From an uncultured Ectothiorhodospiraceae bacterium (GTDB lineage: Bacteria > Pseudomonadota > Gammaproteobacteria > UBA6429 > Thiohalophilaceae), in contig CAMYJG010000022.1 of the NCBI GenBank assembly GCA_947258695.1, forward strand, positions 1-40,172: DNA of 40,172 bases. The letters run 5' to 3'. A program made the translations under genes and the position numbers. The notes under the pieces are model-generated. The model made no database searches, was not told the origin of the DNA, and worked only from the letters and a program-made list of their open reading frames with translations. This document shows, in pieces, positions 1 through 40,172 of this stretch (the first letter of the stretch is position 1; each line of letters opens with the position of its first letter).

Positions 1-29
1 TCTTTTGTAAAAGTTTGTCTTTTTGTCAT
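1..29 (-). CDS. IS3-family-like transposase OrfA, first codons only (cut by window edge)
   Basis: On the minus strand an ATG at 27-29 is preceded by a strong AGGAG ribosome binding site seven bases upstream and opens a frame reading MTKRQTFTK before the window ends. Short basic starts of this kind, followed by an F(S/T)xEFK motif, are typical of IS3-family OrfA proteins, the helix-turn-helix subunit of the transposase. Only nine residues are visible, so the family call rests on this start plus the adjoining terminal sequence. It could also be an isolated remnant. Confidence 0.5.
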
Positions 30-98
30 TGTTCACTCCTGGGGCTATTGTCCCCGATTTAGAGTGTCCGTTAAACTAGGGGAGGTCCACTCTGACCC
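30..98 (-). mobile_element. Probable terminal segment of an IS3-like insertion sequence
   Basis: Between the transposase start and the neighbouring gene lies a sequence which on the minus strand begins around GTGGACCTCCCCTAG and continues to ACGGACACT. Ends of the TGGACC...CGGACAC type are common in IS3-family elements, where the terminus is followed within about 60-70 bases by orfA. The outer boundary is uncertain and lies between about 89 and 98. It sits only about 10 bases from the stop codon of the next gene, so the element has inserted directly behind that gene. Confidence 0.5.
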
Positions 99-106
99 CG
101 TTTTTT

Positions 107-1033
107 TTAATTGGATTTATGTGGTCCTGGCCCGAGTACAGCCTCTATTCGATTTGATAAACGCTCACTCAATTCCTCTGGTGTTTCCCAGTCTATACAG
201 TTAAATTGACGTATATCAAAATGGAGTTCGCTCATATGATCTTTTCTGCATGTCCAAAATACAGGTATATCAAAGCCTAAAGCAAATCCTGCTTCAAAAT
301 ATACGCCTCCACGATGACCTGTAAAATCAGCAACTACAAATTTTGACGCTTTTAATTGCTTGATGATTTCGTCGTCAATTCTATTTACATGTTCAACTTG
401 GTCAATTCTTACCGGGTTGTACCCGGCTTGCAATATTCCCGTTTGAAAACCATCTAAAAACGAATTGTCCATATCTTTATGGAACCACATTGCAACAAAG
501 CCTTGTGATGATGGTGTTGTTTTTTGTTTCAATTCATCAAGCTGTATATAACCATGTGGGGTTATTTCACAAAGCCCTCCAATAGCAACTGATTTTGCTA
601 GATCTTGTTCACTTAGAAGATTTAGTAAAAAATTAATATCATTAGAGTCTGTAGAGTATGTGGCAGCTAAAAATCGTGGCTCATTTATATTAAACCTATC
701 GCCGAGACTGGTAAGACCATGTTCTGCTTCTTGTAATAAATACGTGGCACGCTCTACTAGTGGGGGAATAGGTCGAGCTAGTATATTTTCAAGATTAGAA
801 GTAGTTACCATGGGAACTTCTCCAGATCTGTTTTGAGAAAGCAACCATCCAGATAGTTTTGCTCGTTTATCTTTTCCAAGGCCCTTGCTCATTACTGCTA
901 ATGCAGTGCCAGAGATTTTAAACTCACCGCAACGTGGACATATTTGGTGAATGCCATCAAAATCTGGTGCTTTTGTTTCTGCCTGTTGATCTGCACAGGC
1001 AACGCAAGGGTCTGTTTCGGTATCCTTTGACAT
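107..1033 (-). CDS. Zinc-ribbon protein with C-terminal nucleoside 2-deoxyribosyltransferase/TIR-like domain
   Basis: This 308-residue protein has two CxxC pairs near the N terminus (PCVAC and CPRCGEF), which probably form a zinc ribbon. A poorly characterised middle follows. The C-terminal domain spans about residues 178-300 and begins GFVAMWFHKDMD. It contains the acidic stretch RIDDEIIKQLKASKFVVADF and the glycine-rich GGVYFEAGFALG, the pattern of nucleoside 2-deoxyribosyltransferase-like Rossmann proteins, which are related to TIR domains that cleave NAD or nucleotides. The motif FVVADFTG followed by YFEAGFA is where the family places its catalytic Glu. The role is unknown; such proteins occur often in mobile and defence regions, and here the gene lies beside an IS end and a broken gene. 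No signal peptide or membrane segment is visible. Confidence 0.7.
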   Translation of the reverse strand: MSKDTETDPCVACADQQAETKAPDFDGIHQICPRCGEFKISGTALAVMSKGLGKDKRAKLSGWLLSQNRSGEVPMVTTSNLENILARPIPPLVERATYLLQEAEHGLTSLGDRFNINEPRFLAATYSTDSNDINFLLNLLSEQDLAKSVAIGGLCEITPHGYIQLDELKQKTTPSSQGFVAMWFHKDMDNSFLDGFQTGILQAGYNPVRIDQVEHVNRIDDEIIKQLKASKFVVADFTGHRGGVYFEAGFALGFDIPVFWTCRKDHMSELHFDIRQFNCIDWETPEELSERLSNRIEAVLGPGPHKSN

Positions 1034-1098
1034 ATATTTAATCCATGAAAATTAATATGGCCTAACAATTAGCATAATGGGCCGCCACTTTATGATTA

Positions 1099-1168
1099 AT
1101 GGTGTCAGAGAAAAATGGTGTCAGAGAACAATATAATATTATGTTAGAAAATATTTGTCTCCGACACC
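1099..1168. repeat. Short tandem repeat and inverted repeat (GGTGTCAGAGA type)
   Basis: The 14-base unit ATGGTGTCAGAGAA occurs twice, at 1099-1112 and 1115-1128. Its inverse, TCTCCGACACC, lies at 1158-1168, so 1117-1168 can fold into an 11-bp stem with one mismatch. The sequence overlaps the upstream flank of the zinc-ribbon gene and lies just beyond the stop of the truncated gene at 1176. It may be a remnant of a REP/IS200-type element or a bidirectional terminator, although the T-tract is weak. Confidence 0.4.
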
Positions 1169-1175
1169 TATTTCT

Positions 1176-2039
1176 TTACGCTTCCTCTTTGGAAATTTTA
1201 TTAAAAAATTCTCCAAACACCTGTTCTCCTAATTCCAAGTTTTTATTATTTATCTCGATATATTCTTTACGTGATATTGGTAGATTTAAGTCATCGCGTA
1301 CAGAAATAACTGCCTCTGGTATTTGATATGATATTTTAAAAAATCTATCCATACATTTTCTCATAAACTCAAAATGTTCTTTATTTTGCACGTCCCATAA
1401 CTTTCTTATTTCACCCTGATATTCATCACGTTGTTTTGTTTCAAATTCGATATTCTGATTCAATGTTTCCCATAATTGAGGATCTTTATTACCTTCTAAA
1501 TTAAGATTTTTCATTATAGAAATGTATCTTTCAGTTTCACTTTGAGATTTTGATCGCAAGTCATTTAAGATATCGATTTCATTTTTTCTTCCTTTAAGCT
1601 CACCTCTCTCAAGCATGAGTTCCATAATTGCCGAGCCTATCAGCCCCATTATTGTTGTTACAGATTTTACTGTAGCCGCTGATCCTACTATCTGGACTTT
1701 TGCAATTGTTCCAGAATCATCATTCATTTGTTTAGTTATTTCCTGATCATTAACCTCAAGATTAGCAAGGCTACCTATGATATTTAGTGTTCGTATCAGT
1801 GCTTCAGTTGCTTCTAAGTAAACTTCCTTTCTTATATTTTTCTCTCGTTCTATTTCGGCAAGTTTTAGTTGGTTATTACTCTTTATTTCTTCTATGACTT
1901 TTGCATAGTCAGTTTTAACTGATTCAACCTTATCTGTGATTAATTTGATATCTTCCTTTTTCGCAAGATTTTTTCCTTTCTCTGAAAAGTATGATGGAAT
2001 AAATGACTTTACTATGAAATACAGAAACCCTATAGTTAG
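1176..2039 (-). pseudogene. 5'-truncated membrane-anchored coiled-coil protein
   Basis: The first in-frame ATG is at 1727 and gives 183 residues, but the frame stays open upstream to 2039 with no ATG, GTG or TTG. The upstream part reads like genuine protein: a hydrophobic segment (IGFLYFIVKSFIPSYFSEKG), then NLAKKEDIKLITDKVESVK and a charged coiled coil. The FxSEKGKNLAxKEDI motif recurs in bacterial membrane proteins of unknown function found in accessory regions. The frame ends about ten bases from a MITE-like repeat (2045-2166), so the original start and first residues appear lost by insertion or recombination. A shorter product starting at 1727 is possible, but I see no good ribosome binding site there. 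Function unknown. Confidence 0.6.
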
Positions 2040-2044
2040 TTATG

Positions 2045-2166
2045 CCATGGATAGCGAGAAGTTAAAGAACAAGGCAAAATTTTACGAAAGGTAGGAGCTT
2101 ACAATAAGTAAGTGACTACTTTGAGTAGAATTTTAACGCCGTTATTTCGCTTCTCGCTTTTCATGG
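2045..2166. mobile_element. MITE-like palindromic element, copy 1
   Basis: This element of about 120 bp has imperfect inverted ends of 17 bp with three mismatches (2045-2061 and 2150-2166, sharing AGCGAGAAG). Its interior includes AAAGAACAAGGCAAAA, GGAGCTTACAA and AGTAAGTGA. A second copy at 11463-11580 is roughly 80% identical over its length by eye. It has no coding capacity. It lies between the stop codon of the alpha-2-macroglobulin gene and the beheaded gene at 1176-2039. Size, inverted ends and copy number fit a non-autonomous miniature transposable element. Confidence 0.65.
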
Positions 2167-5100
2167 TCATGGTTTAATGACTGAAATTTTTCCACCCAAA
2201 CTCCTCGCCACAACCCCCCTATCATACATCGACTCCCCAAATGTCGGTGGTACTTTATAATCACCCACGTTAATGGCTTTAATGCGGTAAACAAATTCTT
2301 GTACGTTTGAAGCTACCGTACCAAAGACAATCATGCGATCTTCGCGTGAATCCACATACTGCGGGTTCCAGCCTGACTGGTTATTACGCAGGTCTTTATC
2401 CAGCACCACTTCAAAGCCACCCGGGAGTAAATCAACCACGGCAACGTTGTAATGCGTTTTATTATCCAGCGCCCTGACTTTAAGGTAGACATAGGCTTCT
2501 TCACCTAAAGTCACTTTATCAATCACGTCACCTTTAGCATTGCGGTATTCACGTTGCACTTCAAGCTGTTCTTTAATGTCTTTCACCGGCAGGGCTTTAT
2601 CAAAGCCGGCTTGGGTGACCTGGTAGAACAAGTTGTGATCATCTTCAGAATCAATATGAATCGCTTTGGCTTGTTCGGTAAACGGTATTTGTGGGAATAA
2701 CCCTGGTGGTATACCCAGTTCACGTTTTTCTTTACTTGCCAGTACTTCCTGAATTTTCAATTTCATTTTAGCAGGTGTACCGGTTGCGGTGGCATAGGTA
2801 TCCAGTGCAAGAATCACCGATGCAGATGACAAGGTATTAAAGCGACCCCGTAATACCGGTTGTACCAGTTTTTCCAGTTCATCGGCTTCTATGTCTTCTA
2901 AGCGATCGGCAAAGTGATACGACAGGATATACAGCAAGTGTGCATCACGTAATAGGCCATCGTAGAAATATAGGTAATTAATCTTTTGAGGATCACCTAA
3001 GAAATATAGGTAATTAATCTTTTGAGGATCACCTAACTTAGACTTCTTAATGATTTTATTGGCTTCCTTATCAAGACGTAACATCTTGTAGGTTGCAGCA
3101 ATATAAATTCCGGTGAGATCTTTTTCCCAGTCTTCCGGTTTCATTTCTTCTGCCAGTTCTTTTCTTAAGCCATCGAGCATACGTGTTGTCACCATGCCAT
3201 TACGGGTTAAGACATAGATCGCATAGGCGCGATCACGTGCCTGGGATAAAGAAGTAATTTGCCTTGCTGCCAGCATCGCCAGGAACTTCATTCCCTTTTT
3301 AAGTAAATCACGCGGAACCGGATAACCACGCTCCTTAGCTTCGGTTAAGAAATGTAATGCATACACCGATTGGTAATTCGATACATGCGAGTTGGCTGAC
3401 CAGAAACCAAATGCCCCTTCCGAGTTTTGTCTGCCTCTTAGTACCCGAATAATTTGTTGCAGGCTTTTTTCAACATCACCTGTTTTATAGGAAAACTCGG
3501 GCCTGTCACGTAACACAATGGCAGGGAAGGTACGACTTACCAGTTGCTCGGTACACAGGTAAGGATAGTTACCGAGGTAGTTCACCAGGCCGCGTGCCAT
3601 ACCCAGTGGTACCGGTGATGCAGTGACTTCACGTTTGCTAAAGTGAGGATACATATCACGATCAACCACGACATCAACATTATCATCCTGCAAGTAACCG
3701 CCGGTGACTTTTGTCATATAGGGCACCGCCGGTCTGACACTAAGATCAACCCGGTAACGACTTTTCTTAACGCCCTCTTTACCTTCATGACTAACGATAA
3801 AGGTAAATCGGCCTGAACCGAGCACATCATTCGCTTTAATTTTATAGCGAGTACTTTGTTCCCGCCCTTCGCTGATACTTAGTTTCTGGGTTGCGTCGGT
3901 TAACACTTTTAAGTGTTTTGAGGTATCAAGTTTCACAGTAACCGGCGCATTCTCACCTGATTTCTCCAAGTTATTAGCGACATTAACACTGACGCTGAAC
4001 TCATCACCCGGGGCAACAAAGGTCGGTACGTTTGGACTGATAATAAAGTGTCCTCTTACCAGGGTATTATTTTTGGCGACACCAATGGCCTGGTCAGCAA
4101 CAGCTACTGCCATAATGCGTAACTTGCCATTAAAGTGATCTGGCACCGAGTAAACCACTTCACCTTTACTACCATCGGTTTCAATAATGCCCGACCAGAA
4201 CACGACCGGTTTCTTTTGTTTTCGTTGGAATGGATTTAAATTTTTACCCAGTGCTTCCATTGCCATATCACCACCACCGGGTGCAGATAGGGCTTTAACC
4301 AGGTCAAACTCGGGCAATAATAAATCAAGTATTTGTGATGTTTTAACTTCCAACGCTTTCTTTTTAAAGAAGTGCGATAACGGGTCAGGCGTTTTATAAT
4401 CTGCGACCTGCAAGATACCTTCATTCACCGCGAACACTACCAGTTTACCCGGGCGTTCTGTTTCATATTGTATTTTTAGATCTTCACCAGGGCGGGCAAT
4501 ATCCGGAACAGACAAATCAACTTTGTTGACCCGTGCAGATCGATTCACGGTAAACGGCATCACGCCGTAACTCAGTGGACTCATGAAAATTTCTTTTGAG
4601 TCCGGTGCACGGATAAAACTGACATTAACATAACCGTTGCCTTCTAAATCAAACGGCACGGTGATGCGTTGTACTGAACTGCTGGTGGTGGTTTTAAACC
4701 ATTTGTAGGCATAGACACGATCACGTTCGATTGTGATTAACCCTGCTCCCACGTAAGGCGCTTTAATTTGTAATTCAATCTCATCGCCCGGGTCAAAATC
4801 CGTTTTATTGAGTTTAATTTGTAACTCGGAATTTTTATCTAAACTTCTTGCCAGGTTGGCATCACCTACCACCGAGAAATTGATCTGGTTTAACTCGGTA
4901 TCATTACCATCACGAATAATCAGAGTGAACTCACCGGCCTTATCGGTTGGTAAATTGTACTTGGTACCCGTGTTAGCAATTTTCAGTGCATCACGTTTCA
5001 GTGATGTTTTCTTTTTAACCGACTGGTATTTATAAGTACCGTCATTTTGCTTGGTTAACACCGAGACATGACGTTGCTCGATCAGCTCCATCTGCAATCC

Positions 5101-7935
5101 GGACACATCCATCTTGTCTAAATCTGGTGATACTGCAAGTAAATCTACACTGCGTTCAGAGTCTTTATGAATGTAATTTAGCTTTCCATCAGATTTATAA
5201 CCAATTAAATAAGCCAGTGGTGAAACTAGCACCGAGCGTTCCGCAGATACCCCGCGCCCACCTTCTGCTTCATAACCTTGTGTAGTTAAACTTAAGCGAT
5301 AGGTTGCTTTTGCAAAACGGGTTAAGTCGATATCAAAAACGGATATGCCTTTATCATCGGTTTGGCTATCACTTAAACGTTCACTAAAGGAATGCTTGGC
5401 GCGCAGAGGATCATAAAAACGGTAGTCTTTATATTGTCTGAAGTACGGTTTTGCAGGTGCAAGTTTAATACTGGCGGCGATTCGTCTGTTTGCAGCCGGT
5501 ATACCATACAGATTTTGTAAAGAGACCCGGCCCTGTAAACCTTCGGGAGATATCCAGCCCTGTTCTCTTTCTTTGGAGAAGCGTGTCTGGATTTTCATCC
5601 TGTCTGGAATAAACTCTTCAACCCTCACCGTGGTTGAACCGAGTAAGTTTCTTCTCCGCTTATCTTTTATTAAATAAGCATAGATGCTGTATTCACCCGT
5701 GGGTGAGGTGTATTCAGTTTGATAGTTCACTTCTTCAAAGCCACTATCATCGAGTTTTAATTTTTGTTTCTTAATCGTTAAGCCACGGGCATCGTTGATC
5801 ACGATTTCCATCGGCAGACCTTCGAGCTCTTTATCCCAGTCTCCCGAACGCACGATCATACCAACATTAAATTTATCCCCTGGACGATAAATGCCACGAT
5901 CTGAAAACAGGTAAGCATTAAGTTTTTCTGCCTTGCCTTGCTGGTAGATACCACCGGTATCAAAGCGGGAGAAGTTAAGGTTTCTGTTGCCTTTATTATA
6001 GGGAATAAACGAAACGTCCTGCCCTTTTGTCACCAGGTAAGCCACTGGTTGTTTCTCGCGTTTAAGATCTTTAAACGAAGGGAAACTGGCGCGACCGCGG
6101 TTATTGGTGAGCACCTTGTGTACCGCGATACCATTTTTACCTAGTATTTCAACTGAGGCATTGGCCACCGGTTTGCCGGTATTCAATGATTGTACAAAGA
6201 CATCATGTGTTTTATCGGCGTTATCTTTTACCAGTATGCCAAGATCGGTTACCAGGATTAAACGTTTATCGGATGCACCCGATGCCCGTTTACGTTTTTC
6301 ATCCCAACGTTGTACCTTGAAGAAAAACAGCCCGCGTTTTTTACCGATGCTGTCCAGCTTAAGGTAAGGCGAAAAATCAAACGCGGTGTATTGTGCTTTT
6401 TCCGGGCCGGTTGCCTGTAACGTGCGGATGTCGGTAAAGCGATCGGTAATGTTGTCCGCGCTAAAATTATAATTCTCAAAATAATGACTTAAGAAATTAC
6501 CATTCGACTGGCTCACCAGGTGATTAATCTGCCCGGGTAAAACACGCCCGACTTCAAACTGAACCGACTTGATACCGCGGGAAACTATCGAGAGCTTTCT
6601 TTCGCCGCGCATACCCAAGATTGCGCCCTGGTGCATGATTTTCAGTTCTCTTGGGAACTGCGGTACACGTTTAACATTTTCAGACTGGTCGGCAAGAATA
6701 TAACCACCAAATGATTTTGTTCCTTTTTTGATATTTATATATAAGGAACGACCCACATCCGCTTTATAACGGAAACTATGAATGCTTGAATACTCATGCT
6801 CGGTTGGAATTGCTTCAAGTTCAAGTTTGCGCGCAAAACCGAGAATGTATTGATCAACATCTTTTGCTCGCCAGTAACGATAATTTTTCCTCGCACGTCT
6901 GCCCTGTGTTGCAGGAAGATCTCTGGGTAACTCGTAAACAGTAATGTTTTTTTGTAATTCTTTTTCTAGTACACCCGCGGTCATTTCTACAATCAGGACT
7001 TGTTCAGGTTCATTACGTTTATTTCTAACGAGCGTTGGGTTAATGTTTGCGACACGGAAATAATTATACATGCCCGGAATGTTGACCAGTGCTTCAAAGT
7101 CTCTTTCCCAGGCATCACCACCCCGGCTTGACTTATAGCCACCTTCAACTTCAACTTTTACCGCTTTATCTTTTAAGGGTATCTCTACCGGTTCCGATTG
7201 CAGGTAGGCTTCACCATTAAACTTGTTATAAGTGATATTAAACTTAACTTTTGAACCTTCGCGTAAAACACCGGCTTTTTTATCCATCAACACCATATTG
7301 ACACTGGATTCAAAAGATTCTTTATCGACTGGGTGAGAAAACTTTACCGTTGAGACGATACGCTTGATCGATGGATCGGTCGGGTCCTGGTGAAAATAAG
7401 TATTTAATAATTGGGCTGTGAACATGGCCGAGCTGAATCGGTATTCATATTCACTTAACCTGGCATGACCAGGAAAAAAATCTTTTTCGAACTTAACCAC
7501 GTATTCCTGGCCAACCGCCCAGTCTTGTTCGGGGGTAAATTCCAGCTGGCTGTCATTATTCCATTTCCACCGACCTTTTATTGCCGGAGAAAGTGTTATT
7601 CCATCAGATATTGTCTTGCCTATTTGCTTTAACTCGGCGGCGGAACCACTAAAGTTTACATAGACAGAATCGAATTCCGGGTCTTCTTTCAATTCAGTCA
7701 GTGAAGGGGCGGTACCGGTGATATGTATTTCTATAGGTTTAGGTAACGAGTCATACCAGATTAAACCTCCATAACCGATAATGGTAAATACGAGAGTTAA
7801 CCAGACAACATTCTTATTTTTTCTACGCCATTCCAGTCCTTTATTAAATCCATTACTGATTAACTGAAGCCAGGGTGGAAACTTCCATGAAAACGAGCCA
7901 AAGAAGAAAAAAAGCACTTTTTTAATAAAACCCAT
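2167..7935 (-). CDS. Bacterial alpha-2-macroglobulin family protein (YfhM-like), membrane-anchored
   Basis: This 1922-residue protein starts with a basic segment and one hydrophobic helix (about residues 43-61), then a periplasmic chain of macroglobulin-like beta domains. The sequence around residue 1461 reads YPYLCTEQ: CxEQ is the reactive thioester motif of alpha-2-macroglobulins, by which these proteins trap proteases covalently. The following region, with VSNYQSVYALHFLTEAKERGY, fits the alpha/alpha-toroid thioester domain. In E. coli the homologue guards the periplasm and is paired with pbpC, but no penicillin-binding protein gene is adjacent here, so any partner must lie elsewhere. Length is in the usual range (about 1600-2000). 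A 12-residue segment (LGDPQKINYLYF) is repeated exactly in tandem near residues 1634-1657. Confidence 0.93.
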   Translation of the reverse strand: MGFIKKVLFFFFGSFSWKFPPWLQLISNGFNKGLEWRRKNKNVVWLTLVFTIIGYGGLIWYDSLPKPIEIHITGTAPSLTELKEDPEFDSVYVNFSGSAAELKQIGKTISDGITLSPAIKGRWKWNNDSQLEFTPEQDWAVGQEYVVKFEKDFFPGHARLSEYEYRFSSAMFTAQLLNTYFHQDPTDPSIKRIVSTVKFSHPVDKESFESSVNMVLMDKKAGVLREGSKVKFNITYNKFNGEAYLQSEPVEIPLKDKAVKVEVEGGYKSSRGGDAWERDFEALVNIPGMYNYFRVANINPTLVRNKRNEPEQVLIVEMTAGVLEKELQKNITVYELPRDLPATQGRRARKNYRYWRAKDVDQYILGFARKLELEAIPTEHEYSSIHSFRYKADVGRSLYINIKKGTKSFGGYILADQSENVKRVPQFPRELKIMHQGAILGMRGERKLSIVSRGIKSVQFEVGRVLPGQINHLVSQSNGNFLSHYFENYNFSADNITDRFTDIRTLQATGPEKAQYTAFDFSPYLKLDSIGKKRGLFFFKVQRWDEKRKRASGASDKRLILVTDLGILVKDNADKTHDVFVQSLNTGKPVANASVEILGKNGIAVHKVLTNNRGRASFPSFKDLKREKQPVAYLVTKGQDVSFIPYNKGNRNLNFSRFDTGGIYQQGKAEKLNAYLFSDRGIYRPGDKFNVGMIVRSGDWDKELEGLPMEIVINDARGLTIKKQKLKLDDSGFEEVNYQTEYTSPTGEYSIYAYLIKDKRRRNLLGSTTVRVEEFIPDRMKIQTRFSKEREQGWISPEGLQGRVSLQNLYGIPAANRRIAASIKLAPAKPYFRQYKDYRFYDPLRAKHSFSERLSDSQTDDKGISVFDIDLTRFAKATYRLSLTTQGYEAEGGRGVSAERSVLVSPLAYLIGYKSDGKLNYIHKDSERSVDLLAVSPDLDKMDVSGLQMELIEQRHVSVLTKQNDGTYKYQSVKKKTSLKRDALKIANTGTKYNLPTDKAGEFTLIIRDGNDTELNQINFSVVGDANLARSLDKNSELQIKLNKTDFDPGDEIELQIKAPYVGAGLITIERDRVYAYKWFKTTTSSSVQRITVPFDLEGNGYVNVSFIRAPDSKEIFMSPLSYGVMPFTVNRSARVNKVDLSVPDIARPGEDLKIQYETERPGKLVVFAVNEGILQVADYKTPDPLSHFFKKKALEVKTSQILDLLLPEFDLVKALSAPGGGDMAMEALGKNLNPFQRKQKKPVVFWSGIIETDGSKGEVVYSVPDHFNGKLRIMAVAVADQAIGVAKNNTLVRGHFIISPNVPTFVAPGDEFSVSVNVANNLEKSGENAPVTVKLDTSKHLKVLTDATQKLSISEGREQSTRYKIKANDVLGSGRFTFIVSHEGKEGVKKSRYRVDLSVRPAVPYMTKVTGGYLQDDNVDVVVDRDMYPHFSKREVTASPVPLGMARGLVNYLGNYPYLCTEQLVSRTFPAIVLRDRPEFSYKTGDVEKSLQQIIRVLRGRQNSEGAFGFWSANSHVSNYQSVYALHFLTEAKERGYPVPRDLLKKGMKFLAMLAARQITSLSQARDRAYAIYVLTRNGMVTTRMLDGLRKELAEEMKPEDWEKDLTGIYIAATYKMLRLDKEANKIIKKSKLGDPQKINYLYFLGDPQKINYLYFYDGLLRDAHLLYILSYHFADRLEDIEADELEKLVQPVLRGRFNTLSSASVILALDTYATATGTPAKMKLKIQEVLASKEKRELGIPPGLFPQIPFTEQAKAIHIDSEDDHNLFYQVTQAGFDKALPVKDIKEQLEVQREYRNAKGDVIDKVTLGEEAYVYLKVRALDNKTHYNVAVVDLLPGGFEVVLDKDLRNNQSGWNPQYVDSREDRMIVFGTVASNVQEFVYRIKAINVGDYKVPPTFGESMYDRGVVARSLGGKISVIKP
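2965..3036. repeat. Perfect 36-bp tandem duplication inside the alpha-2-macroglobulin gene
   Basis: Positions 2965-3000 and 3001-3036 are identical 36-base units placed head to tail. The duplication keeps the frame and repeats 12 residues in the toroid region after the thioester. The two units show no difference at all, which implies a recent event, active homogenisation or an assembly artefact. Confidence 0.95.
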
Positions 7936-7994
7936 CGTAAATCCTTTTTATTATGTAGACTCTAATTATTAGCATAGATACTAAATAATAACAG

Positions 7995-8030
7995 TAAAAA
8001 AAATGGCCAGAGTAAAAACACTGGCCATTT
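7995..8030 (-). terminator. Rho-independent terminator after hisD
   Basis: A perfect 10-bp stem (AAATGGCCAG at 8001-8010 paired with CTGGCCATTT at 8021-8030, 10-base loop) lies about 30 bases past the hisD stop. On the minus strand it is followed by a run of T. This closes the minus-strand unit that includes murA-hisG-hisD and explains why hisC does not follow. Confidence 0.9.
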
Positions 8031-8058
8031 CAATAAACACTAATATTCGGATAAAGGT

Positions 8059-9360
8059 TTATTTATCTTTTATACGGTATTCCGCTGAACGTGCATGTGC
8101 TTCCAGACTTTCACCACGCCCCAGTACTGAAGCAACTTTACCCAGTTCTGATGCTCCATCTGCCGAACACATAATTAAACTTGAGCGTTTTTGAAAATCA
8201 TACACACCTAGTGGTGAACTAAAGCGTGCTGTACGTGAAGTTGGTAACACGTGATTCGGACCTGCGCAATAATCACCCAATGCTTCGGCGGTATAACGAC
8301 CCATAAAGATGGCACCGGCATGTTTGATTTGTTTTGACATAACCAGCGGATCTTCAACCGAAAGTTCTAAATGCTCTGGCGCGATAAAATTAGAAACCTC
8401 GATCGCTTCTGCTTCATCTTTAACCTGGATTAATGCGCCCCTGTCAGCTAAAGATTTTGAGATAATATCTTCGCGATTCATAGTTGGTAATAACTTTTCA
8501 ATACTCGCTTGTACTTTATCTAAAAAATCTCCATCCCATGAAACTAAAATAGATTGTGCATCTTCATCGTGTTCAGCCTGCGAGAATAAATCCATTGCAA
8601 TCCAGTCAGGATCGGTTTTCCCATCACACACCACCAGGATTTCGGAAGGACCGGCAATCATATCAATGCCAACACGACCGAATACCATGGACTTGGCGGT
8701 GGCAACATAAATATTTCCCGGACCAACAATCTTATCAACGCATGGCACCGTATCAGTTCCATAAGCGAGTGCGGCAACAGCCTGTGCACCACCAATAGCA
8801 AACACGGTATCAACACCGGCAATTTTTGCAGCGGCTAATACCATGTCATTCACTACACCATCAGGGGTTGGTACCACCATCACGATTTCTTCGACACCCG
8901 CTACTTTAGCCGGAATCGCATTCATTAAAACAGATGAAGGATAAGTAGCTTTACCACCGGGCACATATAACCCTACGCGATCAAGTGCAGTTATTTGTTG
9001 ACCAAGCAAGGTACCATCGTCTTCAGTATAAGACCACGACTGCATAAGCTGGTGCTTGTGATAACTACGCACACGCTCTGCCGCTGTTTCCAATGCTTGA
9101 CGTTGATCAGTTGGAACATTGTTATAGGCTGCATCAATTTGTTCTTTAGTGAATGTGAGCTCTTGCATAGAACTAACATTCATTCGATCAAATTTGTTGG
9201 TGTATTCAACGAGTGCTTCATCACCACGTTGACGAATATTATTAATAACATCTTTAACCGTTGCATTCACCTGGTCATCAGACACACCTTCCCATGCAAG
9301 CAAATCATCCATTTGCTTTTGGTAATCAGTTTGTGAGGTTGTTAGTCGTTTAATGTTCAT
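8059..9360 (-). CDS. hisD: Histidinol dehydrogenase
   Basis: HisD carries out the last two steps of histidine synthesis, the NAD-dependent oxidation of histidinol to histidine through histidinal. The 433-residue length is normal. Zinc ligands and catalytic residues are in place: Gln261 and His264 ([10 protein letters not shown]), Glu329-His330 ([10 protein letters not shown]), Asp363 ([10 protein letters not shown]) and His422 near the C terminus. The glycine-rich [12 protein letters not shown] motif is present. It follows hisG by 120 bases, a gap filled by a large REP-like palindrome, and is followed by a terminator. The cluster murA-hisG-hisD is common in gamma- and betaproteobacteria; hisC, often next, is absent here. 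Confidence 0.98.
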
Positions 9361-9395
9361 AACTAATATTTTAAATTTGTTTGTGTTGTTTCATA

Positions 9396-9467
9396 TCATT
9401 CCGGCATGCCTTAAGCCGGAATCCATATCAGAAAAACTAGATTCCGGCTTAAAGCATGCCGGAATGA
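9396..9467. repeat. REP-pair palindrome between hisG and hisD
   Basis: Two 28-base arms, 9396-9423 and 9440-9467, are inverted copies of each other with one mismatch. Each arm alone also folds, with ATTCCGGC pairing with GCCGGAAT. This is the structure of paired REP/BIME-type repeats. A related element lies at 18688-18764. No T-run follows on the minus strand, so it is unlikely to be a simple terminator, although it may stabilise or attenuate the hisG-hisD message. Confidence 0.8.
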
Positions 9468-9480
9468 CGATCGAGAGATA

Positions 9481-10116
9481 TTATTTACTCTTCACCGCGT
9501 CCGCAATGTGATCAATGAGCTCTTTCACCTTGGCATGTTTCATTTTCATCGATGCTTTGTTCACTACCAGGCGAGAACTGATGTCTGCAATATGTTCTAA
9601 CGGTTCAAGACCATTGGCTTTCAGTGTGTTACCGGTGTCAACCACATCAATAATTTGATCGGCAAGACCAACTAAAGGTGCCAGTTCCATTGAACCGTAG
9701 AGCTTAATCACTTCAACTTGTTTACCCTGTTCAGCAAAATAACGACGGGCGCAATTGACAAACTTGGTTGCGATACGTAAACGGCCTTCAGGTGCTGCAG
9801 CACCCACAGGTCCGGCAGTCATTAGTTTACATTTAGCAATTTCGAGATCGACCGGTTCATATAAACCTTCACCGCCATGCTCAAGTAAAACATCTTTACC
9901 CGCAACACCAATATCAGCGGCACCGTACTGAACATAGGTAGGAACATCGGTGGCACGGATAATCACAAATTTTACATCATCATGATTAGTATCCAGAATC
10001 AGTTTACGACTGGTTTCCGGATCATCTTTAGGAATAATACCCGCATGTGCAAGTAGCGGCATGGTTTCCTTATATATACGACCTTTTGATAGGGCAATGG
10101 TTAATGTTTCACTCAT
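9481..10116 (-). CDS. hisG: ATP phosphoribosyltransferase, short form
   Basis: This is the first and committed enzyme of histidine synthesis, joining ATP and PRPP. At 211 residues it is the short form (HisGs), which lacks the C-terminal regulatory domain and needs HisZ, a histidyl-tRNA synthetase paralogue, for activity and feedback control. No hisZ lies in this window. Recognisable features are [18 protein letters not shown] at the start, [13 protein letters not shown] in the middle and the PRPP-binding stretch [16 protein letters not shown]. It lies 28 bases behind murA on the same strand, consistent with co-transcription. Confidence 0.97.
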
Positions 10117-10144
10117 AATCTTTCTACTTCTAATTAAGACTTAA

Positions 10145-11452
<1,308 letters not shown>

Positions 11453-11462
11453 TCATATTACT

Positions 11463-11580
11463 TCGGATAACGAGAAGCTAGAGAACAAGGCAAAATGTTA
11501 TGAAAAAGCGGAGCTTACAATTAGTAAGTGAGCATTTTGAATAATATTTTAACGCAGTTATCTTGCTTCTCGTTATTCGA
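11463..11580. mobile_element. MITE-like palindromic element, copy 2
   Basis: This is the second and better-preserved copy of the element at 2045-2166. Its 16-base ends (11463-11478 and 11565-11580, core ATAACGAGAAGC) are inverted with one mismatch, and the interior carries a small CTTAC/GTAAG hairpin. It fills the gap between the ibaG stop codon (11583) and the murA start (11404) inside the operon. Ends this complete without coding capacity point to a miniature element mobilised in trans. Confidence 0.7.
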
Positions 11581-11582
11581 GA

Positions 11583-11837
11583 TTACATAACCTGAAGCTT
11601 TTGTGCTTTCTCGTACTCAGCCGGTGTAAAAGCCTTAATCGTTAAAGCATGTAATTCACCGCTGGTAATTTTATCACCCAGGGTTTTATAAACAGCTTGT
11701 TGCTTTTTGACTTGTGACATACCGTCAAAAATCTCACCAACCACAGTCGCATCAAAGTGACTACCGTCACCGTCAACTTTTACTTCACAGTCAGGCAAAC
11801 CTGCCTGGATCATATTTTGTACTTCTTCTGGAGTCAT
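11583..11837 (-). CDS. ibaG: BolA-family protein IbaG
   Basis: This small BolA-like protein partners monothiol glutaredoxins in iron-sulfur cluster handling. I place the start at the ATG at 11835-11837 (MTPEEVQNMIQAG), which has GGGTGG a few bases upstream; a GTG three codons earlier (11844-11846) is an alternative. Family features are the variable loop with Cys and His (PDCEVKVDGDGSHF), the QVKKQQAVYKTLG helix and the conserved His in ELHALTIKAFTP. It lies between mlaB and murA, as in many gammaproteobacteria, where ibaG (yrbA) and murA follow the mla genes. Confidence 0.93.
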   Translation of the reverse strand: MTPEEVQNMIQAGLPDCEVKVDGDGSHFDATVVGEIFDGMSQVKKQQAVYKTLGDKITSGELHALTIKAFTPAEYEKAQKLQVM

Positions 11838-12093
11838 GGATACCACCCAATATTCTATAAAATAATTGCAAAAATACGTGCCCCGGGGCTATTTCCTGAA
11901 ACAGGAATAGACCGCTAAAAGCTGCTAGCCGGGCCATTTTTGAAGTGCGCTATTGTAGCGCGGGATAAGGTCAGCGGATACGGTTAATATGCGGTTTAAA
12001 GCCCAAAATGATGGACCGATAAGCTAAAAATCATCAAATTTAGGGTAAATCAGCACAGAATCAGGTTGATTCCGGCCAAAAGAGACGCCAGGC
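11838..12093. other. Intergenic stretch between ibaG and mlaB, no gene seen
   Basis: About 250 bases without a convincing frame. They contain the near-palindrome CTATTTCCTGAAACAGGAATAG and a GGCCCGGCTAGCAGC segment facing CCCCGGGGC, so the transcript may be structured. The stretch probably contains the ibaG-murA promoter. I looked for a remnant of mlaC here and found no recognisable coding sequence. Confidence 0.5.
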
Positions 12094-12402
12094 TTAATTT
12101 TCGCTGATAGGTAATATGTCTAACAAGCCACTCACATCAGCAATATCTCTCATTTGCTGCGGCAGGTTAGATAAATGAAGCGATAAATTGGCCGATTTTG
12201 TCAACTGCATAACTTCGACCATCAACGCAACACCGGCGCTATCACTGCGGGAGACTAAAGCAAGATCCAGGGTAAAGTCGTTACCATCAACCTGCTTTAC
12301 AAATTCAGGTAGTTGTTTAGATACCTCAGGCACGGTTTGCATATTGAGCTCACCCTCAATCGCATATTCACCATGATTCTTTTGCGTTATTTTGGTCTGC
12401 AT
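12094..12402 (-). CDS. mlaB: STAS-domain protein MlaB
   Basis: MlaB is the cytoplasmic STAS subunit of the MlaFEDB phospholipid transporter; it binds the ATPase MlaF and controls complex assembly. The 102-residue protein has the STAS pattern: beta-strand YAIEGELNMQTVPEV, then FTLDLALVSRSDSAGVALMVEVM, where the D-SAG loop marks the anti-sigma-antagonist fold. It begins only 12 bases after mlaD ends. In most gammaproteobacteria mlaC stands between mlaD and mlaB, so the direct junction here is unusual. Confidence 0.9.
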   Translation of the reverse strand: MQTKITQKNHGEYAIEGELNMQTVPEVSKQLPEFVKQVDGNDFTLDLALVSRSDSAGVALMVEVMQLTKSANLSLHLSNLPQQMRDIADVSGLLDILPISEN

Positions 12403-12414
12403 ACTTAATAACTA

Positions 12415-12888
12415 TTATTTGTCTGAACTTTTATCAACAAAACTATCAACAAAACGACTGATTAATTTTTCTAACACCAGCGAGCTTTGGGTCAATTTCA
12501 ATTTATCATTTTGCTGTAAGTTCTCTTCATCACCACCGGGTTCAAGACCAATATACTTTTCACCCAGTAAACCGGCAGTATAAATACTTGCGCTACTATC
12601 CTTAGGTAATGTTTTGTACTGGCTTTCAATACGAATTTTAACTACAGCTTCAAAGGTTTCAGAGTCAAACTGGATATCGCTGACTCGTCCAATTCTTACA
12701 CCTGCCATGGTCACCGGTGATTTTATTTTTAAACCACTGATGTCATCAAAATTTGCGGTTATTTCATAGCCACTATCACTGTTGTAAACATTTAAGTTAC
12801 TCACTTTCATGGCCAGCATAAATAATGCAAGCAGACCTGCAGCTATAAATAATCCAACTAAAATTTCTGTTTTTCTTGTATTCATCAT
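12415..12888 (-). CDS. mlaD: Phospholipid transporter subunit MlaD (MCE domain)
   Basis: MlaD is the periplasmic, inner-membrane-anchored MCE protein that forms a hexameric ring on MlaE and passes phospholipids across. The 157-residue protein has an N-terminal transmembrane helix (about residues 9-27, EILVGLFIAAGLLALFMLA). The MCE domain follows, with YEITANFDDISGLKIKSPVTMAGVRIG, and then the conserved GLLGEKYIGLEPGG. A C-terminal helix ends in VLEKLISRFVDSF. It overlaps no neighbour: mlaE ends 7 bases upstream and mlaB starts 12 bases downstream. Confidence 0.96.
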   Translation of the reverse strand: MMNTRKTEILVGLFIAAGLLALFMLAMKVSNLNVYNSDSGYEITANFDDISGLKIKSPVTMAGVRIGRVSDIQFDSETFEAVVKIRIESQYKTLPKDSSASIYTAGLLGEKYIGLEPGGDEENLQQNDKLKLTQSSLVLEKLISRFVDSFVDKSSDK

Positions 12889-12895
12889 CCTGACC

Positions 12896-13669
12896 TCAGA
12901 ACATGATTGCTGTAAGAATAAAGTCTAAACCGAGTACGGCTAAAGAAGAATGCACTACGGTGCGCGTTGTTGCCCGACTGACACCTTCGGAAGTGGGGAC
13001 TGCATCATAACCTTCGAATACGGCTATCCAGGTTACAACCACACCAAACACCAAGCTTTTGATGACACCATTATATATATCATCATATAGATCAACGCTG
13101 TCCTGCATCTGTGACCAGTATGCCCCTTCATCGACACCTAACAAACCGACGCCAACAAAATGCCCACCCAGTACACCAACAGCACTAAAGATAGCCGCCA
13201 GTAATGGCATGGAAATAAACCCGGCAAGAAAACGTGGTGTCAGTACACGACGAATGGGATCAATGGCCATCATCTCCATGGCGGAAAGTTGTTCGGTGGC
13301 TTTCATCAAACCAATTTCCGCGGTTAATGCCGAGCCCGCACGGCCTGCAAATAATAAAGCAGAAACAACTGGACCCAGTTCGCGCACTAACGATAACGCG
13401 ACCATTACACCTAAACTTTCTTCAGCACCAAAATCCACCAGGGTGTTATAACCTTGTAAGCCCAATACCATGCCAACGAATAAACCTGACACTAATATAA
13501 TCAGTAAAGACAAAACACCGACGGATAATATTTGCTGAATAACCAGAGGGATTCGGACTAACATACCCGGGATACCTCCCAGGATATGCGCGAATAAAAT
13601 ATTGGCACGTCCTAAACGTTGAAAAAAATCAAAACCACTGCGACCAAGTTGTTGAATAAAATCAAGCAT
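12896..13669 (-). CDS. mlaE: Phospholipid transporter permease MlaE
   Basis: MlaE is the inner-membrane permease of the Mla transporter. I choose the ATG at 13667-13669 ([20 protein letters not shown]), four bases after the mlaF stop; a longer reading to 13756 would overlap mlaF by more than 80 bases and adds nothing seen in the family. The 257-residue protein has the typical membrane segments, with [49 protein letters not shown] and the motif [17 protein letters not shown], which contacts the ATPase. It is coupled between mlaF and mlaD. Confidence 0.97.
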
Positions 13670-13673
13670 CGTT

Positions 13674-14489
13674 TTATTTTTTTGCTCCTGCCAATAAGTC
13701 TTCGGCGTAATCGTTAGCAGGATAATGGAATGGTACCGGGCCATCAGGTAAGCCATTCATAAATTGTTTTGCCCATTCAGAGCCAGATTCACGTAAGTTA
13801 TCGGCACTACCATGGGCAACAACCTTACCGCCTGATAATAAATAAATGGTATCTGCTATTGATGACGCCTCTTCAATGTCATGAGACACCACGATACTGG
13901 TTAAACCAAGCGCATCATTTAACTCACGAATTAGGCGTACCAACACACCCATGGATATTGGGTCCTGGCCGGTAAAAGGTTCATCGTACATCATCATCAT
14001 TGGATCGAGTGCAATCGCCCTTGCCATGGCAACTCGTCTTGCCATCCCACCGGAAAGCTCACTTGGCATTAATTCGCGTGCGCCACGTAAACCCACCACC
14101 TGTAATTTCATGGTGACAAGCGTTCTAATTACTTTTTCTGAAAGCTGGGTATGTTCACGAATAGGAAAAGCAATATTATCGTAAACATTCATGTCGGTTA
14201 ACAGCGCACCATTTTGAAATAACATGCCCATACGTTTTCGCAGCTGGAATAAGGCAGAACGGCTAAGTTCTGTGACTTCTATACCATCAACCTTGATCGT
14301 TCCGGTCAACGGTTTAATTTGACCACCGATAAGACGAAGCAAGGTGGTTTTACCAGTACCACTCGGCCCCATAATCGCGGTTACTTTGCCTTGCTGGATA
14401 TCCATATCGATACCATCAAAGATCATACGATCGCCGCGAGCGAAACTGAGATTACGAATTTCTACCAGTGGTTCTGCTGAGTCTGTCAT
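13674..14489 (-). CDS. mlaF: Phospholipid transporter ATP-binding protein MlaF
   Basis: MlaF is the cytoplasmic ABC ATPase that drives the MlaFEDB transporter. The 271-residue protein has Walker A (GPSGTGKTT, residues 41-49), the signature [16 protein letters not shown], Walker [14 protein letters not shown] and the switch histidine in VVSHDIEE. The C-terminal tail ([16 protein letters not shown]) is typical of MlaF. It is the first mla gene on the minus strand. The 62-base gap behind the DUF72-like gene could carry a promoter, but I see no strong one. Confidence 0.97.
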
Positions 14490-14551
14490 GCCCTGATTGT
14501 TACTCAGCTATCCTATAATCGCAATAACAATGTTCATGTTTTAAACATAAA

Positions 14552-15238
14552 TCAAAGTAAATTTAAAATAACATTTGCATTTCGCACTACGTCCAAGGAA
14601 GGTGGCGCTCCATCAAAACACAAAACAGAAACACAATTGTCTGTTGAAGCACTTAAGCATCCCTCCACCACTTTTTTTAATGCCGGCATTTCCAGTTCAT
14701 TAGCCGAAACACGGCAGATCGCCAGCTTGCCCCGCTGGTTACTTTCATTGCTGGCAGTTTGACCATCCCATACTTCTGCCACTGCTAAGCTGGCCAAAAG
14801 GCTATCCATTTCCCCGGAAAGCGCCATATCCTGCTTATCAATACACACGGGTGCGATAGTCTGTGCCATTTCGATACGTTTCTGAATCAATGTAGTATCA
14901 TTACAAATATTCGGTGTAAATTGAAAAACTAAGCCGAGGCAAAATTCATCGAGTGCTTTGATTTTTTCTATGGCCGTTTCAAACTGAGTTTCATCAGATA
15001 AAAGTGCGGCTGAAATTTCTAAAACAAAACGAAAAGATTCAGAGACATCTTCGGTCCACTCAGATAAATCTGCTTGTTCCAGCCAGTCTGCAACGGGCAC
15101 ATAAACCACAGGAAATTCATTAGAATAAAAACCCAGCTGCCAATCTTCCGGTAAATCTTCTGAATAAAAATCATTTAACCAGCCCGGGTGTTTCCAACCA
15201 CAGGTTCCCATTAGTACCAGGTGTGTATCTGCAGACAT
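14552..15238 (-). CDS. DUF72 (YecE)-like protein
   Basis: A 228-residue protein whose start (LVLMGTCGWKHPGWLNDFYSE) follows the GTSGW..W...FYP pattern of the DUF72 family, a TIM-barrel group of unknown function. The middle (LVFQFTPNI) also resembles the LLFQLPP segment of that family. The later motifs are weak, so it may be a diverged branch. It contains no signal peptide or membrane segment. It is on the same strand as, and just ahead of, mlaF. I would not assign a reaction. Confidence 0.55.
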   Translation of the reverse strand: MSADTHLVLMGTCGWKHPGWLNDFYSEDLPEDWQLGFYSNEFPVVYVPVADWLEQADLSEWTEDVSESFRFVLEISAALLSDETQFETAIEKIKALDEFCLGLVFQFTPNICNDTTLIQKRIEMAQTIAPVCIDKQDMALSGEMDSLLASLAVAEVWDGQTASNESNQRGKLAICRVSANELEMPALKKVVEGCLSASTDNCVSVLCFDGAPPSLDVVRNANVILNLL

Positions 15239-15323
15239 AATTATTACCTTATTACTTTGTAAAACGGGCGTTATTTATTAAATTATGAAATAATATTAAA
15301 AATTAGCAATATTATGACAGATT

Positions 15324-15506
15324 ATGGGCGATGTAATTCAATTTAAAAAACCACGGTTAAAAGATAAACACAAAGGTCGCACGATGTGTAAAAGTGGTTT
15401 TCATAAATGGGAAGTTGTTGAAACACCTTTTGCTGTAAAAAAAGGAAAAATGCTAACCACCTATCGTTGTTCACGCTGTGGTGAAACTAAAACTAAAAGC
15501 AATTAA
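15324..15506 (+). CDS. Small zinc-ribbon-like protein upstream of mlaA
   Basis: A 60-residue basic protein beginning MGDVIQFKKPRLKDKHKG. It carries Cys and His in MCKSGFHKWE and a CxxC near the end (YRCSRCGETK), together a likely four-ligand zinc site. Small proteins of this pattern occur in gammaproteobacteria; the role is unknown. The stop is only three bases before the mlaA start, so the two are almost certainly co-transcribed and probably translationally linked. Confidence 0.75.
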   Translation: MGDVIQFKKPRLKDKHKGRTMCKSGFHKWEVVETPFAVKKGKMLTTYRCSRCGETKTKSN

Positions 15507-15509
15507 ATC

Positions 15510-16307
15510 ATGTCGAATAAGTTTACTGTATTAATTAAGAAGCTTGCGTTAACTCTCAGCCTGGGAATATTAACGGCATGCGCCAGTGTACCGGGCGGTG
15601 CTACTGAAGGTGATCCCTTTGAGTCATTTAACCGAGCCATGTTTAGTTTTAATGATGGACTTGATGAATACATTCTTAAACCGGTTGCAGAAGGCTACGA
15701 TGCCGTCGTACCCAGCCCTATAAAAACGGGTATCTCAAATTTCTTCAGTAATCTTGGCGATTTATTTACTATTCTGAATGACATATTGCAGTTCAAGTTT
15801 GGACAAGCACTTGAAGACACCGGACGCTTTATATTTAATTCTACCATTGGTATATACGGTTTAATCGATGTAGCTACCCCGATGGGTTTAGTCAAACACG
15901 ATGAAGATTTCGGACAAACTCTGGCTACCTGGGGGGTTGGTGATGGACCTTATATCGTACTTCCCTTTCTTGGACCAAGAACAATGCGTGGTACTGCTGG
16001 CCTGGCTGTAGATAGCTCGTATGATCCTGTCTATGAAATTACTGATGAAGAGGCGATGTACGGTACCGTTCTTTTGCGTACCGTTGATACCCGCTACAAG
16101 CTATTAAAAGCCACTCGTATTGTAGAGCAGGCAGCCGTTGATAAGTATTCATTTGTTCGTGATGCTTACCTGCAAAACCGTAAAAATTTAATTTATGATG
16201 GCAATCCACCTGAAGATAAAAATGATTTACTACCGGAATCCACTCCCGAGGACCTGGAACTTGAAAATTCATTAGAACAAGAGTTAGAAAAAGAACTCGG
16301 TCTTTAA
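15510..16307 (+). CDS. mlaA: Outer-membrane phospholipid lipoprotein MlaA (VacJ)
   Basis: MlaA sits in the outer membrane with porins and removes phospholipids from the outer leaflet, handing them to MlaC and the MlaFEDB complex. The 265-residue protein has a signal peptide with lipobox LTAC (Cys24). The conserved DPFESFNRAMFSFNDGLDEYILKPVAEGY follows at once, and then the GIYGLIDVATPMGL and DFGQTLATWGVGDGPYIVLPFLGPRTMRG motifs. It has an acidic C-terminal tail. It lies close to, but diverges from, the mlaFEDB operon, an arrangement that gathers all Mla parts except mlaC. Confidence 0.96.
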   Translation: MSNKFTVLIKKLALTLSLGILTACASVPGGATEGDPFESFNRAMFSFNDGLDEYILKPVAEGYDAVVPSPIKTGISNFFSNLGDLFTILNDILQFKFGQALEDTGRFIFNSTIGIYGLIDVATPMGLVKHDEDFGQTLATWGVGDGPYIVLPFLGPRTMRGTAGLAVDSSYDPVYEITDEEAMYGTVLLRTVDTRYKLLKATRIVEQAAVDKYSFVRDAYLQNRKNLIYDGNPPEDKNDLLPESTPEDLELENSLEQELEKELGL

Positions 16308-16363
16308 AATAGTTTAAGCTTAAGAAACAATCCCTAAGATATTTACAGCAAGAGAAATTTAAA

Positions 16364-17338
16364 TTGGAACACAATATATTACTTTCAGTGATGGCCATTA
16401 TCATTGGCTTTGGTTTATTAATCTGGGGCGCAGAACGCTTTGTTCATGGTGCCGCTGCGATTGCAAATAACCTGGGCGTACCACCACTGATCATTGGGCT
16501 GACTATCGTTGGTATTGGTACCTCTGCTCCTGAAATATTGATCTCAATCATTGCGGCTTACCAGGGCACCCCATCCCTGGCAGTGGGCAATGCATTAGGA
16601 TCAAACATTGCTAATATCGCATTAGTACTTGGTACAACGGCGGTTGTTATGCCCCTGGTTGTCAAGTCTGAAACATTACGCCGTGAATATCCCATCATGT
16701 TTATCGTTATGCTGGTTTCACTGTTACTGGTTATTGATCAACACCTCGGCCGCATTGACGGCATTATCTTGCTTGCCGGGTTGATCGCCATGATCCTATG
16801 GATGATCCAGATGGGTAAAAAACAAAAACGCGACATAATGGAAAAGGAGTTTGAAGATGAAATTCCTCATATTACAACACCTAAAGCTATATTGTGGTTT
16901 AGCGTTGGCCTGGTTTTATTAATTGTCAGTTCACGAGGCCTGGTCTGGGGCTCGGTAAATATTGCAAAAGCGGCGGGTATCAGTGACCTGGTGATTGGCT
17001 TGACCATTGTAGCGATAGGCACCAGCTTACCTGAACTGGCGGCGACAATTGTCAGCGCGCTAAAAAAAGAAGCCGATTTAGCGATTGGCAATATCATTGG
17101 TTCCAATATGTTCAATATACTGGCGGTATTTAGCATACCAGGATTAATGAGCCCGCTTACCCTGGACAACGCAGTCCTCGAGCGTGATTTTCCATTTATG
17201 ATTGGACTCAGTATCGCCTTATTTATTATGGCATACGGGTTTAAAGGTGAAGGACGTATAAACCGCTATGAAGGTGGCCTGTTATTAGGTGCTTACATTG
17301 CCTATATGACTGTTCTCTACTACACAGCCGTGGCTTAA
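16364..17338 (+). CDS. yrbG: Calcium/sodium antiporter (YrbG family)
   Basis: A 324-residue inner-membrane cation exchanger of the CaCA superfamily. Both alpha repeats are present: GIGTSAPEILISI in the first half and AIGTSLPELAATI in the second, each followed by a GNxxGSNxxN motif (GNALGSNIAN, GNIIGSNMFN). About ten membrane segments are visible. The frame starts at a TTG (16364); the next ATG (16391) would remove part of the first helix, so I favour the TTG despite a weak ribosome binding site. In E. coli yrbG lies between mla and kdsD, so it marks the usual position of kdsD, which is absent downstream. Confidence 0.92.
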   Translation: MEHNILLSVMAIIIGFGLLIWGAERFVHGAAAIANNLGVPPLIIGLTIVGIGTSAPEILISIIAAYQGTPSLAVGNALGSNIANIALVLGTTAVVMPLVVKSETLRREYPIMFIVMLVSLLLVIDQHLGRIDGIILLAGLIAMILWMIQMGKKQKRDIMEKEFEDEIPHITTPKAILWFSVGLVLLIVSSRGLVWGSVNIAKAAGISDLVIGLTIVAIGTSLPELAATIVSALKKEADLAIGNIIGSNMFNILAVFSIPGLMSPLTLDNAVLERDFPFMIGLSIALFIMAYGFKGEGRINRYEGGLLLGAYIAYMTVLYYTAVA

Positions 17339-17358
17339 GCAGGGAGCTATTGATTATT

Positions 17359-17559
17359 ATGGAACAACTTGAATTCCAGGCATCAAAAATAAAGTGTGCT
17401 GGCTGTGTCGCCAATATTGAAAAAGGCTTAAAAGGTTTTGCTGGTGTTTCCAATGTAAGTATCGACATTGAAAGTAATATAGTTAAAGTGCAAGGTAATG
17501 AGCTTGATAAAAAAATAATAGAAAATAAATTATCTGAATTAGGTTATCCTTCTCCTTAA
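17359..17559 (+). CDS. Heavy-metal-associated (HMA) domain protein, CopZ-like
   Basis: A 66-residue single-domain protein with the ferredoxin-like HMA fold. The metal site IKCAGC (CxxC) lies after the first strand, and GVSNVSIDIESNIVKV and the C-terminal ELGYP motif are typical. Such proteins carry copper or similar soft metals to P-type ATPases. I prefer the ATG at 17359 over the TTG at 17350, which is too close to the AGGGAG at 17341. It follows the antiporter by 20 bases and probably shares its transcript. Confidence 0.85.
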   Translation: MEQLEFQASKIKCAGCVANIEKGLKGFAGVSNVSIDIESNIVKVQGNELDKKIIENKLSELGYPSP

Positions 17560-17567
17560 AGTTAGAT

Positions 17568-18137
17568 TCAATGAAGCAATCGATTTAACTCTAGCGCTTT
17601 TTTACTATCATTTCTTTCACACATAGATACAAGTGAAGAGGCAACAGGATATTTCTTTGCAATACCAGAAAACTCCCGTTTAAATTCCTTGTAAGTGTTC
17701 TGCTTTGAATAAACAGGCAATACAAAATCCAATTCTTGAATCATTTCAGCCGTAACAGCACTGTCGCCTTTATTGTTAAAATAGGCACCAAAGTCACAAA
17801 TGTAATTAACCTTTCCTTTTTTAATTAAAAAACTAAAAGAATGTTTTTCAGATAATATCAGTTCTTTATTTTTCCAACTTATTTTATGTATTAAATATTT
17901 ATCCTGTATTAAGTTCACAACCAGCAAGGTATTGCTAGCAGGAGATCTCTGCTCCAGCTTATATACATCGCCCTTGCTGTTTTTTAATGTGATATAAAAA
18001 GGATAATTCGAACGAAGTTTTGTTAACAAGATTCCTTCATCTTTTTTTAGAATGTAATCGCCTTGTATGCTTTTTAAAGAAGTGGCACAGCCACTAATAA
18101 ACATAACAAATATTATGACAATAATTCGATTAAACAA
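17568..18137 (-). CDS. Hypothetical lipoprotein
   Basis: A 189-residue protein with a short hydrophobic signal and lipobox ISGC (Cys17), so it is likely attached to the outer or inner membrane. The mature part is rich in beta-strand-like segments (YPFYITLKNSKGDVYKLEQ, LLVVNLIQDKYLIHKISWKNKEL) and ends in a helical region with one Cys. I do not recognise a family. It is convergent with the HMA gene (8-base gap) and downstream of the KdsC-like gene on the same strand. Confidence 0.75.
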   Translation of the reverse strand: MFNRIIVIIFVMFISGCATSLKSIQGDYILKKDEGILLTKLRSNYPFYITLKNSKGDVYKLEQRSPASNTLLVVNLIQDKYLIHKISWKNKELILSEKHSFSFLIKKGKVNYICDFGAYFNNKGDSAVTAEMIQELDFVLPVYSKQNTYKEFKREFSGIAKKYPVASSLVSMCERNDSKKALELNRLLH

Positions 18138-18183
18138 AACTTAAACCTGTTTGAACAAATTAAGGAAATATAAACTTCAAAGG

Positions 18184-18666
18184 TTATAGTACACAACCCA
18201 GATGCTCTTCAATAAATTCGCGCACACAACCATAACCACCATTATTCGTTAACACCACATCAACGATATTTTTAATTGCAGGCATGGCATCTGCGGGACA
18301 AGCAGTAAAACCAACCGCATTAATAATGTCACGATCATTAATGTCATCGCCAATATAAGCGACCTCTTTCAGGTCGATATCTATCTCGGCGCACCACTGT
18401 TCTAAAATATTAATTTTAGGATCGGTGCCAACATAAAACCGCTTAATACTTAATGTTTGTGCACGGCCTTCAATAATTTTTGTTTTAAAACCGGAGCTGA
18501 GCAATCCTACTTCAACGCCCTGTTTTTGCAACTCAATAACACCACGGCCATCTTTAGTGTCGAAGCGTTTAAATTCTTCACCACTTTCTGTGTAGTACAT
18601 ACCACCATCAGTTAGAGTGCCATCAACATCCAGGCCTAAAAATTTAATATCTGTTCTAAGTGTCAT
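18184..18666 (-). CDS. HAD phosphatase, second KdsC-like / ulosonate-phosphate phosphatase
   Basis: This 160-residue protein belongs to the small cap-less HAD group that hydrolyses 8-, 9- or 7-phosphates of 3-deoxy-ulosonic acids (KdsC, KDN-9-P phosphatase). Motif I is LDVDGTLTDG (Asp13, Asp15), motif II LLSSG, motif III Lys84, and motif IV YIGDDINDRD (Asp107, Asp108). The TDGGMYYTESGEEFKRFDTKDG segment resembles the KDN-phosphatase branch more than classical KdsC. I choose the ATG at 18666, which has AAGG upstream. The frame extends to 18753, but those residues are translated from the REP-like repeat at 18688-18764. It is the second such phosphatase in the window, besides kdsC at 21704. Confidence 0.85.
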   Translation of the reverse strand: MTLRTDIKFLGLDVDGTLTDGGMYYTESGEEFKRFDTKDGRGVIELQKQGVEVGLLSSGFKTKIIEGRAQTLSIKRFYVGTDPKINILEQWCAEIDIDLKEVAYIGDDINDRDIINAVGFTACPADAMPAIKNIVDVVLTNNGGYGCVREFIEEHLGCVL

Positions 18667-18687
18667 ACTATTGAACCTTATTTGCAC

Positions 18688-18764
18688 GTCATTCCCGCGA
18701 AGGCGGGAATCCAATACTGAACATATAACGCTATAGATTCCGGCTGAGAGCATACCGGAATGAC
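18688..18764. repeat. REP-pair palindrome between the phosphatase and DAHP-synthase genes
   Basis: Unit one (18688-18712) folds by CATTCCCGC with GCGGGAATC, and unit two (18736-18764) by GATTCCGG with CCGGAATGAC. The outer parts GTCATTCC and GGAATGAC are inverted to each other. The design matches the palindrome at 9396-9467. A related fragment (CATTCCCGCGG) occurs near 20851. It lies inside the three-gene unit and may act as a post-transcriptional stabiliser or be a simple insertion. Confidence 0.75.
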
Positions 18765-18777
18765 GAGCATTTTTAAT

Positions 18778-19776
18778 TTATATTATTTTTCTGCCAACAG
18801 CTTCTGCAATTGGACGCAATGTCGTTAACAAGTCACGGAACGTATCATGATCAAGTTGTTGTGCCGCATCAGATTTAGCGACGGATGGATCCGGATGCAC
18901 TTCGATTAACAAACCTTCAATACCCATTGCAGTACAAGCACGCGCAAGATCAGGTACGCCATAGCGGTAACCCATGGCATGACTTGGATCGAGAATAATC
19001 GGTAAGTTGGTATGTTCTTTTAAAAATGCCACACCACATAGATCTAAGGTGAATCGCGTTTTTGTTTCAAAAGTACGGATACCGCGTTCACATAAAATTA
19101 CGTTGTCATTACCACCCGATAAAATAAATTCAGCGGCCTGAACAAATTCTTGCAGATTAGTACCGAAACCACGCTTTAATAAAATAGGTTTACGCGATTG
19201 ACCACAGCGACGTAAAATTCCCTGGTCATACATTGCCTTGGCACCAATTTGCACTATATCCGCGTAATCAATTACTTCATCAACATGTGTAGTATCACGC
19301 ACTTCAGTAATAATATTAACGCCATAGTTACTGCGCATTTTATCCAGTAATTTCAAACCTTCTATACCCATACCCTGAAATGAATAAGGTGAAGTACGGG
19401 GTTTATAACAACCTGCGCGTAACGTTTTAATCCCTTGTTCAACCATTAACTCAGCTGACTGGGTAATTTGTTCTTCAGATTCAACCGAGCATGGACCGGC
19501 GATGACCATGGTGTTATTATTGGTTCCGCCTATTTTTACACCGCTAATATCGATTTCACGAGTTTCACTGAAATAATCGGCACTCGCCAGTTGAATATCA
19601 TTTGGAAAAGCAAAACTTTCTTCGGTAATATTTTCATATTGCGCAGGCACTTCTTGCAATGCAGAAGGTGTCACTAAAACATGATGCTCCGGTTTCTTAA
19701 TATGAAACGCGTCTAAATCTTTTGCTATTGTTTCAACTTCAGCATCTGTCACGCTGTTTTTTAAATGAATAATCAT
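18778..19776 (-). CDS. Type I-beta DAHP synthase-like enzyme with N-terminal ferredoxin-like domain
   Basis: This 332-residue enzyme belongs to the DAHP/KDO8P synthase family, which condenses PEP with an aldose phosphate. The metal ligands Cys96 (AGPCSVES), His266 (DPSHAMG), Glu292 (IEVHPDP) and Asp303 are all present. The substrate motif is KPRTSPYSFQG (residues 125 on), the DAHP-synthase form for erythrose-4-phosphate; KDO8P synthases have KANRSS. The first ~45 residues form a ferredoxin-like domain like that in Thermotoga, where it mediates aromatic feedback. It overlaps the upstream RPE-CBS gene by four bases (ATGA), so the two are translationally coupled. It could be the aromatic-pathway enzyme or feed a C7 ulosonic acid. 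Confidence 0.88.
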   Translation of the reverse strand: MIIHLKNSVTDAEVETIAKDLDAFHIKKPEHHVLVTPSALQEVPAQYENITEESFAFPNDIQLASADYFSETREIDISGVKIGGTNNNTMVIAGPCSVESEEQITQSAELMVEQGIKTLRAGCYKPRTSPYSFQGMGIEGLKLLDKMRSNYGVNIITEVRDTTHVDEVIDYADIVQIGAKAMYDQGILRRCGQSRKPILLKRGFGTNLQEFVQAAEFILSGGNDNVILCERGIRTFETKTRFTLDLCGVAFLKEHTNLPIILDPSHAMGYRYGVPDLARACTAMGIEGLLIEVHPDPSVAKSDAAQQLDHDTFRDLLTTLRPIAEAVGRKII

Positions 19777-20780
19777 AACTCGCCTTTGATTAAATTGAAG
19801 AAAGTCACCGCGCCGGTCACTTTGTTTGTATCATCGACAACAGGTAAATAAGAAATTGCAAAACTCTGTTGTTTTATAAATTTTAATAATTCCATTACGC
19901 TAAAATTCTCATTAGCCTTAACCGGGTTAGAATTTGTAATATCTTCCACGGTCACATCGTTGAGGTTATCGGTATGCTTTAATAATCCTTTTCGCACATC
20001 GGCATTGGTAACAATGCCATCAAGTTTACCATCATCATCGATTAAAATCGTAAATCCGACATCATAGTCCTCAATCGATTGAAGAATAGCATTAACACTA
20101 CGATCTTTAAGTTTTAGTAATGGCAGCTCATCTGCTGTGCGCATAAAATCTTTCACCTGGAAATGTGAATCAACTTCATGTGTTTTCAGGTTAAGCATGG
20201 CGGCACCCATGGATTCACTATTCATGAGATAGGATCCGGAAACTGAGGCATAAACACCCATATTTCGCAGGATAAAGGATACTTCGCCGTTAACACCACC
20301 ATCGACATGAATATTTTTATCCGGAAACTTCTGACGGAACTGGCGAATTTTTCTGAAATTCGATTTATCAAATACCCCGCCACTTTGGCCAGGTGTGGTT
20401 GTCATGAACAAGATAAAATCAAATTTATCGGCGTATTTTTCAAAAACAGAAATATCTGTATCCGAGGTTATTGCCAGGCCTAATTTTGAAGAAATGCCAT
20501 CAGGTATGACCAGTTCACTTTCCAGGTTCTCATATTGAAAAGTGACATAATCAACATGATTTCTTTCGATTTGAGTAAAAAACTTCTCAGGATCAGCGCT
20601 GATTATATGTAAGTCGACCGGTGTCTGGCTGATTTGTTTAATTTCAGCAATATCCTCAAATACGCTCAAATCATCATTGCAATCAATATGAAAAAGATCA
20701 GCACCATGTACATCAAGATCCTTGATGATTTCAGGCAGAGATTGGCTCTGACTTGAGTAAACAGAAGCGGAGATTTTCAT
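19773..20780 (-). CDS. Ribulose-phosphate 3-epimerase-fold protein fused to KdsD-like CBS pair
   Basis: Residues 1 to about 200 form a TIM barrel of the ribulose-5-phosphate 3-epimerase family. The metal and catalytic residues are kept: His31-Asp33 (LFHIDCND), His58 (VDLHII) and Asp160 (VDGGV). Substrate loops differ: the usual PGFGGQ reads PGQSGG, and the usual H-x-E after strand 3 reads Q-x-E. Residues 207-335 are two CBS motifs starting VKDFMRTADELPLLKLKD and containing GIVTNADVRKGLL, close in pattern to the CBS tail of KdsD (arabinose-5-phosphate isomerase). No SIS domain is present. It starts the minus-strand unit with the DAHP-synthase-like gene and diverges from kdsB. Function inferred only: a sugar-phosphate epimerase for ulosonic acid synthesis. 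Confidence 0.85.
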   Translation of the reverse strand: MKISASVYSSQSQSLPEIIKDLDVHGADLFHIDCNDDLSVFEDIAEIKQISQTPVDLHIISADPEKFFTQIERNHVDYVTFQYENLESELVIPDGISSKLGLAITSDTDISVFEKYADKFDFILFMTTTPGQSGGVFDKSNFRKIRQFRQKFPDKNIHVDGGVNGEVSFILRNMGVYASVSGSYLMNSESMGAAMLNLKTHEVDSHFQVKDFMRTADELPLLKLKDRSVNAILQSIEDYDVGFTILIDDDGKLDGIVTNADVRKGLLKHTDNLNDVTVEDITNSNPVKANENFSVMELLKFIKQQSFAISYLPVVDDTNKVTGAVTFFNLIKGEL

Positions 20781-20942
20781 GGATTTTTACATATATTCAG
20801 TGACTTATAAGAGGCTAATATACTAATAGTATGCCACCTGCGGGTCAATCATTCCCGCGGACAATCAATGTGCTCTTGTGCAAACATTACGTTAGAATAC
20901 ACAAAATAAATATTAAAAATATAACAGTTGGTTAAATAGCCC
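20781..20942. promoter_or_regulatory. Divergent intergenic region between RPE-CBS gene and kdsB
   Basis: The 162 bases separate the two divergent units, so promoters for both must lie here or nearby. It is AT-rich towards kdsB. I see TAGAAT-like hexamers (near 20894) but no convincing -35 partner. A REP fragment (CATTCCCGCGG) is present near 20851. Confidence 0.5.
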
Positions 20943-21701
20943 ATGAGTTTTCGAATTGTCATCCCTGCACGTTTTGCCTCAACTCGCTTACCAGGAAAAC
21001 CACTACGCGAGATTTGTGGCAAACCCATGATTGTGCATGTAATTGAGCGGGCAAAACGTAGCAACGCAGAGGAAGTCATTGTTGCAACCGATTCAACAGA
21101 AATTGTTGAGGCCCTTTCACAACAGGATGTGCGGGTTTGTCTGACCCGAGAAGATCACCAATCCGGCACCGAACGGTTATCAGAAGTTATTGAACAGCTC
21201 GGCTTTGATGATGAGCAAATCCTCATCAACCTACAGGGCGATGAACCCATGATGCCTGCGGTTTGCCTGAACCAGGTTGGCCAGGCATTAGAACAAGACA
21301 AAAGCTTAAAAATGGCCACTTTATGCACGCCCTTAACCGATATCGAAGAGCTTTTTGATCCACACGCAGTTAAAGTAGTACGTGATATTAATGACTTTGC
21401 GCTTTATTTTACCCGCGCGGCAGTGCCCTGGTCCCGTGAATGTTTTAATGAGTCGCCAAGAGAGCTACCAAAAAGCCAGGAATACCAGCGCCACATTGGT
21501 TTATATGGCTACAGGGCTGGTTTTATTCGCCAATACCTTAACTGGGAAAGTAGTGATATCGAAAAAACGGAATCTTTAGAACAATTGCGTGTCCTCTATT
21601 ATGGTGAAAAAATTAAGGTCATTACGGCTGAAACACCGCCAGGACCCGGCGTTGATACTGTTGAGGATTTAAACAGAGTTTGTGAATTACTCTCTAAATA
21701 A
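20943..21701 (+). CDS. kdsB: 3-deoxy-manno-octulosonate cytidylyltransferase
   Basis: KdsB activates Kdo as CMP-Kdo for addition to lipid A in the cytoplasm. The 252-residue protein has the nucleotide-binding start IPARFASTRLPGKPL, the GDEPMM motif, RHIGLYGYRAGFI and ESLEQLRVLYYGEKI near the end, as in authentic KdsB. It lies two bases ahead of kdsC, which is not its usual place in E. coli (near lpxK); here it occupies the interval where kdsD would be expected. A related substrate, such as a C7 ulosonic acid from the divergent unit, is possible but not shown. Confidence 0.95.
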   Translation: MSFRIVIPARFASTRLPGKPLREICGKPMIVHVIERAKRSNAEEVIVATDSTEIVEALSQQDVRVCLTREDHQSGTERLSEVIEQLGFDDEQILINLQGDEPMMPAVCLNQVGQALEQDKSLKMATLCTPLTDIEELFDPHAVKVVRDINDFALYFTRAAVPWSRECFNESPRELPKSQEYQRHIGLYGYRAGFIRQYLNWESSDIEKTESLEQLRVLYYGEKIKVITAETPPGPGVDTVEDLNRVCELLSK

Positions 21702-21703
21702 TT

Positions 21704-22237
21704 ATGAAAGATATTTTAGACAAAGCAAAAAAAATAAAAGTACTGATTTTTGATGTCGACGGTGTACTCACTGATGGCAGCCTGATCGTTGATGATGATG
21801 GCAAGGAATATAAAGCTTTTTATTCAAAAGATGGGCTGGGAATAAAAATGCTGAAGAAAACCGGTGTTGATATTGCGGTTATCACCGCCCGGACATCTAA
21901 CGTGGTTATTCACCGTATGAAGAATCTTGGTATTAAACACATCTACCAGGGGCAACTCGATAAGCTACCTGCATTTGAAAACATATTAAAAGAATTAAAC
22001 CTGTCAGCAGAACAGGCTGCCTATGTTGGCGATGATGTTATTGACCTGCCCGTCCTGCTGCATGCAGGTTTAGCGGTGACTGTTGATGATGCTCACCCCC
22101 TGGTTAAACAACATGCTCATTGGCAAACCCCACGTCGTGGAGGTCGCGGAGCAGCACGTGATATTTGTGAACTCATTATGCAGGCACAAGGCACGCTTGA
22201 ATCACAGCTGCAAAATTATTTAGGCGATAAGCTTTAA
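21704..22237 (+). CDS. kdsC: 3-deoxy-manno-octulosonate-8-phosphatase
   Basis: KdsC removes the phosphate from Kdo-8-phosphate. The 177-residue protein has HAD motif I (IFDVDGVLTDG), VITARTS as motif II and YVGDDVIDLPVL as motif IV. The VDDAHPLVKQHAHWQTPRRGGRGAARDICELI tail is a signature of true KdsC and is missing in the second phosphatase at 18184. It starts two bases after kdsB and overlaps lptC by one base (TAATG), so it belongs to the kdsBC-lptCAB operon as in many gammaproteobacteria. Confidence 0.97.
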   Translation: MKDILDKAKKIKVLIFDVDGVLTDGSLIVDDDGKEYKAFYSKDGLGIKMLKKTGVDIAVITARTSNVVIHRMKNLGIKHIYQGQLDKLPAFENILKELNLSAEQAAYVGDDVIDLPVLLHAGLAVTVDDAHPLVKQHAHWQTPRRGGRGAARDICELIMQAQGTLESQLQNYLGDKL

Positions 22238-22815
22238 TGGCAAAGCTTCACTATTTAATGCTTTTGTTACTGATTATTTTTCTTGCCATTATCAGCGGTT
22301 GGATTTTTGAATCAATGGAAAAGCTTCCTGTTCTGACTAAAGAGAAACTACGCCACGATCCCGATTATTTTTTTAAAAACTTTACTGCCACTACGACGAA
22401 TAATAAAGGCCAACCTGCCTACCAGCTGAAAGCTAAATACCTGCAACACTTTCCCGATGATGACAGTATGGAAATACAGTATCCCCTGTTTTCTTTTTAT
22501 GAAAATAATATTAAAACCTGGACCGCACAGGCAAACGAGGCACTGGTAACAAAAAACAGTCAAATAATTAATCTAAAAGGTGATGTTATTCTTAACCAGG
22601 TTTCACCAACAGGTAAAAATGCTCAGGTTGTAAAACTCACTGCAGCACAACTGACTATTGAACCAGAGAATAGATTGGCTCACACCCGTTCTAAAGTTAA
22701 AATGTATAAGGGAGAAAACTTCATTCAGTCACTAGGTATGAAGGCTGACATGAGTAAAAACAAAATCGAGTTTTTATCCAATACCCGGAGCCATTATGTC
22801 TTACCCAAAAACTAA
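22237..22815 (+). CDS. lptC: LPS export protein LptC
   Basis: LptC is anchored in the inner membrane and receives LPS from LptB2FG, passing it to LptA. The 192-residue protein has one N-terminal membrane helix (about residues 5-24), followed by the periplasmic beta-jellyroll with YFFKNFTATTTNNKGQPAYQLKA and MEIQYPLFSFYE, the usual start of the LptC fold. It overlaps kdsC by one base and lptA by 20 bases, so the three are translationally linked. Confidence 0.95.
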   Translation: MAKLHYLMLLLLIIFLAIISGWIFESMEKLPVLTKEKLRHDPDYFFKNFTATTTNNKGQPAYQLKAKYLQHFPDDDSMEIQYPLFSFYENNIKTWTAQANEALVTKNSQIINLKGDVILNQVSPTGKNAQVVKLTAAQLTIEPENRLAHTRSKVKMYKGENFIQSLGMKADMSKNKIEFLSNTRSHYVLPKN

Positions 22816-23374
22816 AACATTTTATGTATTCCTGTGTTTAGTCATGGTTTTCGCCTTACCATTTGCTCATGCAGCAAAAAAAAATAACAAAAATGAAACC
22901 ATTGATATTAAAGCACAATATGTTTTACTTGATGAGAAAAAAGGAATCAGTAAATACAAAGGTAATGTTGTATTTACAAAAAACACCCTCATTATAAAAG
23001 CGGATGCAGTTACCCTTTATTTTAAAAATGAAAAACTCAACAAGGCCGTGATCAAAGGAACACCAGCTGATGTACAACACCAGCCTGAAAATGAAGCAAA
23101 AGTTCACTCACAAGCAAAGACCATGGAATTTTTTGTGACTGAAGAACGATTAATTTTAACGGGCGATGCCTTCGTCGATCAGGGTGAACGTCATTTTAGC
23201 GGTGAGTCGATAGAATACGATACCCGGCAACAAACAATTACTGCAAATGGTAAAACTGAAAATACCAGCAACGCAAATAATGCAGAAATAACTCCACCGA
23301 AGGGGCGAGTCCATGTCATTATAGGCCCCAGGGCTGATAGTGATAAGCCTGGTAAGAGTAGTGAACAAGAGTAA
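22796..23374 (+). CDS. lptA: LPS transport periplasmic protein LptA
   Basis: LptA forms the periplasmic bridge that carries LPS to the outer-membrane LptDE complex. The 192-residue protein has a signal peptide ending AHA, then the OstA fold with repeated strands (IDIKAQYVLLDEKKGISKYKGNVVFTKN, VTLYFKN, EERLILTGDAFVDQG). It starts inside lptC (20-base overlap) and ends 13 bases before lptB. Confidence 0.95.
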   Translation: MSYPKTKTFYVFLCLVMVFALPFAHAAKKNNKNETIDIKAQYVLLDEKKGISKYKGNVVFTKNTLIIKADAVTLYFKNEKLNKAVIKGTPADVQHQPENEAKVHSQAKTMEFFVTEERLILTGDAFVDQGERHFSGESIEYDTRQQTITANGKTENTSNANNAEITPPKGRVHVIIGPRADSDKPGKSSEQE

Positions 23375-23387
23375 GTTAGATTAAGCA

Positions 23388-24125
23388 ATGAACGATGACG
23401 TAAAAATTTTAAAAGCCGACAACCTGTGTAAGAGTTATAAAGGACGCAAAGTTGTGCAGGGCGTTTCAATGGAAATTCATAGTGGTGAAGTCGTTGGCTT
23501 GCTCGGTCCGAATGGTGCAGGTAAAACCACCTCTTTTTACATGGTTGCAGGCCTGGTTGCTGCCGATGAAGGCAACATTACTCTTGGTGATAATACTATC
23601 ACGCACTACCCCATGCACCAACGTGCCCGTCTTGGTATCGGTTACTTACCACAGGAAGCCTCAATTTTTCGAAAATTATCCGTCACTGAAAATATTATGG
23701 CGATATTGCAAACGCGCAAAGAACTCAGCAAATTTGAGCAAGAGCAAAAATTAGAGGACTTGCTTGAAGAGTTACACATAGGACATATACGAAATGGCTT
23801 AGGCATGAGCTTATCGGGTGGCGAGCGTCGCCGGGTCGAGATTGCACGTGCGCTGGCAACTGATCCCCGCTTTATCTTACTCGACGAACCTTTTGCCGGC
23901 GTTGATCCAATTTCAGTACGTGATATCCAGTCCATTATCCAGCACCTTAAAGAACGTGATATTGGTGTGTTAATAACTGACCATAACGTTCGGGAAACCC
24001 TCGGCATTTGTGAGCGCGGCTATATTATGAATGCCGGTGAAGTCATTGCTAGTGGTAAACCCGATGATCTACTCGATAATCAGAAAGTACGTGAAGTTTA
24101 TCTCGGTGAGAACTTCAAGTTATAA
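23388..24125 (+). CDS. lptB: LPS export ATP-binding protein LptB
   Basis: LptB is the cytoplasmic ATPase of the LPS exporter LptB2FGC. The 245-residue protein has Walker [10 protein letters not shown] (residues 40-48), the Q-loop [17 protein letters not shown], signature [15 protein letters not shown], Walker [14 protein letters not shown] and switch His in [10 protein letters not shown], all close to E. coli LptB. It closes the lpt operon; rpoN begins 106 bases later, in a gap that may hold a separate promoter. Confidence 0.98.
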
Positions 24126-24231
24126 TCCTTAAAGACATAAATTCAATACTACACATTCTCTCAAAATAAGCTAAACTTAATATAAGTCCGGTTATACGTA
24201 ATATGATGGTCCGGTACTTGATAACTACTTT

Positions 24232-25746
24232 ATGAAACAAGCACTCCAATTCCGATTAGGTCAAAATTTGACCATGACCCCCCAGCTGCAACAGGCAATT
24301 CGCTTGTTACAACTGTCGACGCTCGAATTAAATACAGAAATCCAGGATGCGCTCGATTCCAATATGATGCTGGAAATTGGGGATGAAAACAGTAACGAAA
24401 ACACCTCATCTGAGAGTGAAAGCAGTACGGAAAGCAGTACTGATAATAATGAAATTTCAGCTACTGCGAATGAAAATACTGAATCGAGTAATGAGGCAAA
24501 TTTAGAAGCGGCATCTGATACCGCGGCAACCGAAACACTGCCAGATGAATTAGCGGTCGATACCTCCTGGGATGACATTTACGACTCAGTGCTACCAGTG
24601 ACATCTTCTGCGTCATCTTCCTATAACTCTGATGATCAACCCGAAGTCTACACCGCCAGCTCTGAAAGCTTACATGAGAACTTACGCTGGCAAATTAAAA
24701 TGACACCTTTCAGCGAGTTAGATGCCGCTATTGCAGAAGTGATTGTTGATGATATTAACGATGATGGTTTTTTACAAACCACGGTTGAAGAGATTGCTGC
24801 CTCACTGGAGTCACTTGAAGTTGAAGCCGATGAGGTTGAGGCGGTTTTACACCAGGTACATAATTTTGATCCTGCCGGTGTTGGTGCACGGGATTTACGA
24901 GAAAGCCTATCAATTCAATTACATCGTCTGCCTAATGATATAGATTTACGTGAATACGCGATTACCCTGGTTGATAACTACTTTGATTTATTAGCCAATC
25001 GAGAATACCCACAACTCATGCGCAAAATGAAAGTCTCTGAAGATGATCTCAAAGATGTGATTCAACTTATACAAAGCATGAACCCAAGACCCGGCGGACA
25101 GGTTAACGCCAATAAAGCGGAATATATTATTCCTGATGTTACCGTTAAAAAAGTCAATAATACCTGGAAAGTTGAACTCAACTCAGACGCTGCGCCAAAA
25201 TTACGTATTAATGCGACTTATGCCAACATGATTAAAGATGTGAAAAACAGTGATGACAACTCATCAATGAAAAATCATCTTCAGGAAGCACGTTGGTTTA
25301 TTAAAAGTTTATTGAGTCGTAATGAAACACTATTAAAAGTGGCTCACTGTATCGTCGAGCGGCAAAAAGATTTTTTAGAACACGGCGAAGAAGCAATGAA
25401 AGCACTAGTGTTGCATGACATTGCCGAAGCTGTTGATATGCATGAATCAACCATATCCCGTGTTACAACAAAAAAATACATGCACACCCCACGGGGTATA
25501 TTTGAATTAAAGTATTTCTTTTCCAGCCATGTCAGTACTGCAAGTGGAGGAGAATGTTCGGCTACTGCGATTCGCGCATTAATTAAAAAACTGATAGCAG
25601 CGGAAACCCCTAAAAAACCTTTGAGTGATAATAAAATTGCTATCATCCTCGAAGATCAGGGAATTAATGTTGCACGAAGAACAGTAGCTAAATATAGAGA
25701 GTCGTTAGCAATTCCACCATCAAATGAGCGTAAACGACTCGCTTAA
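24232..25746 (+). CDS. rpoN: RNA polymerase sigma-54 factor
   Basis: Sigma-54 recognises -24/-12 promoters and needs an ATP-driven activator. The 504-residue protein has the glutamine-rich region I (LTMTPQLQQAIRLLQLSTLEL), an acidic region II (residues ~45-115, unusually rich in Ser, Glu and Asn), the core-binding domain with DPAGVGARDLRESL, the helix-turn-helix and the RpoN box ARRTVAKYRE at 481-490. Its place between lptB and hpf-ptsN is conserved in Gammaproteobacteria. Confidence 0.98.
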   Translation: MKQALQFRLGQNLTMTPQLQQAIRLLQLSTLELNTEIQDALDSNMMLEIGDENSNENTSSESESSTESSTDNNEISATANENTESSNEANLEAASDTAATETLPDELAVDTSWDDIYDSVLPVTSSASSSYNSDDQPEVYTASSESLHENLRWQIKMTPFSELDAAIAEVIVDDINDDGFLQTTVEEIAASLESLEVEADEVEAVLHQVHNFDPAGVGARDLRESLSIQLHRLPNDIDLREYAITLVDNYFDLLANREYPQLMRKMKVSEDDLKDVIQLIQSMNPRPGGQVNANKAEYIIPDVTVKKVNNTWKVELNSDAAPKLRINATYANMIKDVKNSDDNSSMKNHLQEARWFIKSLLSRNETLLKVAHCIVERQKDFLEHGEEAMKALVLHDIAEAVDMHESTISRVTTKKYMHTPRGIFELKYFFSSHVSTASGGECSATAIRALIKKLIAAETPKKPLSDNKIAIILEDQGINVARRTVAKYRESLAIPPSNERKRLA

Positions 25747-25768
25747 TCAGTAACTAAAGGAGAAAACT

Positions 25769-26110
25769 ATGCAATTAAATATTACTGGACACCATGTAGA
25801 GGTTACAGACTCACTTAAAGCGTATGTAGCAGAAAAACTTGAACGCCTCGAAAAACATTTTGACCATGTCAATAACGTCCATGTAATTCTAAGTGTAGAG
25901 AAGCAGCGACAAAAATCTGAAGCAACTGTAAATGTGAATGGTGCAAGTTTATTTGCTGATTCAACAGAAGAAGATATGTATGCAGCCATTGATTCGATGA
26001 CCGATAAACTTGATCGTCAAATCAAAAAACACAAAGAAAAACTCAAAGATCATCATCGCAATGAAGGCAGTCAAATTAAGCACCAACAACCGATGATGGA
26101 AGAAGATTAA
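25769..26110 (+). CDS. hpf: Ribosome hibernation promoting factor
   Basis: This 113-residue factor of the HPF/YfiA family binds the decoding region of the 30S subunit in slow growth and favours 70S/100S dimers. It shows MQLNITGHHVEVTDSLKAYVAEKLERLEKHF at the start and LFADSTEEDMYAAIDSMTDKLDRQIKKHKEKLKDH at the end. It is the short form. The start codon has a strong AAAGGAG. It follows rpoN by 22 bases, as usual. Confidence 0.96.
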   Translation: MQLNITGHHVEVTDSLKAYVAEKLERLEKHFDHVNNVHVILSVEKQRQKSEATVNVNGASLFADSTEEDMYAAIDSMTDKLDRQIKKHKEKLKDHHRNEGSQIKHQQPMMEED

Positions 26111-26124
26111 GGAATACTCAGTAA

Positions 26125-26586
26125 ATGCAACTATCGGAAATCATTAATACTAACCGTATTAAAAAAGATGTTGATGTTCATAGTAAAAAACGTGCACTTG
26201 AAGCGTTAAGTGAACTCATCTCACAGGATCAAACACAGCTTGATGCTGATGATATTTTTGATAGCTTACTCTCACGTGAACGTTTAGGTGCAACCGGTGT
26301 GGGGTATGGTATTGCCATACCTCATGGCCGTATTCAAAGTTGTCAACAAATCACCGGTGCTTTTATACAACTTGATAACGGTATTGATTTTAATACTGTC
26401 GATAGTCAACCCGTTGATATTTTATTTGCACTCATTGTTCCGGAAGAGTCAACGGATGAACATTTACAAGTTCTCGCTTTACTCGCATCGATGTTTAGTG
26501 ATGATAAATTTAGGGAAAAATTACGTCAAAGCCAAAATGAAGAAGAAATATACCAACTCCTGACCACGTGGCAAAAACCTGATTAA
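26125..26586 (+). CDS. ptsN: PTS-Ntr EIIA component
   Basis: EIIA-Ntr is a phosphocarrier that regulates transport and metabolism by direct contact rather than importing sugar. The 153-residue protein has the phosphorylation site His67 in GIAIPHGR and the following LDNGIDFNTVDSQPVDILFALIVPE typical of the family. It starts 14 bases after hpf and ends two bases before hprK. Confidence 0.97.
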   Translation: MQLSEIINTNRIKKDVDVHSKKRALEALSELISQDQTQLDADDIFDSLLSRERLGATGVGYGIAIPHGRIQSCQQITGAFIQLDNGIDFNTVDSQPVDILFALIVPEESTDEHLQVLALLASMFSDDKFREKLRQSQNEEEIYQLLTTWQKPD

Positions 26587-26588
26587 CC

Positions 26589-27551
26589 ATGAATAATGAT
26601 CTCAAGGTTTGTGATTTTTTAGAAAGTCATGGCAAAAGACTGGGATTATTATGGCAGGCAGGACAAGGAGGCGAAAACCGCCTGCTTCAAAGTAACAAAA
26701 CAGAAGCTGGTGTTCCTATTGCCGGTTACCTGAACCTGGTCAAACCTAATCAAGTACAGGTACTCGGGCCTGAAGAGGTCAAATACCTGTCTAAACTGAA
26801 AAAAAATTCTCACAAAGATGCCATGTCGCGTTTATTTAAATGCGAGCCAGCAATGATTGTTTTTGCTGGTATCGACAGCAGCGACCAGATCGAAAAAGAA
26901 TTTATTGAAATAGCGAATCAAACCAATACCCCCCTGCTCTATTCCAACTTAGCCAGTAACGAAATCACCGAGTTACTGCAATACCACCTGATACGTTTAT
27001 TGGGTGATACTCAAATTGTCCACGGCGTTTTTATGGAAGTTATGGGAATTGGAGTATTACTCACTGGCCCAAGTGGTATTGGTAAAAGTGAGCTGGCCCT
27101 GGAGCTTATTAGCCGTGGCCATCGACTCATCGCGGATGATGCACCTGAGTTTCGACGCAGTGCACCCGATATGATTCGTGGACGCTGTCCTGCCTTATTA
27201 AAAGACTTTTTGGAAGTCCGGGGTCTAGGCATTTTAAATGTACGGGCTATGTTTGGTGATAACTCTGTTGTTGAAACTAAACGGCTACGACTGATCGTAC
27301 ATATTGATACCTTGTTAAATAACTCAAACTCAGACAAAGAACTCTGGGAGATAGACCGCATCGGTGGCTCACATCGGCAAAAGACCATTCTCGATGTCGG
27401 TATTCCTGAAGTAAAAATTCCAGTTGCACCGGGCCGTAATGTGGCTGTCATAATTGAAGCTGCAGTACGCAACCATGTCTTGTATTTAAACGGGTATAAT
27501 GCAGCAGAAGATTTTATAAACCGCCAACAAAAACTAATTCACGGTGACTAA
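26589..27551 (+). CDS. hprK: HPr kinase/phosphorylase
   Basis: HprK phosphorylates and dephosphorylates HPr on Ser46, linking PTS state to energy status. The 320-residue protein has Walker A GPSGIGKS (residues 160-167), the catalytic-acid segment IADDAPEF and the signature FLEVRGLGILNVRAMFG. It is found in Firmicutes and in many proteobacteria, but not in E. coli. The matching HPr at 28867 keeps Ser46, so the kinase has a substrate in the same gene cluster. Confidence 0.97.
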   Translation: MNNDLKVCDFLESHGKRLGLLWQAGQGGENRLLQSNKTEAGVPIAGYLNLVKPNQVQVLGPEEVKYLSKLKKNSHKDAMSRLFKCEPAMIVFAGIDSSDQIEKEFIEIANQTNTPLLYSNLASNEITELLQYHLIRLLGDTQIVHGVFMEVMGIGVLLTGPSGIGKSELALELISRGHRLIADDAPEFRRSAPDMIRGRCPALLKDFLEVRGLGILNVRAMFGDNSVVETKRLRLIVHIDTLLNNSNSDKELWEIDRIGGSHRQKTILDVGIPEVKIPVAPGRNVAVIIEAAVRNHVLYLNGYNAAEDFINRQQKLIHGD

Positions 27552-27617
27552 TCTATTCTTGTGCTATGCTGTCTGAATAATATTACTTTACCCATTTAAT
27601 AATAAATAAAATCAATT

Positions 27618-28466
27618 ATGAAACTGGTCATCGTTAGTGGTTTATCTGGTTCAGGTAAAAGTATTGCCTTGCAGGTACTTGAAGATCTCGAATATTACTG
27701 TATTGATAATTTGCCCATCAATATGCTTGAGGCTTTAAGCAAAGAAATAAAATCTGCAAAACATGAATATGTCGCCATTGGTATTGATGCCAGAAATATC
27801 ACCGCTGAACTGGAAGAATTTCCCGAGCAACTCAAACAATTACAAAAAGACAAAATTCATTGTGAAATTTTTTTCCTTGAAGCCAGTAATGCCGCCCTGT
27901 TAAAACGTTTCAGTGAAACACGGCGTAAACATCCTCTTAGCAATAAAGAAACACCGCTCAATGAAGCTATTATTCAGGAGCGTTATTTATTAGAACCGAT
28001 TTCATCAAAAGCTGACTTACGCATTGATACCAGTGCCACTAATGTTCATCAGTTACGCGATTTGATTAAAGCTCGTGTACAAAAAGCCGATAACCAACAT
28101 ATATCCATCATGTTTGAATCATTTGGCTTCAAGCATGGCGTCCCAATTAATGCTGATTTTGTTTTTGATATTCGTTGTTTGCCTAATCCGCACTGGGTTC
28201 CTGAACTCAGGCCCCTGACCGGTTTTGATAAACCCGTCAGTAACTACCTGGATGAACACAAAGAAGTAGAAGAAATGTACAACGATATAATGAATTTTAC
28301 CGATAAATGGATCCCTCGCTTCGAGGCAGATAACCGTAGTTATATCACCATTGCAATAGGGTGTACCGGCGGGCAACATCGCTCTGTATACCTGGTAAAG
28401 AAGCTTGCCAAAATAATGAAAACTAAACACAATAACGTCCTTTCAAGGCATAGGGAATTATCATAG
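27618..28466 (+). CDS. rapZ: RNase adapter protein RapZ
   Basis: RapZ binds nucleotides and, in E. coli, presents the small RNA GlmZ to RNase E, controlling glucosamine-6-phosphate synthesis. The 282-residue protein has Walker A GLSGSGKS (residues 8-15), the Walker B-like CIDNLP and the C-terminal FDVRCLPNP-like and IGCTGGQHRSVYL motifs. It follows hprK by 66 bases and overlaps the next gene by one base (TAGTG). Confidence 0.97.
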   Translation: MKLVIVSGLSGSGKSIALQVLEDLEYYCIDNLPINMLEALSKEIKSAKHEYVAIGIDARNITAELEEFPEQLKQLQKDKIHCEIFFLEASNAALLKRFSETRRKHPLSNKETPLNEAIIQERYLLEPISSKADLRIDTSATNVHQLRDLIKARVQKADNQHISIMFESFGFKHGVPINADFVFDIRCLPNPHWVPELRPLTGFDKPVSNYLDEHKEVEEMYNDIMNFTDKWIPRFEADNRSYITIAIGCTGGQHRSVYLVKKLAKIMKTKHNNVLSRHRELS

Positions 28467-28849
28467 TGGTTGGCTTACTTATTATTACCCATAACAACGT
28501 GGGAGGTGCACTTTTTGATGCCGCTACCTCGGTGCTGGGAAGCTGTCCTCTGCCATTTGAAATATTGCCTGTCTCACAGAACTGTGACCCTGAAGAACGC
28601 ATTGAAAAAGCAAAGAAATACCTTGAAAAACTTAACCAGTCAGATGGCGTGTTGGTTATCACAGATATGTATGGTTCAACCCCAAGTAATATTGCTACCA
28701 AACTTGCTGCTGACCAGGTCACCATTATTACCGGTATGAACTTACCGATGCTGGTACGAGTAATGAACTATCCCAATTTATCACTGGATAAACTCGCACA
28801 TAAGGCAGTAAGTGGCGGTCAAACCGGTGTTATTGAAGTCGAAAATTAA
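28466..28849 (+). CDS. PTS EIIA component of the mannose family
   Basis: A 127-residue EIIA-Man type phosphocarrier. His9 (IITHNNVG) is the phosphorylation site, and DMYGSTPSNIA and GMNLPMLVRVMNY are family motifs. It starts with GTG sharing one base with the rapZ stop. No EIIB, EIIC or EIID genes accompany it, so it most likely works in regulation rather than sugar uptake. Confidence 0.93.
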   Translation: MVGLLIITHNNVGGALFDAATSVLGSCPLPFEILPVSQNCDPEERIEKAKKYLEKLNQSDGVLVITDMYGSTPSNIATKLAADQVTIITGMNLPMLVRVMNYPNLSLDKLAHKAVSGGQTGVIEVEN

Positions 28850-28866
28850 TAAAAGAAGTTCTCAAC

Positions 28867-29136
28867 GTGTTACAGCAAACAACCACAATTATTAACAAGC
28901 TAGGCTTACATGCCAGGGCCGCAGCAAAATTTGTTACCCAGGCTTCCTTATTTGAGTCAGAAATTCATCTGCAACGTAATAATCAGAGTGTTAATGGTAA
29001 AAGCATTATGGGTGTAATGATGCTAGCAGCAGGCAAAGATTCTGAAATTGAACTACTGATTGATGGTGCAGACGAACAACAAGCCATGCAGTCGCTGCTT
29101 GAACTTATTGAAAATCGTTTTGGCGAAGCAGAATAA
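28867..29136 (+). CDS. ptsH: Phosphocarrier protein HPr
   Basis: HPr carries phosphate from enzyme I to EIIA proteins. The 89-residue protein (GTG start) keeps His15 (GLHARAAAKF) and Ser46 (NGKSIMGVMML), so it can be modified both by enzyme I and by HprK. It is the last PTS gene of the run; ptsI, often next, is not in the window. By context it may be named NPr (ptsO) in some schemes. Confidence 0.95.
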   Translation: MLQQTTTIINKLGLHARAAAKFVTQASLFESEIHLQRNNQSVNGKSIMGVMMLAAGKDSEIELLIDGADEQQAMQSLLELIENRFGEAE

Positions 29137-29152
29137 TTTGCGCTTTCATTCA

Positions 29153-29222
29153 CCTAATTACTAACTTTCACTTCACTTGCTAAGTTATTCTTTTATATAG
29201 AGTTCACTTTTAACTAATTAGG
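29153..29222 (+). promoter_or_regulatory. Inverted repeat in the mgtE leader
   Basis: CCTAATTA (29153-29160) and TAATTAGG (29215-29222) are perfect inverted copies 54 bases apart in the 120-base gap before mgtE. They may be an operator pair or close a leader stem. I do not see the conserved core of an M-box magnesium riboswitch. Confidence 0.3.
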
Positions 29223-29256
29223 CAGTAAACTCATTAATAATCAATGAGGGTTCAGC

Positions 29257-30621
29257 ATGCCTAATAGCTCATCTCAACAACAGGATACGCATAACGCCCT
29301 ACTGGAAACCATCAATTCCAGTTTGCAAGATGATCATTTTGAAATCATCGTCGAGCTTCTTAGCGAGATGCACCCGGCTGAAATTGCCCACTTACTTGAA
29401 TCTCTACCCGGAAATCAACGTGAACAAGTCTGGTCTTACGTACCTGATGATATGGACGGTGAGATCTTGCTCCATCTTAATGATGAGGCGCGTGCCGCTC
29501 TTATCAACAAAATGGAAACCGTGGACCTGGTTGCTGCAACAGAAACACTGGATACCGATGACCTTGCCGACATTCTTCCTGAAATGCCACAAGATGTTAT
29601 CCAGGAAGTATTACTTAGCTTAGAAACTCAGGAACGTGATCGTTTAAAATCGGTTTTATCCTATGACGAGGATTCTGCCGGTGGTCTGATGGATTTAGAC
29701 ACCATCATTATCCGTGCAGATATTTCCCTGGATGTTGTATTACGCTTCTTAAGAAGAAAAGGTGAACTGCCCAAAGGCACCGATAGCTTATTTGTTGTCG
29801 ATCGTGAGAATCACTACCTTGGATTATTACCGTTAAGTCTTATCCTCACCAGTGATCCCCAGGTATTGGTTGGAGAACTGATGTCCACCAATATTGAAGG
29901 CATTCTTGCTGACAAACATGCACGTGAAGTTGCTAACTTGTTCGAACACCGCGATCTTATTACCGCGCCTGTTGTTGACGAAGAAAACCATCTGTTAGGC
30001 CGGATTACCATTGATGACGTGGTCGATGTTATCCGGGATGTCGGTGATCACTCCTTAATGAGTATGGCTGGTTTAAATGAAGAAGAAGATATGTTTGCCC
30101 CGGTATTTTCCAGTACCCGGCGTCGCTCAATCTGGTTAGGCGTTAATCTACTGACTGCTTTCATGGCTTCATGGGTAATTGGTTTGTTTGGTGCGACCAT
30201 CGAAAAAATGGTCGCACTTGCCATACTCATGCCTATTGTTGCCAGCATGGGCGGTATCGCAGGTAGCCAAACATTGACCCTGGTTATTCGTGGTATGGCA
30301 TTGGGCCAAGTCGGTAAAAGTAATTCCCGTCGCCTGTTATTAAAAGAAATGTGGATTGGAGTTTGGAACGGGTTGATATGGGCTATCGTTATTGCTGGCG
30401 TTGCCGGGCTCTGGTTCCAGAATATCCTGCTTGGATTTGTTATTGCCGCGGCAATAATTATTAACCTTGTTGTAGCCGCTATTTCTGGTGCGACTATTCC
30501 TTTATTATTAAAACGATTAGGTGCTGATCCGGCCCTATCTGGTTCAGTGGTTTTAACAACCGTGACAGATATTGTTGGCTTCCTGGCATTTTTAGGACTG
30601 GCTACAATATATTTACTTTAG
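29257..30621 (+). CDS. mgtE: Magnesium transporter MgtE
   Basis: MgtE is an inner-membrane magnesium channel gated by its cytoplasmic part. The 454-residue protein has the N-terminal superhelical domain (LLSEMHPAEIAHLLESLP, residues ~30-130), a CBS pair (~135-260, with ITIDDVVDVIRDVGD) and five C-terminal membrane helices from about residue 290, with MPIVASMGGIAGSQTLTLVIRGMALGQV forming the conserved pore helix region. Length is normal. It follows HPr by 120 bases and may have its own promoter. Confidence 0.97.
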   Translation: MPNSSSQQQDTHNALLETINSSLQDDHFEIIVELLSEMHPAEIAHLLESLPGNQREQVWSYVPDDMDGEILLHLNDEARAALINKMETVDLVAATETLDTDDLADILPEMPQDVIQEVLLSLETQERDRLKSVLSYDEDSAGGLMDLDTIIIRADISLDVVLRFLRRKGELPKGTDSLFVVDRENHYLGLLPLSLILTSDPQVLVGELMSTNIEGILADKHAREVANLFEHRDLITAPVVDEENHLLGRITIDDVVDVIRDVGDHSLMSMAGLNEEEDMFAPVFSSTRRRSIWLGVNLLTAFMASWVIGLFGATIEKMVALAILMPIVASMGGIAGSQTLTLVIRGMALGQVGKSNSRRLLLKEMWIGVWNGLIWAIVIAGVAGLWFQNILLGFVIAAAIIINLVVAAISGATIPLLLKRLGADPALSGSVVLTTVTDIVGFLAFLGLATIYLL

Positions 30622-30645
30622 ATTAAAACAAGTGAGGTATTAAAA

Positions 30646-31005
30646 ATGAATAAACATCATTTAGTACTAAGCTTCGCATTGATATTTGTTTTTTTACCTA
30701 ATCAAAGCTGGGCAGATGAAAGCTCATCCGAACACGATTCAAACCAAAGCAACTTCAGCTACCCCGATCACAACTGTGGCAAAAAACAAAAAAAACCCGC
30801 AAAACCAAAACGACTCAATAGTTATAATGATATTGAGGACTACAACACAGCCATAGCACAATACAATATTGCAGTGACCGACTACAATAAAACGATAAAA
30901 AGATATAAAGCATGTATTAATCAATACATTAAAAATGGAAACCAGGATCTTAATCGTATACGTAAGAAACTCAATGCTGCGTTAAAGGAAGCAAGGACGA
31001 ATTAA
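30646..31005 (+). CDS. Small secreted protein of unknown function
   Basis: A 119-residue protein with a signal peptide ending SWADE (cleavage near residue 23). The mature part has two Cys (HNCGKK and YKACIN), which could form a disulfide, a KKPAKPKR basic stretch and a run of Tyr/Asn-rich helix (YNDIEDYNTAIAQYNIAVTDYN) with a heptad-like pattern. I recognise no named family. It starts 24 bases after mgtE, with GTGAGG as a ribosome binding site. Confidence 0.75.
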   Translation: MNKHHLVLSFALIFVFLPNQSWADESSSEHDSNQSNFSYPDHNCGKKQKKPAKPKRLNSYNDIEDYNTAIAQYNIAVTDYNKTIKRYKACINQYIKNGNQDLNRIRKKLNAALKEARTN

Positions 31006-31036
31006 ATATCTGTATACATAATCAAGGAGAGAACAT

Positions 31037-31621
31037 ATGAAAAATTCTATTATCCTGTTACTGATACTAACTTGTACTTTAATCAACGCCCATTCACACG
31101 CTGAAGAAAGAGTAAGAGGGAAACATGTCCTGATCACTAAGCTTGGAAGCTTTGAACTCGACAAAGCCACTCAAAGCTCATCACGTAACTTTACAACTAA
31201 ATCTGATGAAGTGTTTGGTCTTGAGTATGAATGGCACCTGTGGCAAGGACTTTCTATAGGTGGTGAGTTTTTCTATTATGAAAATAATTTCACTACACCA
31301 ACAAAACGTACCGCTGAAATATCATCACATTTATTTAATGTTAAATACCACTTTAACCATACTGGCGCTTTCCAGCCTTTTATCGGCTATGGTCGAGGTT
31401 TTACTTATATTGAACCCACCGGCGAAAGCCTGATTGACTCTCATATAGGCTCAGCCTATCAGTACACTGCGGGATTCACCTATCGTTTCAAATATGTCGG
31501 TATCTACGCAGAATATAAAGTATTGAACAGCCGACCAGAAGATGAATTAGGAACGGTTACCGTCAGTGAAATTGATACCAGTGGTGAAGGTGTATTAATT
31601 GGTGTAAGTGTTTTATTTTAA
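31037..31621 (+). CDS. Outer-membrane beta-barrel protein
   Basis: A 194-residue protein with a signal peptide (cleaved after HSHA) followed by alternating amphipathic strands, including LEYEWHLWQGLSIGGEFFYYEN, HLFNVKYHFNHTGAFQPFIGYGRGFTYIE and YQYTAGFTYRFKYVGIYAEYKVL. It ends in LIGVSVLF, whose C-terminal Phe is the usual BamA-recognition end. This fits an eight-stranded OmpA/OmpW-like barrel. The start codon follows AAGGAG by about eight bases. Its function is unknown. It lies 31 bases after the secreted protein. Confidence 0.85.
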   Translation: MKNSIILLLILTCTLINAHSHAEERVRGKHVLITKLGSFELDKATQSSSRNFTTKSDEVFGLEYEWHLWQGLSIGGEFFYYENNFTTPTKRTAEISSHLFNVKYHFNHTGAFQPFIGYGRGFTYIEPTGESLIDSHIGSAYQYTAGFTYRFKYVGIYAEYKVLNSRPEDELGTVTVSEIDTSGEGVLIGVSVLF

Positions 31622-31712
31622 AATAAAGTTATCAGCTGTCAGCCCGGTTACTGATTTTTCCTGGTGAATCTTTCTTCTAAGCTGCTGTTCATTAATTGAT
31701 AACCTGACTAAT

Positions 31713-31928
31713 TTATTCAAAAAACTCTGCATTATTTCTGATTTTGTGCGCTACATTCTCAATTTTGTCAGCCGTTTTTTCAAGTGATTCGACTAACGCG
31801 GTGTCAATGCCCGCTTCAATAAGCAGTGTAAGTTCGTCGTAATGATTTTCACTTAACGACTCACCAGACTCTTCTACTAATTCGCGGAACCTATCGCTGA
31901 TTTCCTTGGCATGTTTAGTACGTTTCAT
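31713..31928 (-). CDS. Small helical protein coupled to ppk2
   Basis: A 71-residue charged, mostly helical protein (ISDRFRELVEESGESLSENHYDELTLLIEAGIDTALVESLEKTADKIENVAHKIRNNAEF). The start shares one base with the ppk2 stop (TAATG), so the two are translationally coupled. I recognise no family; coupling suggests a role linked to polyphosphate metabolism, which is inference. Confidence 0.7.
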   Translation of the reverse strand: MKRTKHAKEISDRFRELVEESGESLSENHYDELTLLIEAGIDTALVESLEKTADKIENVAHKIRNNAEFFE

Positions 31929-32848
31929 TATATTTTCTCTTTCAATGGTGGTTTATTTAAAAAATGTTCACCTTTTTCATAAATATGTTCCGCGGAGCCA
32001 ACAATAAGCTCATCTGGCGGGACAGCAAATGACTGGTCTTTATTGGGATAATCCAGACTATTCAAGAGGTGTCGCATAACATTGATTCGAGCACGTTTTT
32101 TACAGTCTGATTTAATCACTGTCCAGGGTGCATCGGCAGTGTCGGTATAAAAAAACATGGCTTCTTTCGCTTCGGTGTAGTCTTTCCACTTATCCAGAGA
32201 TGCCAGATCTATGGGACTAAGTTTCCATTGTTTTAAAGGATCTTCCTGACGTTGTTGGAAACGTCGGAATTGCTCATTACGACTTACTGAGAACCAGAGT
32301 TTAAATAGAGTAATACCGCTACGAACCAGCATTCGTTCAAGTTCTGGTGCCTGTCGCATAAATTCCAGGTACTCACTCGCCTTACAAAAACTCATTACAC
32401 GCTCAACACCTGCCCGGTTATACCAGGATCGATCAAACAGAACTATTTCACCCTTGCTAGGCAAATGTTTTATATACCGTTGAAAATACCATTGACCGAC
32501 TTCTTCATCACTTGGTTTCTCAAGTGCAACGACACGTGCGCCACGCGGATTCATATGTTCCATTATTCTCTTAATAGCACCGCCCTTACCAGCTGCATCA
32601 CGCCCCTCGAAGAGAATAACAATGCGTTTGCCGGTTTCTTTCACCCAGTTTTGCATTTTCAATAATTCGATCTGAAGATCTTGTTTCAGAGTTTCGTATT
32701 CCTCCCTCTCCATTTTATCTTTATAGGGATAATTTGCATCTGAAAAAATTTTCTTTTTATCGAGTCTTTCTACTACCTTGGCTTTAGCCAAAGATTGATC
32801 TTTTCTTTCAGAGATTTTTGGCATTGAGAAATTAACATCTTTTGTCAC
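31928..32848 (-). CDS. ppk2: Polyphosphate kinase 2
   Basis: PPK2 enzymes transfer phosphate between polyphosphate and nucleotides. The 306-residue protein has a single PPK2 domain: Walker A EGRDAAGKGG (residues 81-90), the MNPRGARVVALEKPSDEE segment, Walker B LFDRSWYNRAGVERVM (Asp139), and WKLSPIDLASLDKW with YTEAKEAMFFYTDT in the lid half. The single-domain size suits class I. It stands alone with its small partner, not next to ppk1 or ppx. Confidence 0.95.
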   Translation of the reverse strand: MTKDVNFSMPKISERKDQSLAKAKVVERLDKKKIFSDANYPYKDKMEREEYETLKQDLQIELLKMQNWVKETGKRIVILFEGRDAAGKGGAIKRIMEHMNPRGARVVALEKPSDEEVGQWYFQRYIKHLPSKGEIVLFDRSWYNRAGVERVMSFCKASEYLEFMRQAPELERMLVRSGITLFKLWFSVSRNEQFRRFQQRQEDPLKQWKLSPIDLASLDKWKDYTEAKEAMFFYTDTADAPWTVIKSDCKKRARINVMRHLLNSLDYPNKDQSFAVPPDELIVGSAEHIYEKGEHFLNKPPLKEKI

Positions 32849-32880
32849 GTTACCACTCCACCTTATTTGTCTATATATTA

Positions 32881-32909
32881 AGTATAGTACATTACAAATT
32901 CTTTACTAA
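32881..32909 (-). promoter_or_regulatory. Possible sigma-70 promoter for ppk2
   Basis: On the minus strand a good -10 (TATACT, 32881-32886) is separated by 17 bases from a weak -35 (TTAGTA, 32904-32909), about 33 bases upstream of the ppk2 start. Only the -10 is convincing. Confidence 0.35.
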
Positions 32910-33036
32910 ATTGCGTCACAGCTCAGAGCTTAATTACTTTTTGGCATAAAAATATAGCTGTTAAAAATTCCAATAATAATTTTTAGGGATCAATAACTTA
33001 TTTTTCTGGCTGAAATATCATGAAGGGATAATCCTG

Positions 33037-33099
33037 ATGAGTAATCGACCATTTAGGCAAAACCTGCAGGATCAAAGAAAAAGTTTTAGATATTTCTAA
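33037..33099 (+). CDS. Candidate 20-residue small ORF
   Basis: Within the 247-base gap between ppk2 and pmbA, a plus-strand ATG opens a 20-codon frame (MSNRPFRQNLQDQRKSFRYF), ending opposite the pmbA stop codon. A GAAGGGA lies about 8-10 bases upstream. The peptide is strongly basic. It could be a leader or small protein, or a chance frame; I see no other evidence. Confidence 0.2.
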   Translation: MSNRPFRQNLQDQRKSFRYF

Positions 33100-34475
33100 C
33101 CACCAGCTACGGTCATATTATCAATTAACCATGAGCCAGTGATCACACCACCGCGTACATCTAAATCATTTCCAACCCGCTGCAATCCCATAAACATATC
33201 CGGTAAGCGACCCGCTAAAGTGAATTCTTCTACCGGATATTGAATCTCGCCATTTTCGACCCAAAAACCACTGGCGCCACGTGAATAATCACCGGTGACT
33301 GTATTAACTCCCTGTCCCATGACCTCGGTAATAACAAGCCCTTTATCCATTTCTTTAATCATGTTCTGTAATGAAATATCATCATGATTAATATAAAGAT
33401 TATGAATACCGCCCGCATTTCCGGTACTCTGCATACCTAAACGACGCGCTGAATAACTGTCGAGAACATAGCCTTTGAGCACACCATCGGTTACCAGGTC
33501 ACGCGCAGATGTGATAACACCCTCGTTGTCATAGGGAGCGCTACCAAGACCTCCCTTGATATGTGGCCGTTCATCCAGCCGTATGCGGTCAGGAAAAATC
33601 TGCTTCCCCAGGTGATCCAGTAAGAAAGTCGCTTTACGGTATTGAGCGCCACCACGAACACCACTTAATAAATGCGATATCAAGCCTTTGGCCACTTCTG
33701 CTTTAAAGATAACGGGAACCTGGCAAGTAGGCATATTTTTAGCAGCCAATCGAGCAACGGTTCGCTGTGCAGCGTGCTTACCAATATCTGTTGCAGATTC
33801 CAACTTATTGGCATCACGGTTAACGTCATACCAGTAATCACGTTGCATAGCATCGTCTTGTCCAGCAATCACTGTGCATGACATACTATGACGTGAGGTG
33901 TTGTAGCCATTGAGGAAACCATGGCTATTGCCATATAAGCGTATCCCGGTGTGGCTACTCACCGAGCCACCTTCAGAGTTAGTAATACGTTTATCTTCTG
34001 CTCTGGCAGCATCTTCACATTCTTTAGCCAGTTCGACAGCTTCTTCTGCAGATATAGCCCAAGGATGGTACAGTTCTAAGTCGGGAATATCGGTTGCCAA
34101 TGAGTCTTTTTCAGGCAATCCCGCGTACTGATCATCTTCGGTATATCGCGCAATATCACAAGCCGCTTTTACCGTTTCTTTAATTGCTTTGGGCGAGAAG
34201 TCACTGGTACTTGCAGCCCCTTTTCTGTGACCAAAATAAACCGTAATAGCAAGCCCCTTATCACGGTTGTGTTCAATGGTTTCAACATCGCCCAGGCGCA
34301 CTGTCACAGATAATCCGGATTCAACGCTTAAACCTGCTTCAGCTGCCGATGCACCCTGGGTCTTTGCTTCTTGTAATAAGTCATTGACTACGGACTTCAA
34401 ATTGTCAGAATCGTAGGGATTCGATGGGTCAACTTGTTGTAGCTTAGGCTTCTGACCTGATTTCGAGCTGGACAT
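33096..34475 (-). CDS. pmbA: Metalloprotease-complex subunit PmbA (TldE)
   Basis: PmbA and TldD form a heterodimeric protease that degrades modified peptides such as microcin precursors and CcdA. I choose the ATG at 34475, preceded by GAGG five bases upstream, giving 459 residues; a TTG nine codons earlier lacks a ribosome site. Features include QGASAAEAGLSVESGLSVTVRLGDVETIEHNRDKGLAITVYFG at the N terminus and RGASGFWVENGEIQYPVEEFTLAG near the end. As expected for the E subunit, it lacks the HExxxH zinc motif. It diverges from darP, as in E. coli. Confidence 0.96.
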   Translation of the reverse strand: MSSSKSGQKPKLQQVDPSNPYDSDNLKSVVNDLLQEAKTQGASAAEAGLSVESGLSVTVRLGDVETIEHNRDKGLAITVYFGHRKGAASTSDFSPKAIKETVKAACDIARYTEDDQYAGLPEKDSLATDIPDLELYHPWAISAEEAVELAKECEDAARAEDKRITNSEGGSVSSHTGIRLYGNSHGFLNGYNTSRHSMSCTVIAGQDDAMQRDYWYDVNRDANKLESATDIGKHAAQRTVARLAAKNMPTCQVPVIFKAEVAKGLISHLLSGVRGGAQYRKATFLLDHLGKQIFPDRIRLDERPHIKGGLGSAPYDNEGVITSARDLVTDGVLKGYVLDSYSARRLGMQSTGNAGGIHNLYINHDDISLQNMIKEMDKGLVITEVMGQGVNTVTGDYSRGASGFWVENGEIQYPVEEFTLAGRLPDMFMGLQRVGNDLDVRGGVITGSWLIDNMTVAGG

Positions 34476-34565
34476 GAGCACCTCATGATTAAGTTTTCGC
34501 AAAGTTTTGTAATATAGCCCATTGTAAGGCTACGAAGCACGCATAACAAATGCCATAATAGCACT

Positions 34566-35084
34566 ATGACTACAGATCAACATATCGATAATTCTGAACC
34601 CGATAATGATGAGCTTATCAGCAAATCGCAAAAAAAGCGTGAAGCAACGGCAGCGCAAGAGTTGGGTAAAAATTTATTAAGCCTTTCGCCAGACGATTTG
34701 GCAAGCATTGAGTTACCCGAAACACTCAGCCATGCCCTGAGTGAAGCGCGCAGAATTAAGAAAAATAGCGCCCTAAAACGGCAACTGCAGTTTATCGGTA
34801 AACTCATGCGCCAAATCGATATTGAGCCCATTCGTGAACAATATCTTAAGCTAACGAATCACTATCAAAAAGATATCAAGGAATTTCATCAACTGGAAAA
34901 ATGGCGGGACCGGCTACTAACTGAAGGTGACAAGGCACTTGAAGAGCTGATTAATGACATGCCCGGGACTGACCGGCAACATCTGAGACAGTTAATGCGA
35001 CAGGCCGCCAAAGAGGCAAAGCTCAACAAACCGCCAAAATCAGCACGTGAAATATTTAAATATCTAAAAATCTTATTTGAATAA
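34566..35084 (+). CDS. darP: Ribosome biogenesis factor DarP (YjgA, DUF615)
   Basis: A 172-residue, helical, highly charged protein that assists late 50S subunit assembly in E. coli. It begins with SKSQKKREATAAQELGKNLLSLS, and the typical LSHALSEARRIKKNSALKRQLQFIGKLMR motif and the C-terminal RQLMRQAAKEAKLNKPPKSAREIFKYLK are clear. It diverges from pmbA with about 90 bases between, the standard arrangement. Confidence 0.95.
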   Translation: MTTDQHIDNSEPDNDELISKSQKKREATAAQELGKNLLSLSPDDLASIELPETLSHALSEARRIKKNSALKRQLQFIGKLMRQIDIEPIREQYLKLTNHYQKDIKEFHQLEKWRDRLLTEGDKALEELINDMPGTDRQHLRQLMRQAAKEAKLNKPPKSAREIFKYLKILFE

Positions 35085-35088
35085 ACAG

Positions 35089-35694
35089 CTACTCACGCTT
35101 ACGAAACCAGCCGGTTAAACTGGCGCGCTCACGTTTCGCGGGTAATACTTCATGCTCGAACTCGGCACTCAAAAAACAAACAACAGTCCCCGCATCAGGT
35201 AAGACTGTAATAATTTCGCCATTATTTAAGTAAAGCTTGAGTTCTCCCCCATCCTCTTTATGCCAGTTTTCGTTCAGGTAACAAATAAAAGTAATAACCC
35301 GAGTGTCCTGGTTTTTATGTTGATCAAGATGGCGCTTATAAAATGAATTTTCTGAATACAAGGCAAAATGAACTTCAAATTCATTTAAACCCATATAGAA
35401 TCGTTTGTTAATTTCTTGTTTTAGCTCTTCCGCATGTTCTAAAAATATTTTTTGCGATTCTGTTAAGTTACTTTCATCAAACCAACTAATTTCATCACTA
35501 CGAATACTTTGTTCTATATGGAAATTATTATTTCTTCCAATACCGGCTTGTTTTAATAGACCTTGTTGACGAATCGTGCTCAAGGTTTGTTTTAGTGATT
35601 GGGTAAGCTCAGTTGAAAAAAAGTTATTCTGTACAGACCACCCCTGACTTTCAAGATCTTCAAGTATGTTTTCGATTTTATATTTCAATTGCAA
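35089..35694 (-). CDS. 2-oxoglutarate/Fe(II)-dependent dioxygenase (SM-20/PHD type)
   Basis: A 201-residue oxygenase of the prolyl-hydroxylase-like family. The iron ligands are visible: His122 and Asp124 (YKRHLDQH) and His181 (AEFEHEVLP). Arg190, nine residues later (RERASLTGWFRKR), binds 2-oxoglutarate. The CYLNENWHKEDGGELKLYL segment is a hallmark. Bacterial members hydroxylate proteins such as EF-Tu, but the target here is unknown. It ends four bases from darP (convergent) and lies downstream of tldD (11-base gap), probably in the same transcript. Confidence 0.9.
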   Translation of the reverse strand: MQLKYKIENILEDLESQGWSVQNNFFSTELTQSLKQTLSTIRQQGLLKQAGIGRNNNFHIEQSIRSDEISWFDESNLTESQKIFLEHAEELKQEINKRFYMGLNEFEVHFALYSENSFYKRHLDQHKNQDTRVITFICYLNENWHKEDGGELKLYLNNGEIITVLPDAGTVVCFLSAEFEHEVLPAKRERASLTGWFRKRE

Positions 35695-35705
35695 TGATTA
35701 TTTAT

Positions 35706-37142
35706 TTAAGCCGTTCCACCTACGGTTAAACTATCAACTTTTAAAGTGGGTTGACCGACACCCACTCGTACACTCTGACCTTCTTTACCACAAACACCGA
35801 CACCAGTATCTAATTTAAGATCATTGCCGACCATGGATACACGGGTAAGAACATCAGGGCCATTGCCAATTAATGTCGCACCTTTGATAGGCTGGGTAAT
35901 TTTTCCTTTCTCTATGAGATACGCTTCACTGGCTGAAAAAACAAATTTACCTGACGTAATATCAACCTGGCCGCCGCCAAAGTTAACTGCGTAAACACCT
36001 TTATCAACCGACTCTATAATTTCTTGCGGATCATGTTCACCGGCTAACATATAGGTATTGGTCATACGTGGCATCGGCAAATGGGCATAAGATTCTCGGC
36101 GACCATTACCCGTAGATTTTTCACCCATTAATTCGGCATTCATTTTATCTTGCATATAGCCTTTAAGAATGCCTTTTTCGATTAACATGGTTTGTTGCGT
36201 TGTTGTGCCTTCATCATCCATGTTTAGTGAACCACGGCGTGCATCTAAAGTCCCGTCATCAACAATCGTGCATAAACTTGAAGCTACACGCTCACCAATT
36301 CGACCGCTGAATGCTGAACTACCTTTGCGATTAAAGTCACCTTCAAGCCCGTGCCCAACCGCTTCATGCAACAAGACTCCCGGCCATCCTGCGCCAAGCA
36401 CAACAGGCATAGCGCCAGCAGGTGCTTCAACAGCTTTTAAATTAACCAATGCCTGGCGTACCGCTTCACGGGCAAAACCTAAGGCACGATCTTCCTCAAT
36501 GAAGTATTCATAACCGACACGCCCTCCACCACCAGAGCTGGCTTGTTCACGTTTATCTCCATCTTCTGCAATAACAGTCACATTCATACGCACTAACGGA
36601 CGAACATCTGCATTCAAAGTGCCATCACTTGATGCAACCAGCACCACTTCATGTACACCAACAAGACTGGCAATAACCTGTTTAATACGAGGATCTTGTT
36701 TACGTGCTTCAGCATCAACCTGTTTTAATAAATCAATTTTCTCATCGGTGTTCAGAGAATCAAGTGGATCAACTGGTAAATATAAATTATGAGATGAATG
36801 TTTTTTCCAGGCCTGTACCTGGTTTTGTTGTCCTGCACGCGCAATAGTTTTTGCCGCATCCGCAGCCTGGTTTAATGCAGGTAAAACAATTTCATCCGAA
36901 TAAGAAAAACCGGTTTTTTCACCACTAATAGCACGAACCCCAACGCCCTGTTCGATATTATAATTACCTTCTTTCACAATCCCATCTTCTAGCACCCATG
37001 ACTCATGTCGTGATGTTTGAAAATAAAGATCAGCCTGGTTAATACTGTTTCCCATCATCTGGTCAAGCACATTTTGTAAATCGTTTACTTCAAGTCCCGT
37101 AGGCGATAATAAAATGTCATTTGCAGTTTCAAGATAACTCAT
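35706..37142 (-). CDS. tldD: Metalloprotease TldD
   Basis: TldD is the zinc-bearing subunit of the TldD/PmbA protease. I use the ATG at 37140-37142 ([14 protein letters not shown]), giving 478 residues; a TTG at 37172 would overlap the nitrilase gene. The zinc motif [11 protein letters not shown] (HExxxH) is present, as are [20 protein letters not shown] at the N terminus and [14 protein letters not shown]. It lies nine bases downstream of the nitrilase and upstream of the dioxygenase. pmbA is only about 1.2 kb away, so both protease subunits are encoded locally. Confidence 0.97.
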
Positions 37143-37150
37143 AACAAAAT

Positions 37151-37996
37151 TTACTCTTTTGGAAGCAGACAAGGAATTTTTCGATTCTTTAAAACCGGAA
37201 AACTTCTGCGAATATTTATTAAACGTTCTAAATCAATATCAGCGATAACATACCCGGAACCCTGGGGTAAGCGATCTAAAATAACACCCCATGGATCGAC
37301 TATCATGCTATCACCATAGGTCTCACGTCCACTAACGTGATAACCACCCTGTGCAGAAGCAATGATATAACACAGGTTCTCTATTGCACGGGCACGTAAT
37401 AACACTTCCCAATGTGCTTTTCCGGTAATAGCAGTAAAAGCAGATGGAACTACGATAACTTCAGCGCCTTGCAATATGAGTTGTCGAAACAGCTCAGGAA
37501 AACGCAGGTCAAAACAAATTGCTAAACCTACTTTACCAAAAGGTGTATCAACAACAATCGCTTTGTTACCGGCTTCTAAAGTTTCTGACTCGTAATATGT
37601 TTCACTTGATTCTTCAAGGTGAACATCAAACAAGTGAATTTTATCATAGCGACTGACTTGTTCACCTTGCTCATTATAGACCAGGCAGGCTGCGTAGGCT
37701 TTATTTTCATAGTCAGTATGGTTTTGTTCTAACTTTACAGGGATTGTTCCTGCTACCAGCCAGATTTTATTTATTTTAGCCTGTTCAGACAGAAACTCCT
37801 GTATTGGTCCTGTGCCTTCTTTTTCTGCCACGATTAATTGGTCAGAGTCATGTAGCCCCATAATGGCAAAGCTTTCAGGCAAAACCACCAATTTTGCGCC
37901 TGCACTGGCAGCATTTGATATTTGACGACCAACCTCAATTAAATTAGCACTGACGTTAGGACCAGACGCCATCTGGATTGCAGCAATTTTTGTCAT
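37151..37996 (-). CDS. Carbon-nitrogen hydrolase (nitrilase superfamily, Nit-like)
   Basis: A 281-residue amidase of the nitrilase superfamily with the catalytic triad Glu41 ([10 protein letters not shown]), Lys119 ([10 protein letters not shown]) and Cys161 ([14 protein letters not shown]). The LHD-like segments and [12 protein letters not shown] loop fit the Nit1/deaminated-glutathione amidase branch, which repairs deaminated glutathione. The yhdP-nit-tldD order is common in Gammaproteobacteria. It overlaps the upstream small gene by four bases (ATGA). Confidence 0.92.
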
Positions 37997-38325
37997 TCAG
38001 ATAAAACTTCAAGTTCGATAGTGGTAGAAATTGCATTTCCCTGCACTAACTCTATTCGTGTTGATGATAAACCTAAGGCTATCAACCAGCTTCTTAACTC
38101 ATTTACCCACAGTGTACCTTCATCACCACCTGGGTACTTGAGATTAAGTATACTATTGGTACTTTTATGCAATTTATTCATACTGTTATATATTGCCGGC
38201 ATAGCGAGAATCGTGGTCGTTTTTTTAGGTACTGACCATTCTTTGGCATGCAATAATTCGACCTCAGCAGCATTTAAAGTAGAGACAAATAATAACATTA
38301 GGGAAGTGAAGGTTAATTTCTTCAT
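37993..38325 (-). CDS. Small secreted protein between yhdP and the nitrilase
   Basis: A 110-residue protein. I start at the ATG at 38325 (MKKLTFTSLMLLFVSTLNAAEVELL), which gives a clean signal peptide; longer readings back to 38448 run into yhdP and have no family look. The mature part has IYNSMNKLHKSTNSILNLKYPGGDEGTLWVNELRSWLIALGL and ends VQGNAISTTIELEVL. I recognise no named domain. The four-base overlap with the nitrilase gene implies co-translation. Confidence 0.75.
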   Translation of the reverse strand: MKKLTFTSLMLLFVSTLNAAEVELLHAKEWSVPKKTTTILAMPAIYNSMNKLHKSTNSILNLKYPGGDEGTLWVNELRSWLIALGLSSTRIELVQGNAISTTIELEVLSE

Positions 38326-38359
38326 GACTAACAGTGTATCATAAATACACTTTTTACTC

Positions 38360-40172
38360 TCACTCATCTTCAAGCCTCTGAATTTCTGGTTTATCCCATG
38401 TACCGCTAATTTCATAAGTACGGGTTGAAGCCTCATTAAATTGCTCACCGGTTATTTTATCAACCAGCCAAAGACCGATACCAGCAGGTAAATTAACCAG
38501 CAAAGCAGTAATACCAGCCAGGCCTTCACCGACTTCAGGAATGACTTCAACTACATTTTCATAATCTCTATCAACCAGTCCAGTTCGACCGCTAACAAAA
38601 ATTTCTGCTACCGTACTGGAGATTTCAAAATCCTCTACATAAGCATCGCCGTCTTCAAGTGTAATTTCACCATTTGCACTATCAAAACTAAAACCTGACT
38701 TAAAGGTACCTTTAAAGTCGCCAAACAATTTCCTTGGCAAAGCGGATAAACTAAACAGGCCCAGTAATCGTCCTGCTTCGGCATCAACCTCTTTAATATT
38801 ACCATCATTGATACTCAGCTGAGTTGTTCCGTTTAGCTTAGCTAAAGAAAATTGAGCAGGTGATGATTGCCAGTTAATATTACTAACCGTTTTAGCAACA
38901 CCTTTATCTATAATCGCAGCAAAGCCCAGATCAGTTAACATCTCACCAAAGTTATTACTACTTAGCGTGACGGACATGTTTGTTTTATGCTGGCCACGCG
39001 AATATCGCCAGCCACCATGAGCATATAATTTCATATTTCTTGCTGATAGAATAATCTCATCAAAATGCAAACCATAATACTTCTTTGAAACTTTAAAATC
39101 TAAGCGCCCAAGAAATGTGTTATCCCAGGAAAGTTTCTTAATTATTCCTTCAAACCTGGGCAGATTTTTTGGGCTTGTCGTCTCAACCTCATCATCGGAA
39201 TTACTGTCATCAGCCAGAATTTCCAGTTTATCCAAGTTTAAGACGACAGGATTAACGAAAAAACTTTGTTTTTCTGCCTTTTTATCTAGGGCCAATGCTT
39301 TAAACCATTTTGAAGGCGTCAGCTTATTAAAGTTGCCATCGATATATAAAACGTTCTTTTTAGGTAAACTTGCTTTTCTCGCAGATGCGGAAACTGCACC
39401 TTTATTCAAAAAATATTTATGTTTTGATTGATCTAGCTCTAAAATTGCAGATCCTTTTTTGCCAAATGCTATTCCAAGCTGGATTTTATTGTTACCACTA
39501 AAAACGGTAGAAAAATCAAACTTCTGACGAGACTGTGGTTTTTTATAAAAATAATCAGGGAGATCACTTTTAACACCCAGTAAATTACTTTTAATTCGTA
39601 AAAATGGATTTTTATTTTTCGAGTTTTTCCCCGGGAAAAGCATATTTGCCGCATAACTGGTAACTCCAGAAATTTTATCGGCACCAGGTATATTAAAGCG
39701 CTTTAACATTTTTCCCGGCCTCATTTTCCCTTTCGCAGATATATTAGTACCGTTATTACCAGCTAAAGACTTAACTTCTAAAACTGCTTTTTCACCTGAA
39801 ATTTTTGCTACGACATTATTACTAGACAATTTTTTTTCAGTAAAAAAAAATTCTCCCGCAATATCTGTAATATCAACTTTATCTTTCAACATATAGACAG
39901 AAGCCGTATTTAGTTTGGCAGAACCAGAATAAGTTAAAGATTTATTTTTGCTAATTTCTTCTCCCAATGGAATATTCATTTTCATTGAGGCAACGATATC
40001 GCCAGTCATACGCATTGAGGCAATGGTAGTTTTTGCTTCCGGTAAAATAGGACTATTAACCAGGAAACTGGCTATATTTTCAGTAGAGCCACTGGCATGC
40101 AAATTGAGATTGACTTCAGTATTATTAAAAGAAGGTATTTCTGCATACGAATCACTCATTAAATTCTTTTCA
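38360..40172 (-). CDS. yhdP: YhdP, AsmA-like phospholipid-transport protein (C-terminal part)
   Basis: The frame remains open to the window edge, so this is the C-terminal ~600 residues of a larger protein (about 1270 in E. coli). YhdP spans the periplasm as a long beta-rich channel with TamB and YdbH and carries phospholipids to the outer membrane. The end LLGLFSLSALPRKLFGDFKGTFKSGFSFDSANGEITLEDGDAY is the conserved AsmA-like C-terminal domain, followed by ISGRTGLVDRDYENVVEVIPEV and a hydrophobic LVNLPAGIGLWLVDKITGEQ. Next on this strand come the small secreted protein, nitrilase and tldD. Confidence 0.95.
   Translation of the reverse strand, partial: EKNLMSDSYAEIPSFNNTEVNLNLHASGSTENIASFLVNSPILPEAKTTIASMRMTGDIVASMKMNIPLGEEISKNKSLTYSGSAKLNTASVYMLKDKVDITDIAGEFFFTEKKLSSNNVVAKISGEKAVLEVKSLAGNNGTNISAKGKMRPGKMLKRFNIPGADKISGVTSYAANMLFPGKNSKNKNPFLRIKSNLLGVKSDLPDYFYKKPQSRQKFDFSTVFSGNNKIQLGIAFGKKGSAILELDQSKHKYFLNKGAVSASARKASLPKKNVLYIDGNFNKLTPSKWFKALALDKKAEKQSFFVNPVVLNLDKLEILADDSNSDDEVETTSPKNLPRFEGIIKKLSWDNTFLGRLDFKVSKKYYGLHFDEIILSARNMKLYAHGGWRYSRGQHKTNMSVTLSSNNFGEMLTDLGFAAIIDKGVAKTVSNINWQSSPAQFSLAKLNGTTQLSINDGNIKEVDAEAGRLLGLFSLSALPRKLFGDFKGTFKSGFSFDSANGEITLEDGDAYVEDFEISSTVAEIFVSGRTGLVDRDYENVVEVIPEVGEGLAGITALLVNLPAGIGLWLVDKITGEQFNEASTRTYEISGTWDKPEIQRLEDE

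Follow-up and report, generated by a model that had tools for sequence, protein, structure and literature searches.

The alpha-2-macroglobulin gene of an uncultured Ectothiorhodospiraceae bacterium carries an exact 36-bp tandem duplication that keeps the reading frame. We interpret it, with a probability of roughly 0.78, as a lineage-specific in-frame micro-duplication that was tolerated in a length-variable loop of a protein that is most likely still a protease trap.

An exact in-frame tandem copy in an alpha-2-macroglobulin gene

The gene (1922 codons) occupies positions 2167..7935 on the minus strand of the window, the whole 40,172-nucleotide stretch of DNA analysed here, and was delimited from its open reading frame (ORF), Pfam domains and CTEQ thioester motif. 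Tandem Repeats Finder identified a perfect repeat at 2964-3036 (period 36, 2.0 copies, 100% matches, score 146), made up of two adjacent head-to-tail units, 2965-3000 and 3001-3036, that are the same at all 36 letters. On the minus strand, the first copy in gene order is located at 3001..3036 (residues 1634-1645, LGDPQKINYLYF) and the second at 2965..3000 (residues 1646-1657, identical to the first). Both copies are in frame, encoding the same 12 residues twice across residues 1634-1657, and the 1922-amino-acid reading frame stays open across them. The repeat search, the identity of the units and the open frame thus confirm the exact 36-bp tandem duplication at 2965-3036 that had been described from the sequence alone. 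By chance, approximately 1e-13 exact runs of 36 would be expected at periods 15-400 across 1.24 Mb (a rough figure that assumes equal base frequencies), so coincidence is negligible. The matching run is 73 bp long rather than 72, which makes the position of the breakpoint uncertain by 1 bp, and there is no larger homology at the junction. Allowing up to three mismatches, no further copies of the 36-mer were detected elsewhere in the 3,215,845-base draft genome (estimated to be 95% complete); as the 36-mer occurs there only at the two tandem places, a dispersed or mobile repeat was ruled out.

Seven Pfam families (bMG3, MG2, bMG5, bMG6, the bait region A2M_BRD, A2M, and bMG10) were identified within residues 562-1905 of the protein, every one above its cut-off, while residues 1-561 had no Pfam match at E 0.001. 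A phmmer search matched the protein to 4rtd (E 3e-53), and it is the sole match to the alpha-2-macroglobulin family in the genome. In its neighbourhood lie hisD and two ORFs that matched no Pfam family at E 1e-5. The CTEQ motif is located at residues 62-65 of the segment that was folded (see below), with C, E and Q invariant across 36 aligned sequences, and the doubled unit lies in the thioester domain approximately 170 residues past this motif. Under the two-type scheme given in PMC5764988, the protein is a type I (thioester-bearing) bacterial alpha-2-macroglobulin.

Copy number in relatives and the predicted loop

The genus is represented in our sample by eight genomes, including this one. 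All three of the other same-genus genomes that reach the site (G001, G006, and G005) have one unit; the remaining four (G002, G003, G004, and G007) gave no match to the repeat region and were not counted either way. A genome from the same family (G015, approximately 50% identical) also has a single unit, and no second or decayed copy was found in nine more distant loci that were aligned, which are part of the distant loci found. A scan of a genome collection with two peptide patterns, which is not exhaustive and may omit records close to the window's own genome, returned 41 loci, including contigs of G001, G006, G005, and G015. Thirty-six of these loci, three of them from the same genus, span the loop and were used, while L088-L092 end before it and were left out. 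All 36 spanning homologues have a single copy, and their loops are 10-18 residues long compared to 24 in the window. A decayed double copy in relatives was ruled out, as none was present in the 36 spanning loci or the nine aligned distant loci. Among the sequences compared, the second unit is private to the window sequence, at a place where length varies in the family. A literature search yielded nothing on this loop, judged by title or abstract beginning among the matches listed, and no structure-function data were found.

The checks proposed in the sequence-only reading included a comparison with sister strains and structure models with one and two units. The first returned one copy in the relatives covering the site, as described above. 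For the second, a segment comprising the thioester and C-terminal domains (2170..3738, minus strand; residues 1400-1922, with CTEQ at segment residues 62-65 and the doubled loop at 232-260) was folded using AlphaFold with 35 homologues, the partial L079 having been dropped from the 36. The model of the doubled form had a mean pLDDT of 90.0 and a pTM of 0.90 over residues 1400-1922, and a single-copy model built from the same sequences headed by L053 had a pLDDT of 90.8 and a pTM of 0.89. All 14 thioester-domain helices (segment residues 44-319 in the window) are common to both models and their order is unchanged. In the model, the added residues extend the loop that connects helix 223-231 to helix 261-275, and the CTEQ motif stays in place. 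Confidence in the doubled loop is low, with pLDDT values of 64 and 66 for segment residues 231-240 and 241-250 compared to 93 and 93 in the single-copy model. Foldseek matched the modelled segment to 4ziu (E 1.8e-30, TM 0.78 on the query), and at a pLDDT of 90.0 the thioester and C-terminal domains have the predicted fold of a type I alpha-2-macroglobulin. The sequence alignment to YfhM does not include the loop, which therefore could not be located on a solved structure in this way. Together, Pfam, phmmer and Foldseek support the earlier identification of the gene as an alpha-2-macroglobulin, and the structure model agrees with the earlier placement of a 12-residue in-frame copy in a helical thioester domain.

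Origin and age of the duplication and competing explanations

The reading that we favour builds on the duplication and its frame, its absence from the relatives examined, the variation in loop length and the core helices kept in the model. Tandem copies of this kind usually come from replication slippage or template switching, and the 36-bp copy most likely arose by one of these routes, which would have lengthened one loop between two thioester-domain helices from 12 to 24 residues. The duplication would have been tolerated because the length of this loop was already variable within the family. Because the helical core and the thioester motif are kept in the predicted model, the protein most likely still functions, presumably trapping proteases in the periplasm, and the duplication is probably near-neutral. 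The sequence of the junction does not point to a particular route: the microhomology is only 1 bp, and although TAGGTGAT and ATTACCTA can form a hairpin within the unit, shuffled sequences fold equally well (z 0.10; 98 of 200 shuffles). Folding of the 101-base repeat region is weaker than the average of its shuffles (z 0.76), and the corresponding unit of a relative folds to no hairpin. Duplication driven by a hairpin was rejected, since the unit folds no better than its shuffles.

Codon comparisons gave a dN/dS of 0.064 against L006 (1061 codons) and 0.067 against L026 (683 codons), indicating that the gene is under strong purifying selection. Nucleotide identity is 0.83 to L006 and 0.84 to L026 (a divergence of 0.16-0.17 per site), and dS is 1.0 and 0.88, respectively. 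From these sequence comparisons, the duplication is younger than the split from the species carrying L006 and L026. It had been claimed that zero divergence between the copies marks a very recent event. This claim is weakly supported, and "very recent" is an overstatement because the 36 sites, 7.0 of them synonymous, bound the divergence only loosely: with no differences, the 95% upper bounds are 0.08 for all sites and 0.35 for synonymous sites. The identity of two copies of 36 sites is therefore weak evidence for a very recent event.

We consider it unlikely that the second copy is an assembly artefact, in which two overlapping ends were joined but not merged, by the assembler or during gap filling, so that 36 bp were written twice. 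The source genome is a draft of 164 contigs, four runs of N (8, 20, 37, and 63 bases, one of them within a 9-bp array) occur in 1,238,046 bases, although N may also be masking, and all 36 spanning homologues have one copy, each of which is compatible with an error. Furthermore, a contig ends inside the alpha-2-macroglobulin gene in six of the seven other same-genus genomes (G001, G002, G003, G004, G006, and G007), compared to 3.3 expected from contig density (P 0.03, from rounded figures). The gene may be hard to assemble, since contig ends inside it exceed expectation; the excess among the sisters perhaps reflects strain variation or a badly assembling stretch. However, the array of 73 bp is shorter than common short reads, which should therefore resolve it, the copy keeps the frame, for which the chance is one in three, and it falls in a loop of variable length. 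We also scanned 61 stretches one by one at periods 15-400 (1,238,046 bases including the window, approximately 38% of the genome), a scan that would miss copies across stretch borders or units longer than 400 bp. On these stretches Tandem Repeats Finder returned 67 rows, and among the 31 with a period of at least 20 the alpha-2-macroglobulin repeat alone had 100% matches; the next best were an 85-bp array in stretch L034 (98%) and a 24-bp repeat in L102 (92%). Outside 9- and 15-bp arrays, exact tandem duplication of a unit of at least 30 bp was otherwise found only in that 85-bp array, which lies between two tRNA genes, making the alpha-2-macroglobulin repeat the only exact non-array coding duplication of at least 30 bp in the 1.24 Mb sampled. 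An assembly generally prone to exact tandem copies was not seen in the 61 stretches. Even so, one extra copy that keeps the frame and falls in a loop of variable length is better explained by a true event that was tolerated than by an error.

The scan and inspection of the window also revealed other repeats. The 85-bp array (L034, G000:C3, 7256-7522; 3.1 copies at 98%) separates the minus-strand genes for tRNA-Cys and tRNA-Leu (taa). Within it, the string cgccacctgggc, which is complementary to the 5' end of tRNA-Leu, is found at intervals of 85 bp (at 7256, 7341, 7426, and 7511). The array resembles the rtT repeats of E. coli tyrT, although those repeats contain the 3' end of a tRNA instead. 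L100 (G000:C8, 13658-13949) has a 109-bp unit in 2.7 copies at 90%, each unit including one G-rich and one C-rich stretch, and L108 (G000:C16, 7054-7288) has a 9-bp unit array (ACACGAAGA) broken by 37 N. In the window, a palindromic element beginning CGTCATTCCCGCGAAGGCGGGAATCCA extends from 18687 to approximately 18766 and is read into the N-terminus of the ORF at 18184-18753 as ..SRLRGND.., which we take to be a familiar translated repeat; a 27-base pattern of this element has one exact match in the genome, at this site only. Judged by eye from their translations, this ORF (minus strand) and another at 21704-22237 (plus strand), approximately 3 kb apart, both resemble KdsC-type phosphatases.

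It is very unlikely that the longer loop was selected, altering the contact of the thioester domain with the trapped protease or the C-terminal domain. Such an adaptive doubled loop, longer than in all 36 compared homologues, would reshape the thioester-domain surface and, if real, change the set of proteases or partners that the protein handles. The unit does lie in the thioester domain and in a fast-changing stretch, five of its 12 residues differing from L006, with at least as many differences in 18 of 1050 overlapping twelve-residue windows. However, relaxed constraint also gives a fast-changing loop, the length and sequence of the loop vary among the 36 homologues, and the doubled loop is predicted at low confidence. 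We found no evidence in support of the earlier suggestion of a tuning change. It is highly improbable that this is a contingency repeat in which tandem units are gained and lost: the head-to-tail copies are exact and in frame, but there are only two of them, a change by whole units keeps the frame and so cannot switch the gene off, and no other copy number was seen in the 36 homologues, none of which is known to be from the same species.

The most likely explanation is the tolerated duplication: an in-frame tandem micro-duplication of an ordinary kind, private to the window sequence and located in a loop of a protein from a known family. Alone it is of little importance, yet it marks a thioester-domain loop of bacterial alpha-2-macroglobulins that differs in length (10-18 residues in the 36 homologues, 24 here), which is of use for aligning the family or for placing tags.

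Comparison with known systems

The window protein has Pfam families of alpha-2-macroglobulins in common with ECAM/YfhM of E. coli (PDB 4ziu, 5a42, 4rtd, and 4ziq) and Sa-A2M of Salmonella (4u48), and all of them have the CxEQ thioester motif. According to PMC4498604, in ECAM the CXEQ motif serves the thioester bond, and RDDR and EXMY serve contacts of the C-terminal domain; the C-terminal domain of the window protein has REDR and ESMY, which resemble these two motifs. Over the modelled segment, the window protein is only 19-21% identical to the E. coli and Salmonella structures, and it differs from these proteins in its 24-residue loop with the doubled unit. YfhM is a lipoprotein, whereas in the window protein, read by eye, the region near the N-terminus shows a hydrophobic segment (WLTLVFTIIGYGGLIWY) and no obvious lipobox. 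PMC5764988 describes type I genes that adjoin the PBP1c gene in a number of bacteria. In the genome studied here, by contrast, the best PBP1c match is on contig C37 and the alpha-2-macroglobulin gene on C22, so that the two are not adjacent; this adjacency is seen in a number of bacteria and is not required for membership of the type.

As for the duplication itself, the adjacent exact copies, the kept frame and the single copy in relatives are as expected of an in-frame tandem micro-duplication. Compared to in-frame coding micro-duplications of the slippage type, no feature was shown to differ: the window has the same exact head-to-tail copy, a length divisible by three, a position in a variable loop and a single copy in relatives.
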